Source of the DNA: Asticcacaulis taihuensis
GTDB taxonomy: Bacteria; Pseudomonadota; Alphaproteobacteria; Caulobacterales; Caulobacteraceae
Direction: 5' to 3'
NCBI RefSeq assembly: GCF_900100255.1
Contig: NZ_FMTS01000005.1
Span: forward strand, 248,001-312,000
Length of the DNA: 64,000 nt
Below the pieces are notes generated by a model. The model saw only the letters and a program-made list of their open reading frames with translations, had not been told where the DNA came from and did no database searches. The translations under genes were made by a program, and so were the position numbers. This document shows, piece after piece, positions 1 to 64,000 of the stretch. Every line of letters starts with the position of its first letter. Position 1 is the stretch's first letter.

Positions 1-489
1 CACCTGGATGCCGCCGGCTTTTGCCGTTTGCAGGATGCACAGAGGCACGCGCTGCACGTTTTCAGCCGTGGCGGTGGCGGCCAGGGCTTGATCGCCGAAG
101 TTCATGAAACCGATCAGCGGTTTGTGTTCGGCGGTTCCGGTGACCGTCACCGAACCGGCGCGCTTATCTACCGTTGCGGTGAAGGTGGGCGTTGTCGTCT
201 TGCCGCCGGTGCCACTTGTTTCGATTGATTGTTGAGCAACGGTTATGGCTGTCTGTGTGACCTGGGCGGAACCGACCGTGGCGACCGCAAGCTGCCCCGC
301 GCCGGCCAGGGCCCCGGCATCGGCGGCGGCCTGAAGGCCTGAACGCGCGCTGGTCATGTCGGTGATTTCGAGAACGCCGGTCACGGCCAGTATGACAGGC
401 ACGGCGGAAAGCGCCGCGATCACGCTGACATTGCCGCCGATTTGCCGGCAGGCCCAGGTCAGATAGGTTTGAAGTCTCAGCCGGCCCAT
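1..489 (-). CDS. TadG-like pilus assembly protein, partial (C-terminus outside window)
   Basis: An open frame runs from the ATG at 489 through the left edge of the window without a stop (163 codons), so only the N-terminal part is present. It starts MGRLRLQTYLTWACRQIGGN, then a single hydrophobic segment (about residues 20-44, VSVIAALSAVPVILAVTGVL), followed by ARSGLQAAADAGALAGA. Inner-membrane anchor plus a D/A-rich helix is the signature of the TadE/TadG-like N-terminal domain (Tad, PF13400) of Flp/Tad pilus pseudopilin-like proteins. Family knowledge suggests it sits in the periplasm as part of Flp pilus assembly; other tad genes would lie left of the window. It is divergent from the hybrid kinase at 624. 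Confidence 0.75.
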   Translation of the reverse strand, partial: MGRLRLQTYLTWACRQIGGNVSVIAALSAVPVILAVTGVLEITDMTSARSGLQAAADAGALAGAGQLAVATVGSAQVTQTAITVAQQSIETSGTGGKTTTPTFTATVDKRAGSVTVTGTAEHKPLIGFMNFGDQALAATATAENVQRVPLCILQTAKAGGIQV

Positions 490-623
490 GGATTTGTCCT
501 TAGTCTAAACCATGGCAGTGAGATTTTAAGATTTGCTTATTAGACTTGGTTTACGACGCAATGTAGACAAGACTATCGCAAAGGTTGTGCGCGCTTAAGC
601 TCATTTCGTTTTATGTATAGAGG

Positions 624-4184
<3,561 letters not shown>

Positions 4185-4212
4185 CGTTTTTAGCTGGATT
4201 TCTTATTTTATT

Positions 4213-4242
4213 CCCGCAAAAGAGTACCGGCGCATTTGCGGG
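4213..4242 (+). promoter_or_regulatory. hairpin overlapping the ribosome binding site of the TonB receptor
   Basis: CCCGCAAA (4213-4220) pairs perfectly with TTTGCGGG (4235-4242) across a 14-nt loop. The right arm runs into the GGGAGGT Shine-Dalgarno of the gene starting at 4252, so folding could mask translation. There is no U-tract, so it is not a standard terminator for the kinase gene. Whether it works is inference. Confidence 0.4.
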
Positions 4243-4251
4243 AGGTGGATA

Positions 4252-6285
4252 GTGGCGGTTCGATATCTGGGGGTGAGCCTGCTGGCAATGGTGGCGATGT
4301 CGGCCCATGCTGAGCCGCCGACGGAAGTCATTGTCCAGGGGCAGCGTTTCGCCCCCTATAGCGGGGATGCCGTTTTCAGCCGTGTGGATCTGACCGGTAC
4401 TCAACTGACCGGCGGCGCCTCGCTTGACCAGGTTTTGAAACAAACGGCACAGGCGTCCCTGTTCCGTCGCTCGTCCAGCCTGACCGCCAATCCGACCGTG
4501 CAGGGTATGTCATTGCGTGCCATCGCCCCGTCCGGCGCCGGGCGGGCACTGGTGACGATGGATGGTATTCCGCAGAACGACCCCTTCGGCGGCTGGGTGA
4601 TCTGGGCCGGCATTCCATCGGACGGACTCGCCAGCGCCCATGTGGTACGCGGCGCTGGCGGCGGGGCCTATGGCGCGGGCGCACTGACCGGCGTGGTCGA
4701 TCTGTCGCTTGTACCGCCGCAGGCTTTACGTCCCTATATCCAGGCCAGTATCGATAATCATGACGGTGGTGGCCTTCAGGCCGGTTTTGCCATGGGCAAT
4801 CATATCGGCGTCCATCTCACCGACCGGACCCTTGAGGGTGATATACCCGTGCGCGGCAGCCAGCGCGGTGCCGCCGATGTGGCGACACACGGCCGGGACC
4901 GCAGCCTGCTGATCAATGGCCAGTGGGCGGTGGCTGAGGGCGAACTGTCCCTGCTGGCCGGAGGCTATGACAGTATGCGCGAGACCGGCCTGAAAGGGGC
5001 TGTGGCGCGATCGAAAGGCGATCAGATCAGCCTGGCCTGGACGCGCCAGCCGACCGCTGAGGCGCTCGGTTATCGTTTGCAAATCTGGCACAAGGACTCA
5101 GACCTCTCCAACCGCTCGATGTCAGTCCTGCCCGGCCGCAGCGGCACGTCCCTGGCCAATGATCAGGTCAAGACGCCGGCGACAGGCGATGGTTTTAATG
5201 CGGCGATCCGCCACCAGACCCTCCATTCCGAATGGGAAATCGGCATCGATGCCCGTACCGGCGAGGGGGAGTCGCGCGAATATTACCGCTATATGGCCGG
5301 TGCGGCGACACGGTATCGCGTCTCCGGCGGCGAGAATGCCCTGGCCGGACTCTATGTGCAGGGCACACACGCCATTGACCGCTGGACCCTGACCGGTGCG
5401 GTGCGCATCGATGAATGGAAGACCTCGGGCGCGCATCGCTTCGAACGTGACCTGACCACCGGTTTGCCCGTACTCGATCTGGACCTGCCATCCAAACAGC
5501 AGACCGTCGGGTCTGGCCGGCTGGGGGTGGCATATCAGGTCTCGCCACAAAATGCCCTGCGCGCGGCCATCTACAGCGGCTTCCGGCCGCCGAGCCTGAA
5601 TGAACTCTACCGGCCATTCCGCGTCGGCAATGATGTCACCGAAGCCAATGCCGACCTGAAGCCGGAGACCCTGACCGGTGGTGAAATCGGCTGGCGGCGC
5701 AGTGGCCAGCGCCTGCATCTCGACGCCGATATCTTCTCCAATATCGTCAGCGATCCGGTCACCAATGTCACGCTCGGTATCGGGCCGGGCACCTTTCCGG
5801 TGGCCGGCTTTATTCCCGCAGGCGGCGCCTATCGTCAGCGCCGGAATGTCGGTGAAATCCGTGCCTATGGGCTGGAAGCGCAGGCTCAGTATCAGATCAG
5901 CGATACCCTGGCGCTCAATGCCGCCCTGACCGCCACCCATGCGCGCGTCGGCAAGGCAGACGCAGCGGTCAATGGCAAGCGGCCCGCCCAAGCACCGGCT
6001 TACAGCGCCTCGATCGGCGCCGAAGGGCAGATGGCGAAATTCGGCTGGCGTGCCGACTGGCTGTTCGAGGGACAGAGCTTCGAGGACGATCTCAATGCCC
6101 TGCCGCTGAAGCCCTACAGCAATTTAAACCTGGCGCTGGACTATTCGTTTACGCCGCGGGTCAGCCTGGGCCTGCGTGTCGATAATGCCTTCGACGCGGC
6201 GATCCAGATCCAGCGCAGCAATGACGGCACGGTCAGTTTCGACACCAGCCGCATGGTCACGCTAACCCTGAGTTATCGGCGTTAA
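4252..6285 (+). CDS. TonB-dependent outer-membrane receptor
   Basis: 677 residues. A GTG start is set by GGAGGT five bases upstream. A signal peptide ends at AMSAHA (about residue 21), followed by a TonB-box-like TEVIVQGQ and a plug domain (about 25-150: SLDQVLKQTA, VQGMSLRAIAPSG, VTMDGIPQNDPFGGW, GAYGAGALTGVV). The rest is a beta-barrel with repeated aromatic strands and a C-terminal LTLSYRR. Such receptors use TonB/ExbBD energy to import siderophores, cobalamin, metals or carbohydrates; the ligand cannot be told from sequence. Its stop codon overlaps that of the convergent sugar-isomerase-like gene (6283-6285 versus 6282-6284), and no terminator fits between them. Confidence 0.88.
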   Translation: MAVRYLGVSLLAMVAMSAHAEPPTEVIVQGQRFAPYSGDAVFSRVDLTGTQLTGGASLDQVLKQTAQASLFRRSSSLTANPTVQGMSLRAIAPSGAGRALVTMDGIPQNDPFGGWVIWAGIPSDGLASAHVVRGAGGGAYGAGALTGVVDLSLVPPQALRPYIQASIDNHDGGGLQAGFAMGNHIGVHLTDRTLEGDIPVRGSQRGAADVATHGRDRSLLINGQWAVAEGELSLLAGGYDSMRETGLKGAVARSKGDQISLAWTRQPTAEALGYRLQIWHKDSDLSNRSMSVLPGRSGTSLANDQVKTPATGDGFNAAIRHQTLHSEWEIGIDARTGEGESREYYRYMAGAATRYRVSGGENALAGLYVQGTHAIDRWTLTGAVRIDEWKTSGAHRFERDLTTGLPVLDLDLPSKQQTVGSGRLGVAYQVSPQNALRAAIYSGFRPPSLNELYRPFRVGNDVTEANADLKPETLTGGEIGWRRSGQRLHLDADIFSNIVSDPVTNVTLGIGPGTFPVAGFIPAGGAYRQRRNVGEIRAYGLEAQAQYQISDTLALNAALTATHARVGKADAAVNGKRPAQAPAYSASIGAEGQMAKFGWRADWLFEGQSFEDDLNALPLKPYSNLNLALDYSFTPRVSLGLRVDNAFDAAIQIQRSNDGTVSFDTSRMVTLTLSYRR

Positions 6286-7214
6286 AGCGTGGCGATATAG
6301 GCACGGCTTTCCTTGAGCGACTCGATCACCGGCTTGAGATAGGGCGGCTCCTGTTCGATGAAGTAATTCTTCACGCCCAGTTCCTGCGCGGCGGCGAAGA
6401 CCGGCTTCCAGTCGATCATGCCCTTGCCGATTTCGGTCGAACGGAATCCGGCCGGGATGGTCGCGTCCTTGATCATGTCCTTGACGTGCAGCAGGTCGAG
6501 ACGATCGGCATATTTCTTCATCATCGCCACCGGATCGGCGCCGGCCACCGCCACCCAGCCGAGGTCGAGCTCGGCGCGCAACTGGTCGGCCGGAGCGGCG
6601 GCCATCAGGATATCGTAGCCGGTCTGCCCGTTGCCGAGATCGGTGAATTCCATCGGGTGATTGTGCCAGGCCAGTTTCAGGCCCGCCTTGTTTATGGCCG
6701 GCGCGATGGCCGCCAGGTGTTCGGCATTCATTTTCCAGGCATCCAGAGTCATGGCCTTGATCATGCCGGTTATCCAGTCGCTGCCAGCAGGCAGGGGGGC
6801 GGGCGTCTTCGGCGAGGAACAGACCAGCCATTCGGCGCCGAGCGCCAGGGCCTCGGCTATTTCCTTGTCGAGATTGTCGATCAGCTTGGGCATGTTGGAG
6901 TGGGCGCTGCGGACTTTCAGCCCCGCCGACTCGATCAGGGCTTTGTATTCGGCGGCGGTCTTGCCTTGCGTGCCGGCCGTCTCGACGACGTCATAACCGG
7001 CGTTTTTCACCGCGTTCAGGGTGCCGGCAATGTCCTTCGCCAGTTCGGCATTGACTGTATAGAGCTGGACGCCGACCGGCCAGGTTGCCAGCACGCTTTT
7101 AGCTTTGGTTTCAGGTGCAGGAGCAGGCGGCGCTTTGCAGCCGGCAAGCGCCGTCAGGCTGAATATGCCTGCACCGAGGAGCATGTGGCGGCGCGAGGGG
7201 ACGGGTTGTGTCAT
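6282..7214 (-). CDS. secreted sugar phosphate isomerase/epimerase-like TIM-barrel protein
   Basis: 310 residues from the ATG at 7214, chosen because AGGAAG lies seven bases upstream; the frame stays open further but without a good start. The N-terminus MTQPVPSRRHMLLGAG has a twin-arginine-like motif, and LTALAGC is a lipobox, so it is probably an exported lipoprotein. The body follows the xylose-isomerase-like TIM-barrel family (AP endonuclease family 2 fold): GVQLYTVN, then AGYDVVE, HNHPMEF, ELDLGWVAVAGADP, LLHVKDM and a final YFIEQE, which supply the usual metal-binding His/Glu/Asp set. Exported members are often found in sugar-catabolic loci. The substrate is unknown. Confidence 0.8.
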   Translation of the reverse strand: MTQPVPSRRHMLLGAGIFSLTALAGCKAPPAPAPETKAKSVLATWPVGVQLYTVNAELAKDIAGTLNAVKNAGYDVVETAGTQGKTAAEYKALIESAGLKVRSAHSNMPKLIDNLDKEIAEALALGAEWLVCSSPKTPAPLPAGSDWITGMIKAMTLDAWKMNAEHLAAIAPAINKAGLKLAWHNHPMEFTDLGNGQTGYDILMAAAPADQLRAELDLGWVAVAGADPVAMMKKYADRLDLLHVKDMIKDATIPAGFRSTEIGKGMIDWKPVFAAAQELGVKNYFIEQEPPYLKPVIESLKESRAYIATL

Positions 7215-7273
7215 GGTATCTTCCTGCCTGTAAAAGCACGGTCTGCGCCGCGATCCGTCGCAGATAAGCACGA

Positions 7274-7291
7274 ATTGTAATCGAATACAAT
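7274..7291. promoter_or_regulatory. candidate operator in the divergent promoter region
   Basis: ATTGTA (7274-7279) and TACAAT (7286-7291) form a perfect inverted repeat with a 6-bp spacer. It lies 60 bp upstream of the isomerase-like gene (minus) and 62 bp upstream of the nuclease gene (plus). The size and symmetry suit a dimeric repressor such as the LacI or GntR type, but no such regulator is adjacent. Confidence 0.3.
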
Positions 7292-7352
7292 CGCCGCTCT
7301 TACGAATGCGTCCTTGTGGATTGCTGCGAGAACATATATAGAACTTTTGGTC

Positions 7353-9527
7353 ATGTCCCGCGAATTCACCACTCTTCCGCCGCTCTATTACCGCGATCAT
7401 TTCCGCGAAATGATCGGCTTCCTCACCTCGGTCTACGGCGCGATGCTGGGCACGGAAGAGCGGGCTTTCATCACGCGTTTCGATGCGCTCGATGAATGGG
7501 CGCAGTGCCTTTATATCCGCATGAGCAACCGCAAGAAGGCCGTTTTTTCGCCGCGCGACCTGGCCTATCAGGAGATCGGCGACCTGTGGGGCGGGCTTGA
7601 CCAGTTGCGCGCGCACGGTTTTATCCGCGAGATCGACGTGCGTGATTATCGCGCCTGTCTGGACGATCGTCCGAAGCCGGACCTGATCGACCTGGCGCGC
7701 GGTCATCAGCTTGAGGTGAAAAGCGGCTGGAGCAAGCCGAAACTGGTCGGCTTCCTGTATGAACACCTGCCTTACGAGCGCTTTTCATCCGGTTTCCTGC
7801 ACTCGGATCATTTCGTGCCCGAACATAAGGAGACGCTGGGCTTCCTGCTCTATCTCTATTTCGGCAAACTCAGCGACAACATGACCAGCTTCGCCCTGCG
7901 TGACCTGGGCGTCGTGTCGGTGAAAGCGCGCGACAGCTACCAGGCGCGCTTCGAGACTCTGGAAGAGGCACGGGCCGGTTATTTCTACACGCGGCAGCTC
8001 CGCGCCCTGAAAGACGGGGCGGATTTTCGCGCGCTGGCCGAAACGCTTGATGACTGGCCGATGCCGCTGGCGGAACCCGCGATCGGCCTGCGTGATACCC
8101 TGCTGCACCAGATCGGCCTGGCGTTTGAAAAACAGAGAGATGCTGCTTCGGCGCTTGCCGTTTATGCGCGGTCCGGCGCCTTTGAGAGCCATGAGCGCAG
8201 TGTGCGCCTGCTGTATAATATCGGCGCGGCCGAAGAGGCGAAGGTCCGGCTGGAAGCCATGCTGGAAAGCCCGGCGCATGACGAGGAATATATCTTCGCC
8301 AGCGATTTTTATGCCCGCAAGTTCGGCCAGCAGCGCATTGGAGTCTACACGCAATTGCTGCGTTCGGCGGAGACGATCGAGGTCGATGAGCTTTATCGTG
8401 GCGACGCCGAATTTGCCGCCATGCAGGTCTATGCCCGGCAGGGCTGGACCGCGCATCACACCGAAAACGGCCTGTGGCCGGTATTGTTCGGACTTGTCTT
8501 CTGGGAGGAGCTGTTTGGCAGCGGTGCCGGCTTTGCCTCCGAATTTGACCAACGCCCGCAAAGCCTGAAGGACAAGATTTTCCATACGCGCTTTGCCGAT
8601 GAGATCGCGGAAAAGCTGGCGCGTGTGCAGTCCGGCACGGCGCTGAAAATGCTGCGCGAAACGATCCGGCAAAGACAGGGCGAACATAACGGTCTGTTTG
8701 ACTGGTTCGATGGCCTGGAGGCGTTGGTCACCTCGTTTCTGACCGCCGCACCATCCGAAGCCGTGGCGGTATTGCTGCAAAAAATGGCGGAAGATTTCCA
8801 TGCCCTGCGCGATGGTTTCCCCGATTTGGTGCTTATCCGTGACGGGCAGGTGCGCTTCGTCGAGATCAAGGGCGAAGGCGACCAAATCCGTCGTCACCAG
8901 TTGGCGCGGCTGAATTTGCTGCGCAATATCGGCTTTGAAGCCGATATCTGCCGCGTGACCTACCGCACCGATCCGGACCAGGTCTATGTCGTGGTCGACG
9001 TCGAAACCACGGGCGGGCGGCCGCCCAATGACCGGGTCACCGAAATCGGCGCGGTCAAGGTCCGTAAGGGCGAAATCATCGGCGAGTGGTCGTCTCTGAT
9101 CAATCCGGAAAAGCGCATCCCGCATTTCATCACCCAACTGACAGGCATCAGCAACGATATGGTGCGCGATGCGCCGAAATTCGCTGATATCGCTGATGAC
9201 TTCGCCGATTTCATAGAAGGCGCCATTTTTGTGGCGCATAATGCGACATTCGATCATGGGTTCATCGCCAGCGAGTTTCGCCGGATCGAGCGGCGCTTCC
9301 GTCACCCGAAGCTGTGTACTTGCGCGGCCATGCGCAAACACTATCCTGGCCAGGCTTCCTATGGCCTGGCGAACCTGTGCCGCACCTTCGATATCGAGTT
9401 GGTCAATCACCACCGGGCGCTAGCGGATGCCCGCGCGGCAGCGGCCCTGCTGAACCTGGTGAACGAAAAGCGCCTGGAAATGTATCTGCCAAACGCCAAA
9501 AATCGCAAAAATATCACAGTAGACTAA
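7353..9527 (+). CDS. FAN1-like VRR-NUC nuclease fused to a DEDDh 3'-5' exonuclease
   Basis: 724 residues from ATG 7353; the frame extends 13 codons upstream to TTG 7314, but homology-like sequence starts at the PPLYYRDHF stretch. The N-terminal half resembles bacterial FAN1: a winged-helix-like region (FSPRDLAYQEIGDLWGGL), a helical TPR-like middle, then a VRR-NUC domain with D491 (FPDLVLI), E504 and K506 (VEIKGEGDQ) and the RRHQLARLNLL helix. The C-terminal 180 residues form a DnaQ-like exonuclease: VDVETTG (D549, E551), HNATFDHGFI and HHRALADA, so all DEDDh residues are present. Family knowledge points to structure-specific 5' flap nuclease action in crosslink repair; the exonuclease could trim the products. 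Divergent from the isomerase-like gene. Confidence 0.8.
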   Translation: MSREFTTLPPLYYRDHFREMIGFLTSVYGAMLGTEERAFITRFDALDEWAQCLYIRMSNRKKAVFSPRDLAYQEIGDLWGGLDQLRAHGFIREIDVRDYRACLDDRPKPDLIDLARGHQLEVKSGWSKPKLVGFLYEHLPYERFSSGFLHSDHFVPEHKETLGFLLYLYFGKLSDNMTSFALRDLGVVSVKARDSYQARFETLEEARAGYFYTRQLRALKDGADFRALAETLDDWPMPLAEPAIGLRDTLLHQIGLAFEKQRDAASALAVYARSGAFESHERSVRLLYNIGAAEEAKVRLEAMLESPAHDEEYIFASDFYARKFGQQRIGVYTQLLRSAETIEVDELYRGDAEFAAMQVYARQGWTAHHTENGLWPVLFGLVFWEELFGSGAGFASEFDQRPQSLKDKIFHTRFADEIAEKLARVQSGTALKMLRETIRQRQGEHNGLFDWFDGLEALVTSFLTAAPSEAVAVLLQKMAEDFHALRDGFPDLVLIRDGQVRFVEIKGEGDQIRRHQLARLNLLRNIGFEADICRVTYRTDPDQVYVVVDVETTGGRPPNDRVTEIGAVKVRKGEIIGEWSSLINPEKRIPHFITQLTGISNDMVRDAPKFADIADDFADFIEGAIFVAHNATFDHGFIASEFRRIERRFRHPKLCTCAAMRKHYPGQASYGLANLCRTFDIELVNHHRALADARAAAALLNLVNEKRLEMYLPNAKNRKNITVD

Positions 9528-9594
9528 AAATACTGATCCACTCTGGCGTCGAATCCTTATAAACAGGCACTATAGTGCCGGCTTTGGAGGGAAG

Positions 9595-10125
9595 ATGTCG
9601 GAAGAATTGCCGCAGGTGCTGATCGTGATCGATGTCCAGGAAGGCTTCATCACGCCGCATTCGCAGCATGTGGTAACCCCGCTGGAAAACCTTCAGTACG
9701 AGTTCGATCATGTCATTTTCACCAGGTTCTATAATCCGGAGCCCTCGCCGTTCCGGAAGATACTCGGCTATGACAGGATGCCTCCGAAAAGCCCGGAAAC
9801 CGAACTGGCGCTTCTGCCGCGCGATGACGCCGTGGTCATCAGCCGGCCTCTCTACAGCTGCGTCACCGAAACCCTGTTGGTGCGTTTGAAAACCTGGGGC
9901 GTGCGTGAGGTCTTTATTGCCGGTATCGCCACCGAAGCCTGTATTCTCAAAAGCGTGCTTGATCTGTTTGAACTGAATATTCGGCCGTGGGTGCTGGAAG
10001 ACCTGTGCGCGAGCGACAAGGGCGCGGAGTTTCACGATCCGGCAATCAAGCTCATGGGCAAGCTGATCGGACCGCAGCACATCATAAAGAGCACCGGCCC
10101 GGAAGCCTCGGCTGGCCGCGTCTAG
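9595..10125 (+). CDS. isochorismatase-family cysteine hydrolase
   Basis: 176 residues, ATG preceded by GGAGGGAAG. The family signature is visible: VLIVIDVQEGF with the first catalytic Asp, and GIATEACILKS carrying the nucleophile Cys after the usual TxxC pattern. The third triad residue, a Lys in the typical K-x-x-YS motif, is not obvious: the matching stretch reads VVISRPLYSCV, with Ser/Arg there. The enzyme would hydrolyse an amide or related bond in the cytoplasm, but the substrate is unknown and activity is uncertain. Its stop (TAG 10123-10125) shares a CTAG with the convergent small membrane gene. Confidence 0.75.
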   Translation: MSEELPQVLIVIDVQEGFITPHSQHVVTPLENLQYEFDHVIFTRFYNPEPSPFRKILGYDRMPPKSPETELALLPRDDAVVISRPLYSCVTETLLVRLKTWGVREVFIAGIATEACILKSVLDLFELNIRPWVLEDLCASDKGAEFHDPAIKLMGKLIGPQHIIKSTGPEASAGRV

Positions 10126-10340
10126 TCCTCACAATCCGCGATGTGGTGCGGGAAAAGCCTGTTCTTTCCCATCCACAGGCCACCCAGGATAGCCAGCACA
10201 CCCACGCCGGCCAGTCCGGCCAGGGCCAGGCTCGTTTTCGGCAGGTTGCGGTAGTTTTCCAATAGACGCTCAGCCTTCATGCTTAGCGTGTCCCTGGCGG
10301 GAATGGCGGCGTAGGTGTTGGGGGCGTCGATATAGTCCAT
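10122..10340 (-). CDS. small single-pass membrane protein of unknown function
   Basis: 72 residues; the start is supported by GAGGTG six bases upstream. A soluble N-terminal 40 residues (AERLLENYRNLP) is followed by one transmembrane helix (about 41-57, ALAGLAGVGVLAILGGLW) and a short basic/acidic tail. No family recognised. It overlaps the stop of the cysteine hydrolase by three bases, convergent. Confidence 0.6.
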   Translation of the reverse strand: MDYIDAPNTYAAIPARDTLSMKAERLLENYRNLPKTSLALAGLAGVGVLAILGGLWMGKNRLFPHHIADCED

Positions 10341-10582
10341 GGCGGCACCTCATTTTTGTAGTGCTAATCTAACCGCGAAAATCATCAGAAAACACAGCTT
10401 AACCGTTTCCATCATGTAAGGATTTGGTGAACCGTATACGCCCGTTCTTGCGCGTATTTGTGCCGCAGCGGGAAGGTTTACGTCTCATCGCTTACGGCTT
10501 TTTTACGAAAGTGCCTGCCTTTCTGCTTTTTTTCCTTACGGATGATTTGAGATACTGAAAATGTCAAAGAGTCAAACTCAAT

Positions 10583-10655
10583 GACAATAAAAAAGCCAGA
10601 GAGACGAAGCGTTTGACACATGTCAACCCATTCACCTCTCTGGTTTTTTATTGTC
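10583..10655. other. long A/T-tailed hairpin, possible bidirectional terminator or small RNA
   Basis: Left arm 10583-10603 (GACAATAAAAAA, one extra G, CCAGAGAG) pairs with 10636-10655 (CTCTCTGG, TTTTTTATTGTC): 20 pairs with one bulged base and a 32-nt loop. CCAGAGAG/CTCTCTGG followed by a T-run exists on both strands, as in a bidirectional terminator. The loop contains TTGAC-ACAT-GTCAA (10613-10626), a perfect FNR/FixK-type palindrome. Confidence 0.55.
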
Positions 10656-10667
10656 TGAACCGTAAGA

Positions 10668-10693
10668 AAACGGCCCCATGTTCGGGGCCGTTT
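10668..10693 (-). terminator. rho-independent terminator of the 10707-11123 gene
   Basis: AAACGGCCCC (10668-10677) pairs with GGGGCCGTTT (10684-10693) across a 6-nt loop; on the minus strand it is followed by TTTTCTT. It sits 14 bp past the stop of the minus-strand gene. Confidence 0.8.
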
Positions 10694-10706
10694 CTGTTGG
10701 TAAGCA

Positions 10707-11123
10707 TCAGTAGCTGCTGGGCGGGTCGCTGGCCGGAAAGCTGTCATCGATCATGGAATCGATCTGACCTTCATCAAGATTATCGCGCAATTTCTTATCA
10801 CGGCGCAATTGCGTGCGATGGGGCGTCGTGCGGAAAAAGCCCGTCAGGAAGGCCGTTACGAAGGTCGTGACGGTATCGATCATTCCGGCCTTGTGGCTGG
10901 CGTCCAGACCGAGCGCACTCTTTGTCGCCTTGAGGGTGTCGGCTTCGCTGATCGCATCCTCGCCGGTTCTGACCGGCGAGATGATTTTTTCGTCCGTACC
11001 TTCGGGGGGGAAGGGGTCGTTTTGGTCCGACCCGCGCGCCACGTCGGACGGGTGTGTGCCGCTGCCGGAACTGCACGTCCGGGCGTCCGCGTTCTGATCG
11101 GTCCTGATGTCAAAATCGGCCAT
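10707..11123 (-). CDS. hypothetical protein with C-terminal SFPASDPP motif
   Basis: 138 residues; AGGAGG six bases before the ATG at 11123 supports the start. The N-terminal half is polar and low-complexity (DQNADARTCSSGSGTHPSD), the middle has a weakly hydrophobic helix (VTTFVTAFLTGFF), and the C-terminus reads IDSMIDDSFPASDPPSSY. The terminal [D/E]SFPASDPPS motif recurs at the end of many small proteobacterial proteins of unknown role. No enzymatic domain is seen. It has its own terminator downstream and is divergent from the monooxygenase-like gene. Confidence 0.65.
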   Translation of the reverse strand: MADFDIRTDQNADARTCSSGSGTHPSDVARGSDQNDPFPPEGTDEKIISPVRTGEDAISEADTLKATKSALGLDASHKAGMIDTVTTFVTAFLTGFFRTTPHRTQLRRDKKLRDNLDEGQIDSMIDDSFPASDPPSSY

Positions 11124-11279
11124 GGAGTCCTCCTGTGAAGGTTCAAGTTTAGGCGCTGACGGATAAAGTCACGCTGGCGATCATCCCTTGTCAAAATAAG
11201 GCTGTAATAAGCATCTTGAGATCGGTCGCGCGGCGTGACATAGAGGCCGCACCGGATGCCGGATAGCCAAGGAACCGAC

Positions 11280-11579
11280 ATGATCACCGAAATCGCCACC
11301 CTGACCATCGATCCTGCTAGGGCCGCTGACTTTGAAGCCGCCGTGGCGGCTGCCGCGCCGCACTTTAAAAGCGCCGAAGGCTGTCACGGCATGTCGCTGG
11401 AAAAGGTGATCGAGACGCCGGGCCTGTATAATCTGCGCGTTCTGTGGGAAACGGTCGATCATCACATGGTCACTTTCCGCAGCAGCGATAATTTTCAGCA
11501 ATGGCGTGCCCTGGCCGGTCCCTTCTTTACCGACGCCCCTAAAGTGGTGCATGGTGAAACCGTTGGCCAGTATTTCTGA
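11280..11579 (+). CDS. antibiotic biosynthesis monooxygenase (ABM) domain protein
   Basis: 99 residues from ATG 11280, with AAGGA eight bases upstream (an in-frame ATG at 11256 has none). The pattern of an N-terminal strand ITEIATLTIDPAR, a helix ADFEAAVAAAAPHF, GCHGMSLEK, YNLRVLWETVDHHMVTFR and FQQWRALAGPFF is the dimeric ferredoxin-like ABM fold (PF03992). Members oxidise quinol-like or small reactive compounds, or act in heme handling, but most are unassigned. Twenty bases before the HTH gene at 11600, so probably cotranscribed. Confidence 0.7.
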   Translation: MITEIATLTIDPARAADFEAAVAAAAPHFKSAEGCHGMSLEKVIETPGLYNLRVLWETVDHHMVTFRSSDNFQQWRALAGPFFTDAPKVVHGETVGQYF

Positions 11580-11599
11580 CGACCAAGAGATTTTTTGAT

Positions 11600-11896
11600 A
11601 TGACCGAACCAACCAAGCCCGCCCGCGAGACGCGCAAGTCGCTGCTGACTCCGCTCGAATTCGCCCGTATTGCCGATCTGGCATGGCGCACTGATCCGCG
11701 CGGTTCGCTGGCGCGTCAGATTTCCGAAGCGACCGGCGTGTCGGAAAGCTCGATCGAGCGCTGGTTGAAGGATGAGCGTCATCCGGCGCCGGCGGAGCGC
11801 ATTGCCGAAGCCCTGCGTCTGGCCGACAAGCGGATGCATGAAAACAGCGATTTTCTCTATAATGTCGCCATGACCCTGGCGAAAAATCCGAACTAA
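11600..11896 (+). CDS. small helix-turn-helix protein
   Basis: 98 residues. A candidate HTH lies at about residues 38-62 (LARQISEATGVSES then SIERWLKDERHPAP), like the recognition helix of XRE-type or transposase-like binders; the rest is helical and lacks a ligand domain. It follows the ABM gene by 20 bp in the same direction. It may regulate that gene, but this is inference. Its TAA overlaps the TAG of the convergent membrane protein gene by two bases. Confidence 0.6.
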   Translation: MTEPTKPARETRKSLLTPLEFARIADLAWRTDPRGSLARQISEATGVSESSIERWLKDERHPAPAERIAEALRLADKRMHENSDFLYNVAMTLAKNPN

Positions 11897-12219
11897 TCCC
11901 GGGGCAGGATCACCCGCAAGATCGTGGTGATCACCACGCCGAGGCTTACACCCGCGATCACGGTCAGGGCCACGTTCAGCAGATCATTGGTATCGGGCTG
12001 GGTTTCGGGAACGCCTTCTGAACCGCCGAGCGGGCGCCGGGCCTTCAGCGGGGCATTGCGCGCTTCGGCGGCCTGCCATACAGCATCCGCGCGCGGCGTC
12101 CAGTCCCAGATGCCGGGGTGCTCGCTTTCCGGTTCCAGCGCGTTCGGATGTAAGGGCGGCTGGAAGGGGGCGGGTTTTGTCAAAGGGGTTTGCCGGGCGG
12201 GAACGGTGAGTTCTGTCAT
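11893..12219 (-). CDS. hypothetical C-terminally anchored membrane protein
   Basis: 108 residues from ATG 12219, chosen because AAGGAG lies at ideal distance; the frame extends 12 codons upstream without one. A Pro-rich soluble region with PGIWDWTPRADAVWQA is followed by one transmembrane helix at the C-terminus (about 80-103, LNVALTVIAGVSLGVVITTI). Tail-anchored topology. No family recognised. Confidence 0.55.
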   Translation of the reverse strand: MTELTVPARQTPLTKPAPFQPPLHPNALEPESEHPGIWDWTPRADAVWQAAEARNAPLKARRPLGGSEGVPETQPDTNDLLNVALTVIAGVSLGVVITTILRVILPRD

Positions 12220-12310
12220 GACGGGCTCCTTATGCGGATCGTCAGCATAAACCACCGGGCATAAAAATGGACATCACGCTTCCGGCACGGCCCATCAACA
12301 GCGCGTAAGC

Positions 12311-12341
12311 AAAAAAGCGCGTGACGGAGGCCACGCGCTTT
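12311..12341 (-). terminator. terminator of ridA-like gene
   Basis: AAAGCGCGTG (12314-12323) pairs with CACGCGCTTT (12332-12341) over an 8-nt loop; reading on the minus strand the stem ends in TTTTTT. It lies just past the stop of the RidA-family gene. Confidence 0.8.
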
Positions 12342-12351
12342 CATACCAAAT

Positions 12352-12699
12352 TTAGGAAAGCGCCGCCGTTACGATGATCTCGACGCGGTATTCCGGCGCG
12401 GCCAGTTTGACTTCGCCGGTGGCGCGGGCCGGCGGATTGGCCGGGTCGACCCAGGCGTCCCAGACGGCGTTCATGGCGGCGAAATCGGCCATGTCGGCCA
12501 GCCAGATGGTGGCGGTGAGCAGGCGCGATTTGTCGGTGCCGGCCTCGGCCAGCAGGGCATCGATCTGCGCCAGCACGACAGTGGTCTGTTCGGTGAGCGA
12601 GGTGCCCGGTTCGCCGACCTGGCCGGCCAGATAGACGATACCGTTATGGATGACGGCCTGGCTCATGCGCTTGCCGGGGTCGAGTCTTTTGATAGTCAT
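12352..12699 (-). CDS. RidA/YjgF-family reactive imine deaminase
   Basis: 115 residues from ATG 12699, preceded by AAGGAG; the longer open frame upstream is not supported. The trimeric RidA fold is recognisable from QAVIHNGIVYLAGQVG, TEQTTVVLAQIDALLAEAG, ATIWLADMADFAAMNAVWD and the key segment PARATGEVKLAAPEYRVEI, with the conserved Arg that binds the substrate carboxylate. RidA proteins hydrolyse 2-aminoacrylate and similar imines made by PLP enzymes; this divergent subgroup (YjgH/UK114-like) is less well assigned. It stands alone with its own terminator. Confidence 0.8.
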   Translation of the reverse strand: MTIKRLDPGKRMSQAVIHNGIVYLAGQVGEPGTSLTEQTTVVLAQIDALLAEAGTDKSRLLTATIWLADMADFAAMNAVWDAWVDPANPPARATGEVKLAAPEYRVEIIVTAALS

Positions 12700-12764
12700 A
12701 TGAAGCTCCTTCTTGACTGCGCAGCCATGCCGGGGATTGGTGTGCCTGGCAACAGTCCTGAGAC

Positions 12765-12797
12765 AAAAAATGCCCGTCCGGTCGTGCCGGACGGGCA
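12765..12797 (-). terminator. terminator of the TonB receptor gene
   Basis: TGCCCGTCCGG (12771-12781) pairs perfectly with CCGGACGGGCA (12787-12797) across five bases; on the minus strand a run of six T follows. It lies 26 bp past the receptor stop codon. Confidence 0.85.
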
Positions 12798-12823
12798 TCA
12801 GGATATGAGAACGGTCAGTCAGC

Positions 12824-15634
12824 CTAGAAGCGGTAGCTCATGCCGAGCTTGTAAGAAGCGCCATAGCGGTAATAGCCCTGCGGCAGCAATGGATTGCCGT
12901 TGATGCTGTAGGTATTGGCCTCGTCGAGCAGGTTCTGGCCTTCCAGGGTGATGTCCAGGTGTTCATTGATCTTGTAGGAGGCGTGCGCCGTCACCCAGGT
13001 GATCGGATCGGCCTGCTCGTTATAGCCGGCGCCGAGCACATTGGTGGCCGTGACGAAGCCGTCCGTATGGTCGCCGGTCAGGCTGAGCGAGATCGGACCA
13101 TGATCATAGAAGAGGCCGAGCGAGTAGACCGACGGCGCAATGCCTTCGAGCGGTCGCTCCTGGTCGCCGACAAAGCTCGTGGACCAGTTGCGGGTATATT
13201 GCGCGCGCACGCCCAGGCCGTTTTCCAGGAAGTGCTGGAGACCGATTTCAATGCCGCTGACCTTGGCGTAATCGCCATTGATCGGGCGGCTGACATTGAA
13301 CAGATAGCCCGGCACGCCGATATCCTGGCCCGGTTCCCAGCTACTGGTGATCTGGTCCTTGATATGCTTGTGGAAGGCGGCGAAGTTGAAGATCGAGTTC
13401 TTGCCGAAATACCATTCCAGAGAGGCGTCAACCTGATCGGCCGAATAGGGCCGCAGGTTGGCATTGCCGCCGTAGATCTGGGTGAACTCACCCCACGAGA
13501 CGCTTTCCGTGGTATTGGTCGGGGCCAGCATTTCGACTGACGGACGCGCCATGGTGCGGGCGGCGCCCAGGCGCAGGCGCAGGGTTTCGGTGAGGCGGTA
13601 GTTGAGGTTGGCCGAGGGCAGCCAATAGGTATATTCGCTGTCCTGCGTCACCGAGGTCGGATCGGCATAGACGGCGGTGTAGTTGAAGGCGCCGTTCTCG
13701 ATGATGTCGAGGATTTTGGCATCCCACGCCTGGGCGGTTGTCTGCGTCTGCACCACGCGCAGGCCGACATTGCCCGTCCAGCGCTCGCCGGAGAGATTGG
13801 CCTGCACAAAGCCGGCCCAGGTCTTTTCACCGACGCGATAGCTTTGCAGCGGGTTCCAGACCGGGGCCGCATCGGCATAAGTGTAGGGCTCGCCATCCGG
13901 GCGCAGGTGGCCGTCATAGGCGGCCAGGGCCTGCTCATAGGCGGGCACGTCAAACGCCAGGAAGGTGCGCGGGAAGTTGCCGGGCACTTCGCTCATGAAG
14001 TTGGGCAGGGTGAAGCTGTGCGAAATCACGTTGCTGCCGAGATCGCCGACATTGATCGCATTGTCGCCGGAATAATAGTCGGCGCCGCCGGTCAGCGAGT
14101 TGTTGATCAGGTCGCGCGACTTCTTGCGGTCAGTATAGGTGACACCGAATTGCAGGCTTTCAAGCCATCCCTTACTGGCCGCCCACTTGCCGGCGAACGA
14201 GGCGCCGTTGATTTCATCGTCGATATTGTCGCCTGCCAGCGAGAAATAGTGGGTGTTGAAATCGGAGTCGGTAAAGGCGCCGCTGGCCAGCCCGCTCGAC
14301 AGATCACGGCCGTCGTCGAAATTGACGGTGACGCTCGGCACATAGGCGCCGGTCAGTTCGATATGAGCCGAATTGGGCTGGTTCATTCGCAGCACGACAT
14401 AGCTGTCCTGACCGCCGGAATGACGCGATGAGGTCGAGCGATAGACATCGCCGGTCAGGGTCAGGGTGTCGCTCACGCGCCATTCGGCATTGGCGCCGAA
14501 CAGGTCGGTTTCGACAACGCGGTAGGAGGTCTGGTTGAGCAGTTCCGGATTGAGCCGCATCTCCGGATCGGGGTTGGTCATGTCGAAGCTGGTGACGATA
14601 CCGTTCTGGATCACCATGTTGGACCAGCGGCCGGGCGCATACAGCGGATAGAAGGACTGCTGGTAACCGACCTGCGGGGAATCGAGTTTCGTTGTCAGAC
14701 CATCCACCACCAGGCGGAAATTGTCGTTCGGCCGCCATTCGACCTTGGCGGTGAAAGCGCTGCGCTTCTTCTGCTCCAAGATGGAACCGACGCGGAACTG
14801 GCCCGGACCGATGAGGCCATATTCCTCCGGATCGAGCACACCATTGTTGTTCGGGTCGATATTGCCGCCCCAGGCATTGCCCCACAGCCAGCTTTCATCG
14901 GTGGGGTCGGGGTTGCGCGTCCAGCCGCCGTCATTGCCGGCCACGTCGGTGCGGTCGTCGCGCTTTTCGAGGACGACACCGAACAGGACACCCAGCTTGT
15001 CGTCCGCGAAGGTGTTGCTGTAGACGCCGGACAGCTTTTGCCCGTCGAGTTCGGACATCTGGTTGCGGTCGCCTTCCAGGCGCAGGATGCCGTGCTGGCC
15101 GCGCTTGTCGAACGGGCTGGCCGAACGCAGGTTGATCAGGCCGCCGATCGCGCCTTCCGTCAGCGAGGCTTCGGCCCCCTTGATGACATCGGCGCCGCTG
15201 ATGACATCGGAGGGCAGCACATCATAGGCGAAGTCGCGGCCGGCGCCGTCGGTCGCCAGGATGCGGCCATTGAAGGTGGAGAGCGTGTATTCCGGCCCAA
15301 GGCCGCGGACACTGACCTTCTGGCCTTCGCCGCCGGCCGTGCGGGAAATCGACACGCCGGTAATGTGGCTGAGCGAGTCGGCGACGTTATCGTCGGGGAA
15401 CATGCCGAGTTCCAGGGCACTGATCGAATCCTGCACGGTGGTGGCATCGCGCTTCAGCTTGACGGCGCGCGCGACGCTGGCCCGGACGCCGACGACGATA
15501 ACTTCCTGGGGGACTTCAGTGGTGGCCGGATCGGCGGCTGGGGTTTCCTGGGCACTGACGTGGGGCGCTGTCGCAAGCGCAATCAGTGCGGCGCCCGAAG
15601 CAAGCCATTTGCGTTTCATTCCTATGGTCGGCAT
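12824..15634 (-). CDS. TonB-dependent receptor, Caulobacter/Xanthomonas sugar-receptor type
   Basis: 936 residues from ATG 15634 (GGAG eight bases upstream). Signal peptide about 1-33 (GAALIALATAPHVSAQ), TonB box region EVIVVGVRAS, then the plug: ALELGMFPDDNVADSLSHIT, GVSISRTAGGEGQKVSVRGLG, LATDGAGRDFAYDVLPSDVI, GAEASLTEGAIGGLINLRS. The ELGMFPDDNVADSLSHITGV and RDFAYDVLPS patterns match TIGR01782 receptors, which import plant or algal oligosaccharides. The C-terminal barrel ends in YGASYKLGMSYRF. It is divergent from the DeoR-type gene and next to alpha-galactosidase genes, so a galactoside is the likely ligand (inference). Confidence 0.9.
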   Translation of the reverse strand: MPTIGMKRKWLASGAALIALATAPHVSAQETPAADPATTEVPQEVIVVGVRASVARAVKLKRDATTVQDSISALELGMFPDDNVADSLSHITGVSISRTAGGEGQKVSVRGLGPEYTLSTFNGRILATDGAGRDFAYDVLPSDVISGADVIKGAEASLTEGAIGGLINLRSASPFDKRGQHGILRLEGDRNQMSELDGQKLSGVYSNTFADDKLGVLFGVVLEKRDDRTDVAGNDGGWTRNPDPTDESWLWGNAWGGNIDPNNNGVLDPEEYGLIGPGQFRVGSILEQKKRSAFTAKVEWRPNDNFRLVVDGLTTKLDSPQVGYQQSFYPLYAPGRWSNMVIQNGIVTSFDMTNPDPEMRLNPELLNQTSYRVVETDLFGANAEWRVSDTLTLTGDVYRSTSSRHSGGQDSYVVLRMNQPNSAHIELTGAYVPSVTVNFDDGRDLSSGLASGAFTDSDFNTHYFSLAGDNIDDEINGASFAGKWAASKGWLESLQFGVTYTDRKKSRDLINNSLTGGADYYSGDNAINVGDLGSNVISHSFTLPNFMSEVPGNFPRTFLAFDVPAYEQALAAYDGHLRPDGEPYTYADAAPVWNPLQSYRVGEKTWAGFVQANLSGERWTGNVGLRVVQTQTTAQAWDAKILDIIENGAFNYTAVYADPTSVTQDSEYTYWLPSANLNYRLTETLRLRLGAARTMARPSVEMLAPTNTTESVSWGEFTQIYGGNANLRPYSADQVDASLEWYFGKNSIFNFAAFHKHIKDQITSSWEPGQDIGVPGYLFNVSRPINGDYAKVSGIEIGLQHFLENGLGVRAQYTRNWSTSFVGDQERPLEGIAPSVYSLGLFYDHGPISLSLTGDHTDGFVTATNVLGAGYNEQADPITWVTAHASYKINEHLDITLEGQNLLDEANTYSINGNPLLPQGYYRYGASYKLGMSYRF

Positions 15635-15680
15635 TTCTAGTCTCCATATATAATGGCGCGTGGCGGCGCTCATTCCCTTA

Positions 15681-15749
15681 TGTTGCGATTTATGTACGCT
15701 TTTGTTGTTTTGTCTACATTATCTTTCGTTTTATATGTTAATCGCAACA
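15681..15749. promoter_or_regulatory. candidate regulator-binding region between TonB receptor and deoR-type gene
   Basis: TGTTGCGATT (15681-15690) and AATCGCAACA (15740-15749) are a perfect 10-bp inverted repeat 49 bp apart, and between them lies TTTCGTTTT (15724-15732), the same half-site that builds the palindromes at 19726 and 22899. A further AACGAAA half-site is at 15861-15867, just before the regulator ATG. The layout suggests repression of the receptor and autoregulation. Confidence 0.5.
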
Positions 15750-15893
15750 AAAAAGAAGCAAATTTGACACATATTTGATCAGGCCGCCGGGTTTTGCCAG
15801 CCTGAAACTGATGGTCGATGTTGAATTTCCGCTGTGTTTGAGGGATAAGCGGCATATCGAAACGAAACCTGTGAGTCCGGGGACCGAAACAAA

Positions 15894-16688
15894 ATGGCCG
15901 AAGGTGCGGTAAAACTGACGCGCGATACCTCAGAGCGCCGGCGCGAGATCACGGCCATGCTCAAATCGAGAGGCAGCGTACAGGTCGTGGCCCTGTCGGA
16001 ACAGTTTGGCGTCTCCATGCAGACCATCCGCAAGGACCTGCACTATCTGGAAGAGCACGGCATCGCCACACGCGCCTATGGCGGCGCCATTTCCTCGGAA
16101 GTGGTGACGGTCAATGCCGAGCCGCCGATCGAGGCCAAGCGCACCAGCCACCCGGAAGAAAAGGAACGGATCGGCCGCCTCGCCGCATCTATGGTGCAGC
16201 CGGGTGATTCGATCATGCTCGATTCGGGCACCACGGCGCTCCAGATCGCCCGTTTTCTGCCGGATGACGAGGATGTCACGGTCGTCACCAATGATTTCGA
16301 GGTGCTGTCGGCCCTGGCGCAGAAACGAAAGATAAAGATCGTTATGCTGGGCGGCGAGCTGCGCCGCAAGAACATGGCCTTTTATGGCGCGCAGACTGTA
16401 GCGGCGCTAGATGACCTACTGCTCGACAAGCTGTTCCTCGGCGTCGATGGTTTCGATGTCGAGCGCGGCATCACTACGCACCACGAACCGGAAGCGCAAC
16501 TGAATCGCAAGATGGTCGAGACGGCGCGCCAGGTGATCGCCATTACCGACTCATCGAAGTTCGGCAAGGTCTGCCTGCATCGCATTATCGACATCAGCGA
16601 GATCGACGCCCTGATTACCGATGCCGACGCGCCTGACTTCATTCGGGAGGCTGCCGACCGCCTCGGTTTCAAGCTGCATATGGCCTGA
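15894..16688 (+). CDS. DeoR/GlpR-family transcriptional repressor (AgaR-like)
   Basis: 264 residues. N-terminal winged HTH at about 12-65 (SERRREITAMLKSRGSVQVV, LSEQFGVSMQTIRKDLHYLE, GIATRAYGGA) followed by the DeoR C-terminal sugar-phosphate sensor domain (about 88-250: IMLDSGTTALQIARFL, VTNDFEVLSALA, MLGGELRRKNMAFYG, LFLGVDGFDVERGITTH, ITDSSKFGK). Such repressors release DNA on binding a sugar phosphate. Lying among AgaS, KbaZ and amino-sugar kinase genes, it probably senses galactosamine-6-P or tagatose phosphates (inference). It abuts the convergent GH27 gene with no gap, and likely acts at the AAAACGAAA palindromes of this locus. Confidence 0.88.
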   Translation: MAEGAVKLTRDTSERRREITAMLKSRGSVQVVALSEQFGVSMQTIRKDLHYLEEHGIATRAYGGAISSEVVTVNAEPPIEAKRTSHPEEKERIGRLAASMVQPGDSIMLDSGTTALQIARFLPDDEDVTVVTNDFEVLSALAQKRKIKIVMLGGELRRKNMAFYGAQTVAALDDLLLDKLFLGVDGFDVERGITTHHEPEAQLNRKMVETARQVIAITDSSKFGKVCLHRIIDISEIDALITDADAPDFIREAADRLGFKLHMA

Positions 16689-18602
16689 TTATTTTTTCAG
16701 CGCCGCGTCGCCCCAGGTGACGATCAGCGGTAGATCACTTGTGCGATTGTCGGCACGGGCCACCAGTTCCACCACTTTTACGCCGGAAATATCGGCGTTC
16801 AGGGTCTTTGCCGGCTCGCCGTAAACGCTTTTGGTTTCCGTCAGCAGTCTGCCGTCGCCATAGACCTGAAAGATCACCGCGTCCTTGAGGTTCTGGGTGG
16901 TGTCATCCACCCCGGCCTGCGTCTCGAAGCGCGTGAAACCATCATTTTTCACTTCCATGCGCGAGCCGGCCAGTATACCGATGCCAGTGGCGAAGGGATG
17001 GCCAGCCACCTGCAAATTCTGGTCATAGGGCGTGGAATCGGCCTGCGCCCCGCCCCAGCCGGTATAGGCCGCCCGCGAACCGCCGCCCCGGCTGCTGTCC
17101 CACGGACTGATCATGCGGTGGACCATCGGATCGGGTTGCGGCACGATCACGCCGTCCTCGGCAACATGGATATTGCCGGGTATTTCCGAAAGGTACAGGC
17201 CATCGGCCAGTTGCCGCGCGCCCCTGGCCTCAAAGACAAGCGTCTCACGCGGCGCAACCTTCAGCAGGGTTTCGCCGCTGAAGCTTTGCGTAGCCTTAGA
17301 CCAGAGGTCGGTAAGTGCGATAGTGCCGGTCATCTTGAGATGGGCAGCCGTCAGCGCCACATCGGCCGGCGCCAGTCCGCGATTGAAAATGGCCACGGCC
17401 TTGTCGCCATTGCTCAGGGTTTTGACAAAGATCTCGACATCATCGGACATATATTCGAGCACCGCCTGATGGCCGCTCTTGTCCTGATTGAGCCGGATAA
17501 TATCGGCATTGCCCCAGATATCCAGCAGGGATTTCGGCGCCTTGCGCAGGTCATAACCAATGATCAGGGGCGCGTTGATAATGGCCCACAGGCTGAAATG
17601 CGAGCGCGCCTCGGTCAGGTGGTTTTCATCGAAATCACCATGGCCGACGAACAGCATGTCCGGATCATTCCACGCGCCAGGATGGGCATAGAGGGCACGC
17701 GTGGCGGCACTGTCAAAGGTATGCAGCATTCTTGTCCATTCCGGCGTAATGTCCTGGCTGGTGCGCCACATGTTCCCGACGTCATGGCCCCACTGGCGCA
17801 CATCGGCCGTGCCCCAGTTGCAAAGAGACAGGATGTAATCGTTATCCGGGTTGCTTTTGGCCAGGGCGTCAGAGACGCTTTGATACAGGGCGCGAACCTG
17901 CGGAATATCGGTGCGGTTAATGGCGCTCTGATCGATAATCGGCGCGAAGGCGCGGTAGCCTTCCGATTTCACCACCGGCTCATCTGGGCCGTAATAGTTC
18001 AGGCCGCAGGCATCGACCTTGATATAGTCAAAGCCCCACTGGCGGAAATAGAGATCGATATCCTGATCGACATGGCCATATAACCCGACCTCGCGTTCGG
18101 CCGCTGTGCCCTCAGGCAGGTTGGGCGAATGCAGGTCAAAGCGCTGCGAGCAGGCATTGCGGCCCATGTCGCTGTAGATGCCGGCCTTTAATCCCATGGC
18201 GTGGATGCGATCGGTGAACGGCTTGAAACTGCTGTCACCTTTCAATTTTGCCGACGGAAATATCTGCGTGCGGATCAGCATCCGTCCATCGGAGGTGCGG
18301 CGCTTCAGCCACCAGCCGTCATCGATATTGACGTAGTTGTAGCCGAGTTTGGCAAGGCCGCTGTCTACCAAAGCCTGGGCGGCGCCGAGCACCTTTTCCT
18401 CATCGACTTCGGTGCGATAGGCATTCCACGAATTCCAGCCCATCGGCGGGGTCAGCGCCTGGCCACGAGTTTTGGCGGTCCATTTGCCGGTAACTTCTAA
18501 ATGACCAGTCGCGTCCAAAGTATCAGCCATGGCCGAACCGCTGGCGAACAAAGCGGCCGCAATAGCGAGCGTGGCAGGGATGAGCGTCCTGTAGCGGGGC
18601 AT
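16689..18602 (-). CDS. secreted GH27 alpha-galactosidase-type glycosidase with NPCBM domain
   Basis: 637 residues, signal peptide ending near SGSAMA (residue 26). The GH27 barrel starts at LTPPMGWNSWNAYRTEVDE, with NIDDGWW, AGIYSD, catalytic nucleophile Asp in DYIKVDACG and acid/base Asp in WRTSQDI, then NDPDMLFVG. A C-terminal beta domain is followed from about residue 500 by an NPCBM-like galactose-binding module (GWGGAQADSTPYDQNL, FATGIGILA). The C2-recognition loop reads LSLCNWG where many alpha-galactosidases have CEWG, so specificity may differ (for example GalNAc or arabinopyranose); this is inference. It follows the amidohydrolase gene by 14 bp, with AGGAAA upstream of the start, so it is the second gene of that operon. 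Confidence 0.87.
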   Translation of the reverse strand: MPRYRTLIPATLAIAAALFASGSAMADTLDATGHLEVTGKWTAKTRGQALTPPMGWNSWNAYRTEVDEEKVLGAAQALVDSGLAKLGYNYVNIDDGWWLKRRTSDGRMLIRTQIFPSAKLKGDSSFKPFTDRIHAMGLKAGIYSDMGRNACSQRFDLHSPNLPEGTAAEREVGLYGHVDQDIDLYFRQWGFDYIKVDACGLNYYGPDEPVVKSEGYRAFAPIIDQSAINRTDIPQVRALYQSVSDALAKSNPDNDYILSLCNWGTADVRQWGHDVGNMWRTSQDITPEWTRMLHTFDSAATRALYAHPGAWNDPDMLFVGHGDFDENHLTEARSHFSLWAIINAPLIIGYDLRKAPKSLLDIWGNADIIRLNQDKSGHQAVLEYMSDDVEIFVKTLSNGDKAVAIFNRGLAPADVALTAAHLKMTGTIALTDLWSKATQSFSGETLLKVAPRETLVFEARGARQLADGLYLSEIPGNIHVAEDGVIVPQPDPMVHRMISPWDSSRGGGSRAAYTGWGGAQADSTPYDQNLQVAGHPFATGIGILAGSRMEVKNDGFTRFETQAGVDDTTQNLKDAVIFQVYGDGRLLTETKSVYGEPAKTLNADISGVKVVELVARADNRTSDLPLIVTWGDAALKK

Positions 18603-18616
18603 TAAGGCGTTTCCTG

Positions 18617-19696
18617 TCAGTTCAGATATTCGCGGACGGCATTGCGGTAATATATCTTATCGATAACGGCCTTGGGCAGGGCCAGGCCCTTTGCGTCGGC
18701 GTGGATGTCGCTGACGTGCTGGCTTTCGCCGGTCGCCAGATAGGTCCAGTCCGACAGCCAGTAGTCGTGCGCCACCTTTTTGAATTCCGCGGGGTTTTCC
18801 CCCGGATTCAGCGTCAGGTCGGTGCCGTACATGATGCGATCCTGGTATTTGATAAAGAAATTCCGTACCTTGTCGTAATCCTGCACCGACTGGGCCTGGA
18901 TCTGCGTGATCCGCGCCGCCAGTTCGATATTGGCGTTGGGATAGGCATCCAGGAATTTCGCCGCTTCATCGACGCTCCATTCCAGACTGGCGAAGTGAGC
19001 GCCGACGAATTTCAGGTCGGGATGACGGGCCACGAAGCGGTCGCGCGTCGCCATCAGCGCTTCGTAGCGCGGCATTTCCGGGTGCAGGTACATGTAGTAT
19101 TCCGGATGCGCCTTGAAATATGAGCGGTCATTATCCGTGCTCATTTCATCCATCGGCAGCCAGCAGTTTTTCGGTTCGCCCTGGTGATTTATCAGCACCT
19201 TGTCGGCGGCAATGATGTGGGCGATCACCGGATCAAAGCGCGGGTCGTCGATGAAGATCAGCTTGCCGTCAGTATCGCGTTCGATCAGGCCGACATTTTT
19301 CCAGATCTTGACCGCCACGGCACCCTGTTTGAATTCGGAATCAAGCCAGGCATTGGTCTTTTCCGCCCAGCCGGGCGCGGTAAAACCCTTCATGGTGAAG
19401 GCGGTGGCGAAGTGAAAATGCGCCGGATCGGCATTATGGAAGTGATGGGCGACGGCGGCCTGATCGGCGAGGGCCGGAAATTCCGGATAATCGACGTTGA
19501 TGCTCAAGAGCTCGAAACCATCTGCCTTCGCCTGGTCGACAAAGGCCGGATCGGTGACATTGACATGGACGTGGGAGTCGAACTTTTTCACCTTGGCGAA
19601 ATCGGCCACCGTATAGCCCGGATCGGCGGCGCAGGCCCCTGTGGCGAGCAATGAGGCCGTGGCGAGAAGGCTCAAAAACAGGCGGCGTCTGGTCAT
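18617..19696 (-). CDS. secreted amidohydrolase-family (Amidohydro_2) protein
   Basis: 359 residues from ATG 19696 (GGGAG upstream; nine more codons are open before it). Signal sequence MTRRRLFLSLLATASLLATG with a twin-arginine-like start. The metal-dependent hydrolase barrel is seen in FDSHVHVNV (HxH), KVLINHQGEP, FVGAHFASLEW and MYGTDLTLNPGE, matching PF04909. Relatives hydrolyse lactones, decarboxylate or cleave C-N bonds. It is the first gene of the operon with GH27 and lies under the palindromic operator at 19726, so it is likely coinduced with the galactoside genes. A sugar lactonase or deacetylase-like role is possible but not shown. Confidence 0.75.
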   Translation of the reverse strand: MTRRRLFLSLLATASLLATGACAADPGYTVADFAKVKKFDSHVHVNVTDPAFVDQAKADGFELLSINVDYPEFPALADQAAVAHHFHNADPAHFHFATAFTMKGFTAPGWAEKTNAWLDSEFKQGAVAVKIWKNVGLIERDTDGKLIFIDDPRFDPVIAHIIAADKVLINHQGEPKNCWLPMDEMSTDNDRSYFKAHPEYYMYLHPEMPRYEALMATRDRFVARHPDLKFVGAHFASLEWSVDEAAKFLDAYPNANIELAARITQIQAQSVQDYDKVRNFFIKYQDRIMYGTDLTLNPGENPAEFKKVAHDYWLSDWTYLATGESQHVSDIHADAKGLALPKAVIDKIYYRNAVREYLN

Positions 19697-19725
19697 ATTC
19701 CGGCTCCCAAATTTTGAAAACAAAG

Positions 19726-19750
19726 AAAACGAAATTTAATGTTGCGTTTT
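19726..19750. promoter_or_regulatory. candidate AgaR/DeoR operator, divergent promoter
   Basis: AAAACGAAA (19726-19734), spacer TTTAATG, TTGCGTTTT (19742-19750); it extends outward to GAAAACG/CGTTTTC. It matches the palindrome at 22899 in both arms and the adjoining TCAT. It sits between the amidohydrolase-GH27 operon (minus) and the GH36-permease genes (plus), so one site could control both. Confidence 0.65.
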
Positions 19751-19831
19751 CATGTCTTTTTGTTTGCCTTTTTAATTTGACTTATGCAAGATCAAAAATG
19801 AACCATGCGCAACAGCGGGGAGGCGCCGACC

Positions 19832-21898
19832 ATGATAACGCAGAACCTGACCAGCCGGCGCGGTATGCTCAAGCTATTGTCGGGCACGGTTATGGCTTCC
19901 GGGCTGATGGCCACGGCCGGCCGCGCGCAAAGCGCTTCCGTCGCCACGGTCGGTGATTCCGCCATCGCCATCGATTTCGACCTGAGCCTGAATAGCCGCA
20001 TCATCGCCCGACAAAATGGCAAGGCGGTCGAACTGACCGATTTCGCGCCGTCGGAAACGGTGACGCTCAAGGATGGTACGCTGATTGACCGCTTTACTTT
20101 CGCCGACAAGAGCCAGAAGCCGCTCAGCGATATCCACGGCAAGGGCATTCTGTACACCGTGCGCGGCGTCTCTCCGGAAGGGCTGGAAAAGACGGTCGAG
20201 ATCGCGTTCTATGACCGCTATCCCGGCTTCGCCATCGCCAAAGTCACCTATCGCAATACTGGCAGCGCCAACATCGATGTCGCCGCCTGGACGTCGCACA
20301 GCCATATGCTGAAAGGCACCACCTTCTGGTCCTTTTCCGGTTCGTCACACGACGACCGCCGGGATTGGGTGCAGCCGGTCAAAGCCGGTTTCGATCAGCC
20401 GAATTTCATGGGCATGAACGCCTCCGATTATGGCAGCGGCACGCCGATCGTCGATGTTTGGCGGCCGGATGCCGGTCTGGCGGTCGGCCATATCGAAAAC
20501 ACGCCCAAGCTGATCTCCCTGCCGCTGATTGCCACGGCGGCCGGCGCCGGTGTCGGTATCCGCTATGATCATGCCGCCACACTGAAAGCCGGCGACAGCC
20601 TGACCACGCTCGATACCTTTATCAGTGTCCACCAGCGCGATCACTACGCCACGCTCGATACCTACCGCCGGGTGATGGCCGATCGTGGTCTGGCGGCGCC
20701 GAAGCCCCCGGCGGAATCCTACGAGCCCGTCTGGTGCGCCTGGGGCTATCAGCGCAATTTCACGGTGGAGGAGATCGAAAGCACCTTTGCCAAGGCGAAA
20801 GATGTGGGGCTGGGCTGGGCCGTGCTCGATGATGGCTGGCAGACCTCCGAGGGCGACTGGTATCTCGATGCGAAAAAGTTTCCGCGTAAGGACGCGGACA
20901 TGATCGCCTTTGTGCAGTCGATCAAAAAGGCGGGCTTGCGGCCGCGCCTGTGGCTGGCGCCTTTGGCTGTCGATCCGGGCACCGACCTGCTGCACGATCA
21001 CACTGACATGCTGCTGCTCAATCAGGACGGCGCGGTGCAGAATGTCACCTGGTGGAATGCCTTCTATCTGTGTCCGGCCTACCAGCCGACGCGCGAATAT
21101 TATCGCCAGCTTATCCGTAAAATCATCGGCGAGTGGGGCTTCGAGGGGCTGAAACTCGATGGTCAGCACATGAACGGCGTGGCGCCCTGTTATAATCCGG
21201 CGCACAATCACGCCAAACCGGAAGACTCTGTCGAGCATCTCCAGGATTTCTGGAAGCTGATCTATGACACGGCACGCGAGATCAATCCGAATGCGGTGGT
21301 CGAATTCTGCCCGTGCGGCACGTCCTACGCCTTCCATAACCTGCCCTACACCAATCATGTGCCGGCCTCTGATCCGCTCAGCTCGTGGCAGGTGCGCCTG
21401 AAGGGCAAGTCACTGAAGGGCCTGATGGGGCGCGATGCGGCCTATGCCGGTGATCACGTCGAGCTTTCCGATGGCGGCGACGATTTCGCCTCGACCGTCG
21501 GCATAGGCGGCATCGTCTCGACCAAGTTCACCTGGCCGGGGCCGGGCCATGAAAAGGGCGAGAACTTCCAGTTGACGCCGGAGCGCGAGGTGATGTGGCG
21601 CAAGTGGGTGGGGCTTTACAAAACACACATGCTTTCCACCGGCCAGTATCGCGGCGAACTTTACGATATCGGCTTCGACAAGCCGGAAGCCCATGCCGTC
21701 GAAAAGGACGGCAAGTTCTATTACGCCTTCTATGCTGACAAGTGGGATGGCGAGGTGGAGCTGCGCGGATTGACGAAGAAACGCTACCGCCTGCGCGACT
21801 ATTTCAACGACAAGGCTTTGGGTGATATCGCGCCGGCCAGGAACCGAATTCCGGCAAAATTCGAGCGCTTCCTGCTGATTGAAGCCACGCCGGTTTAA
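19832..21898 (+). CDS. secreted GH36 alpha-galactosidase-type glycosidase
   Basis: 688 residues from ATG 19832 (GGGGAGG upstream). Tat-type signal peptide: TSRRGMLKLLSG then ASGLMATAGRA. An N-terminal beta-sandwich (to about 280) is followed by a barrel with PVWCAWGYQRNF, VLDDGWQTSEGDW, RPRLWLAPLAVDPG, and the nucleophile region GFEGLKLDGQHMNG, typical of GH36; EFCPCGTSYAF and ASDPLSSW fit the acid/base region. It would act in the periplasm on alpha-galactosides or alpha-GalNAc-ended sugars; the two cannot be separated here. It is the first gene of an operon with the EamA permease (12 bp gap) and is divergent from the amidohydrolase under a shared operator. Confidence 0.83.
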   Translation: MITQNLTSRRGMLKLLSGTVMASGLMATAGRAQSASVATVGDSAIAIDFDLSLNSRIIARQNGKAVELTDFAPSETVTLKDGTLIDRFTFADKSQKPLSDIHGKGILYTVRGVSPEGLEKTVEIAFYDRYPGFAIAKVTYRNTGSANIDVAAWTSHSHMLKGTTFWSFSGSSHDDRRDWVQPVKAGFDQPNFMGMNASDYGSGTPIVDVWRPDAGLAVGHIENTPKLISLPLIATAAGAGVGIRYDHAATLKAGDSLTTLDTFISVHQRDHYATLDTYRRVMADRGLAAPKPPAESYEPVWCAWGYQRNFTVEEIESTFAKAKDVGLGWAVLDDGWQTSEGDWYLDAKKFPRKDADMIAFVQSIKKAGLRPRLWLAPLAVDPGTDLLHDHTDMLLLNQDGAVQNVTWWNAFYLCPAYQPTREYYRQLIRKIIGEWGFEGLKLDGQHMNGVAPCYNPAHNHAKPEDSVEHLQDFWKLIYDTAREINPNAVVEFCPCGTSYAFHNLPYTNHVPASDPLSSWQVRLKGKSLKGLMGRDAAYAGDHVELSDGGDDFASTVGIGGIVSTKFTWPGPGHEKGENFQLTPEREVMWRKWVGLYKTHMLSTGQYRGELYDIGFDKPEAHAVEKDGKFYYAFYADKWDGEVELRGLTKKRYRLRDYFNDKALGDIAPARNRIPAKFERFLLIEATPV

Positions 21899-21910
21899 AG
21901 GGGGAATTAC

Positions 21911-22819
21911 ATGAATGAACCGATGCCGGAAGGCACACCTGTGGCGGCGACCGGCAAGCGCTGGCTGATCTTTGCGCTGGCCGTTGTGGCCCTGTGGGGC
22001 GTCTGGGGCGCCTTTACCGGCATCTCGGCGCAGAAGGGCTTCCCTGAAACCCTGACCTATTGCGTGTGGGCGGTGACCATGATCCTGCCGGCGCTCTATG
22101 TGCTGGCGAGGGCGGGCTGGAAGCTCGACCGCGATCCGAAATCCATCCTCTACGGCCTGATCATCGGCCTGCTGGGCGCCGGTGGCCAGATGGTGCTGTT
22201 CTATGCCGTCAATACCGGCCCGGCCTATCTGATCTTTCCGGTGATTTCGCTGTCGCCGCTGGTGACCATCCTGATGTCGGCTGCCTTCCTGAAAGAGCGG
22301 ACGACAAAGCTGGGCCTGCTCGGTGTGGTGCTGGCCCTGATCGCCCTGCCGATGTTCGATTTCTCGCCGGATAAGGGGTTCAGCTTCATGAATGGCGGGG
22401 TGTGGTTTCCGCTCGCCCTGATCATCATGGCGTGTTGGGGCGTCCAGGCCTATTTCATGAAACTCTCCAATAATTCGATGAGCGCCGAGAGCATCTTCTT
22501 CTACATGATGATCACCGGCCTGATGCTGGTGCCGGTGGCCTGGCTGATGACCGATTTCAGCAAGCCGATCAACTGGGGACTGGATGGGCCGTGGCTGGCT
22601 GCGGCCATCCAGGTACTGAATGCCATCGGCGCCCTGTGTCTGGTCTATGCCTTCCGTCATGGCAAGGCGATCGTGGTGGCGCCCCTGACCAATGCCGGTG
22701 CGCCGCTGGTAACGGCGGTGATTTCGCTGGTCGTCGCCAATGTCATCCCCGGCGAACTGAAAATTGTCGGCCTGGTGCTGGCGGTGATCGCTTCGGCCCT
22801 GCTGGCCCTGGCGGCCTGA
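21911..22819 (+). CDS. EamA/DMT-family inner-membrane permease
   Basis: 302 residues, about ten hydrophobic helices in two repeats (WLIFALAVVALWGVWGAF to LGVVLALIALPMF; VWFPLALIIMACWGVQAYF to GLVLAVIASALLALA), with a KER-type turn (LKERTTKLG) after the first repeat as in EamA transporters. Substrate unknown. Its place right behind the GH36 gene and ahead of the intracellular Aga-type enzymes suggests it carries the released sugar across the inner membrane; no PTS or ABC genes are nearby to do so. A terminator follows. Confidence 0.8.
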   Translation: MNEPMPEGTPVAATGKRWLIFALAVVALWGVWGAFTGISAQKGFPETLTYCVWAVTMILPALYVLARAGWKLDRDPKSILYGLIIGLLGAGGQMVLFYAVNTGPAYLIFPVISLSPLVTILMSAAFLKERTTKLGLLGVVLALIALPMFDFSPDKGFSFMNGGVWFPLALIIMACWGVQAYFMKLSNNSMSAESIFFYMMITGLMLVPVAWLMTDFSKPINWGLDGPWLAAAIQVLNAIGALCLVYAFRHGKAIVVAPLTNAGAPLVTAVISLVVANVIPGELKIVGLVLAVIASALLALAA

Positions 22820-22837
22820 TTTTATCTCAACTGATGG

Positions 22838-22872
22838 CCGGTCCTGTGTTCCCTTCAGGATCGGTCTTTTTT
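22838..22872 (+). terminator. terminator after the EamA permease gene
   Basis: CCGGTCCTG (22838-22846) pairs with CAGGATCGG (22856-22864), one G-U pair, 9-nt loop, followed by TCTTTTTT. It separates the GH36-permease unit from the kbaZ unit. Confidence 0.85.
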
Positions 22873-22898
22873 GTTTCGCGTTTCATCTAAAGACCATA

Positions 22899-22924
22899 AA
22901 AACGAAATTTATATGTTTCGTTTT
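22899..22924 (+). promoter_or_regulatory. candidate AgaR/DeoR operator upstream of kbaZ
   Basis: A perfect palindrome AAAACGAAA (22899-22907), 8-bp spacer, TTTCGTTTT (22916-22924), ending 79 bp before the kbaZ ATG. An additional TTTCGCGTTTCAT (22874-22886) precedes it. The same motif occurs at 19726 and as a half-site at 15724, which supports a local regulon. Confidence 0.7.
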
Positions 22925-23003
22925 CATTGTTTTGGTTGCGTTGTGTCGTCTGTTGCAGTAAGAGTCGCTTTAACACACAGACTCTGACTTAAAGGGATAT
23001 TCC

Positions 23004-24302
23004 ATGAAGGCCATGCTCGATCTGGTCGCCCGCCACAAGGCCGGGCAGGCGGTCGGTATAACCTCGGTCTGCTCGGCGCACCCACTGGTCGTGGAAGCGA
23101 CTTTTGTTCACGCGCTGAAGCGAAAATCCGACGTCACCCTGATCGAGGCGACCTGCAATCAGGTCAATCAGGACGGCGGCTATACCGGCATGAAACCGGC
23201 CGATTTCGTCGCCTTCGTCCATGCCATCGCCGACAAGGTTGGTCTTGCTCGCCAGCGCATCCTGCTGGGAGGTGATCACCTTGGTCCCAATCCCTGGACG
23301 CATCTTGGCGCTGATGAGGCAATGCAAAAAGCCGAAGTGCTGATCGAACAATATGTCGCTGCCGGCTTCCGCAAGATCCACGCCGATTGCTCGATGTCAT
23401 GCGCCGGTGATCCGGTGCCCCTGCCGGAAGAGACCATCGCCCGCCGTGCCGCCCGCCTGATCGCTATCGCCGAAGCGACCCACGCCAGGGTCGGTGGTGA
23501 ACCGCCGGTCTATGTCATCGGCACCGAAGTGCCGGTGCCGGGCGGCGCCCATGAAGACCTGCCGGAACTGGAGGTCACCACGCCCGAAGCCGCACTGGCC
23601 ACCATCGAAACCCACATGGCGATCTTTGCCGAACTGGGGCTTTCCGCTGCCTGGCCGCGTGTTATCGCAACGGTGGTGCAGCCTGGCGTCGAGTTCGATC
23701 ACCACAAGGTCATCGACTATAGCCGCGCCAAGGCGGTCAAACTCAGCCACGCCATCGATAGCCTGCCGACGATTGTTTTCGAGGCCCATTCCACCGATTA
23801 CCAGACGCCGAAGGCGCTGAAGCAACTGGTCGAGGACCATTTCGCTATCCTCAAGGTTGGCCCCGGCGTCACCTTCGCCCTGCGCGAGGCGCTGTGGGCG
23901 CTCGATGCCATCGAAGGCGAATGGATCGCACCGGACAAACAATCGGGCTTCCGCGAAGTGGTCATCGATCGCATGACGGCCGAGCCGAAGAACTGGGCGA
24001 AATATTATCACGCCACAGGCGCGGCCCTGCAGTTTGACCTGCAATACAGCCTCTCCGACCGCATCCGCTATTACTGGCCCGATGACAAGATCCAGGCGGC
24101 GCAGGAAAGGCTGTTCGGCAACCTGACGCAGTCGCCACCGCCTTTGGCCCTGGTCAGCCAGTATCTGCCGGATGCCTATGCGTCTATCCGTGCCGGTGGC
24201 CTGAAACTGACACCTGAAAACCTGGTGATCGCCCATATCGGCGCCACCCTCGATGCCTATCTGGCCGCCTGTACGCCTATTTTGGAGTTGATTGATGCCT
24301 GA
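23004..24302 (+). CDS. kbaZ: D-tagatose-1,6-bisphosphate aldolase subunit, KbaZ/GatZ/AgaZ family
   Basis: 432 residues, AAGGG before the ATG. Family hallmarks: GITSVCSAHPLVVEA, LIEATCNQVNQDGGYTGM, ILLGGDHLGPNPW, KIHADCSMSCAGDP, IGTEVPVPGGAHE, PGVEFDHHKVIDY, EAHSTDYQT and KVGPGVTFALREAL. In enterobacteria this subunit stabilises or activates the catalytic class II aldolase KbaY/GatY, giving DHAP and glyceraldehyde-3-P from tagatose-1,6-bisphosphate; no KbaY gene is in the window. It is the first gene of the kbaZ-agaS-kinase operon under the palindrome at 22899, and its stop overlaps the agaS start by 8 nt. Confidence 0.9.
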   Translation: MKAMLDLVARHKAGQAVGITSVCSAHPLVVEATFVHALKRKSDVTLIEATCNQVNQDGGYTGMKPADFVAFVHAIADKVGLARQRILLGGDHLGPNPWTHLGADEAMQKAEVLIEQYVAAGFRKIHADCSMSCAGDPVPLPEETIARRAARLIAIAEATHARVGGEPPVYVIGTEVPVPGGAHEDLPELEVTTPEAALATIETHMAIFAELGLSAAWPRVIATVVQPGVEFDHHKVIDYSRAKAVKLSHAIDSLPTIVFEAHSTDYQTPKALKQLVEDHFAILKVGPGVTFALREALWALDAIEGEWIAPDKQSGFREVVIDRMTAEPKNWAKYYHATGAALQFDLQYSLSDRIRYYWPDDKIQAAQERLFGNLTQSPPPLALVSQYLPDAYASIRAGGLKLTPENLVIAHIGATLDAYLAACTPILELIDA

Positions 24303-25458
24303 CCCTGTAACTCAACTTGGTATCGATGAGGCGGAGCTGCAAAGGCTGGGCGCTTTATGGACGGCGCGCGAAATCGAGCAACAGCCGGAAATGCTGCGCC
24401 AGACACAAAGCCTGCTCTCTGCACAAAAAGACGCGATCGAAGCCTTTCTCAAGCCGCTGCTTGATCGCAAGGCACGCATTATCCTGACCGGCGCCGGCAC
24501 CTCGGCCTTTATTGGCGAATGCCTGGCGCCAGCTCTGGCGGCGCGCCTGAAAACGCGCGTTGAGGCCATCCCGACCACCGATCTCGCCTGCGCCCCGCAA
24601 CTCTATTTCGAAACGGATACGCCGACCCTGCTGGTCTCCTTCGGCCGTTCTGGCAACAGTCCCGAAAGCGTCGCCGCCGCGCAACTGGCCGATCGCTTCG
24701 TCATCGACCTGCATCATCTGGTCATCACCTGTAACGCGGAGGGCGCGCTTGCGGCCTATGGCCAGGGCGCCAGGGGGCTGACCATCCTGCTGCCGGAAGC
24801 GACGCATGACCGCAGCTTCGCCATGACCTCCAGCTTCTCGTGCATGACCTATGCGGCACTGGCGGCGTTTTCCGGCATTGAGGCCATGCAGGGCCGTATC
24901 GAGGCCATCGCCACGGCGACGCAAGGTGTGCTTACCGATTACACCGCGGCCATGAAGCAGACGGCCTCGGAAGGCTATGAACGCATCGTCTATCTTGGTA
25001 GTCATATCTTCCAGGGGCTGGCGCGCGAGTCCGGTCTCAAGCTGCTGGAACTGACCAATGGCGGTCTGGTGACCATGTTCGATTCGCCGCTCGGTTTCCG
25101 CCATGGCCCGAAGACCATCGTAAACAGCAAGACCCTGGTGGTCGTCTTCTTCTCCAACAACGCCTATACCCGCGGCTATGATGGCGATCTGCTAGACGAG
25201 CTGCGTAAGGATAATGACGCCGCCCGCGTCATCGCCATCACGGCGCAGGATGGCGTCGGCGTCGAGGCGGCCGATACGGTGCGCATCCGGGGGCTGGAAA
25301 CGGCCGACGACACCGACCTGCTTTTCCCCTATATCATCTGTCCGCAGGTTTTCGCCTTTTACGAATCCCTGAACCATGGCCTGACGCCCGACAAGCCGAA
25401 TGCGTCGGGCACGGTCAATCGCGTCGTGCAGGGCGTGCGTATCCACGAACTGGGGTAA
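24295..25458 (+). CDS. agaS: AgaS-type SIS-domain galactosamine-6-phosphate deaminase/isomerase
   Basis: 387 residues from ATG 24295, overlapping the end of kbaZ, with TTGGAG eight bases upstream. Two SIS domains: IILTGAGTSAFIGECLAPAL with TPTLLVSFGRSGNSPES (about 60-140), and RIVYLGSHIFQGLARESGLK with MFDSPLGFRHGPK (about 225-285). The FRHGPK segment with the preceding SGLKLLELTNG is characteristic of AgaS, the enzyme that turns galactosamine-6-P into tagatose-6-P plus ammonia in N-acetylgalactosamine catabolism. Cytoplasmic. Expected to feed the KbaZ-containing aldolase after a second phosphorylation. Confidence 0.88.
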   Translation: MPDPVTQLGIDEAELQRLGALWTAREIEQQPEMLRQTQSLLSAQKDAIEAFLKPLLDRKARIILTGAGTSAFIGECLAPALAARLKTRVEAIPTTDLACAPQLYFETDTPTLLVSFGRSGNSPESVAAAQLADRFVIDLHHLVITCNAEGALAAYGQGARGLTILLPEATHDRSFAMTSSFSCMTYAALAAFSGIEAMQGRIEAIATATQGVLTDYTAAMKQTASEGYERIVYLGSHIFQGLARESGLKLLELTNGGLVTMFDSPLGFRHGPKTIVNSKTLVVVFFSNNAYTRGYDGDLLDELRKDNDAARVIAITAQDGVGVEAADTVRIRGLETADDTDLLFPYIICPQVFAFYESLNHGLTPDKPNASGTVNRVVQGVRIHELG

Positions 25459-25466
25459 ATCGGATA

Positions 25467-26450
25467 ATGGGGTATCTGTTAGGCGTCGATGGTGGTGGCA
25501 CCAAGACCGAATTCGTCCTGGTCGATGCTAAAGGGCATGTGCGGGCCACTTATCAGGGCGGTTCGTGCTACTATATCCAGATCGGCTTCGATGGCCTGCA
25601 TGAACTGCTGGCCGAAGGTGTTCAGGCTGTGCTTTCTCAGGTTTCCGGAAAACCGGAAGATATCGATTTCGCCTTTTTCGGCCTGCCCGCCTATGGCGAG
25701 GATTCTATCGCCGAGCCGATGCTTGATGTTGTGCCGGAAGCGGTGCTGGGGCATCGTCGTTATGCCTGCGGCAATGACATGATCTGCGGCTGGGCCGGAT
25801 CGCTGGCGGGTGCCGACGGCATCAATATCGTGGCTGGCACCGGCTCGATCGGCTATGGCGAGCATGGCGGCCTGTCGGCACGCGGCGGCGGCTGGGGCGA
25901 AGTCTTTTCCGACGAAGGCTCTGCCTACTGGATCGCCATTTCCGGCCTCAATGCCTTTTCGCGCATGGCCGATGGCCGGCTGGTAAAAGGGCCGCTCTAT
26001 GACGTGTTCATGCAGGCGCTGGACCTGAAAAACGACCTGGATATCTGCGGGTATGTCTTTGGCCGCGAAACGCCCTCGCGTGACAAGATCGCCGCCATGT
26101 CGAAGCTGGTGTCGCAATCCGCCGAGGCTGGCGATCGCGTGGCATTGAAGATTTTCGGTTCAGCAGGCTATGAACTGGCGGCCATTGTGGATGCCATCCG
26201 CGGTAAGCTGAACTACGCGCCGGATGAGTCGGTGGTCCTGTCCTATTCCGGCGGTGTCTTCAAATGCGGTGCGCTGATCCTTGAGCCGTTCCGCAAGCAT
26301 CTCAACAGTTTCTCGCGGATGCCAGATAGCCCCCGCTATGACCTGCGCAAGCCGCTCCATGCGCCCAGCATCGGATCGGCCCTCTATGCGGCGCGGCGTT
26401 TGGGACGGCCGTTCAGTGCCGATGTGCTGGCCACCCTGCCACGCCTGTAA
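25467..26450 (+). CDS. BadF/BadG-family amino-sugar kinase (GalNAc/GlcNAc kinase-like)
   Basis: 327 residues, eight bases after agaS. The actin-like ATPase fold is clear from LLGVDGGGTKTEFVLVD (phosphate 1), DIDFAFFGLPAYGED, ACGNDMICGWAGSLAG, INIVAGTGSIGYG (phosphate 2) and SYSGGVFKCGALI (adenosine). In Shewanella-type N-acetylgalactosamine pathways a kinase of this family (AgaK) phosphorylates imported GalNAc, which fits the AgaS and KbaZ neighbours and the lack of PTS genes. GlcNAc kinase activity is the main alternative. No NagA/AgaA deacetylase gene is visible in the window, though the pathway would need one. Confidence 0.82.
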   Translation: MGYLLGVDGGGTKTEFVLVDAKGHVRATYQGGSCYYIQIGFDGLHELLAEGVQAVLSQVSGKPEDIDFAFFGLPAYGEDSIAEPMLDVVPEAVLGHRRYACGNDMICGWAGSLAGADGINIVAGTGSIGYGEHGGLSARGGGWGEVFSDEGSAYWIAISGLNAFSRMADGRLVKGPLYDVFMQALDLKNDLDICGYVFGRETPSRDKIAAMSKLVSQSAEAGDRVALKIFGSAGYELAAIVDAIRGKLNYAPDESVVLSYSGGVFKCGALILEPFRKHLNSFSRMPDSPRYDLRKPLHAPSIGSALYAARRLGRPFSADVLATLPRL

Positions 26451-26532
26451 AAAGCAGGTGCCGCATCTGCCTGTTTGACAAAAGCCCATCTGCCATTGAT
26501 GTTTGTCGGATACAAAAAAAGCAGGAAGCGAC

Positions 26533-27717
26533 ATGGATATCTTCAGGATCAAAATGGCCCTTAGCTGGCTGATCTGCGGCCTGATGGCGGCGGCGCCGGC
26601 GACGCAGGTGCAGGCCGCAAAGCCGACGGTAAGCGCCATGCCGGCAAAGGTGTCGTTCGCGCCGGCGGATGTTATCGCCCTGACCGAAAAGGTGGCCGAT
26701 TATCAGATCGCCACTCTGGCGGCTGGCTGGATACCTGCGAACGCCTCCTGGGATACGCCAGACCCGAAGGGCTGGGTGCAGGGCGCGCTGTTCGTCGGCC
26801 TGACCGACATGGCCGATCATAGCCACAATCCGATCTACAAGGATCTGATCCTGGCAAGAGGCGAGGCCAACAAATGGGAACTCGGCAAGCGCGTGTATCA
26901 CGCCGACGATCATGTCATCGGCCAGTCCTATCTGTGGGCGGCGAAGCACGGCGCACCCGCCGGTGCGCTTAAGCCGATGCAGGCGCGTTTCGACGCGATC
27001 CTGGCCAAGCCGGCCGATGTCACTCTGATCTATCCGGCGGAGGGCGATGCCAACTGCACCGATCGCTGGTGCTGGTGCGATGCCCTTTTCATGGCCCCGG
27101 CCACATGGATCGGGCTTTCGGCCGCCACCGGCGACCCACGTTATGCCGAGTTTGCCAAAAAGGAATTCTGGGCGACCTACGACGTTCTCTATGACAAGGA
27201 CGAACACCTGTTCTACCGCGATGCCCGCTTCTTCGACCGCCGCGGACCGAATGGCGAAAAGGTCTTCTGGAGCCGGGGCGATGGCTGGGTCTTCGCCGGT
27301 CTGGCGCGTATTCTGGAGGTTCTTCCGGCCAATGATGTCGACCATCCGCGCTTTGTGGCGCTCTATAGGGAGATGGCGGCGAAGATTAAAGCGATCCAGT
27401 TGGATACCGGCTACTGGGCGCCTTCGCTGCTGGCCGATCCGAAGACAGCTCTGCCGGAGACCAGCGGCACCGCCTTCTATACCTACGGCCTGGCCTGGGG
27501 TGTGCGCAACGGTACGCTTTCGCGCGCCGAATACGAACCGGCCGTCCGCAAGGGCTGGGCGGCGCTGGTGGCGGCGGTCCATCCCGATGGCAAGCTGGGC
27601 TACGTCCAGCCGGTCAGCGATCGCCCGGATAATGTCGGCTACGATGATACGCAGTTCTACGGCGTTGGCGCCTTCCTGCTGGCCGGCACCGCCGTGGCCG
27701 ATCTCAAGCTGCAATAG
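26533..27717 (+). CDS. secreted GH105/GH88-type unsaturated glucuronyl/rhamnogalacturonyl hydrolase
   Basis: 394 residues from ATG 26533 (AGGAAG upstream; ten more codons are open). Signal peptide through ATQVQA. The (alpha/alpha)6 barrel is seen in GWVQGALFVGLTDMA, RVYHADDHVIGQSYL, DRWCWCDALFMAPATW, YDKDEHLFYRD, VFWSRGDGWVFAGLARIL, ETSGTAFYTYGLAWG and YDDTQFYGVGAFLLAG, matching GH105 (YteR/YesR-like). These enzymes remove the unsaturated uronic acid left by pectate or ulvan lyases, using a conserved Asp (here in HADDHVIG). It begins 82 bp after the kinase gene and is followed by the DUF4861 gene six bases later. Confidence 0.85.
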   Translation: MDIFRIKMALSWLICGLMAAAPATQVQAAKPTVSAMPAKVSFAPADVIALTEKVADYQIATLAAGWIPANASWDTPDPKGWVQGALFVGLTDMADHSHNPIYKDLILARGEANKWELGKRVYHADDHVIGQSYLWAAKHGAPAGALKPMQARFDAILAKPADVTLIYPAEGDANCTDRWCWCDALFMAPATWIGLSAATGDPRYAEFAKKEFWATYDVLYDKDEHLFYRDARFFDRRGPNGEKVFWSRGDGWVFAGLARILEVLPANDVDHPRFVALYREMAAKIKAIQLDTGYWAPSLLADPKTALPETSGTAFYTYGLAWGVRNGTLSRAEYEPAVRKGWAALVAAVHPDGKLGYVQPVSDRPDNVGYDDTQFYGVGAFLLAGTAVADLKLQ

Positions 27718-27723
27718 GAGAAT

Positions 27724-28893
27724 ATGATGCGCTTCATATCCGTTGTTGCTCTCGCGCTCATGGCCACCGGCGCACAGGCGCAAAGCCTGACCGTGCATAA
27801 TCCCGGTCCGGCACGCGATAGTGCTGTGATCGACCTGCCGGCACCTATGGATGCCAAGGTGCAATCCGCCCGGATCGGCGATACGGCCTATCCAGTGCAG
27901 GCGCTCAACGCGAAATTCCGGCTTGTCGCGCCGCTGAAAGCTGGTGACACCATGGTGACGCTTTCGCCTGACGCCGCGCCTGAACAGCCCCGGCGTGTTC
28001 TGGTGACGCTGAATATCCAGGATGGCGGCCATCTCGAAGGCGATGCGAATAAAGGCGGTGCGATCAAGGGCGGCACCTTCCATCTGCGTGACCGGTTCAC
28101 TTCGCCGCCCGATCATTTCATTCATGACGGCCTGATTGCCTTTGAAGGTATCGGCTGGGAATCCGACAAGGTGGCCTATCGCCTCTATCTTGATGAACGT
28201 AATGTCACCGACATCTTCGGTAAGTATTGCTCAGGCATGATCTTCCCCAATGTCGGCCATGGCTTCGACGACTATCAGTATCCGGTCGCCTGGGGCGGGG
28301 ATATCTTCAAGGTCGGGGCGTCGCTGGGCGTTGGTGGCATAGGACTGCTGCGCGACGGCAAGGCGACGCAGATCGGGCCTTCGACCATTACTGGCCGCGT
28401 GATCGCCAATGGTCCGGTGACGGCCATAGCCGGTGTCGATGCCGATACCATAGGCGGCGGTAAGGGCAGTATCCACGCCACCTATGCCATCACAGCCGGC
28501 AGCGTCATCACCGAAGTGACCGTAAAGGCCGATCAGGTGGGCGAGCCTCTGGTGACCGGCCTGACCATTCATCCCGGCGACCAGACCTTTACCCCGCAAG
28601 CGTCCCGCGACTGGACCTATATCGCCGCCTGGGGACCGCAGGAGCATGGCCCCGACTGCGTAGGCTGGGCGGTCTTCTATCGCGCCGGTGATGTGACGGG
28701 TGCGCCGGTTAATGACGGCCAGACCCTATTTATCCAGTTCAAATCACTCACCGACGCCCATTCCCGCTTCGGTGCCCGCTGGACTCAGGAGGGCAGGGAC
28801 GCCGCACCTGGCATCCGCGATCTGGCTGGCTTCAGGGCATGGCTCGAACAGACGATGGACGAGTTCAACCATCCGCTGACGATTGGCGGTTAA
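27724..28893 (+). CDS. secreted DUF4861-family protein
   Basis: 389 residues with a signal peptide MMRFISVVALALMATGAQAQ. It is beta-rich with LTVHNPGPARDSAVIDLP, HDGLIAFEGIGWESDKVAYR, LYLDERNVTDIFGK and GFDDYQYPVAWGGDIFKVG, the pattern of DUF4861 proteins. These are regularly found beside GH105/GH88 enzymes and polysaccharide lyases; a sugar-binding or hydrolytic role is suspected but not established. It is translated with the GH105 gene (6 bp gap, AGGAG overlapping the previous stop). Its stop overlaps that of the convergent glucokinase-like gene by three bases. Confidence 0.78.
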   Translation: MMRFISVVALALMATGAQAQSLTVHNPGPARDSAVIDLPAPMDAKVQSARIGDTAYPVQALNAKFRLVAPLKAGDTMVTLSPDAAPEQPRRVLVTLNIQDGGHLEGDANKGGAIKGGTFHLRDRFTSPPDHFIHDGLIAFEGIGWESDKVAYRLYLDERNVTDIFGKYCSGMIFPNVGHGFDDYQYPVAWGGDIFKVGASLGVGGIGLLRDGKATQIGPSTITGRVIANGPVTAIAGVDADTIGGGKGSIHATYAITAGSVITEVTVKADQVGEPLVTGLTIHPGDQTFTPQASRDWTYIAAWGPQEHGPDCVGWAVFYRAGDVTGAPVNDGQTLFIQFKSLTDAHSRFGARWTQEGRDAAPGIRDLAGFRAWLEQTMDEFNHPLTIGG

Positions 28894-29837
28894 TCGAACA
28901 GCGTCGCCAGACCGATCAGTTCCATATCGGGAACGGCGGTGCGCCAGACGGGAATTCGGCTGAGGAAACCGCTGAAGGACGGATTTTCGGTAAAGCGTGC
29001 GGCAAAGACCTCGGCATCAAACGCATCGCCAATGATATCCATCAAGGCGCCGGCCAGATAGATACCGCTGGTGGCACTCATTATCAGGGCGATATCGGCG
29101 GCCATGTCGGCCAGCCAGACCGTGGTCAGGTGGATAACCTCGCACGCGGTGGCATCGCCCGAGCGGGCGCGTTCGACGATTTCCGCAGGCGACAGTTCGG
29201 GTGCGGTCTGGTCATCCAGGGCGTTCAGTATGGTCCACAGGTCGCGGAATCCCTGCTGCGACATCGCCGTTTCGCGCACCACGCCGCCGCGCAGGTCGCG
29301 CAGGCCATTGATGACCTGCCATTCGCGTTCGGTTTTGGCCGCCAGACTGGAATGTCCGCCTTCGCCGGGCAGGGCTGTCCAGCCGCCGGCGCCATCGGAG
29401 AGCAGGGCGGCATTGCCCAGGCCGTAATTTGGGCCCAGCACCAGCATGACCGTCTCTTCGCCCGGTTGGCCTTCCTGGACGCTGATTCGTTCGCCGCGGC
29501 GCAGTTTGGGCATGGCCAGGGCGCGGGCCACGAAGCAATTGACCAGGTTGACGCGCTGGATATCAAGCGCCGCCCGCAGGTCTTCACGCGTGATTTCCAT
29601 GCCGTCTTCCAGGCGTGTCAGCCGGCCGTTCTCTTCGGATCGGCGGGCGGAAACGGCGGCGCCCTTCAGTTTCGGATGGCCATGAGCGTCCAGGAAATGG
29701 GCCAGCGCCACATCAAAATCCGCCCGGCTGGCGCAGATGAAGGTGGCGGCTTCGCCGGGGCGTCGCCCGATCTCCGCCAGCGCAAAGCTAACGCGCGCAC
29801 CCTTGGAAAAGTCACAAACCAGCACCTGTTCAGTCAC
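28890..29837 (-). CDS. glucokinase-family protein lacking catalytic residues (pseudo-kinase)
   Basis: 315 residues, GTG start with GGGGAG upstream. The overall match to bacterial glucokinase Glk is clear: LPGEGGHSSLAAKTERE, IVERARSGDATACEVI, MSATSGIYLAGAL, FLSRIPVWRT and a final LIGLATLF. However, the N-terminal phosphate motif DxGGTNAR is replaced by VCDFSKGARVS, the GxGTGLG motif reads LGPNYGLGNA, and the catalytic Asp of the IINDF motif is Cys (C101 in LVNCFVARA). It therefore probably has no sugar kinase activity and may be a sensor or scaffold. It is a complete, uninterrupted frame, so not simply a decayed pseudogene. Next to sugar catabolic genes but on the opposite strand. Confidence 0.75.
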   Translation of the reverse strand: MTEQVLVCDFSKGARVSFALAEIGRRPGEAATFICASRADFDVALAHFLDAHGHPKLKGAAVSARRSEENGRLTRLEDGMEITREDLRAALDIQRVNLVNCFVARALAMPKLRRGERISVQEGQPGEETVMLVLGPNYGLGNAALLSDGAGGWTALPGEGGHSSLAAKTEREWQVINGLRDLRGGVVRETAMSQQGFRDLWTILNALDDQTAPELSPAEIVERARSGDATACEVIHLTTVWLADMAADIALIMSATSGIYLAGALMDIIGDAFDAEVFAARFTENPSFSGFLSRIPVWRTAVPDMELIGLATLFD

Positions 29838-30029
29838 TGGACACTCCCCGTATTACTCTGTTGCGGCTTTTCCACCGCTTATTTTCAGAGCTTACGCGCC
29901 CACTGTTAAGGCAAGCTGAATCCTGCAAAGTGCAGATTTAAAGGTCGAGGAACAGGGCCTTCCCAGACCGGCATGAAGCGGGGCTGGATTGCATTTGTCG
30001 ATGGACGGAGAGGCCGGATAGGGGCACGG

Positions 30030-30105
30030 TGGTGGAGCTAAGCGGATTCGAACCGCTGGCCTCCTCATTGCGAACGAGGCGCTCTACCAACTGAGCTATA
30101 GCCCC
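30030..30105 (-). tRNA. tRNA-Ala (anticodon CGC)
   Basis: On the minus strand the cloverleaf reads GGGGCTA (acceptor), GCTCAGTTGGTAGAGC (D arm), CCTCG-TTCGCAA-TGAGG (anticodon arm, CGC), GCGGTTCGAATCCGC (T arm), TAGCTCC plus A and an encoded CCA at 30032-30030. All stems pair, with G-U pairs only at single positions. It lies alone between the glucokinase-like gene and the YggT gene. Confidence 0.95.
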
Positions 30106-30221
30106 GTGCCGTTCGGTGGGTGTCTTATTAAGGCAAGTTTGCCGCCTGTCAAGCGGTCCTTAACTTGTAACCGATAGGGAATGTCCTATATTCACAGACG
30201 TAGTCAGATCAGGGGTTCTAT

Positions 30222-30539
30222 ATGCCAGTCGGTATCGCCGGTTTTCTTTATTTTGTGGTCGATGGCCTGTTCGGCATTATCATTCTGGCGCTGGTGCTTT
30301 CGGCCATTCTGAGCTGGCTGGTGGCCTTCAATATCATCAACACGCGCAATCGTGCCGTCTATATGATCCTGGACGTGCTGGACCGGATCACCACGCCGAT
30401 CCTGGCGCCTTTCCGTGCCATCATTCCGCCGATGGGCGGGCTGGATATCAGCTTTATCGTCGCCTTCCTGGTTATTCAGGGCATCAAGATTTATCTGTTG
30501 CCGCCGGCCTTCCTGACCTTGCAGCAGCTCATTGGTTAA
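30222..30539 (+). CDS. YggT-family inner-membrane protein
   Basis: 105 residues with two hydrophobic regions (about 10-37, FVVDGLFGIIILALVLSAIL; about 76-99) joined by the conserved loop ILDVLDRITTPILAPFRAII. This loop, with the DxxTEPxLxPxR-like pattern, identifies YggT (PF02325), implicated in membrane/osmotic homeostasis and often next to pyrroline reductase, YggU or cell-division genes. Here it is followed ten bases later by the DUF167/YggU gene, the usual pairing. Confidence 0.85.
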   Translation: MPVGIAGFLYFVVDGLFGIIILALVLSAILSWLVAFNIINTRNRAVYMILDVLDRITTPILAPFRAIIPPMGGLDISFIVAFLVIQGIKIYLLPPAFLTLQQLIG

Positions 30540-30548
30540 TTCACCGCT

Positions 30549-30818
30549 ATGCGGCTTTTTGTCCGCCTGACGCCGAAATCTTCGGTCGAGCGTATCGATG
30601 GTTGGGACCAGGATGAAAAGGGCCGCCGGTTCCTGAAAGTTCGTGTGCGCGCCGCGCCGATCGAAGGGCGCGCCAACGAGGCCCTGATCGCTTTCCTGGC
30701 CAAGTCCCTGAAACTGCCGAAATCGCGCCTGTCGCTTGTGGTCGGCGATACCGCTCGTCTCAAGCAGATCGAGATAGACGGATTGGACGAAAGCGAACTG
30801 ACCGGCCTGCTTCCATAA
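30549..30818 (+). CDS. DUF167/YggU-family protein
   Basis: 89 residues: LFVRLTPKSSVERIDGW, FLKVRVRAAPIEGRANEALI, AFLAKSLKLPKSRLSLVVGD, then ARLKQIEIDG. The RVRAAPIEGRANEAL segment is diagnostic of DUF167 (YggU). Function unknown; cotranscribed with YggT here as in many proteobacteria. Convergent with leuB across a shared terminator. Confidence 0.88.
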   Translation: MRLFVRLTPKSSVERIDGWDQDEKGRRFLKVRVRAAPIEGRANEALIAFLAKSLKLPKSRLSLVVGDTARLKQIEIDGLDESELTGLLP

Positions 30819-30849
30819 AGAAAGCCCCCGGCACTTTCGCACCGGAGGC
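30818..30849 (-). terminator. terminator of the leuCDB operon
   Basis: GCCCCCGG (30824-30831) pairs with CCGGAGGC (30842-30849), one mismatch; on the minus strand it ends in CTTTCTTTA. The T-tract is interrupted, so it may be weak. Confidence 0.6.
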
Positions 30850-30875
30850 CAGTTCACCTTTGCGAGGTGGCTCTG

Positions 30876-31943
30876 TTACGCGGCAACCGTGGCGGCAGCG
30901 CGAATCTGGTCATTGATGGCGGCCGAGACCTGGCTGCCTGAAGCGGTGCCGCCGAGATCCTTGGTCAGCACGCCCTTTTCAACGATGGCATCAATAGCCG
31001 CGTCCAGTGCGTCAGCTTCCGTCAGCAGGTTGAGCGAGAAGCGCAGCAGCATGGCGACCGACTTCAATGTGCCGATCGGATTAGCGAGATCCTTGCCGGC
31101 GATATCCGGCGCGGAGCCGTGGATCGGCTCGTAGAGCCCCTTGCCGGAGGTGCCCAGCGAGGCCGAGCCCAGCAGGCCGATTGAGCCCGGCAGGACCGAG
31201 GCAAGGTCGGAGAGGATGTCGCCGAACATGTTCTCGGTCACGATCACATCGAACGCCGTCGGGCGGGTGACGAGGTGCATGGCCATCGAGTCGACAAGGT
31301 TGTGCTCCAGCTCGACGTCGGAATACTCGGCCTTGTGCAGCTTCATGACGGTTTCGCGCCACAGGCGGCTGGTTTCAATGACATTGGCCTTGTCGACGCT
31401 GGTCACCTTGTTGCGGCGCTTGCGGGCGGCCTCGAAGGCGACGCGAGCGACGCGTTCGATTTCCGCGACCGTATAGACGCATTCGTCGATCGCGGTATCT
31501 TCGGTGCGGGTCTGCTTGCCGAAATAGAGGCCACCCGTCAGTTCACGGACGATCAGCATGTCGGCGCCTTCGACCACTTCACGCTTCAGCGGCGAACGGT
31601 GGATCTGCGAGGCCTTGACCTCCATCGGGCGAAGATTGGCGAACAGGCCCATCGACTTGCGCACGGCCAGCAGGCCCTGCTCCGGGCGCATCTTGCCGAG
31701 GTCCCACTTAGGCCCGCCGACGGCGCCGAGCAGCACGGCATCGGCCGCCAGGCAGGCCTTGTCGGTATCTTCCGGGTACGGATTGTTGTCGGTATCGATG
31801 GCGATGCCGCCGATACGCTTCTCTTCGAAATTGAAGGTGTGGCCGTAGACCTCGCCGATGACCTTCAGGGCCGATACGCCGGCGGCGGCGACTTCGGGAC
31901 CGATGCCGTCACCCGGCAGGACGACGATGTTAAAAGTACCCAT
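30876..31943 (-). CDS. leuB: 3-isopropylmalate dehydrogenase
   Basis: 355 residues. NAD-dependent beta-decarboxylating dehydrogenase fold: [96 protein letters not shown] and [20 protein letters not shown]. It oxidises 3-isopropylmalate to 2-oxoisocaproate in leucine synthesis. Its ATG directly abuts the leuD stop, so it is the third gene of leuC-leuD-leuB. Confidence 0.95.
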
Positions 31944-32534
31944 TTAAGCGGCCTTTCCGTGGGATTGTTCGTAAGCTTCAATTTGCGGCAGGCGCTTTTG
32001 CAGCCAACCCATGGCATCCACGCCTTCCAGCAGGCACTGGCGGGCGAATTCCTCGACCTGGAAGGTGAAGACGGTGCCGTCTTCCAGGGTCAGGGCGCAT
32101 TTTTCCAGATCGACGGTAACGCGCTGCTGCGGGTTCTTGAGCAGCTTGTCATAGGTCGGCTGATCGACCACGATCGGCACCAGGCCGTTCTTGAGCGAGT
32201 TCGACTTGAAGATGTCGGCGATCTCGGTCGAGATCACGGCCTTGAAGCCATAGTCCATTAACGCCCACGGGGCGTGTTCGCGCGACGAGCCGCAGCCGAG
32301 ATTGTTGCCGGCCACCAGCACGCGGTGCTCGGTCGGGTCGATGGTGTTGAGGATGAAATCCTTGTTCGAGCCATCGGCATTGTAGCGCCAGTCATTGAAC
32401 GCCACCTTGCCGAGACCGGCCTTGGTGGTGGTGGTCAGGAAGCGGGCTGGAATGATCTGGTCGGTATCGATATTGGCTTCCGGCAGGACGACGATGCGCG
32501 ACGAGAAGCTGTTTACGGGTTCCTGATTGGACAT
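31944..32534 (-). CDS. leuD: 3-isopropylmalate dehydratase small subunit
   Basis: 196 residues. SSRIVVLPEANIDTDQIIPA, FLTTTTKAGLGKVAFNDWRY, LVAGNNLGCGSSREHAPWAL and AVISTEIADIFKSN are the swivelling-domain motifs of LeuD. With LeuC it isomerises 2-isopropylmalate to 3-isopropylmalate. It starts three bases after the leuC stop and ends directly at leuB. Confidence 0.95.
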   Translation of the reverse strand: MSNQEPVNSFSSRIVVLPEANIDTDQIIPARFLTTTTKAGLGKVAFNDWRYNADGSNKDFILNTIDPTEHRVLVAGNNLGCGSSREHAPWALMDYGFKAVISTEIADIFKSNSLKNGLVPIVVDQPTYDKLLKNPQQRVTVDLEKCALTLEDGTVFTFQVEEFARQCLLEGVDAMGWLQKRLPQIEAYEQSHGKAA

Positions 32535-32537
32535 GGA

Positions 32538-33962
32538 TTAAGCCTCCTCAAGAGCCATGAATTGACGGGGATCGGCGACATGGCCGGCGATGGCGGAGGC
32601 GGCAGCGGTGGCCGGCGAGGCCAGTACGGTGCGCGAACCGGGGCCCTGGCGGCCTTCGAAGTTGCGGTTCGAGGTCGAAACGGCCAATTGGCCCGGCAGG
32701 ACGAAGTCACCATTCATGGCGATGCACATCGAGCAGCCCGGCAGACGCCATTCGGCGCCGGCCTCGGTGAAGATCTTGTCCAGGCCTTCCTTTTCGGCCT
32801 CGACACGAACCCATTCCGAACCCGGTACGACGAGGGCGCGCACGCCTTCAGCGACCTTGCGACCCTTGAAGATTTCGGCCGCGGCGCGCAGGTCGGCCAT
32901 GCGGCCGTTGGTGCACGAGCCGATGAAGACGACATCGACCTTCTCGACTTCGCGCTTTTCGCCGCCGGTGAAGTGCATGTACTTCAGGGCGCGTTCTTCA
33001 TCCTCGTTGGCGGCCACGGGCACGCCCTTGACGATCGGGGCGCCCTGATCCGGGCTGGTGCCCCAGGTGGCCATCGGCTCGATGGCCGAGCCGTCGATGC
33101 GGATTTCCTTGTCGAAGGTAGCGCCATCGTCGGACTTCAGCTTTAGCCACTCAGCGGCGGCGGCATCGTAGGCCTCGCCTTGCGGCACATACTGACGGCC
33201 GCGCAGCCAGTCGACCGTCTTCTGGTCGGGGGCGATCATGCCGCAGCGGGCGCCGGCTTCGATGGAGAGGTTGCAGACCGTCATGCGGCCTTCCATGTCC
33301 AGCGCCTCGATGACCGGGCCGGCATATTCCAGCGCGTAGCCGGTGCCACCCGAAAATCCCAAGGTGGCGATGACCGTCAGGGCAACGTCCTTGCCGGTGA
33401 CGCCCGGCTGGAGCTTGCCGTCGATGGTGATGCGCATGGTCTTGGGCTTGCGCTGGGCCAGGCACTGGGTGGCCAGGACGTGGCCGACTTCCGAGGTGCC
33501 GATGCCGAAGGCGATGCAGCCAAAGGCGCCGTGGGTCGAGGTGTGCGAGTCGCCGCAGACGACCGTGTAGCCCGGCTGGGTCAGGCCCATTTCCGGCCCG
33601 ATGACGTGGACGACGCCGCGGTTCTCAGCATCATAGCCGAAGAGGCGCACGCCGTTCTTGGCGGCATTCTGTTCGAGCGTATGGACCTGGATTTCCGCCT
33701 GCTTGGTGACGTAGGGGCGATTGCCTTGCGCATCGGGGCGCAGGGTCGGAATCGAGTGATCCAGGGTGGCGAAGGTGCGGTCCGGGCGGCGGACCTTCAG
33801 GCCGCGTGCCTCCAGTTCGGAAAACGCCTGCGGGCTCGTGACTTCGTGGACCAGGTGCAGGTCGATATAGAGCACGGCGGGGCTGTTGGCGCCCTCCGGC
33901 TCGACGACGTGCGCGTCCCATACTTTTTCAAACAGCGACTTTGGTCGGGTAGATTGGGCCAT
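32538..33962 (-). CDS. leuC: 3-isopropylmalate dehydratase large subunit
   Basis: 474 residues of the aconitase family: [50 protein letters not shown], then the 4Fe-4S ligands in [15 protein letters not shown] and the [11 protein letters not shown] motif, and a final [20 protein letters not shown]. First gene of leuCDB. A palindromic repeat element separates it from ilvE upstream on the same strand, so readthrough from ilvE is possible. Confidence 0.95.
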
Positions 33963-33986
33963 GGTTATAACTCTAGGTTCGTTTCA

Positions 33987-34113
33987 TTTTCTCCTCCCCT
34001 GCAAAGCGGGGGAGGTGTCGCGGCTTGTCCGCGACGGAGGGGGCATTTGCTTTCGTGGCGGCCCCCTCCACCACTTCGTGGTCCCCCTCCCCCGCAAGCA
34101 GGGGAGGAGAAAA
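33987..34113. repeat. MITE/REP-like intergenic element with terminal inverted repeats
   Basis: Ends TTTTCTCCTCCCCTGC...GCGGGGGAGG (33987-34015) recur inverted at 34086-34113 with one length difference, about 28 bp each. The core contains a GTCGCGG-CTTGT-CCGCGAC hairpin and CCAC-TTCG-type palindromes. A related element with the same CGGTCCCCCTCCCC core is at 54221. It lies between ilvE and leuC. Confidence 0.7.
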
Positions 34114-34118
34114 GAGTC

Positions 34119-35063
34119 TTACTCGGCCGGGACGGGCGCCTGGATCGGGTCCAGCCAACCGAAGCGGTCTTCCGTGGTGCCGTTGAACAGGCCGTGGAAC
34201 AGGGTCATCAGACGCTTGGTGACCTTGCCCGGACCGGCGGCGCGGGTGGGGATATCATCGACCGAACGGATCGGAGTGATTTCCGCCGCCGTGCCGCACA
34301 TGAAGATTTCGTCAGCCAGGTACATCATCTCGCGCGGCAGGGCCTGTTCGATGACTTCGATGCCATCGGCCCTGGCCAGCTTGATGATCGAATCGCGCGT
34401 GATGCCGCCGAGGATGGAGGCCGCGACCGGCGGGGTGTGGATCTTGCCGTTCATGATCAGGAACAGGTTTTCACCCGCGCCTTCCGACAGACGGCCGTCG
34501 GTACCCAAACCAATACCTTCAGCATAACCACGACCACGGGCTTCCTTGCCGATCAGGTAGGACGACAGATAGTTGCCACCCATCTTCGCGGCGGTCGGGA
34601 TGGTGTTCGGCGCGGCGCGCTGCCACGACGAGATGCAGACATCCACGCCCTTTTGCAGGCCCTCTTCACCGAGATAGGCGCCCCACGGGAAGGCGGCGAC
34701 GGCGAAATCGACCTTGATGTTATCGCCCTTCGGCGTGACGCCGAGGCCGTTTTCACCCAGGAAGGCAACCGGACGCCAGTAGGCACTCTTCAGGCCGTTG
34801 GCGGTGAGGGTGTCCTTACAGGCCGCGATCATCTGATCCAGCGTGTAGGGGATTTTGATGCCGTAGATACGGGCGGAATCTTCGAGGCGGATCAGGTGGT
34901 CGCGCAGGCGGAAACCGACCGAGCCATTCGGCGTGTCATAGGCGCGGATGCCTTCGAAGACGGAGGTGCCGTAGTGCAGGGCGTGGGTCAGAACGTGGAC
35001 CTTGGCGTCTTCCCAGGCAACCATTTGGCCGTTCAGCCAGATTTTGTCAGCGAGTTTTGTCAT
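34119..35063 (-). CDS. ilvE: branched-chain amino-acid aminotransferase
   Basis: 314 residues from ATG 35063; 20 upstream codons are open but unlike the family. PLP class IV signature: IWLNGQMVAWEDAKVHVLTH, GTSVFEGIRAYDT, LRDHLIRLEDSARIY, the Lys of TAAKMGGNYLSS that holds PLP, GIGLGTDGRLSEGAGENLF, GGITRDSIIKLA and EIFMCGTAAEITPI. It transfers amino groups between glutamate and the 2-oxo acids of Leu, Ile and Val. No strong Shine-Dalgarno is seen. It lies between ilvB/ilvM and leuC on the same strand. Confidence 0.93.
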   Translation of the reverse strand: MTKLADKIWLNGQMVAWEDAKVHVLTHALHYGTSVFEGIRAYDTPNGSVGFRLRDHLIRLEDSARIYGIKIPYTLDQMIAACKDTLTANGLKSAYWRPVAFLGENGLGVTPKGDNIKVDFAVAAFPWGAYLGEEGLQKGVDVCISSWQRAAPNTIPTAAKMGGNYLSSYLIGKEARGRGYAEGIGLGTDGRLSEGAGENLFLIMNGKIHTPPVAASILGGITRDSIIKLARADGIEVIEQALPREMMYLADEIFMCGTAAEITPIRSVDDIPTRAAGPGKVTKRLMTLFHGLFNGTTEDRFGWLDPIQAPVPAE

Positions 35064-35221
35064 GTTCAACAATCTTGATATGTTCGTATTGGGGAGTTCT
35101 GTACGCCTTTTCACAGGCGTCAAAAAGATGGATTTTGCTTAAAACAACCCAAATACTTGGCCGGGGCCGCGACCACGGCCCCGATACCTCATCCCCTGAC
35201 TTCCTGCCGTCGCCTGCGTGC

Positions 35222-35500
35222 TCATGCGCTGACCTTGCTCTTCGCTGCCGGCGCAGAAGCGCCGCGCGGATCACTGGCCAGACGCTTGATGCCGTAAAGA
35301 CGATCGATCTGCAGGCCGAGAATATCCGTGTTGCGTGAGGGGTCACGCGGACGCACCGTCAGGGACAGGCCGCGCTTGTCCTCGCCGAGATCGTAGAGTT
35401 CAGCACCATCGATGTTGAACCCCCGCCGCTCGACGAGGCCCAGAATTCGCAGGAGGCTGCCTTCGAGGCGATCCAGCTCAATATGAATCAAGTGGCTCAT
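35222..35500 (-). CDS. short ACT-domain regulatory subunit of acetolactate synthase (IlvM-like)
   Basis: 92 residues, overlapping the 3' end of the large-subunit gene by 23 nt, which implies translational coupling. One ACT domain: HIELDRLEGSLLRILGLVER, RGFNIDGAEL, RGLSLTVRPRD, LGLQIDRLYGIKRL. At 92 residues it is much shorter than the IlvN/IlvH type (about 160-180), nearer to IlvM of E. coli AHAS II. It should activate the catalytic subunit and possibly mediate valine response. Confidence 0.8.
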   Translation of the reverse strand: MSHLIHIELDRLEGSLLRILGLVERRGFNIDGAELYDLGEDKRGLSLTVRPRDPSRNTDILGLQIDRLYGIKRLASDPRGASAPAAKSKVSA

Positions 35501-37163
35501 CCCAACGCTCCTCCATCATTTCCGCATTCGAGGCGCCTGGGGGAACCAGGGGCCAGACGTTTTCGCGCGGATCAATTAACACATGCAACAGGGTTGGCCC
35601 CTCGGCGGCCAGCAGCTTGTCCAGCGCCCCCTCGACCTCATGGCGATGAGTGATGCGGAAGGCGGACAGGCCAAAGGCGCGGGCGACCTCGACGAAGTCG
35701 GGATTGTCCGACAGGTCGATTTCACTGTAATTTTCCTGGTAGAATAGCTCCTGCCACTGACGCACCAGGCCGAGCGAGGAGTTGTCCAGAAGAACGATCT
35801 TCAGGGGGATATTGTAGCGATTGAGCGTCGCCATCTCCTGAATATTCATCATGAAGCTGCCATCGCCCGAAATGGTGACGACGTGGTGGTCGGGCTTGGC
35901 CAGCTTGGCGCCGACCCCGGCCGGCAGGCCGTAGCCCATGGCGCCTGAGCCGCCGGAGGTCAGGTGACCGCGGTTGTGGGCGAATTCGCAGTGCTGCGCC
36001 ACCCACATCTGGTGCTGGCCGACGTCACAGGCGGCGATGAAGGTATCACCGGCCTTTTCCGACAGCGATTTCAGCAGGCCCGGCGCATAGATGCCCTTGC
36101 CTGGCGCATTGTACTTGAAGCGGTATTCCCACTTGTCGGCCTTGCACTTCTCGACCCACTTCTGGATACCCTGAACCTTGGGGTTCAGGGTCTCGATGGT
36201 GGTCTTGAGATTGCCGACAATGGCGACATCGGCGCGGCGCAGCTTGTTGATCTCGGCCGGATCAATATCGGCGTGGATGATCCTGGCGTTCGGCGCGAAG
36301 GCGTTCAGCTTGCCGGTGGCGCGGTCATCGAAGCGCGCGCCCAGCACGATCAGCAGGTCCGAATCCTGGACGGCGATATTGGCGGCACGGGTGCCGTGCA
36401 TACCCAGCATACCAAGGAACAGGTCATCGGTGGTCGGGATTGTGCCCAGCCCCTTCAGGGTAGAGACGGCGGGAATGCCGGTACGGGCGACCAGAGCGCG
36501 CAATTCGGCGGAAGCGTGGGCCATCTCGACCCCGCCGCCGATATAGAACAGCGGGTGCTTCGATTGTTCGATCAGTTTTTCAGCCGCCCGGATGGCAGAG
36601 GCGTCCGGTTCGGGCGCGGTCCATTCCGGGAAGGTGGCGGCACCGGAAACGGCGACGTAAGAGGCCGCGACGTCCTTCGGGATATCGACCAGCACCGGGC
36701 CGGGACGGCCTTCGGCGGCGATCGCAAAGGCTTCGGACAGGATGGCGGGGATATCGGCGGCGTTACGGACCAGCCACGAATGTTTGACAATCGGCAGGGT
36801 CAGGCCCAGGATATCGACTTCCTGGAAGCCGTCCGTACCCATCAGGTGCGTGGCGACCTGGCCGGTGATGCAGACGAGCGGGACGCTGTCCATATAGGCA
36901 TTGGCGATGCCGGTGATCAGGTTGGTGGCGCCGGGACCGGACGTGGCCATGCAGACGCCGGTCTTGCCGGTGGCGCGCGCATAGGCGTCTGCGGCAAACG
37001 CCGCGCCCTGCTCATGGCGCACCAGGATATGCTGCAAACCAGAACCGGCCAAAGCATCATAGATGGGCATGATGGCGCCGCCGGGATAGCCGAACACGGT
37101 CTCGACCCCCAGCGCCTTCAGCGTGGAGATGACCAGTTGTGCGCCTGTCGGTTGGTTGCTCAT
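35478..37163 (-). CDS. ilvB: acetolactate synthase large (catalytic) subunit
   Basis: 561 residues from ATG 37163; a longer frame upstream covers the intergenic hairpin and is not like the family. ThDP enzyme: GYPGGAIMPIYDAL, LVRHEQGAAFAADAYARATG with the catalytic Glu, TSGPGATNLITG, PVLVDIPKDV, FDDRATGKLNAFAP (FAD region), ISGDGSFMMNIQEMATL with N at LLDNSSLGLVRQWQ (ThDP/Mg). It condenses pyruvate with pyruvate or 2-oxobutyrate. Preceded by ilvC (101 bp) and overlapping the ilvM-like gene. ilvB and ilvG cannot be told apart by sequence alone. Confidence 0.93.
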   Translation of the reverse strand: MSNQPTGAQLVISTLKALGVETVFGYPGGAIMPIYDALAGSGLQHILVRHEQGAAFAADAYARATGKTGVCMATSGPGATNLITGIANAYMDSVPLVCITGQVATHLMGTDGFQEVDILGLTLPIVKHSWLVRNAADIPAILSEAFAIAAEGRPGPVLVDIPKDVAASYVAVSGAATFPEWTAPEPDASAIRAAEKLIEQSKHPLFYIGGGVEMAHASAELRALVARTGIPAVSTLKGLGTIPTTDDLFLGMLGMHGTRAANIAVQDSDLLIVLGARFDDRATGKLNAFAPNARIIHADIDPAEINKLRRADVAIVGNLKTTIETLNPKVQGIQKWVEKCKADKWEYRFKYNAPGKGIYAPGLLKSLSEKAGDTFIAACDVGQHQMWVAQHCEFAHNRGHLTSGGSGAMGYGLPAGVGAKLAKPDHHVVTISGDGSFMMNIQEMATLNRYNIPLKIVLLDNSSLGLVRQWQELFYQENYSEIDLSDNPDFVEVARAFGLSAFRITHRHEVEGALDKLLAAEGPTLLHVLIDPRENVWPLVPPGASNAEMMEERWDEPLDSY

Positions 37164-37191
37164 CGTAAAACTCGGAAAATCTTGAAAGGGT

Positions 37192-37217
37192 GCGGCGGAC
37201 CCGCCTAGGTCCGCCGC
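37192..37217 (-). other. GC-rich hairpin between ilvC and ilvB
   Basis: GCGGCGGACC (37192-37201) and GGTCCGCCGC (37208-37217) form a perfect 10-bp stem with a 6-nt loop. No T-run follows, so it is more likely a processing or mRNA-stability element than a terminator. Confidence 0.5.
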
Positions 37218-37264
37218 CGCCACTGGATTGAACCCGTCCAATCCAGGGTAATGCTTATCGATGC

Positions 37265-38284
<1,020 letters not shown>

Positions 38285-38302
38285 GGTATGGGGTATTGAG
38301 GA

Positions 38303-38905
38303 TTAAAAGGAACCGTCGCGGGTGACCGAGGTCACCATGCGGGCATATTTTTCCAGGGCGCCGGCGCCGAAGGTCTTTTGACCGGGCTTTTGCATCCTGG
38401 CGGCACGGCGCATGTCGATATCGGCGAGGATATCGATGCGGCGCGCCGCGATGTCGATGTGGATGATGTCGTCGTCATTGATATAGGCGATCGGGCCGCG
38501 CGCCGAGGCGGACGGCGCGACCTGACCGATGACCGACCCGGAACAGGTGCCAATATGACCGTCGGTGATGAGGGTGACGCGCTCGATGCCGGCGCCTTCC
38601 AGGGCGGCGCTGATGTCGCCGAGATCGTCGGCGCGATAGGCCATGTCGCCTTCGTGGCGGATGATGACGATGTCGCAATCGCGGATCTGGCCGGCATGAA
38701 CCGCCGCCAGGGCGTCACCGGCGGATTCGAAGACGCGGGCACGACCGTCATAGGCTTCGGTTGTGAAACCATCGAGGCGGATGACGCAGCCAGCAGGTGC
38801 CAGCGAACCATGGAGAATAGCGAAGCCTTGCGAAGCGCGTACCACGGCGGCCGAACCCTTGAACGGGGCGGCTGTCTGCGTGTTGATCTGGCTCTGCATG
38901 GTCAC
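38303..38905 (-). CDS. stand-alone IlvD/Edd C-terminal-domain protein
   Basis: 200 residues, GTG start (GGAAGAG eight bases before; ATG 38899 is the alternative). It corresponds to the C-terminal beta-barrel domain of dihydroxy-acid dehydratase: FKGSAAVVRASQG resembles the LAVLYGN region, PAGCVIRLDGF resembles GCIVKTAG, then GRARVFESAGDALAAVHAGQ, CDIVIIRHEG, ITDGHIGTCSGSVIGQVAPS, GPIAYINDDDIIHIDIAARR and LEKYARMVTSVTRDGSF. All Fe-S cysteines and the N-terminal domain of IlvD are absent. The GPKGGPGM loop is lost. It cannot be a dehydratase alone. First structural gene behind the attenuator, ahead of ilvC, so a regulatory or partner role with IlvD (40811-42676) is plausible. Confidence 0.8.
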   Translation of the reverse strand: MTMQSQINTQTAAPFKGSAAVVRASQGFAILHGSLAPAGCVIRLDGFTTEAYDGRARVFESAGDALAAVHAGQIRDCDIVIIRHEGDMAYRADDLGDISAALEGAGIERVTLITDGHIGTCSGSVIGQVAPSASARGPIAYINDDDIIHIDIAARRIDILADIDMRRAARMQKPGQKTFGAGALEKYARMVTSVTRDGSF

Positions 38906-38942
38906 GATAAAATCTCTTCCGGTTCAGATATTGAGATGTGCG

Positions 38943-38970
38943 AAAAAATCCCGCTCAGGTCAGGAGCGGG
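38943..38970 (-). terminator. ilv attenuator terminator
   Basis: On the minus strand CCCGCTC (38970-38964), 7-nt loop, GAGCGGG (38956-38950), then a T-run (38948-38943). It lies between the leader ORF stop (39009) and the first ilv gene (38905). Upstream alternatives that could compete: GAGGAT/ATCCTC next to it and GCAGGT/ACCCGC (one mismatch). Confidence 0.85.
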
Positions 38971-39008
38971 AGGATGTATCCTCTTTAGTGCGGGTGTTTA
39001 AACCTGCG

Positions 39009-39158
39009 CTACCACTCCGAAAGCATGGGGCGTACTACGCCCCCAATAAGCAGCGATACGAGGTCAAGTACAATGACAGCCATAACGAACGAGGTCGCCA
39101 GAGCGCGAAGCTCTTGCGTCTTGTTCTTTGCAATGGCGATGGCCGAAGCCTTGGTCAT
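39009..39158 (-). CDS. ilv operon leader peptide (or small membrane protein)
   Basis: 49 codons from ATG 39158 with GGAG nine bases upstream. The sequence starts MTKASAIAIAKNKTQELRAL and its second half (about 24-46) is loaded with Val, Leu and Ile (VMAVIVLDLVSLLIGGVV), ending PMLSEW. It sits directly before a terminator and the ilv genes, the classic layout of attenuation by branched-chain aminoacyl-tRNA supply. A GGGGCGT-AGT-ACGCCCC hairpin lies inside its 3' part (39027-39043). Attenuation of ilvBN has been described in Caulobacter. It could also be a stable one-helix membrane peptide. Confidence 0.7.
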   Translation of the reverse strand: MTKASAIAIAKNKTQELRALATSFVMAVIVLDLVSLLIGGVVRPMLSEW

Positions 39159-39478
39159 AACTCAACTCCGCGCTACCCCGGATGGGTGCGTTATCCACAT
39201 ATAGCCAGAACTCTTTTCAAATTGCAAAGGAAATTTGGAAAAATTTTTCGGCAATTCAAGTTATTACGGCAATGCAGCAAAAGATTTTATCGAAATTCGC
39301 GGAATATGGGGTAAATAAATTCAAAATTGAGGGTGAAATCACGAAAAAGGGCGAGGCGGAAGGCAAAAAAACGCAACAATCTGTCCCCTGCATAAATCGC
39401 ATCATTCCCTAACGGCAGGGCATCCCTTGTCATGTGCCATTTGCGGCCTATCATAGGCTTATAATAAGGGGAACCGCC
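39159..39478. other. divergent promoter region, no gene seen
   Basis: AT-rich DNA (for example 39220-39270 and 39300-39370) between the ilv leader on the minus strand and the esterase on the plus strand. Promoters for both are expected here, but no confident -35/-10 pair or operator was identified. Confidence 0.4.
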
Positions 39479-40438
39479 ATGAAGATATTCGCTGTCGCCG
39501 CCATAGGGCTCTGCCTGGCTATGCCCGCTTTCGCAGAGGACTTGCGCAAACCGGGCGATTATCCGCTCGGCGCCGACTCGCAGGTTCAGGCCGTGCCACA
39601 TGGCCAGGTGGTCGGGCCCATGGAATTTCACTCGCGGGCGATCCCCGATACGGTGCGGCGCTACTGGGTCTACGTGCCGGCGGGCTACAGCGCCGCCACG
39701 CCGCCCAACCTTTTGGTCTTCCAGGATGGCCAGCGGGCGCTCAATCCGGGCGGGCCACTGCGCATCAATACCGTGCTGGATAACCTGATCGCCAGGGGCG
39801 ATATTCCGCCGACGCTCGGCGTTTTCGTCACGCCCGGTAATGTCAGCGAACACTATCCCGATAATCTTGGCATGGGTAATCCCGATCACCGCGCCGAGGA
39901 ATACGACGCCTTGAACGACGATTACAGCCGGATGCTGATCGATGAACTGCTGCCGGAAGTGGCGAAGAGCTACAGGTTCAGTGACGATCCGAAGAAACGC
40001 ATTATCGGCGGCACCTCCAGCGGGGCGATCGCGGCGTTTACCGTGGCGTGGAATCATCCGGAGGCGTTCGGCAATGTCATCAGCATGATCGGCAGTTTCA
40101 CCTCGATCGGTATGCATCCGGCGACGGCGACCACGCCCTTTATCCCCGGCGGCGACACCTATCCCGGCCTGATCCGCAAATCGAAGATCAGGCCCTTGCG
40201 GATTTTCATGCAGGACGGCTCGAACGATCTCGACAACGAGCATGGCAACTGGTTTCTGTCCAGCCAGCAGATGGTCAAATCGATCGAATGGGCCAATGCC
40301 AATGCCGATAAGTGGAACCTCGGCCCGGCACGCTACGACCTGAAACATGTCTGGGGCGACGGAGGCCATTCCGACCAGCACGGCGGCTCGATGCTGCCGG
40401 ATATCCTGCGCTGGATGTGGCGGGATCAAGGAAAGTAA
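39479..40438 (+). CDS. secreted esterase (ferulate/enterochelin esterase-like alpha/beta hydrolase)
   Basis: 319 residues from ATG 39479 (AAGGGG upstream). Signal peptide MKIFAVAAIGLCLAMPAFA. PF00756-type hydrolase: RRYWVYVPAGYS, LLVFQDGQRAL, LGVFVTPGN, nucleophile Ser in IIGGTSSGAIAAF (GxSxG), Asp in IFMQDGSNDLDN and His in WGDGGHSDQHGG. It likely cleaves acyl or feruloyl esters on plant polysaccharide fragments or a siderophore; the family cannot fix the substrate. Monocistronic; an inverted-repeat element follows. Confidence 0.82.
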   Translation: MKIFAVAAIGLCLAMPAFAEDLRKPGDYPLGADSQVQAVPHGQVVGPMEFHSRAIPDTVRRYWVYVPAGYSAATPPNLLVFQDGQRALNPGGPLRINTVLDNLIARGDIPPTLGVFVTPGNVSEHYPDNLGMGNPDHRAEEYDALNDDYSRMLIDELLPEVAKSYRFSDDPKKRIIGGTSSGAIAAFTVAWNHPEAFGNVISMIGSFTSIGMHPATATTPFIPGGDTYPGLIRKSKIRPLRIFMQDGSNDLDNEHGNWFLSSQQMVKSIEWANANADKWNLGPARYDLKHVWGDGGHSDQHGGSMLPDILRWMWRDQGK

Positions 40439-40444
40439 GGCTAT

Positions 40445-40634
40445 CCACAGATTACACAGATTGCGCAGATTTTTAGAAAGGGAAGGAATCCACAGATTAA
40501 GCCAGGTAAGCGCAGATGATTTGATGCGGGCTGTGATTCAGGCGCGAAATGAAGCCCATTCTTATGCGCCTTCGGCGCGTCTTATGACTTATCACGTGCT
40601 CGAACCATCTGTGCAATCTGTGTAATCTGTGGAT
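40445..40634. repeat. intergenic element flanked by 26-bp inverted repeats (ATCCACAGATTACACAGATT type)
   Basis: CCACAGATTACACAGATTGC + GCAGAT (40445-40470) is repeated inverted at 40609-40634 with a single mismatch; about 138 bp lie between. A third, partial copy (ATCCACAGATTAAGC) is at 40489, and the centre holds a GCGC-CTTC-GGCGC hairpin. The same CCACAGATTNCACAGAT word is scattered through many bacterial genomes. No transposase is present, so it is non-autonomous or simply a structural repeat. Confidence 0.75.
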
Positions 40635-40760
40635 CACCTTATCCTTCGTGAAATCGCAAAAATCATTGCCTTAAATCGGATGAGGACTATATAGAGCCCA
40701 TCCCGCAAAACCTTGTTCCGTCTACATTTGCTTACATAGGTAACGGGTTTTTGTTTTACC

Positions 40761-40803
40761 GCACTTTTTAGTCCAAAAAGTGCGTCACACTTTTTGGAAA
40801 GTG
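40761..40803 (+). promoter_or_regulatory. overlapping alternative hairpins before ilvD
   Basis: Four segments pair in three exclusive ways: GCACTTTTT (40761-40769) with AAAAAGTGC (40775-40783); CCAAAAAGTG (40773-40782) with CACTTTTTGG (40788-40797); CACTTT (40788-40793) with AAAGTG (40798-40803). The last would cover the probable Shine-Dalgarno GGAAAG (40796-40801), nine bases before the ilvD ATG. A switch at the level of translation is possible; it may instead be a dispersed repeat. Confidence 0.5.
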
Positions 40804-40810
40804 CTCTGTC

Positions 40811-42676
40811 ATGCCCGCCTTACGTTCCCGCACCACCACCTTCGGCCGCAACATGGCGGGCGCGCGGGCGCTCTGGCGGGCCACCGGCATGAAGAACGAG
40901 GATTTCTCCAAGCCGATCATCGCGGTCGTCAACTCCTTCACCCAGTTCGTGCCGGGCCACGTTCATCTGAAAGACCTCGGCCAACTTGTGGCGCGCGAGA
41001 TCGAGAAGGCTGGCGGCGTTGCCAAGGAATTCAACACCATCGCGGTCGACGACGGCATCGCCATGGGCCACGGCGGGATGCTCTATTCACTGCCGTCGCG
41101 CGACATCATCGCCGACAGCGTCGAATATATGGTCAATGCCCACTGCGCCGACGCCATGGTCTGCATCTCGAACTGCGACAAGATCACGCCGGGGATGCTG
41201 AATGCCGCCCTGCGCATCAATATCCCCGTCATCTTCGTCTCCGGTGGCCCGATGGAGGCCGGCAAGGTGGTCTGGCCCGATGAAAGCGGCAAGGCGAAAA
41301 CCCATGCGCTCGATCTGGTTGATGCCATGATGCAGGCCGGCGATGACCGCATTTCCGATGCCCAGGTCCAGGCCGTCGAGGAAGCCGCCTGCCCGACCTG
41401 CGGCTCGTGCTCCGGCATGTTCACCGCCAATTCGATGAACTGCCTGACCGAAGCGCTCGGCCTGTCGCTCCCCGGCAATGGCACGACGCTTGCCACCCAC
41501 TCCGACCGTCAGCGCCTGTTCTGCGAAGCCGGCCGCACCATCGTCGACCTGTGCGACCGCTGGTACGGCCAGGACGACGCCTCGGTGCTGCCGCGCTCCA
41601 TCGCCACCAAGGAAGCCTTCGAGAACGCCATGACGCTCGACGTCGCCATGGGCGGCTCGACCAATACCGTGCTGCATATCCTGGCCGCGGCGCAGGAAGC
41701 CGGTGTCGATTTCACCATGCAGGACATCGACCGGATTTCGCGCAAGACGCCCTGCATCTGCAAGGTAGCGCCGGCCTCTTCGGAGGTGCATATCGAGGAC
41801 GTTCACCGCGCCGGCGGCATTGTCGGCATCATGGGCGAACTGCATCGCGGCGGCCTGATCCATGGCGAACAGCCGACCGTGCATTCGCCCACACTGGCCG
41901 CGGCGCTGGCCCACTGGGACATCAAATCCTCCAATGATTCCTCGGTCGCCGAATTCTTCAAGGCGGCGCCGGGCGGCGTGCGCACCACGCAGGCCTTCTC
42001 ACAATCGAAGCGCTGGGACGAACTCGACACCAACCGCCAGTCGGGTGTGATCCGCTCGGTCGAGAACGCCTTCACCAAGGATGGCGGCCTGGCTGTGCTC
42101 TACGGCAATATCGCCGAAAAGGGCTGCATCGTGAAAACCGCCGGGGTCGATGAATCTATCTGGAAGTTTACTGGCAAGGCGCGCGTGTTTGAAAGCCAGG
42201 ATTCGGCAACGACCGCCATCCTCGGCAACCAGATCGTCGAAGGCGATGTCGTGGTCATCCGCTACGAAGGCCCCAAGGGCGGTCCGGGCATGCAGGAAAT
42301 GCTCTACCCAACCACCTATCTGAAGTCCAAGGGGTTGGGCAAGGCCTGCGCCTTGTTGACCGACGGCCGCTTCTCCGGCGGCACCTCGGGCCTGTCCATC
42401 GGCCATGCCTCGCCGGAAGCGGCGGCCGGTGGGCTGATCGCCCTTGTGGAAGACGGCGACCTGATCGAGATCGATATCCCGAACCGCACCATCCATCTGG
42501 TGCTGTCGGATCGTGAGATCGCCGAACGCCGCGCCGCCGAAGAGCATCGCGGGGCGGATGCCTACACACCGAAGAACCGCGAGCGCTATGTCTCCAAAGC
42601 ACTTCAGGCCTATGCGGCGCTTGTCACCTCGGCCGATACCGGTGCCGTGCGTGATCTGGGGCAACTGAAGAAGTAG
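40811..42676 (+). CDS. ilvD: dihydroxy-acid dehydratase
   Basis: 621 residues. Motifs: [50 protein letters not shown] and [20 protein letters not shown] (Fe-S ligand cysteines), [23 protein letters not shown], then the C-terminal barrel with [56 protein letters not shown] and [15 protein letters not shown]. The Cys pattern fits the 4Fe-4S type as in E. coli. It dehydrates dihydroxyisovalerate and dihydroxymethylvalerate. It is separated from the ilv operon and on the opposite strand, with its own regulatory hairpins. Confidence 0.96.
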
Positions 42677-42679
42677 GGC

Positions 42680-42949
42680 CTAAAGGGACGCCTGCTCATC
42701 CGTCTGCAAGGGCCGGGAGATGGTGGTGTGGCCGAAGGCGGAAACCGGATAGGTCAGGGCCGGGGCGGGTTCTGGCGCCGGCGCTTCTGATGGCGCTGCG
42801 CTGGTGATCATCCCCAGAAGGCGCTCGGTTTCCGGTCGCGGCCGCCTCAACCGGTCGCGCAGCCCGCGTGCCAGCCAGTCGCCGATCGGCAGGCAGATCA
42901 CAAAGGCGGTGAGCAGGATGAGGAAGCCCTGAAACATAAGCAAAATCAT
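42680..42949 (-). CDS. small membrane protein, third gene of a nested trio
   Basis: 89 residues from ATG 42949, which overlaps the stop of the preceding 37-codon ORF by 4 nt (ATGA). One N-terminal transmembrane helix (MILLMFQGFLILLTAFVICL) followed by a basic turn (RGLRDRLRRPRPETERL) and a Pro/Ala-rich cytoplasmic-type tail. No family recognised. It ends three bases from the ilvD stop (convergent). An upstream in-frame start at 43012 is possible but would lie inside the other frame. Confidence 0.55.
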   Translation of the reverse strand: MILLMFQGFLILLTAFVICLPIGDWLARGLRDRLRRPRPETERLLGMITSAAPSEAPAPEPAPALTYPVSAFGHTTISRPLQTDEQASL

Positions 42950-43059
42950 GGGCGCCGGCGCCTTTTCCGGCTGATCCAGCGTTCGGCGAAGCCGCAGGCA
43001 ATGCCGAGGCACAGGGCGATGACTATGGCGCCGCGCAGTTCATAGACCAGGTAGATCAT
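42946..43059 (-). CDS. 37-residue membrane peptide, middle gene of a nested trio
   Basis: A short ORF missed by length filters: MIYLVYELRGAIVIALCLGI then ACGFAERWISRKRRRRP. It has one transmembrane helix and a strongly basic C-terminus (positive-inside). Its ATG overlaps the TGA of the 43056-43376 gene and its own TGA overlaps the ATG of the 42949 gene, both as ATGA. This tight coupling is the main evidence that it is translated. Confidence 0.55.
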   Translation of the reverse strand: MIYLVYELRGAIVIALCLGIACGFAERWISRKRRRRP

Positions 43060-43376
43060 GGGGCGATCCTGATCCGTGTCACCGGCCCCAGGAGGGGGCC
43101 ATAGCCACCGGGCAGGGTCTTGGCGGCCTCAATGGCGGGCTTGAGGTCCTGGGCCAGGCAGGGTTTCATTTCATCTGCGGATTGCGACCTGCAGGTAAAG
43201 GTGACCGTCTGGCCATCCATATGGACCTCGATATCGGTCAGTCCCTTTTCGGCGAGGGTGGAGTCCATTTCCGATTGCAGGTGCGCTTCAATGGCCCGGC
43301 TGGTGCGGGGCAGAACGAGAGCGGCCAGTAGAATCAGCCCTACAAGACCCGAAAAATAGATTGCCCCCCGCTTCAC
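43056..43376 (-). CDS. membrane-anchored protein with BON-like periplasmic domain
   Basis: 106 residues. N-terminal helix GAIYFSGLVGLILLAALVL (signal anchor) then HLQSEMDSTLAEKGLTDIEV, HMDGQTVTFTCRSQ, MKPCLAQDLKPAIEAAK, TRIRIAP. The alternating strands and helix resemble the BON domain that precedes OmpA modules, but the match is weak. First gene of the trio ending at 42680; the three genes overlap by 4 nt each and are probably one transcript. Confidence 0.6.
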   Translation of the reverse strand: MKRGAIYFSGLVGLILLAALVLPRTSRAIEAHLQSEMDSTLAEKGLTDIEVHMDGQTVTFTCRSQSADEMKPCLAQDLKPAIEAAKTLPGGYGPLLGPVTRIRIAP

Positions 43377-43570
43377 TCCACGCCCCCGAAGCTTTCTGCC
43401 GCGAAATCAATATCCACTATGCGAAGGTTAATGCTTTGTACGAGGTTGCACAACGGCGGTGCGGCATAAATACGCCTGGTGTCACCTAAATACCTCGCAT
43501 ATGCGCTGAAAAAGCCGCGCGACAGGTCACCGATTTGCTGTAGATTTGACACGAGACTAACGGAGGCAGA

Positions 43571-44248
43571 ATGGACAGGCGGTTTTTACTGACGGGCATT
43601 GTTAGCCTGGGGGCAATGAGTTTGGCGAGTGATGCTTTGGCAAAACTCTCCATTGCGGATGCGCAAGCGGGACTGCGTGCCGCGCTGAAACAGGGGGCGG
43701 ATACGGCGGTGACGCATCTCTCCCAGACCAATGGCTACTGGGGTGATCCGCAGATTCGCATCCCCCTGCCGAAATCCTTAGCCAGCGCGCAGAAGTTGTT
43801 GAAGCCGTTGGGCCAGTCCGGCCTGCTCGATGACCTGCATCTGCGCATGAACCGGGCCGCGGAAAACGCGGCGCCTGTGGCGCGCGGCCTGTTCGTCAAT
43901 GCCATCCAGACCCTGACCATCAATGACGCGGTGGGCATCATCAGGGGCGGCAATACGGCCGGCACCCTCTATCTGCAAAAGAAAACGACGCCGGCTCTGA
44001 CGGCCGCCTTCACCCCGCCGATGGAAAACGCCATGCAGGCCAGCGGTGCGGTTGATTATTTCGACCGGGCGATAAAGCGTAACAACCTGAAATCCTATTT
44101 CCAGACCGATGCCAAGACCTATCTCGGGCAATATGCCACGGGTCTCGCCCTGCAAGGGCTGTTCATCTTTGTGGGAAGAGAGGAAACCGCCATCCGCCGC
44201 GATCCGGCCAAGCGGACCACCCAGATTCTGAAGTCGGTTTTCGGCTGA
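43571..44248 (+). CDS. exported DUF4197-family protein
   Basis: 225 residues with a signal peptide (MDRRFLLTGIVSLGAMSLAS, ALA). DUF4197 pattern: LSIADAQAGLRAALKQGADT, ATVTH-like helix, GYWGDPQIRIPLPKSL, DDLHLRMNRAAENAAP, AVGIIRGGNTAGTLYLQKKT and LGQYATGLALQGLF. Members are helical periplasmic or lipoproteins of unknown function found widely in proteobacteria. It stops exactly where the convergent GGDEF-EAL gene stops (44248/44249). Confidence 0.85.
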   Translation: MDRRFLLTGIVSLGAMSLASDALAKLSIADAQAGLRAALKQGADTAVTHLSQTNGYWGDPQIRIPLPKSLASAQKLLKPLGQSGLLDDLHLRMNRAAENAAPVARGLFVNAIQTLTINDAVGIIRGGNTAGTLYLQKKTTPALTAAFTPPMENAMQASGAVDYFDRAIKRNNLKSYFQTDAKTYLGQYATGLALQGLFIFVGREETAIRRDPAKRTTQILKSVFG

Positions 44249-46195
44249 TCAGGCGCGCTTTTCATCTGCTGAGGCAAGAAATGCCGGCACTTCCGCTTCC
44301 GTCATCGGTTGGGCGAAATAATAGCCCTGCACCATGCGGCAGCCGAGATCACGCAAGGTCGCAAGTTGCGCCGCCGTTTCCACGCCCTCGATAATGCAGT
44401 CCAGCCCCATGTCGGCGCAAAGGGCGGTCAGGGATTTGACGATCTTGAGGCTGACCGGGTTTGAGCCGATATCGGTGATGAAACTGCGGTCGACCTTGAT
44501 CTTGTCGAGCGGCAGACGATGGACATGGCTTAAGGACGAATAGCCGGTGCCGAAATCATCGAGCGAAATGCCGGCGCCCAGCGCCTTGAGGGTCTGAACT
44601 GCCGCCACCGCCTGCTTGAAATCATGCGCGACGGCGGTTTCGGTAATTTCGAAATCGATGCGCTTCGGATCGACCCGGCTGCGGTTGATAATGGCGATGA
44701 TCTGCACCACGGTTTCCGAATCCGACAGGTCGTGCGCCGACAGGTTGAACGACATGCGGATGTCCGCCGGCCATTGCGCCAGCGCCGCCAGCGCTTTTTT
44801 CAGCAGGGTCTTGGTGACGCCGCGCACATGTCCGGCGCGTTCGGCCACAGGGATGAAGCGATCGGGGCTGACATTGCCCAGAGTCGGGCTTTGCCAGCGC
44901 GCCAGGGCCTCGAAGGCACGGACCCGGCCGGTGGTGATGTCGACGATCGGCTGGAAAACCATGGACAGTTCGGCGTCGAGATCGGCATTTTGCAGGGCCT
45001 GTTCGATGACGCTGTGGCTGCGGATCTGTTCCTCGTGTTCCGTGGAAAAGATGACCATCTGGCCGCGCTGGTGGCGCTTGGCGTGGTAAAGCGCATAGTC
45101 GGCGCGCTCAAACAGGGCCTGCGGGTCGTTCGCTGACTGCGGATAGCCGGCCACGCCGATGGAGGAGCCGAGCAGCGCCTGCGAACTGCCGACGGCATAG
45201 GGCAGGCGGATGACGTCGCTAATGGCGGCCCCCAGCCAGCGCAGTTCGTCGCGTGTCGGGTTGCCGGAAACGATAAAGCCGAATTCGTCGCCGCCGAGGC
45301 GCGCCAGGATGATGTCGTCACCGCAGGCTTCCTTCAAACGTTGCGCGGCCTCGGTCAGGACCCGGTCGCCGGTCATGTGGCCATAGGTATCATTGACCGG
45401 TTTGAATCCATCGAGATCTACGATGCCGATGGCGAAGGCCGCGCCGGTCGTTTGGGCCCGTTCGTGTTGCTTGGTCAGTTCGGCGAAAAACCAGCGGCGG
45501 TTGGCCAGGCCGGTCAGGGCGTCGAGATTGGCGATACGGAAATTTTCATCGCCCAGCCGGCGTGTTTCGCTGCGTGATTCCACCAGCCGCGCGAAATCAC
45601 GCGAATAGATCAGAAGGACGATGATCATGGCGGCGGAGACGAATACCAGGTTGAGCGCCATGGCTTTCAGGCTCGTCTGCGGCTGGAGCAGGAAGAAGAT
45701 AATGAAGGGGACGTTGACGATCAGTGTCACGATAATCGCCGCGGACCGCATGTGCATCAGGCAGAAGATGCAGCCTATGACGGTCACGGCCATGTAAAAG
45801 GCGACATGGCCATGTGCATAGGCATCGCCATATCCATAGAGGATCAGGCCCCAGGCCGTGAAGGCGGCGGCAATGACAATCGCCAGTCGGTTGGTCTGGC
45901 GCAATTGTTTGAGGACCATCTCGTCCGTCGGCATTTTACGCGAACGATTGAGCCACTTGACCAGGCGCAGAATACACATCAGGCACAGCACGGCCGGCAG
46001 GCCCACGGTCAGCCAGAAGGGCGCCACATTCACATAACTCGTGGCCACGGCAATCGTATTGGTCGTCAGCAGCAAGTAAAGCAGGGGGATCTGCTTGGCA
46101 AAGGCGTCATACTGCGCACGCGACAACTCCGCATTGCCGGTCGGCACCCGAAAGACATTCGCCACACGCTGAAAAAACAATAATCCGGACACCAA
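44249..46195 (-). CDS. membrane GGDEF-EAL bifunctional c-di-GMP protein
   Basis: 648 residues from TTG 46195; a GTG one codon on (46192) has better spacing to GCAGGG. About six N-terminal transmembrane helices (about 36-195) form a MASE-like sensor. The GGDEF domain (about 220-380) has an intact GGDEF at 301-305 and NLDALTGLANRRWF. The EAL domain (about 395-640) has EALARW (E429), FNLSAHDL, ITETAVA, LDDFGTGYSS, KVDRSFI, EGVET and QGYYFAQPM. No RxxD inhibitory site is seen. Both cyclase and phosphodiesterase motifs look active, so net output cannot be told. Confidence 0.92.
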   Translation of the reverse strand: MVSGLLFFQRVANVFRVPTGNAELSRAQYDAFAKQIPLLYLLLTTNTIAVATSYVNVAPFWLTVGLPAVLCLMCILRLVKWLNRSRKMPTDEMVLKQLRQTNRLAIVIAAAFTAWGLILYGYGDAYAHGHVAFYMAVTVIGCIFCLMHMRSAAIIVTLIVNVPFIIFFLLQPQTSLKAMALNLVFVSAAMIIVLLIYSRDFARLVESRSETRRLGDENFRIANLDALTGLANRRWFFAELTKQHERAQTTGAAFAIGIVDLDGFKPVNDTYGHMTGDRVLTEAAQRLKEACGDDIILARLGGDEFGFIVSGNPTRDELRWLGAAISDVIRLPYAVGSSQALLGSSIGVAGYPQSANDPQALFERADYALYHAKRHQRGQMVIFSTEHEEQIRSHSVIEQALQNADLDAELSMVFQPIVDITTGRVRAFEALARWQSPTLGNVSPDRFIPVAERAGHVRGVTKTLLKKALAALAQWPADIRMSFNLSAHDLSDSETVVQIIAIINRSRVDPKRIDFEITETAVAHDFKQAVAAVQTLKALGAGISLDDFGTGYSSLSHVHRLPLDKIKVDRSFITDIGSNPVSLKIVKSLTALCADMGLDCIIEGVETAAQLATLRDLGCRMVQGYYFAQPMTEAEVPAFLASADEKRA

Positions 46196-46279
46196 TACCC
46201 TGCACCTGTCTTCCCGCCCTCAAACAGCGGCGGGTACAACCATAGCGCAGTTATGTATATAATCGGTTAGTGGCCGTGA

Positions 46280-47755
46280 TTACGCCGCCAGATTGTCCAT
46301 TTCCTGCTTCACGCGCCCGGATTCCTCCGCCACATGGGCAAAGGTGTGGCTGATATTTTCCAGACTTTCGTTGATTTCGCTGACCGCCGTGACCGCCGCC
46401 TGCATGTTGGCGGTGATCTCGCTGGTGGCGGCACTCTGCTGCTCCAGTGTGCCGGCCACGGAGGTGACATTGCCGAGCACTTCATTCATCGAACTTGAAA
46501 TCAGGCCGAGTGCGCCGACCACCTCGCCGGTGACGGCCTGCATGTTGGCGATTTCGGCGGCGATGGTCTGGGTGGAGCGCGCCGCCTGGTTGGCCAGGGA
46601 CTTGACCTCGGAGGCGACGACAGCAAAACCGCGGCCGGCCTCCCCCGCGCGGGCGGATTCGATGGTGGCATTGAGTGCCAGCAGGTTGATCTGGCCGGCG
46701 ATGTCCTGGATCAGGGTCACCACATTGGTCATGGAGGTGGCCGACTTGTTGAGCGATTCGGCCGAAGTATTGGCGACCTCGGTATGTTTGAACACGCCTT
46801 CCACGCTGCCGCGCGCATGGCCCATGCTGTTGGAGATGTCGCGCACGCTCTGCGCCAGTTCTTCCGATGCCGCGGCCACGCTGTGGATCATGGCGCCGGT
46901 TTCGGTCGAGGCGCTGGCGGCGATGCCGGCCTTTTCATGGGCTTCGGAAATGCTGCCGACCACCACGCCGAGTTCGCTGTTCAGTTCGGTGCCGCGGATA
47001 CGGCGTCGTACCGTATCCGTGATATCGGTGGCAAACTTGACAACCTTCACCACGGCGCCGGTGTCGTCAAAGATCGGATTATAGGTGGCCTGGATATAGA
47101 TATCGCGGCCGCCCTTGCCGAGGCGGCGGTATTCAGCGGCCTGGTATTCGCCGCGCCCCAGCTTATCCCAGAACTGGCGATAGGCGCTCGATTGCACATA
47201 GTCCGGTTCGCAGAACATGGCGTGATGCTTGCCGACGATTTCATCGAGACTATACCCGACAGCCGCAAGGAAGTTCGGGTTGGCGTTGAGAATTGTGCCG
47301 GATGGCGTAAATTCGATGACGGCCTGGGCGCGATCGAGCGCCTCCATCTTGCCATTGACATCGAGGTCGCGCAGGCGGGACTGTGTGATGTCGGAGGCAA
47401 ACTTGATGACCTTGGTCACCTTGCCGGCTTCATCGCGGATCGGGTTGTAAGTGGCCTGGAGCCAGATGACCCGTCCGCCCTTGCCGAAACGCTTGAAGGT
47501 ATTGGAGGCAAAATGCCCCTGGCCGAGATCGTGCCAGAATTGGCGATAGTCCTGCGTTTTTATATATTCCGGATCGCAGAAGAGACTGTGATGCTGGCCG
47601 GAAATCTCGCTCAGGCTGTAACCGACGGTGTTGAGAAAGTTGCTGTTGGCGGTCAGGATCTCTCCCGACGGAGTGAATTCTATGACGGCCTGCGAAGCGT
47701 GGAGGGCGTCGATGATGGCCTTGGTATCGTTGTGGTTGGTCTTTTTGAAAAACAT
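46280..47755 (-). CDS. soluble methyl-accepting chemotaxis protein with two PAS domains
   Basis: 491 residues from ATG 47755 (GAGG eight bases upstream). No transmembrane helix. Two tandem, very similar PAS domains with C-terminal PAC stretches ([19 protein letters not shown] / [28 protein letters not shown] / AMFCEPDYV), about 45-50% alike by eye, then a coiled-coil signalling domain with the hairpin tip [20 protein letters not shown] and [11 protein letters not shown]. The layout is like BdlA/Aer-type cytoplasmic receptors sensing redox or small ligands through heme or FAD. No CheB/CheR tail pentapeptide is seen. Lies behind the GGDEF-EAL gene's start (84 bp), on the same strand. Confidence 0.9.
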
Positions 47756-48138
47756 GATACGCCTCACGCCCCTGAAACGGTTACTCTTCCGAATCTGGAT
47801 CAGGCTAGGGCGTATAGGGTTAATGGATAGTTTATTGGCGTGTAAATATGTATTGGATACTTATTTCGTATATCGGATACGGATCTTTTTATTCAGTATA
47901 GGAAATTAATACTGATAAAGAATTTAAATAAGGCCAAATAATTTTGCGGCTCCGTGATGTTATGCAAAGATAGTAGAAAGCGGAAGGTGTTAAATTGTTT
48001 GCGTGCTGTAACAATTATGGCGTGTATATTCGTCAAACTCTGGCCGTGAACATTGATTTATATTCGCCATATGAGCGAAAATTCCATCTAAAGATATTTT
48101 TAAACAATTCAGGATTGCAGAAGGCGCGCGAAAGTTGA
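47756..48138. other. AT-rich intergenic stretch, no gene seen
   Basis: About 380 bp, strongly AT-rich (especially 47830-48000 and 48040-48130). No ORF with coding character and no strong terminator hairpin. It must hold the chemoreceptor promoter; nothing more specific can be supported. Confidence 0.4.
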
Positions 48139-49035
48139 TTATTGTGCTGTCCGAACCGGCGCCTGCGCATTGCAGATATCGACCGCGCCGGCGGGCCTCA
48201 CGAAAAACGCGCCGGAGCGATTGGCGCGGGCCTTTATCCACGCGGCAAAGGCCGGGCTGTCGCTGTCCATTACCTGAAAGGATGGGCGTTCGGCTGGCGG
48301 CAGGTCAGCGGCCATTTTCGCGGAAACGATCTTTATGCGCTGGCTGTCATCCTTGTAAAAGCCCAGCTCTTCCGTGCCGCGCGGCCGGTCGGTCAGGAAC
48401 TCCATACCATTGATCACGCGTCCGACCACGGCCAGATTGCGGTCGAGATGGCGCGGGGCGTGACCGATCGCGGTATAAAGCTGTGTGCCGGAGCCGGTAT
48501 CGGGCGCTACATCACGCGCCACGCCGATCATGCCATAGCAATGGATCAGCCAGGCGGTGTGACCATCGCTCGCCACCGGCCAGGACTTCACATGGCCAGC
48601 CTGTTCGGCATAGGCGTCACGATATGGCAATGCCTTGAAACCCGATGGCAGGGCAAATTCATATTCCGCCGGCGGGGTGGGGTTTATTCCCTTTGCCTCG
48701 GTCTTGTCCTCGTCAGGCCGGCCCCATTGCACGACATAGGCGTCCTGAACGCGCAGGATCGAGGCGCCGTCGAAATAGCCGGAGCGCACAAGCTGGCGGA
48801 TATTGGCGACATGGACCGGTGCGAAATCCGGCGCCAGTTGGTAGGTGACCTGATGACCGTCGGCCAGGGTCATCACCACCAGGTCATCCGGCGATACAGT
48901 CATCCAGGCGCTGGCCGGGGCGGCGTCGAGCACTTCCTGCGGCGATGCCTGGGTAGCGCCGCCCTGCTGGGTAATGGGCGCGGCCCCGATCAGGAACAGG
49001 GCGGCGGTGCCGGTCAGGAGCAGGCGCTTGAACAT
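48139..49035 (-). CDS. periplasmic cyclophilin-type peptidyl-prolyl isomerase
   Basis: 298 residues with signal peptide MFKRLLLTGTAALFLIGAAP. The cyclophilin fold is seen in VTYQLAPDFAPVHVANIRQL, GYFDGASILRVQDAYVVQWG, then LPYRDAYAEQAGHVKSWPVA, LIHCYGMIGVARD and LYTAIGHAPRHLDRNLAVVG, followed by GRVINGMEFLTDRPRGT. The active-site Arg/Phe pattern is only partly canonical (ILRVQDAYVVQWG instead of FHRVIPGFMIQGG). It probably helps fold exported proteins. Monocistronic. Confidence 0.85.
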   Translation of the reverse strand: MFKRLLLTGTAALFLIGAAPITQQGGATQASPQEVLDAAPASAWMTVSPDDLVVMTLADGHQVTYQLAPDFAPVHVANIRQLVRSGYFDGASILRVQDAYVVQWGRPDEDKTEAKGINPTPPAEYEFALPSGFKALPYRDAYAEQAGHVKSWPVASDGHTAWLIHCYGMIGVARDVAPDTGSGTQLYTAIGHAPRHLDRNLAVVGRVINGMEFLTDRPRGTEELGFYKDDSQRIKIVSAKMAADLPPAERPSFQVMDSDSPAFAAWIKARANRSGAFFVRPAGAVDICNAQAPVRTAQ

Positions 49036-49226
49036 TGATATCTCCAGAAGGTTTCACTGGAGACTACGCCGTCGCAGGTCGGTTGCAAGCATAAAAACTG
49101 ACGGTTTTCTTCGTATTTTGGCTCAAATTGATGACTGCAATCATTGTTGATCCGGGTTGGCGGACAAGGATATTGCGGTCCTGTAATGAACATGAAAAGC
49201 AGGAGAGGTATTTAAGAGGTTGTCTG

Positions 49227-50414
49227 TTGAGTAAGCATCGTTTTGTTGTTTTGGATGCCGTTCGCGGCGTATGTGCGCTGGCCGTCATGGCGTTTCATTT
49301 TACCGGTCATACCGATTTTCCGAACGCCGTTGTCGCTGTCGATCTGTTTTTCATGCTGAGCGGCTTTGTTATTTGCGCCTCGTACGGTCAGCGAGTCGAA
49401 CGGGGTGAGATTACCTTTAGCCAACTCATCATGAAACGCCTCATACGTCTGTATCCTATGTTCCTGCTCGGCCTGGCTCTGGGCAGCCTGACGCTGATCG
49501 TCATGCGCGCCAATGGTTATACGACGATCAGCAATTTTGAAATTTTGGGCGCCGCCGTTTTCAATTCGCTGTTCATGCCTTTGATCAACACCATATCGAT
49601 CCACAATTTCGGCAATCTCCAACCAGCCATCGGCTCAATAGCGCCGGCAAACGGTGCACTATGGTCATTGTTTTTCGAGGCATTCATCAGTTTGTGCATG
49701 ATGGCTTTCATAAATCGCAGGCCCAGGGAACTGGCCATGATTTGTGTTCTGGCCTTGGTGTTCTGGTTCATTCTGGGTCTCGCGCTTAATATTTCTGCGC
49801 ATAGCCGTACGCTCCAGATAATGGGGGGATATACGTCCGGAAATGTGATGCTGGGCTATCCAAGGGTCATATTCGGCTTCTCAGTCGGAGTCCTTATTTA
49901 TAAACTGACGGAAGGGACAACGCCGGCCGGTCTTGCCCTGCTGAAAATGAGGGCAAGCCTCGGCCTGTTTGCCAAAAGTCCGGTCATGCTGATAATCCTG
50001 ACTATAGCTGCGCTGTGCATCACCTATGATCTGCGTGGAATGGTATATCTGGCTTCGCTGATTGTCCTTTGCCCGCTTATTCTTTTGCTCGGATCCGGAA
50101 TGACCGCGCCTGGGCGCATTGTGGCGGGCATATCAAATGCCTTGGGCTGGTTGTCCTATCCACTCTATTGTCTGCATATTCCAGTTGGTAATCTGATTTC
50201 GGTCTGGCTCCACGGAATAAGGGCAGACGCGCCTCTGGCCTTCCAATTGGACTTTCCGCTGGTGGCCTCGGCCGCGAGCATTTTACTGGCTGTGATAGCC
50301 GGGTTGGCCATCGATGAGCCTGTCCGAAAATGGCTCACGCGGCGGTTTGATAATGGAGGTGCCGTCGTCAGAAAAACCTCTGGCCGTACTGAACCGGGTA
50401 AAACCACATCTTAA
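49227..50414 (+). CDS. acyltransferase 3 (OafA/YrhL-like) membrane protein
   Basis: 395 residues from TTG 49227, preferred because AAGAGG lies eight bases upstream and the family starts right here (RFVVLDAVRGVCALAVMAFH); an ATG at 49131 has no Shine-Dalgarno. About ten transmembrane helices, with FHFTGH, VDLFFMLSGFVICASYG, RLIRLYPMFLLGL, PANGALWSLFFEAFISLCMM and WLSYPLYCLHIPVGN. Such enzymes O-acetylate or succinylate surface polysaccharides or lipids. Codon use is slightly more AT-rich than the neighbours, which hints at acquisition. Confidence 0.83.
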   Translation: MSKHRFVVLDAVRGVCALAVMAFHFTGHTDFPNAVVAVDLFFMLSGFVICASYGQRVERGEITFSQLIMKRLIRLYPMFLLGLALGSLTLIVMRANGYTTISNFEILGAAVFNSLFMPLINTISIHNFGNLQPAIGSIAPANGALWSLFFEAFISLCMMAFINRRPRELAMICVLALVFWFILGLALNISAHSRTLQIMGGYTSGNVMLGYPRVIFGFSVGVLIYKLTEGTTPAGLALLKMRASLGLFAKSPVMLIILTIAALCITYDLRGMVYLASLIVLCPLILLLGSGMTAPGRIVAGISNALGWLSYPLYCLHIPVGNLISVWLHGIRADAPLAFQLDFPLVASAASILLAVIAGLAIDEPVRKWLTRRFDNGGAVVRKTSGRTEPGKTTS

Positions 50415-50468
50415 CCACGTCTGTTCACCGCGTTTTCGCATCCGCAGCGTAGGATGGAGGCTCAATCG

Positions 50469-50924
50469 ATGGAGTTTCCCTTGCTGCCCCAAATGTCGCG
50501 CGCCGCCAAAATGACCCTGCTTGTCCGCACCTGCCTGGCGGTCCTTACCGTGACCATTGCCATTCTGGTCTTCGGGCCGTTTGGCGGTCTGGAACAGAAG
50601 GTCGGCTTCACCGACAAGGAAGCGCATGTGCTGGCTTTTTATGCCCTGACGGGCTTAAGCCTGCTGGCCCTGCCGAAAATCCGCAAATGGGACGTGGCCC
50701 TGATCTGCCTGGCCATCGGCGGCCTGATCGAGGTGGTGCAGGCCATGGTGGGCCGCGATGGCAATGTACCAGACTGGCTGGCGGATGCGTTCGGCATATC
50801 CCTGGTCATGGCGCCGCTGGTCATGCAGTCGATGCGCCGGTCGATGCAGGGCAGCCGCCCGTCGCGCCGCCGCACAGATCGTGTGGGCGCGAATGCCGAT
50901 GCGGTCAGCAAGTTGCCTCTCTGA
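50469..50924 (+). CDS. VanZ-like family membrane protein
   Basis: 151 residues from ATG 50469 with GGAGG eight bases upstream. Four hydrophobic segments; FTDKEAHVLAFYALTGLSLL and GGLIEVVQAMVGRDGNVPDW with LADAFGISLVM show the VanZ pattern (xDKxxHxxAF then E-x-x-Q and D-x-x-A-N-xxG). Function unclear; relatives confer teicoplanin tolerance or occur in exopolysaccharide loci. It follows the acyltransferase by 54 bp and may be cotranscribed. A strong terminator follows. Confidence 0.8.
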   Translation: MEFPLLPQMSRAAKMTLLVRTCLAVLTVTIAILVFGPFGGLEQKVGFTDKEAHVLAFYALTGLSLLALPKIRKWDVALICLAIGGLIEVVQAMVGRDGNVPDWLADAFGISLVMAPLVMQSMRRSMQGSRPSRRRTDRVGANADAVSKLPL

Positions 50925-50941
50925 ATTTTCCATAGTTATAA

Positions 50942-50975
50942 AAATGGCGCCGGTAGCTGAGTTCCGGCGCCATTT
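50942..50975. terminator. bidirectional terminator
   Basis: AAATGGCGCCGG (50942-50953) pairs perfectly with CCGGCGCCATTT (50964-50975), 10-nt loop, A/T-rich on both sides. It serves the VanZ-like gene (plus) and the secreted hypothetical gene (minus). Confidence 0.85.
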
Positions 50976-50996
50976 CATTTCGTCCGGTGTCAGGCC

Positions 50997-51392
50997 CTAT
51001 TCGACATAGTTGCTGTCGATGGAGGCATAGACGATGCCTGGCTTTTCGATCTGTGCCAGTTCGACCGCGCCGGTCGCATCGACTTTTGCCTTGCCGTCAA
51101 CGGCGTAGGCAACATTGTTCGAAACGTAGTTGTAAGTGAAATAGGTGCTGACCACGCCGTCATTGACCTTGCAGCCTTCGACCTTGATCAGGCGCTTGCT
51201 CTGGGCGGGGGCGCTGTCACGGACCTTGTCAGCGGCCGCATCGGCGATGGGCTTGCCGACGGCTTCTTCCTGGGCGGTGGTGCAGCTATGCGACGAGGGG
51301 TTAGTGAAGCTGCCTTCGGCAAAGCTCGGGGCAGCGGAAACGGAAGCGACCAGCAGGGCGGCGCCGGCGAGGAGGGAGACGGATTTCATCAT
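50997..51392 (-). CDS. secreted hypothetical protein
   Basis: 131 residues from ATG 51392 (a second ATG follows at once). Signal peptide SVSLLAGAALLVASVSAAPS. The mature part has two Cys (SHSCTTAQEE and VEGCKVNDGVV) that may form a disulfide, with YFTYNYVSNNVAYAVDGKAK, beta-rich. No family recognised. It is closed by the bidirectional terminator at 50942. Confidence 0.6.
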   Translation of the reverse strand: MMKSVSLLAGAALLVASVSAAPSFAEGSFTNPSSHSCTTAQEEAVGKPIADAAADKVRDSAPAQSKRLIKVEGCKVNDGVVSTYFTYNYVSNNVAYAVDGKAKVDATGAVELAQIEKPGIVYASIDSNYVE

Positions 51393-51547
51393 GGGACACA
51401 CTCACAAAGTTTAGGGTTGCGGTTTATAGCGCGTCACGGCCTAAAAGAGGGGAGGGAGTGGCTGTGACAAACCGAGGCTGCACCACATTGACAGCGCTGT
51501 CATTAACAAATATCGCGCTGCAACATTTTGTGATCGTATACGATTAT

Positions 51548-52060
51548 TCAGTCAAATGTACGATCAGCGAATTGTGACCAAAACCGTATGGGTTTTAATT
51601 CGGCGGGAACAGGTACAGTAATCGGTAGGTGGGTTTCCCGGCCAATATATTCGTGAAGGTTGGTCCCGTAATAAATAATATCGGATTGATAGACGGAGAA
51701 TACGGGATTGTCGGCCTCGGCGGGATCAGACGGCAGATAGCGGTGACCGCACAGAGGGATAAGCTTAGGCGCAGCATCAACAATTTCATTAAGCGCACTG
51801 GCACGTAATTTCGCCGTCACAGGACGGTTTCCCCAATCAGGCAACCACAGGCTATTGTTTTCAACATCAAACAATAGCCCTTCGTAAGGCCAACGCAACA
51901 TTGTTCTGATTGCCTCATTATCCGATCGCCAATCGTAATGCAGAAGTGGATGGCGCTCACTCAGAAAGGCCATCAGGTCCGGCGGAAACACCAAACCGTA
52001 CATATCCTGCGCCCGATCCAGTTCTTTCGGTGTATAAGCCTCAAACCATTCGATCTTCAT
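51548..52060 (-). CDS. SMI1/KNR4 (SUKH) family protein
   Basis: 170 residues. Pattern: FEAYTPKELDRAQDMYGLVF, PPDLMAFLSERHPLLHYDWR, GLLFDVENNSLWLPDWG, LIPLCGHRYLPSDPA, PVFSVYQSDIIYYGTNLHEY. This is the SUKH fold, whose bacterial members are often immunity proteins against contact-dependent or polymorphic toxins. No toxin gene is adjacent, so it may be an orphan immunity protein or a housekeeping member. More AT-rich than gpsA next to it. Confidence 0.75.
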   Translation of the reverse strand: MKIEWFEAYTPKELDRAQDMYGLVFPPDLMAFLSERHPLLHYDWRSDNEAIRTMLRWPYEGLLFDVENNSLWLPDWGNRPVTAKLRASALNEIVDAAPKLIPLCGHRYLPSDPAEADNPVFSVYQSDIIYYGTNLHEYIGRETHLPITVPVPAELKPIRFWSQFADRTFD

Positions 52061-52088
52061 ATGCCCCCGCCCTATTTTTGCTTTCGGC

Positions 52089-53096
52089 CTAAGCCCGCTC
52101 GCTTTTCAGTGGCCGTGACAACAGGGCCTCGATGGCGCGGGACACGTCCATCTCGCCGGTCAGGACGGCATTGACCGCCTCGCAGATCGGCAGTTCGACC
52201 TTGTGTTTGCGGCCGAGATCAACCACGGCCGGCGCCGATTGCACACCTTCCGCCACTGACACCTTGCCTTCGAGGAACTGGGCCAGGGTCTGCCCCTGAC
52301 CAAGCGCCAGGCCGACGCTCATATTGCGTGATTGCGGCGAGCTACATGTGAGCACCAGATCGCCCAGCCCGCACAGGCCGGACATGGTCTCGAAGCGCGC
52401 GCCTAGCGCAATCGCCATGCGCGACATCTCGGCGAAGCCACGCGTGATCAGGGCGGCGTGGGCATTGCGCCCCAGCCCCTTGCCCTCGGCGATGCCGCAG
52501 GCGATGGCGATGACGTTCTTGATCGCGCCACCAGCCTCGGCGCCGATCAGGTCGGTCGATTGATAGGGCCGGAAGGTGGGGCCGGCCAGGGTGGCGGCGA
52601 TGCGCGCGCCCAGCGCCTCATCCTCGCAGGCGATGGTGACGGCCGACGGCAGTCCCATGGCCACTTCCCTGGCGAAGTTGGGACCGGCCAGCACGCCGGG
52701 ACTGGCTTCGGGCAGAACATCTTCCAGCACCTCGGTCATCAGGGCGTCCGTGCCGCGCTCGACGCCCTTGGCGCACAACACCACCGGTAGGCCGTCTCTG
52801 ACATAAGGCTTGAAGGCGGACAGTGTGGCGCGCATGAACTGCGCCGGCGGCACGGCCAGGATCAGGTCGCACGCCGCCAGGTCGGCGAAGTCGCTGGTGG
52901 CGGTGATATCGGCCGAAAGCCTGACCCCGCCGAGATAGAGGCTGTTTTCGTGCTGGCCATTGATCGAGGCCACCACCTCCGGTTCGCGGGCGTGGAGGAT
53001 GACGGTATTGCCGCCGAGCGTCGAAACCTGCGCCAGCGCCGTGCCCCAGGCGCCCGCGCCGATGACGCCTACCTTGTTGAAAGTCTGAACCGTCAC
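52089..53096 (-). CDS. gpsA: glycerol-3-phosphate dehydrogenase [NAD(P)+]
   Basis: 335 residues, GTG start overlapping the tsaD stop by 4 nt. [16 protein letters not shown] (Rossmann), [69 protein letters not shown] with the catalytic Lys, and [18 protein letters not shown]. It makes sn-glycerol-3-phosphate for phospholipids. tsaD-gpsA is a common alphaproteobacterial order. Confidence 0.95.
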
Positions 53097-54202
53097 GCCT
53101 TGGCTCCCTTGCGGCCGGAATATTTATGGATCGGCGCATGGGCGGCGCTCGTCTCATCGAGCGGCCAGCGCGGCCGCGCGATGGTGCTCATGCCCGTCTC
53201 TGTGTCGGGGAGCGCACCCTTGCCCAGCTTTTCATAATGTTCAAGCCCCGCCAGGGCGATCATGGCGGCATTATCGGTGCAGTATTTCAGCGGCGGGGCT
53301 TTCAGCACGAAGCCATTTTTCTCCGCCGTGGCGGTCAGAGCCGCGCGCAGCGCCAGATTGGCCGCCACGCCGCCGGCCACCACAAAGGCCGGATCGGTTA
53401 CGGTGGTTTGTTCTCTGAAAAGCTTCATGGCGCGGTCGGAGCGTTCGACCAGTTGCCGGGCAATCGCCGCCTGCACACCGGCGCAGAGGTCGGCCCGATC
53501 CTGCTCTGTCTTCACTTCGGCATGGGCGATCAGGGCGGCGGCGGTCTTCAGGCCCGAAAAGGAAAAGTCGCAGTCCTTGCGGCCCAGCAGGGCGCGCGGC
53601 AGGGTAAAGCGGCTGGCGTCGCCGGTTTTGGCGCAGGCTTCCAGCGCCGGACCGCCGGGATAGCCCAGTCCCAGCACCTTGGCGATCTTGTCGAAAGCCT
53701 CGCCCGCCGCGTCATCGATGGTGGTGCCGAGACGCTCATAATCGCCGACGCCCTTCACGCTCAGAAGCTGGCAATGGCCGCCGGAAATCAGCAACAACAG
53801 GAAGGGAAACTGGACATCTTCGGTCAGGCGGGCGGAAAGGGCGTGGCCTTCCAGATGGTTGATACCGATCAGCGGCAGGTCGCGCGCCAGGGCAAAGCCC
53901 TTGGCGAACGAAAGCCCCACCATCACACCGCCGATCAGACCGGGGCCGGAGGTGGCCGCCACCAGATCAAGCCCCGGATCGCCGGCTTCCGCCAGCGCCT
54001 GCCGCGCCAGATCGTCAATGGTCTCGACATGGCTGCGCGCGGCGATTTCCGGCACCACGCCGCCGAACGCCTTGTGCTGCATCACCTGGCTGTGGATGAC
54101 CGATGACAGTACATGCGTGCCCGCATCATCGCGGCGCACCACCGCCACGGCGGTTTCGTCGCAACTCGATTCGATACCCAGAACGGTCAGGCTTGAGGAC
54201 AT
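53093..54202 (-). CDS. tsaD: tRNA N6-adenosine threonylcarbamoyltransferase
   Basis: 369 residues from ATG 54202; nine further codons are open upstream into the repeat element. [69 protein letters not shown] (metal-binding HxxxH), [34 protein letters not shown] and [12 protein letters not shown] identify TsaD/Gcp. With TsaB/TsaE it makes t6A37 in ANN-decoding tRNAs. First gene of tsaD-gpsA. Confidence 0.95.
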
Positions 54203-54220
54203 AACAACCCTTGCAAGATA

Positions 54221-54354
54221 CCCCACCACCCCGCCCTTCGGGCGCGGTCCCCCTCCCCATCAAAGATGGGGAGGTACAGGAAAAACTATACCTCCCCGGC
54301 TATGCCGGGGAGGGGGACCGCACGACGCGCGAAGCGCTAGATGCGGTGGTGGGG
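54221..54354. repeat. MITE/REP-like intergenic element with inverted ends
   Basis: CCCCACCACC with CGGTCCCCCTCCCC at the left end (54221-54257) is mirrored by GGGGAGGGGGACCG and CGGTGGTGGGG at the right (to 54354). Internally CCCCATC-AAA-GATGGGG and CCCCGGC-TAT-GCCGGGG stems add a cruciform. The TGGTCCCCCTCCCC word is shared with the element at 33987. It lies between tsaD and hemC (divergent). Confidence 0.7.
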
Positions 54355-54462
54355 CTTCTTACTACAAAGAACATAAGAAAGATGGCTCTTAACACCCTGC
54401 CATATAGTCGCACGTCAAGTCTTTTGCATTGATCCTGCATGACAAAGTGCTAGTGAAGGGCC

Positions 54463-55404
54463 ATGAGCAAGCTGAAAATCGGTACGCGTGGATCGAAACT
54501 GGCCCTGACGCAATGCGGCTGGGTGCAGCGGCAGATCGTGGCCTTGATGGGTTTTGATCCGGCCCAGGCCGACGACATTGCCCCCTTGACCATCATCACC
54601 ACCCAGGGTGACCGTATCCAGGACCGCCGCCTGATCGAGGCCGGTGGCAAGCAGTTGTTCACCAAGGAAATCGAGGACGCCCTGCTGCGCGGCGATATCG
54701 ATGTCGCCGTTCATTCGCTGAAGGATATGCCGGCGGCCGATATTCCCGGCCTCAGCCTTTGCGCCATACCGGTGCGCGAAGACCCGCGCGACGCCTTTAT
54801 CAGCCTGAAGTATGAACGTGTGGAAGACATGCCCGCCGGTGCGCGGCTCGGCACGGCCAGTTTGCGGCGTCAGGCGCAGATGCTCAGCCTGCGCCCGGAT
54901 CTCGAAATCGTCATGATACGCGGCAATGTCGATACGCGCCTGTCGAAACTGGCCGCCGGCGATTGTGACGCCATGCTGCTGGCGGCGGCGGGCCTCAACC
55001 GCATGGGGCTGAGCGCGCATATCCGCTCCTATATTGATGCCGATATCCACGCCTCCGCCCCCGGCCAGGGCGCGCTGGCCGTGCAATGCCGCTCCGATGA
55101 TCTCGGCGCCGAATGGATGCGCAAGCTGCATCACGAACCGACCTTCCTCGCAGTCCAGGCCGAGCGCGGCGCGCTCGAAGCGCTCGAAGCCTCCTGCCGC
55201 ACGGCGGTGGGCGCCTATGCGACCATCGACGGCGATACCCTGTCGCTGTTTGTCGAGGCGCTCAGCGCCGATGGCAAGACCCGCTGGCAGCGGCGCGAAA
55301 CCCTGATCCATCCGAATGCCCTGAGCGCCCGCAATCTGGGCCTGCGGCTGGGCGTTGAAATCAAGGTCGAGGCGGGGCCTGATCTTATTCAGATCGGCGG
55401 CTAG
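54463..55404 (+). CDS. hemC: hydroxymethylbilane synthase (porphobilinogen deaminase)
   Basis: 313 residues. KIGTRGSKLALTQCGWVQRQ, TTQGDRIQDRRLIEAGGKQL, FTKEIEDALLRGDIDVAVHS, LKDMPA, GTASLRRQAQML, RGNVDTRLSKL, and the dipyrromethane cofactor Cys in LEASCRTAVGAYA. It polymerises four porphobilinogen units. First gene of hemC-hemD-Mic60-HemY. Confidence 0.96.
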   Translation: MSKLKIGTRGSKLALTQCGWVQRQIVALMGFDPAQADDIAPLTIITTQGDRIQDRRLIEAGGKQLFTKEIEDALLRGDIDVAVHSLKDMPAADIPGLSLCAIPVREDPRDAFISLKYERVEDMPAGARLGTASLRRQAQMLSLRPDLEIVMIRGNVDTRLSKLAAGDCDAMLLAAAGLNRMGLSAHIRSYIDADIHASAPGQGALAVQCRSDDLGAEWMRKLHHEPTFLAVQAERGALEALEASCRTAVGAYATIDGDTLSLFVEALSADGKTRWQRRETLIHPNALSARNLGLRLGVEIKVEAGPDLIQIGG

Positions 55405-55405
55405 G

Positions 55406-56155
55406 ATGACAAATCGCGCGCCTCTCGTCTGGGTTACGCGCACCACCGAAGGCGCCCGCCGGACCGCCCGCGCGGTCGAAGCCTTGGGCTATCACACCCT
55501 CGTCGCGCCGGTGCTGAAGATTCAGGCGCTAAAGCCGATCATTGATCCACACAGTTTTGACGGGGTGATTTTCACCAGCCGCAATGGGCTGAATGCCTTC
55601 TCTAGCTTGTGTGGCCGCCGCGCGCTGACGGCCTGGTGCGTCGGTGACGCCACCGCCCGGGCGGCAGGCGAGAAAGGTTTTCAGCCGGTGATCAGCGCCG
55701 GCGCTGATAGCAAGGCGCTCGTCGCGCTAATTCGCCAGACCGCCGATCGGCACAGCCGCCTTTTCTATGCTGCGCCGGCCGAACCGGCGGCGGCACTCTG
55801 TCAGGTTCTGTGCGCCGATGGTTTTCAGGTCAGTGAAGCGGCAGTTTACGAAACGCAAAGTGTGGTGCCGCGCCTGAACCCTGCCGATCTGCCGCGCATC
55901 CGCCATATCCTTGTGCAATCGCCAAAGGCCGGCCGCGCCATCGCCGAGGCGCTGATCGCCTGGCATGATAAACTTTGCTTCCCCAATCTCCGCTTTATCT
56001 GTATTTCTGAAGCGGCATGGCAAGGCGTGGAAGCCGGTTTGCGCCAAAGCGCCGCGCCGGAAATCAGAAAGGCCGTGGCGGCGGGACTGGATCGGCGCAT
56101 TGCCGAGACGCCCGATGAGGCCGCCATGCTGAGACTGTTAGAGACGGACGGATGA
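55406..56155 (+). CDS. hemD: uroporphyrinogen-III synthase
   Basis: 249 residues from ATG 55406, one base after the hemC stop. The family is divergent in sequence, but APLVWVTRTTEGARRTARAV, HSFDGVIFTSRNGLNAF, WCVGDATARAAGEKGFQPV, YETQSVVPRLNP and FICISEAAWQGVEAG match its two-domain pattern, and the position after hemC is decisive. It cyclises hydroxymethylbilane with D-ring inversion. The ATG of the next gene follows one base after its TGA. Confidence 0.88.
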   Translation: MTNRAPLVWVTRTTEGARRTARAVEALGYHTLVAPVLKIQALKPIIDPHSFDGVIFTSRNGLNAFSSLCGRRALTAWCVGDATARAAGEKGFQPVISAGADSKALVALIRQTADRHSRLFYAAPAEPAAALCQVLCADGFQVSEAAVYETQSVVPRLNPADLPRIRHILVQSPKAGRAIAEALIAWHDKLCFPNLRFICISEAAWQGVEAGLRQSAAPEIRKAVAAGLDRRIAETPDEAAMLRLLETDG

Positions 56156-56156
56156 T

Positions 56157-57128
56157 ATGAGCGACCCGCTAAATACCAGCGACATCAATGCCGAGGGCCA
56201 GGCCATAGAGACTCAAGATTGGGCCGATCCGAAAACCACAAATATCGCGCGCCTGATGGCCTTCTTCATCCTGCCGTCGGTGTTTGTCCTGATCGCCATT
56301 TTCGCCGTTTTCTGGGGGCTGACCCATCAGAAGAAACCGGCCGTCGCCACCGCGGCACCGGTGCCCGCTGTCAGCGCCCCGGCCGTGGCCACCGACAAGG
56401 ATGCCCAGATCGCGCAACTGCAAGCCCAGCTTCTGGCCCTGCAGAGCCAGTTTCATCCCGTTGAAGGCGCTCCTGCGGCTCCCGCGCAGCCCTATTATGC
56501 TCCAGACCCCACGGCTTTGGCGCAACTCTCCGCCCGTGTCGACCGCGTCGAGGCCGCCCAGCGCGAACTGGTCAAGGCCACGGCCGCCGCCTATGCCGCG
56601 CGCAGCCTGCAACTGGCGGCGCAGGATGAAAAGCCCTTCCTTTCGGAACTGGCCGTGGTCGAGCCGGCGCTGAATGATCCGGCTGTTGCCGCAGCCTTAC
56701 GCCCCTATGCCGAAAAGGGCGTGCCAAGCGCGGTCGCCCTGGCCGTCACCTTTCCCTCTGTCGCCGCCCGCGCCAATATCGCCGCCCATGCCGATGACGG
56801 CAAGACCGGCCTCCTCGACAAGATCCGTCACGCACTCGGCGGCTTCATCTCAGTGCGGCGCATTGGCAATCCGGGCGGGCAAGGGGCAGAAGCCATACTC
56901 GAACGGGCTGAAATCCGGCTGAACAGCGGCGATCTCAAAGGCGCCGTCGCCTATCTCGATACGCTTTCTCCCGCGGCGCAAAAAGCCCTGTCGCCGTGGC
57001 TGGAGGAAGCCCGCGCCCGCGTACTGGTCGATGACACCACGCGACGCCTTTCGGAAACCGCACTCAATCGCCTGAGCCAGATGACCGGCAGCCCGTCCGC
57101 GCCGCTGATCAATGGGGGCGTCCTGTGA
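56157..57128 (+). CDS. Mic60/mitofilin-like inner-membrane protein
   Basis: 323 residues: a short cytoplasmic N-terminus, one transmembrane helix (about 33-53, LMAFFILPSVFVLIAIFAVF), an Ala/Pro linker, a coiled coil (about 80-160, DAQIAQLQAQLLALQSQF, LSARVDRVEAAQREL) and a C-terminal helical domain (GLLDKIRHALGGFISVRRIG, ERAEIRLNSGDLKGAVAYLD, LSPWLEEARARVLVDDTTRR) matching the mitofilin signature domain. Alphaproteobacterial Mic60 is encoded beside hem genes and shapes intracytoplasmic or inner membranes. It overlaps the next gene by 4 nt (GTGA). Confidence 0.85.
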   Translation: MSDPLNTSDINAEGQAIETQDWADPKTTNIARLMAFFILPSVFVLIAIFAVFWGLTHQKKPAVATAAPVPAVSAPAVATDKDAQIAQLQAQLLALQSQFHPVEGAPAAPAQPYYAPDPTALAQLSARVDRVEAAQRELVKATAAAYAARSLQLAAQDEKPFLSELAVVEPALNDPAVAAALRPYAEKGVPSAVALAVTFPSVAARANIAAHADDGKTGLLDKIRHALGGFISVRRIGNPGGQGAEAILERAEIRLNSGDLKGAVAYLDTLSPAAQKALSPWLEEARARVLVDDTTRRLSETALNRLSQMTGSPSAPLINGGVL

Positions 57129-58675
57129 CCCGGACCGTTCTCATCCTGCTGGGTATCATTGCCCTTGTGGCCCTGGCCATTGCCGGTATCGGCGATGCCG
57201 GGCAGGCGTCGCTCGTCTGGCTCGGCTATCGCATCGATACATCGGCGTCGGCAGCCATTATCATCGTCGGCATCATGGCCTTCTGCGCCGTCAGCTTCTG
57301 GAACGTCGCCCTGTGGCTGTCGCGCTCACCGCAGCGTGCCGAACGCGCCCGCGCCCGCGCGCGCCGCAAACAGGGGGATGAGACCCTCACACGCGGCTTC
57401 CTGGCCGTGGCCAATGGCGATGGCGCCGAGGCCCGGCGGCAGGCGGCCAAGGCGCTCGATGTCTGCGATAACGTCCCAGTCGTTCGCATCCTGACCGCCA
57501 TGGCCGCCGAACAGTCCGGCGATGACGTGGCAACCCGGACGGCCTATTCCGCCATGCTGAACGTGCCCGAACTGAAACTGGCCGGCCTCAAGGGACTGAT
57601 GCACCTGGCGAAAGGCCAGGGCGAAAAGACAGAAGCGGTCCGTTTGGCCACTGAAGCCTACAACCAGTCAAAACCCGCCATGTGGGCCTTTGAGACCCTG
57701 TTCGAGGCCCGTCTCGAAGCCGGTGAGTGGGCCGAAGCGCTCGACCTGATCGATGGCGCCCTGAACCGCAAGCTGATCTCGCCGATCTTCTCCGAGCGCG
57801 CCAAGGCATCGCTGATGGCCGCCTCGGCTGCGCGGCTGGAAACCTCTGACGACGCCCAGATGCGCGACCAGGCGCTCGATTACGCGCAGCGCGCGGCCAA
57901 GCTGCAACCGGCCTTCACGCCGGCGGCGATCATCGCCGCGCGCCTGCTGAACAAGGCGAAAAAAGTGGGCCGCGCCGAGGATGTGCTGGAAGCGGCCTGG
58001 GGCGCCCAGCCGCATCCGGCCATCTGGCTGACCTACCGCGATCTCGTTTCCAGCGAGACGCCGAAGGAGCGCGCGCGCCGCCTTCAGGGTCTGATCGACC
58101 GCAACAAGAACCACCGCGAAAGCCGGATGCTGCAACTGGAACGCGCCTTGCTGGCCGGATCGAAACCCGACATCACCGCCGCCATGGCGGCCCTGGCCGA
58201 TGACGCCACGGAAGACAAGCTGACCAAGCGGGTGAGCGGGCTGATGTCGCGCGGGGCTCAAGGTCTGGGCGACCTTGAGGCCGCCCGCACCTGGGTGGCG
58301 CAGGCGGCCCTGGCCAGTGGCGAACCGGAATGGTCGGATATCGATGCTGAAGGCAATGCGTTTGCCTATAGCGCCTCGGACTGGAGCGATCTGATCCTGA
58401 CCTTTGCCCGCAACGCTGCCCTGGCCCATCCGCGCTATGAACGGGGGGAAAAGGGCCTGCCGGAAGTGCCGGACCTGTCGTCGCGCTACGTGCCGTCCAT
58501 GCCGTTCATCAAGGCGGCGCGCAAAACGACCGGCGGCAAGATCAATCCGATTCCACAGCCGGACGATCCGGGCGATTACGATACGGCGATTACCGGCCAG
58601 AATCTGGATGTGATTGCGGTGCCCCAGGTCAAGACGGCCCGTCCGCGCCGCACATCGCCGCGCACAAAGAAATAG
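57125..58675 (+). CDS. HemY-like TPR membrane protein
   Basis: 516 residues, GTG start overlapping the previous stop. Two transmembrane helices (about 5-25 and 42-65) with ASLVWLGYRIDTSASAAIII, the HemY_N signature, then TPR-like helical repeats (LTRGFLAVANGDGAEARRQA, MWAFETLFEARLEAGEWAEA, LDYAQRAAKLQPAFTPAAII) and a Pro/Lys-rich tail. This is the HemY of proteobacterial hem operons, not the oxidase of Bacillus. Its role in heme synthesis is unclear; it is thought to scaffold the pathway at the membrane. Last gene of the operon. Confidence 0.87.
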   Translation: MTRTVLILLGIIALVALAIAGIGDAGQASLVWLGYRIDTSASAAIIIVGIMAFCAVSFWNVALWLSRSPQRAERARARARRKQGDETLTRGFLAVANGDGAEARRQAAKALDVCDNVPVVRILTAMAAEQSGDDVATRTAYSAMLNVPELKLAGLKGLMHLAKGQGEKTEAVRLATEAYNQSKPAMWAFETLFEARLEAGEWAEALDLIDGALNRKLISPIFSERAKASLMAASAARLETSDDAQMRDQALDYAQRAAKLQPAFTPAAIIAARLLNKAKKVGRAEDVLEAAWGAQPHPAIWLTYRDLVSSETPKERARRLQGLIDRNKNHRESRMLQLERALLAGSKPDITAAMAALADDATEDKLTKRVSGLMSRGAQGLGDLEAARTWVAQAALASGEPEWSDIDAEGNAFAYSASDWSDLILTFARNAALAHPRYERGEKGLPEVPDLSSRYVPSMPFIKAARKTTGGKINPIPQPDDPGDYDTAITGQNLDVIAVPQVKTARPRRTSPRTKK

Positions 58676-58755
58676 CGTTTAGGCTCTTGGCAAGCCGCCA
58701 AGACCTGTGTAATGAACGCGCCTGCTCGCGCGCCACGCGCCGCGACGCTGTTTCC

Positions 58756-58796
58756 GGGCCGCTTTAGCTCAGCCGGTAGAGCACCTCATTCGTAAT
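58756..58796 (+). pseudogene. 5' fragment of tRNA-Thr(CGT), probable attachment-site half
   Basis: GGGCCGCTTTAGCTCAGCCG... to CGTAAT (41 nt) repeats the 5' half of the intact tRNA-Thr at 58889-58929 with one mismatch (C for A at 58785). It stops exactly in the anticodon loop; what follows is unrelated and cannot complete the cloverleaf. It is best read as the left core of an integration event at this tRNA. Confidence 0.8.
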
Positions 58797-58888
58797 TAGC
58801 GGGTCTAATTACTTTTGACGTGTAAAACCAATGAGTTATTTGCGACAACGCCGAATTAGTAGGGCATTAGTAGGGCCTTGCTTTAATT
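58797..58888. other. remnant of an integrated element between two tRNA copies
   Basis: 92 bp, AT-rich, no ORF. It contains two tandem copies of ATTAGTAGGG (58854-58874), which on the other strand read CCCTACTAAT, a typical spacing and length for integrase arm-type sites. It looks like attachment-site DNA left after an element was lost. Confidence 0.55.
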
Positions 58889-58890
58889 GG

Positions 58891-58966
58891 GCCGCTTTAG
58901 CTCAGCCGGTAGAGCACATCATTCGTAATGATGGGGTCAGGTGTTCGAGTCACCTAAGCGGCACCA
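58891..58966 (+). tRNA. tRNA-Thr (anticodon CGT)
   Basis: GCCGCTT/AAGCGGC acceptor, GCTCAGCCGGTAGAGC D arm, ATCAT-TCGTA-type anticodon arm with CGT, GGTGTTCGAGTCACC T arm, A plus encoded CCA. 76 nt with all stems paired. Its 5' half duplicates 58756-58796, so its upstream DNA is element-derived rather than original. Confidence 0.95.
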
Positions 58967-59360
58967 CTTTCTTTTGAAAATCAACACACTAACCACCTTG
59001 TCTTGGCCGCTTTGCGCCCCAATCCGGACATGCGGGTGACCATCTCATAGCCAACCCAAAATCGGACAAAGTTGGCATCATAGTGCCTTAGTGCTTCAAT
59101 GCCGAACCGGCTGCGAGCACTAGGCTCAGGGAGGCGGCGGCACGCAACCTTATTTTGCGACAAATGTTCACTATTTGTTCCCATGTGGATCAAATGTGTG
59201 TAAAATCGGTGTTGTTAACAGGGTGATTCGTTTTTGTGGGGAAGTTTGTGCACAAGGCCGCCACCAGTTGCACAACAAGAACCATCCATCCAAAGGTGAA
59301 AGGCTGCGCACGCCCGCAAAAATAAGGCGGCATTAACCAAATCGTGAGTCAGATCGTATC
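58967..59360. other. gene-poor start of the AT-richer island
   Basis: No gene can be supported. A 70-codon minus-strand frame (58981-59193) lacks a ribosome binding site and any recognisable motif. No integrase gene is present next to the tRNA. Confidence 0.4.
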
Positions 59361-60131
59361 ATGAATATTATGGCAGACAAATTCGCCCGCGCACCGATTG
59401 CGAGTTTGCGTAGCAACCTCGAATTTGTCTGCTGGTCACGGATGCAAGCCGAAGCCGGACAGGCTTTGGAGGAGATAGTAAGGCGCAAAGAGCTTGAACG
59501 CCAGTCTGGAAATGGCGTTTTCTTTTGGGGAGTAGGCAACCCTCCCGCCAAAATCACTTCCGCATTAGCCAAGGTGCACCATCCTGTCGCAGTAGTTTTT
59601 TCGATTATGAAATCAAAGCCAAAGGCGGGGGACGTTTCGCCAAGCCGGATAGTAATGTGGCAGACTTATATTGATCGAGATGGCTTGAAGCGCGAAATGC
59701 CCGACCACGTTTTGGTGACAAGCCGAGGCGATACCACTAAAGGCGCCAAGCGTAGCCACTATGCCCTAATCTGCTATTCGGCGGCTCCGCTTGCTATTGA
59801 GCGAGGCTGCCCCTTCGACCCTGGGGCCTATCGGAATACGGGCGAAATGGGAAAGCCGATCGGGGCATCGCAGGTCACAGCTTTACTCCAGCCTATCCGC
59901 GAAGAAAGCCGTTCTTCTTCCTATGAAGTTAATTTGCGGGCGACATTGCATGATAGCTATTGGGTCAGGCTCGAAGATCCGGTTGACGTCAACGCCGCGG
60001 CCATGACGAAAGCGCTGAAATCGACCGATCGAATTGATTGGCTAGATTCCGTAAGAAAAATGAAGGCCGTCGCGGGCCAAGTTCCCGCGAGTGTACGGTT
60101 TCCAAAATCTCTCCAACTTGATCTTATGTAG
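59361..60131 (+). CDS. island protein of unknown function (WG-G[NG] motif family)
   Basis: 256 residues from ATG 59361 (ATG 59370 possible; no Shine-Dalgarno at either). Not recognised. Visible blocks: FVCWSRMQAEAGQALEEIVR, NGVFFWGVGNPPAKITSALA, HHPVAVVFSIMKSKPKAGDV, RIVMWQTYIDRDGLKREMPD, HVLVTSRGDT, RSHYALICYS. Several blocks (GVFFWGVGN; DGLKREMP; SHYALI) recur in order in the protein encoded at 61813-62394 on the opposite strand, suggesting remote homology. First gene of an operon with the ImmA/IrrE and PIN-like genes (48 bp gap). Lower GC than the core genes. Confidence 0.55.
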   Translation: MNIMADKFARAPIASLRSNLEFVCWSRMQAEAGQALEEIVRRKELERQSGNGVFFWGVGNPPAKITSALAKVHHPVAVVFSIMKSKPKAGDVSPSRIVMWQTYIDRDGLKREMPDHVLVTSRGDTTKGAKRSHYALICYSAAPLAIERGCPFDPGAYRNTGEMGKPIGASQVTALLQPIREESRSSSYEVNLRATLHDSYWVRLEDPVDVNAAAMTKALKSTDRIDWLDSVRKMKAVAGQVPASVRFPKSLQLDLM

Positions 60132-60179
60132 AAAGCGGTCTAATTTTACAACTTTCGAGTTCATCATGAGCAAAATATA

Positions 60180-61172
60180 TTGAATGCCGACACCAAAAAT
60201 CTGGTTAGTGAATTGCGTAATGCCGGCTTTACTATGGAGGCAATTGATGCGGCGTGGCCAAGTTGGTGGACTGACGATGCAGAGTCCTCACCATCCGCGC
60301 GAACTGAACTGCGGTTTGCGCTAGCTCGTAAGCTTGGCCTTTCCCCCAAGCCACTGCTTGGAGAAAGAGTTGAATTTGTTTGGAACGATGAAGCTCGTTT
60401 CAAACACCTGACGGCACAAGATAAACTTCAGCAGTCTGTGCTGTCATCGTTCGGCGTATCAATCGGCCGTATATTAGTCCGATCGCTTGAAAAATCATCC
60501 CACAGCTCGATCACCGCCGGTGCCCTTCGGCAAGCCATCCTTTCAAGTTCCGACTACGTCGATTTGAAAAGCTTAATTTCGTTTTGCTGGTCAATCGGTA
60601 TTCCCATCATTCATCTTCGCGTTTTCCCCCTCGCGGCGAAGAACATGCACGCCATGGTCGTTTCGACCGAGGGCCAATATGCTATTCTCTTAGGCAAGGA
60701 CGATAAGTACCCAGCTCCCTTAGCGTTTACGCTGGCCCACGAGATCGGTCATATCCTTTTAGGACATTTGGCAAACACGCCCGCATTGGTTGACATGGCT
60801 GACCCTGGAGAAGGGGATGCAGACGATAACCAGGAAGTCCAAGCCAATGAATTTGCCCTCGAGCTACTTACAGGATCGCCTAAACCCAATATTCAGACCG
60901 AAATAGAATTCTTTTCGGCGAGGGCGCTTGCAGAATCGGTCATAAATGCTGGCCCACATTACAAAATTGAGCCTGGCACATTAGCTCTCTGCGCTGGCTA
61001 TGTAACTAAACGCTGGCCAGCCGCGATCGGAGCTCTGCGGCACATTTATGGACAACCCACTCCCCTATGGGAATCAATAAATAACTTCGCCGCTCAACAA
61101 ATTGAATGGGATAGAATATCGATTGAATCGGCTGAATATTTAAGCAACATCATGAATGTAGCAAATGGCTAG
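60180..61172 (+). CDS. ImmA/IrrE-family metallopeptidase
   Basis: 330 residues from TTG 60180; the next in-frame ATG is 60237 and neither has a clear ribosome binding site, so the start is uncertain. A helical N-terminal part (LVSELRNAGFTMEAIDAAWP, ARKLGLSPKPLLG) resembles an XRE-like or adaptor region, then SFCWSIGIPIIHLRVFPLA, YAILLGKDDKYPAPLAFTLA and the zinc motif HEIGHILLGH (H187, E188, H191) followed by EVQANEFALELLTG, the third-ligand region of ImmA/IrrE (PF06114). Such peptidases cleave a repressor or antitoxin on a signal. Its last 8 nt overlap the PIN-like gene. Confidence 0.82.
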   Translation: MNADTKNLVSELRNAGFTMEAIDAAWPSWWTDDAESSPSARTELRFALARKLGLSPKPLLGERVEFVWNDEARFKHLTAQDKLQQSVLSSFGVSIGRILVRSLEKSSHSSITAGALRQAILSSSDYVDLKSLISFCWSIGIPIIHLRVFPLAAKNMHAMVVSTEGQYAILLGKDDKYPAPLAFTLAHEIGHILLGHLANTPALVDMADPGEGDADDNQEVQANEFALELLTGSPKPNIQTEIEFFSARALAESVINAGPHYKIEPGTLALCAGYVTKRWPAAIGALRHIYGQPTPLWESINNFAAQQIEWDRISIESAEYLSNIMNVANG

Positions 61173-61830
61173 TGAAATTTTACTCGACAACGATATCATT
61201 ATAAAGTCTTCACAGTTCTCCATAACTGATGAATTGGTGAAATCCCTTAATAATTACGGCTCACCTCATATATTATCCGTATCGGCCTTTGTAATTTTGA
61301 AGCAGGTTACGGCTAAGAAAAAGCTAAGTAACCCGGGTCAAATATCAAAAAACTGCACGACTTTATTAGGGCATCTTAATAGGATTGAGCCTACCGAAAA
61401 AGAAATAAGTTTGGCTGCGGATTTGGAAGACCAAGCGCGCACAATGCTACTGGAATTAGACGTCGGCGAAAGCCAGCTGCTTGCAATTTTGATGAATAGA
61501 GGCTCACGCCTTATGGTAACGGGTGATAAAAGAGCGATTATTGGCATAGAACAATTCATAAAAGGAAAATTCGAGTTTAAACATAAGATAGCTTGCTTTG
61601 AACAATTACTTTTGGAAATAATAGGCATGCATGATTTCGACACACTTCGTGCTAAAATCTGCACAGAAGCGGTGGCCGACAAAGCTATATCCATTTGCTT
61701 TTCCTGTCTATCGGGCGAATCTCAAAAAGACAGCGCCCTCTCAGGGCTTTCTAGTTACATAAACAGTGTCCGAAATACCTCCCCTGAAAGCTTAATTATT
61801 TCGAATGATCTTTCAGCCTTGTCCTCTTAG
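61165..61830 (+). CDS. PIN-like domain protein (putative RNase)
   Basis: 221 residues, ATG inside the end of the peptidase gene (ATGGCTAG overlap). An acidic triad in PIN order is visible: SEILLDNDIIIK (D8/D10), LLELDVGESQLLAIL (Glu), LMVTGDKRAIIGIEQF (Asp). The C-terminal 90 residues are helical and unassigned. Coupled translation with an ImmA/IrrE peptidase suggests a toxin or effector nuclease controlled by it (inference). AT-rich. Its end overlaps the convergent gene by 18 nt. Confidence 0.65.
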   Translation: MASEILLDNDIIIKSSQFSITDELVKSLNNYGSPHILSVSAFVILKQVTAKKKLSNPGQISKNCTTLLGHLNRIEPTEKEISLAADLEDQARTMLLELDVGESQLLAILMNRGSRLMVTGDKRAIIGIEQFIKGKFEFKHKIACFEQLLLEIIGMHDFDTLRAKICTEAVADKAISICFSCLSGESQKDSALSGLSSYINSVRNTSPESLIISNDLSALSS

Positions 61831-62394
61831 ATAAACTGCGTATGGCGGTTTGAGCTCCGCTACTAGATTGATCTTGACTTCCGAACGCGGCACCTCATTC
61901 GAAAGTTGAGGCGCGTCCAGCACCTCCAGACACGCTTTGTCTACTCGGCCTTTAATGTAATTGCTGCCCAGCCGGCCTGTACTGGGACCAACCGGCACCC
62001 GCGTCTGATCCAAGTAAAAGCTAAAATCTTCTGCATGAAGCTTATCGATTACCAATGCGTATCGAGAACCAAGGACATTAATTGGCGCCGGGATGTCGGT
62101 CCATTTTACGCCGTCTGCTGAAAACTCACTCGCTCGGAGCGGTTCAGCATAATGATTGGATTCCATCTCCTGCATGCATAAAAAAATTGGCTCATCTTTT
62201 TTTGCAATGCTCTCAGCGAATGGCTGAACCATTTTGAGTGGATGGCAGGTATTTCCGCCATATCCCCACATAGCAAAGCCAGCATCATCAATTTCTTTCG
62301 ATTTTCTCTTGATGATATCGGCCAAGCTTTCCTGCGCATGGACTCCTACTTTCATGTAGAGGAGGCCTGCCCCAGGTTTGAAGATTTTAGCCAT
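61813..62394 (-). CDS. island protein of unknown function (WG-G[NG] motif family)
   Basis: 193 residues, GGAGGA seven bases before the ATG. Not recognised. Blocks: FKPGAGLLYMKVGVHAQESL, EIDDAGFAMWGYGGNTCHPL, KMVQPFAESI, EPIFLCMQEMESNHYAEPLR, SADGVKWTDIPAPINVLGSR, YALVIDKL. GFAMWGYGGN, DGVKWTDIP and SRYALVI line up in order with blocks of the 59361-60131 protein. Last gene of the kinase - BpsA-like - unknown operon, overlapping the BpsA-like gene by 8 nt. Confidence 0.6.
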   Translation of the reverse strand: MAKIFKPGAGLLYMKVGVHAQESLADIIKRKSKEIDDAGFAMWGYGGNTCHPLKMVQPFAESIAKKDEPIFLCMQEMESNHYAEPLRASEFSADGVKWTDIPAPINVLGSRYALVIDKLHAEDFSFYLDQTRVPVGPSTGRLGSNYIKGRVDKACLEVLDAPQLSNEVPRSEVKINLVAELKPPYAVYLRGQG

Positions 62395-63226
62395 TATTTT
62401 CCTCCAGAAATTCTAATTCGTACTCGTCGTCATGCGCCATACCATAATCGAGTCGCTTCTTTTCACGCACATAACGAACGCGTGGCTCTTTGGATCTCCC
62501 ATAAAAATTTTGGAGGCGAATAGCGTCAGTTATTGCTTCGCTAGGCATTTCACTAGGAATGATGCCCGGCACTGACTTAAAGTACATATTGCAAGACTTG
62601 AGGTCTGGCGCATCATCCAAATGATACAAGTGCAGCTTAGGCTGAAATTTTGAAACGAAAAATCCGCTCTCCAACGCAAAAAGTTGAACCCTCGCAAGTA
62701 CTTGCTGAGGCCAAACCAATTCGTTGTCGTCAGCGATAACAACCATGCCCTCGCCCTGCCAGCCGATTGCTTCCATACCTCGTTGAGCGAAGACATTAAC
62801 GCTCGCGCCACCATTGGAGGCGCCCCAGGGCGGATTAGTATAGAAGCAGTCGTATTTTTGGCTGGATGGGAATGCATCAAGGACATTATAAAGCTTAGCA
62901 TCCAGATTTTCGATCCTCTCGCGGTCCGCAAACCTCATCACGGCTTGGACAACACGTTCGTCAAAGTCGAAAACGGTTATTCTGCTTGGGCCAAAGTCCA
63001 AAACATTTCGGGCCTTAAGATAAGCAACGCAAACGCTGATCGCGTCTCCATCACCTATGAATGCTAAGCGTTTTCCGTCAGCCCAATCAGCGACGGCTTC
63101 ACTTTGCAAGACCATGTCACCTGTTTTCATGTGAATTTGGTCAAATTGCCTAAGCGGTCGAGGGCGATTTTGAATCACGTCCGATACCGCATTAATCGCC
63201 TCTTTTAAGTCGATCTTTCCTCGCAT
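62387..63226 (-). CDS. BpsA-like (bis-aminopropyl spermidine synthase family) methyltransferase-fold protein
   Basis: 279 residues from ATG 63226 with GGAGGGGG right upstream; the frame opens five codons earlier at TTG without one. Rossmann-type fold: RLAFIGDGDAISVCVAYL (about 54-70), RITVFDFDERVVQAVMRF with the acidic end of beta-2 (D87/D89), YDCFYTNPPWGASNGGASVN (NPPW, 131-134), then MVVIADDNELVWPQQVLA. GDGDAIS plus NPPWG is the pattern of the BpsA C-terminal domain (PF01861), which includes branched-polyamine synthases and unassigned homologues. It could transfer an aminopropyl or methyl group to a small molecule or nucleic acid. Confidence 0.7.
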   Translation of the reverse strand: MRGKIDLKEAINAVSDVIQNRPRPLRQFDQIHMKTGDMVLQSEAVADWADGKRLAFIGDGDAISVCVAYLKARNVLDFGPSRITVFDFDERVVQAVMRFADRERIENLDAKLYNVLDAFPSSQKYDCFYTNPPWGASNGGASVNVFAQRGMEAIGWQGEGMVVIADDNELVWPQQVLARVQLFALESGFFVSKFQPKLHLYHLDDAPDLKSCNMYFKSVPGIIPSEMPSEAITDAIRLQNFYGRSKEPRVRYVREKKRLDYGMAHDDEYELEFLEENNG

Positions 63227-63246
63227 GCCCCCTCCGTTCAAACGGC

Positions 63247-63828
63247 TTATTGTAGTCTTGCTGCTAACTCCTGGGTTAAGTCATCGATGGGTTTATTAGA
63301 GTCGAAAAAGTAAACAGGTGTGCCTATAGATATCCCGTAAGAAACAGCTACAGAACCCTGTAAATATGTATGAAGCCGAGCCTCTTCAAGAGTAACAGCT
63401 GGTCGTCCTGCCGCATTTGCGGCAATCCGGGATATCGCAATGTCGGGTGGCGTGAACAATACCCATATTTCATCCGGTAAGAGTGCTTGAATTTGCTCCG
63501 CCGCGAATGCGGTTACACGGTAACCATAGTGCTCTTTAGTTACAGGATGGCTATCAATTATTACGTGTCCAATTGACCGTTTTTGCGCCACCCACTTTAA
63601 CAGCTGTGTGTCGAGAGCCAAGATGTGTTCTGCAGTTGCAACCCTTGAGGATTTGCTGCGAAGGTCGTCCTGGCTACCGATATCTGAACCCAGGTTGCTG
63701 AGATATTCTGTGAGACGAGCCCCATATTCCCAAACAGCCAGCCCTTCTTTTAAGGCAGAGAGCCTCTTTGTTACGCTGCTTTTCCCAGCTGCAGGCGCGC
63801 CAGTCAGATAGATCGTTTTCCAGCTCAT
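63247..63828 (-). CDS. P-loop kinase (adenylate-kinase-like)
   Basis: 193 residues from ATG 63828, six bases after GGAG (ATG 63834 touches the GGAG and is less likely). Walker A at 10-17 in TIYLTGAPAAGKSSVTKRLS, HVIIDSHPVTKEHYG (Walker-B-like), DEIWVLFTPPDIAISRIAAN (lid/base contacts), then a C-terminal strand VYFFDSNKPIDD. It resembles small nucleoside/nucleotide kinases and the KTI12/zeta-type group. First gene of the three-gene minus-strand operon, five to twenty bases before the BpsA-like gene. Confidence 0.72.
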   Translation of the reverse strand: MSWKTIYLTGAPAAGKSSVTKRLSALKEGLAVWEYGARLTEYLSNLGSDIGSQDDLRSKSSRVATAEHILALDTQLLKWVAQKRSIGHVIIDSHPVTKEHYGYRVTAFAAEQIQALLPDEIWVLFTPPDIAISRIAANAAGRPAVTLEEARLHTYLQGSVAVSYGISIGTPVYFFDSNKPIDDLTQELAARLQ

Positions 63829-64000
63829 ACGCATCTCCGACTCGAATCATTATCACAGGTATTGTTTTCTGTCCAAGTAACTCGGGGTTGCTCAACAGCG
63901 GTTGCCGAATGTCCGCTTTGATAAGCTGCCGGACCATTCGAAATGTCCGCAAAGGGCCGATATTGTTGAAAAAGTCTGATTTAGAGTAATTTTGAAGAAA
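63829..64000. other. right edge, no gene supported
   Basis: AT-rich DNA with two copies of AATGTCCGC (about 63908 and 63939) and GTTGAAAAAGTCTGA near 63966, words reminiscent of the ends of some insertion sequences. An open frame entering from the right (start 63952) runs into the kinase gene in another frame and is not credible beyond 63830. Confidence 0.3.

Follow-up and report, generated by a model that had tools for sequence, protein, structure and literature searches.

A conserved, pseudoenzyme-like IlvD C-terminal domain gene at the head of the ilv operon of Asticcacaulis

Between the attenuator and ilvC, the ilv operon of Asticcacaulis taihuensis carries a gene for a stand-alone IlvD/EDD C-terminal domain (positions 38303-38905), for which we use the label DC. 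DC is a real conserved gene, specific to its genus as sampled, and encodes a pseudoenzyme-like domain whose likely origin is an IlvD that once headed the operon. The reading we prefer, to which we would give nearly an even chance, is that DC is a remnant of an operonic short-type IlvD that has been kept as a non-catalytic accessory, most likely through contact with a pathway enzyme.

Results

DC is a stand-alone IlvD/EDD C-terminal domain in an ilv operon

We analyzed a stretch of 64,000 nucleotides (the window; contig NZ_FMTS01000005.1 of assembly GCF_900100255.1), in which the operon and its neighbor are arranged as follows.

40811..42676, plus strand, complete long-type ilvD, 621 aa (NCBIfam NF009103, 1161 bits; TIGR00110, 826 bits)
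39009..39158, minus strand, ilv leader peptide ORF of 49 codons (MTKASAIAIAKNKTQELRALATSFVMAVIVLDLVSLLIGGVVRPMLSEW), rich in Val, Ile, and Leu, read from the sequence
38943..38970, minus strand, attenuator-like terminator, CCCGCTC-ctgacct-GAGCGGG followed by A and six T, read from the sequence
38303..38905, minus strand, DC, stand-alone IlvD/EDD C-terminal domain gene, 200 aa, GTG start with GGAAGAG upstream
37265..38272, minus strand, ilvC, ketol-acid reductoisomerase (NCBIfam NF004017, 502 bits, scanned from TTG 38284)
35478..37163, minus strand, ilvG-type acetolactate synthase large subunit (NCBIfam NF006524, 883 bits)
35222..35500, minus strand, ilvM-type ACT-domain small subunit, 92 aa (Pfam PF13710 ACT_5, 40.9 bits), the name being inferred from size and place
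34119..35069, minus strand, ilvE, branched-chain transaminase (NCBIfam NF005146, 405 bits, scanned from TTG 35123; ATG start chosen)
32538..33962, minus strand, leuC, named by sequence recognition and matched in relatives whose stretch extended that far
31944..32534, minus strand, leuD, an ORF named by sequence recognition

Farther downstream, leuD is followed by what we take, by recognition, to be leuB. The listed ORF of ilvC opens at TTG 38284, while GTG 38272 is, on our reading of the sequence, the start behind a ribosome-binding site (GGAGA). In several species the distance between ilvM and ilvE is about 1.5 kb (for example, about 4888-6535 in L046 and about 4583-6167 in L052; also L036-L039 and L041-L044), which leaves room for an extra gene that is absent from the window. 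Between a hydrolase-like gene and ilvD, at 40440-40640, a short motif of about atccacagattacacagattgcgcagat recurs several times, in direct or reverse-complement form, and by eye resembles a repetitive extragenic element.

Pfam PF24877 (ILV_EDD_C) matched DC over residues 22-195 with 120.9 bits, against a cut-off of 27.7, and at an E-value of 0.001 no second family was found in the protein, the N-terminal Fe-S domain PF00920 being unmatched. Models of full-length IlvD scored far below their curated cut-offs (TIGR00110, 123.6 against 618; NF002068, 130.3 against 644), and the top solved relative, the Mycobacterium tuberculosis IlvD 6ovt (E 5e-28), aligned over its residues 414-593 of 600. These results bear out the preliminary description, which had likened the product to the last third of dihydroxy-acid dehydratase, found it to be missing the N-terminal Fe-S domain, and placed the gene, with a ribosome-binding site, between the attenuator and ilvC. 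We correct its strand, since DC lies on the minus strand, and also its statement that the complete ilvD lies elsewhere: that gene is 1.9 kb from DC and divergently transcribed. The genome holds four full-length family members, and the ilvD cut-offs of NF009103 and TIGR00110 were passed by the long-type gene only; the remaining three scored as edd or within the NF009560 subfamily ("short-type" and "long-type" are labels coined in this analysis).

The leader ORF, which includes the stretch VMAVIVLDLVSLLIGGVV, and the hairpin with its T-run have the anatomy of an attenuator, by which the operon would be regulated. A comparable leader ORF was found 5' of DC in all 25 Asticcacaulis loci, and a T-run (at least five T) lies 40 to 75 bases 5' of DC in 24 of them, the exception being G015. 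In all 25 species the best leader ORF ends in EW, mostly as P(M/L)xxEW, well past the Val, Ile, and Leu codons; attenuation alone gives no obvious need for such a conserved tail.

DC retains the fold and has lost the active-site motifs

In CcXyDHT (PMC5770437), the Fe-S cluster lies in the N-domain (residues 3-358), the C-domain spans residues 383-591, Glu463 is given as one of the Mg2+ ligands, and the proposed base is Ser490. By number, these two residues fall in the C-domain; the same source also places the Mg2+ site entirely in the N-domain. From motif alignment and residue spacing, we take Glu463 to be the glutamate of the PGMxE motif and Ser490 the serine of the DGRFS motif. The PGM of the first motif was absent from DC in all 25 species, the glutamate column being still acidic (Asp or Glu) in 16. 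The column of the catalytic serine held another residue in 23 of the 25, including the window; in G007 and G008 the column does contain serine, but in the context TDARTSG. Both motifs were present in the full-length sequences of the alignment, namely 18 relatives and the long-type IlvD. The APxAxxGGPIA stretch was also lost in 9 of the 25 DC rows. This loss of active-site motifs speaks against catalysis by DC.

The predicted structure of DC had a mean pLDDT of 78, with low values for residues 1-24. All 25 fold matches with E < 0.001 were IlvD/EDD enzymes, and the first match beyond them, at rank 26, was a weak one to the small subunit of 3-isopropylmalate isomerase (E 2e-3). Six positions are fixed in DC yet variable in the enzymes (F28, I30, H32, F47, R156, and D158). 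They could mark a new surface, as would be expected if DC had been recruited to a job outside the Ilv pathway while staying in the operon; since all 25 species have retained DC within the ilv operon, we regard such a recruitment as unlikely.

The retained fold is also what would be expected of a metabolite sensor or buffer, in which the barrel binds a dihydroxy acid, a keto acid, or a branched-chain amino acid and thereby alters IlvG or IlvD activity or expression of the operon. The substrate site of CcXyDHT lies in the inter-domain cavity and includes residues of the C-domain (PMC5770437). The residues lost from DC are, however, the C-domain residues that face substrate and Mg2+, and the rows that have lost APxAxxGGPIA likewise tell against binding, so that we consider a sensor unlikely as well, if anything slightly more so than recruitment.

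DC evolves fast under constraint on the protein

DC was present in all 25 Asticcacaulis genomes examined, directly before ilvC-ilvG-ilvM and with ilvD on its other side. Its frame was open in every genome, the single stops reported in G009, G017, and G022 being frame ends. Identity to the window protein ranged from 94% down to 33% across the genus, and a C-terminal Tyr-Ala pair was invariant (25/25). The dN/dS of DC was 0.039-0.310 in 18 pairs, 16 of which had dS < 0.75; two deep pairs gave 0.44 and 0.67 at a dS of about 1 or more, where the ratio is unreliable. For the same pairs, the neighboring enzymes mostly had a dN/dS below that of DC, and ilvM was sometimes above it. The length of each gene's own tree was 6.42 for DC, 0.95 for ilvC, 1.38 for ilvG, 1.09 for ilvD, and 4.17 for ilvM, so that DC evolves about five to seven times faster than the neighboring enzymes. 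DC is therefore fast-evolving yet constrained. The dS of DC was not consistently below that of its neighbors; we accordingly rejected constraint at the RNA level and place the constraint on the protein.

It could also be that position alone matters, DC being a spacer of secondary sequence that is translated so as to maintain order at the attenuator or around the start of ilvC. DC does lie just after the leader and ahead of ilvC in 25 of 25 species, but its amino acid sequence is constrained while its synonymous sites are not, a separate ribosome-binding site serves ilvC in the window, and the distance from DC to ilvC varies by clade (30 nt in the window and longer in others), all of which makes a spacer improbable. 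Far less probable still is a decaying, functionless gene fragment. Fast evolution and the missing active-site motifs would suit decay; we rejected it on the open frames, which persist in 25 of 25 species even in groups just 33 to 48% identical to the window protein, and on dN/dS values that, in 18 pairs, fall far short of 1. The preliminary description had proposed an intact stand-alone gene at the head of the operon, to be refuted by absence from all relatives or by a frame decayed in sister genomes. Neither was seen: DC occurs throughout the 25 Asticcacaulis genomes with an open frame and a dN/dS of 0.04-0.31. With its homologous fold, lost catalytic residues, and purifying selection, DC has the hallmarks of a pseudoenzyme and would be inactive.

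DC phylogeny disagrees with the operon-enzyme and rpoB phylogenies

The DC tree (DC genes including L045-L059) conflicts strongly with the rpoB and operon-enzyme trees in Asticcacaulis, and in AU tests DC rejected the operon topology and both rpoB topologies. The operon enzymes grouped the window and G019 with G017, G022, and G024 (support 99). The window DC, by comparison, is 61 to 66% identical to the DC of G007, G008, G010, and G021 and 44 to 48% identical to that of G017, G022, and G024. In the latter three genomes, a very divergent DC, with a branch length of 0.83 changes per site, stands beside an ilvD that is 92 to 95% identical to that of the window. Support for the DC grouping itself was 70. 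Two explanations suggest themselves, an exchange of DC between species or a quick remodeling of DC in the G017/G022/G024 group. The rpoB data likewise reject the operon tree, and the operon data those of rpoB, which makes some recombination within the operon likely.

DC is confined to Asticcacaulis as far as sampled

Of 36 genomes from the family and order but outside the genus, 33 gave a match, and the frames among the matches listed were at least 559 aa long. Wider searches covered 224 other genomes of the family and 189 other genomes of the class, at least two of which (G026 and G037) were shared with the earlier searches; they report matches listed or above threshold only, and weaker matches per genome fall outside them. 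The class search, at a threshold of 1e-30, left 73 of 190 genomes without a match. Ten frames in the family and class listings were shorter than 500 aa. Nine of these reach a contig end and cannot be judged, and in the tenth (G317, 489 aa) 291 residues precede the match, so that none of the ten was demonstrable as a lone C-domain. A pattern scan of the species collection gave 81 relatives, of which 80 were kept (16 Asticcacaulis and 64 others); its patterns caught DC itself in 13 of the 16 Asticcacaulis loci and the other three through their full-length ilvD, and the scan is thus not exhaustive. All 64 loci from outside the genus were measured: 62 had frames of at least 551 aa, and the frames of L105 (478 aa) and L111 (538 aa) extend to the start of the available stretch.

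Among the matches listed, we saw no stand-alone IlvD C-domain outside Asticcacaulis, the frames being full-length or ending at contig edges. As far as sampled, DC is confined to this genus. The preliminary description had looked to IlvD-C-only proteins across the Caulobacterales and their synteny with ilvC; conservation with ilvC was found in Asticcacaulis, and a spread through the Caulobacterales was not, in this sample. A search of the open-access literature found no description of this Asticcacaulis gene; a paper on Asticcacaulis and ilvD, PMC11775059, concerns a xylose pathway in yeast.

In this one genome we also found no gene for an N-domain-only PF00920 partner: PF00920 occurs at four places, all in frames of 601 to 662 aa that also contain the C-domain. 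A split dehydratase, with DC as its C-subunit and the N-domain supplied by a second protein, is thus the least tenable reading, and we rejected it on the missing partner and the lost catalytic motifs, even though the aconitase superfamily has split cases (in TkAcnX, the small subunit is a separate domain 4; PMC8184944) and the first fold match beyond IlvD/EDD is a small subunit of this kind. Like DC, LeuD and the small subunit of type II AcnX are stand-alone small domains beside a large Fe-S subunit, and the LeuD-type subunit bears a weak fold likeness to DC. Each of these small subunits makes up an active enzyme together with a large subunit dedicated to it, whereas DC has no catalytic motifs and, in this genome, no N-domain-only partner.

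DC groups with the operonic IlvD of relatives

We compared the loci of 13 relatives, which were chosen for their matches. A full-length ilvD lay immediately 5' of ilvC-ilvG in 8 of the 13, namely in all four loci from g3, a genus in the same family, where the order is ilvD-ilvC-ilvG-ilvM-leuC, and in all four from families f4 and f5. Of the other five, the G058 locus had just ilvD and leuC, and in four (g32, g7, and g12) there was no ilvC nearby. The operonic ilvD is not universal in g3, in which several genomes gave weak matches alone (E about 1e-14) and four gave none. The order ilvD-ilvC-ilvG was found in 5 of the 64 non-Asticcacaulis loci of the pattern scan (L070, L071, L075, L077, and L081). 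A mechanical search, run with no control, placed leader-like ORFs ahead of several relatives' operonic ilvD genes.

In a maximum-likelihood tree of 72 C-domains, the nine DC sampled formed a single group (100/98), and one starred set (99/97) brought DC together with every one of the 13 operonic IlvD and a single additional row, with the long-type IlvD apart from it; two DC branches are long, and the exact placement of DC is less sure. The operonic short-type IlvD of Caulobacterales relatives therefore resembles DC in its slot before ilvC-ilvG, its homologous C-domain, and its group in the tree. The 13 operonic IlvD have stop-to-stop frames of 561 to 630 aa with PGMxEM and DGRFS motifs, while DC is without the N-domain and the PGM and, in 23 of 25 species, without the serine. 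The long-type IlvD of the same genome shares the domain family with DC and lies close by, but is a complete enzyme with both motifs, has its C-domain elsewhere in the tree, and is 38% identical to DC. Because DC occupies the same slot as the operonic enzymes of relatives and groups with them in the tree, the best reading is that DC is what remains, at the C-terminal end, of the IlvD that the operon originally had.

Discussion

Selection on the protein, a constant position in the operon, and the loss of the active-site motifs together point to a non-catalytic role for DC that is tied to the pathway. We hypothesize that a short-type IlvD once headed the operon and that DC is its surviving C-terminal beta-barrel domain. 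The long-type IlvD next door, which presumably does the dehydratase chemistry today, would have taken over this reaction; the N-terminal Fe-S domain of the operonic enzyme would have been deleted, and the C-domain would have been retained as a non-catalytic accessory, co-produced with IlvC and IlvGM under attenuation control.

Contact with some pathway enzyme is the favored reading of how such an accessory might act, each partner being a candidate. DC would most likely work by protein contact, for instance by docking on IlvD (the C-terminus of one Ilv/ED enzyme enters the active site of its partner); alternatively, it may hold together an association of IlvD, IlvC, and IlvG in which the ancestral IlvD took part. 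The fast evolution of DC is unlike what is expected of a tightly docked subunit and counts against docking. So does the dimer interface of CcXyDHT, which is mostly formed by the N-domain (PMC5770437, section 7), because DC is without an N-domain. Rate covariation over 37 branches (10 gene pairs, uncorrected) gave -0.34 for DC and ilvD (p 0.038), +0.40 for DC and ilvG (p 0.015), -0.16 for DC and ilvC, and -0.10 for DC and ilvM. This test tells little, because the same-pathway pairs ilvC-ilvD (-0.44) and ilvC-ilvG (-0.39) were also negative, and it is distorted by the conflict between the DC and operon trees. Of the functions suggested in the preliminary description, in which DC may regulate or assemble IlvD or bind a pathway metabolite, those that involve IlvD gained no favor from this test.

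An enzyme that is replaced normally disappears. DC seemingly outlived its enzyme throughout the genus, in the original operon slot and after the loss of its active-site motifs. It is plausible, although we hold this more tentatively than the accessory role itself, that when the dehydratase was swapped Asticcacaulis retained the former enzyme's tail to act by itself as an adaptor or regulator of the pathway. If true, this would mean that, besides catalysis, the C-domain of IlvD has a second function in making branched-chain amino acids, one that had been hidden. Annotation pipelines may hide such proteins as truncated or partial ilvD. The survival of this one domain would be a natural experiment, and it suggests that an ancient enzyme's C-domain can do something besides catalysis.
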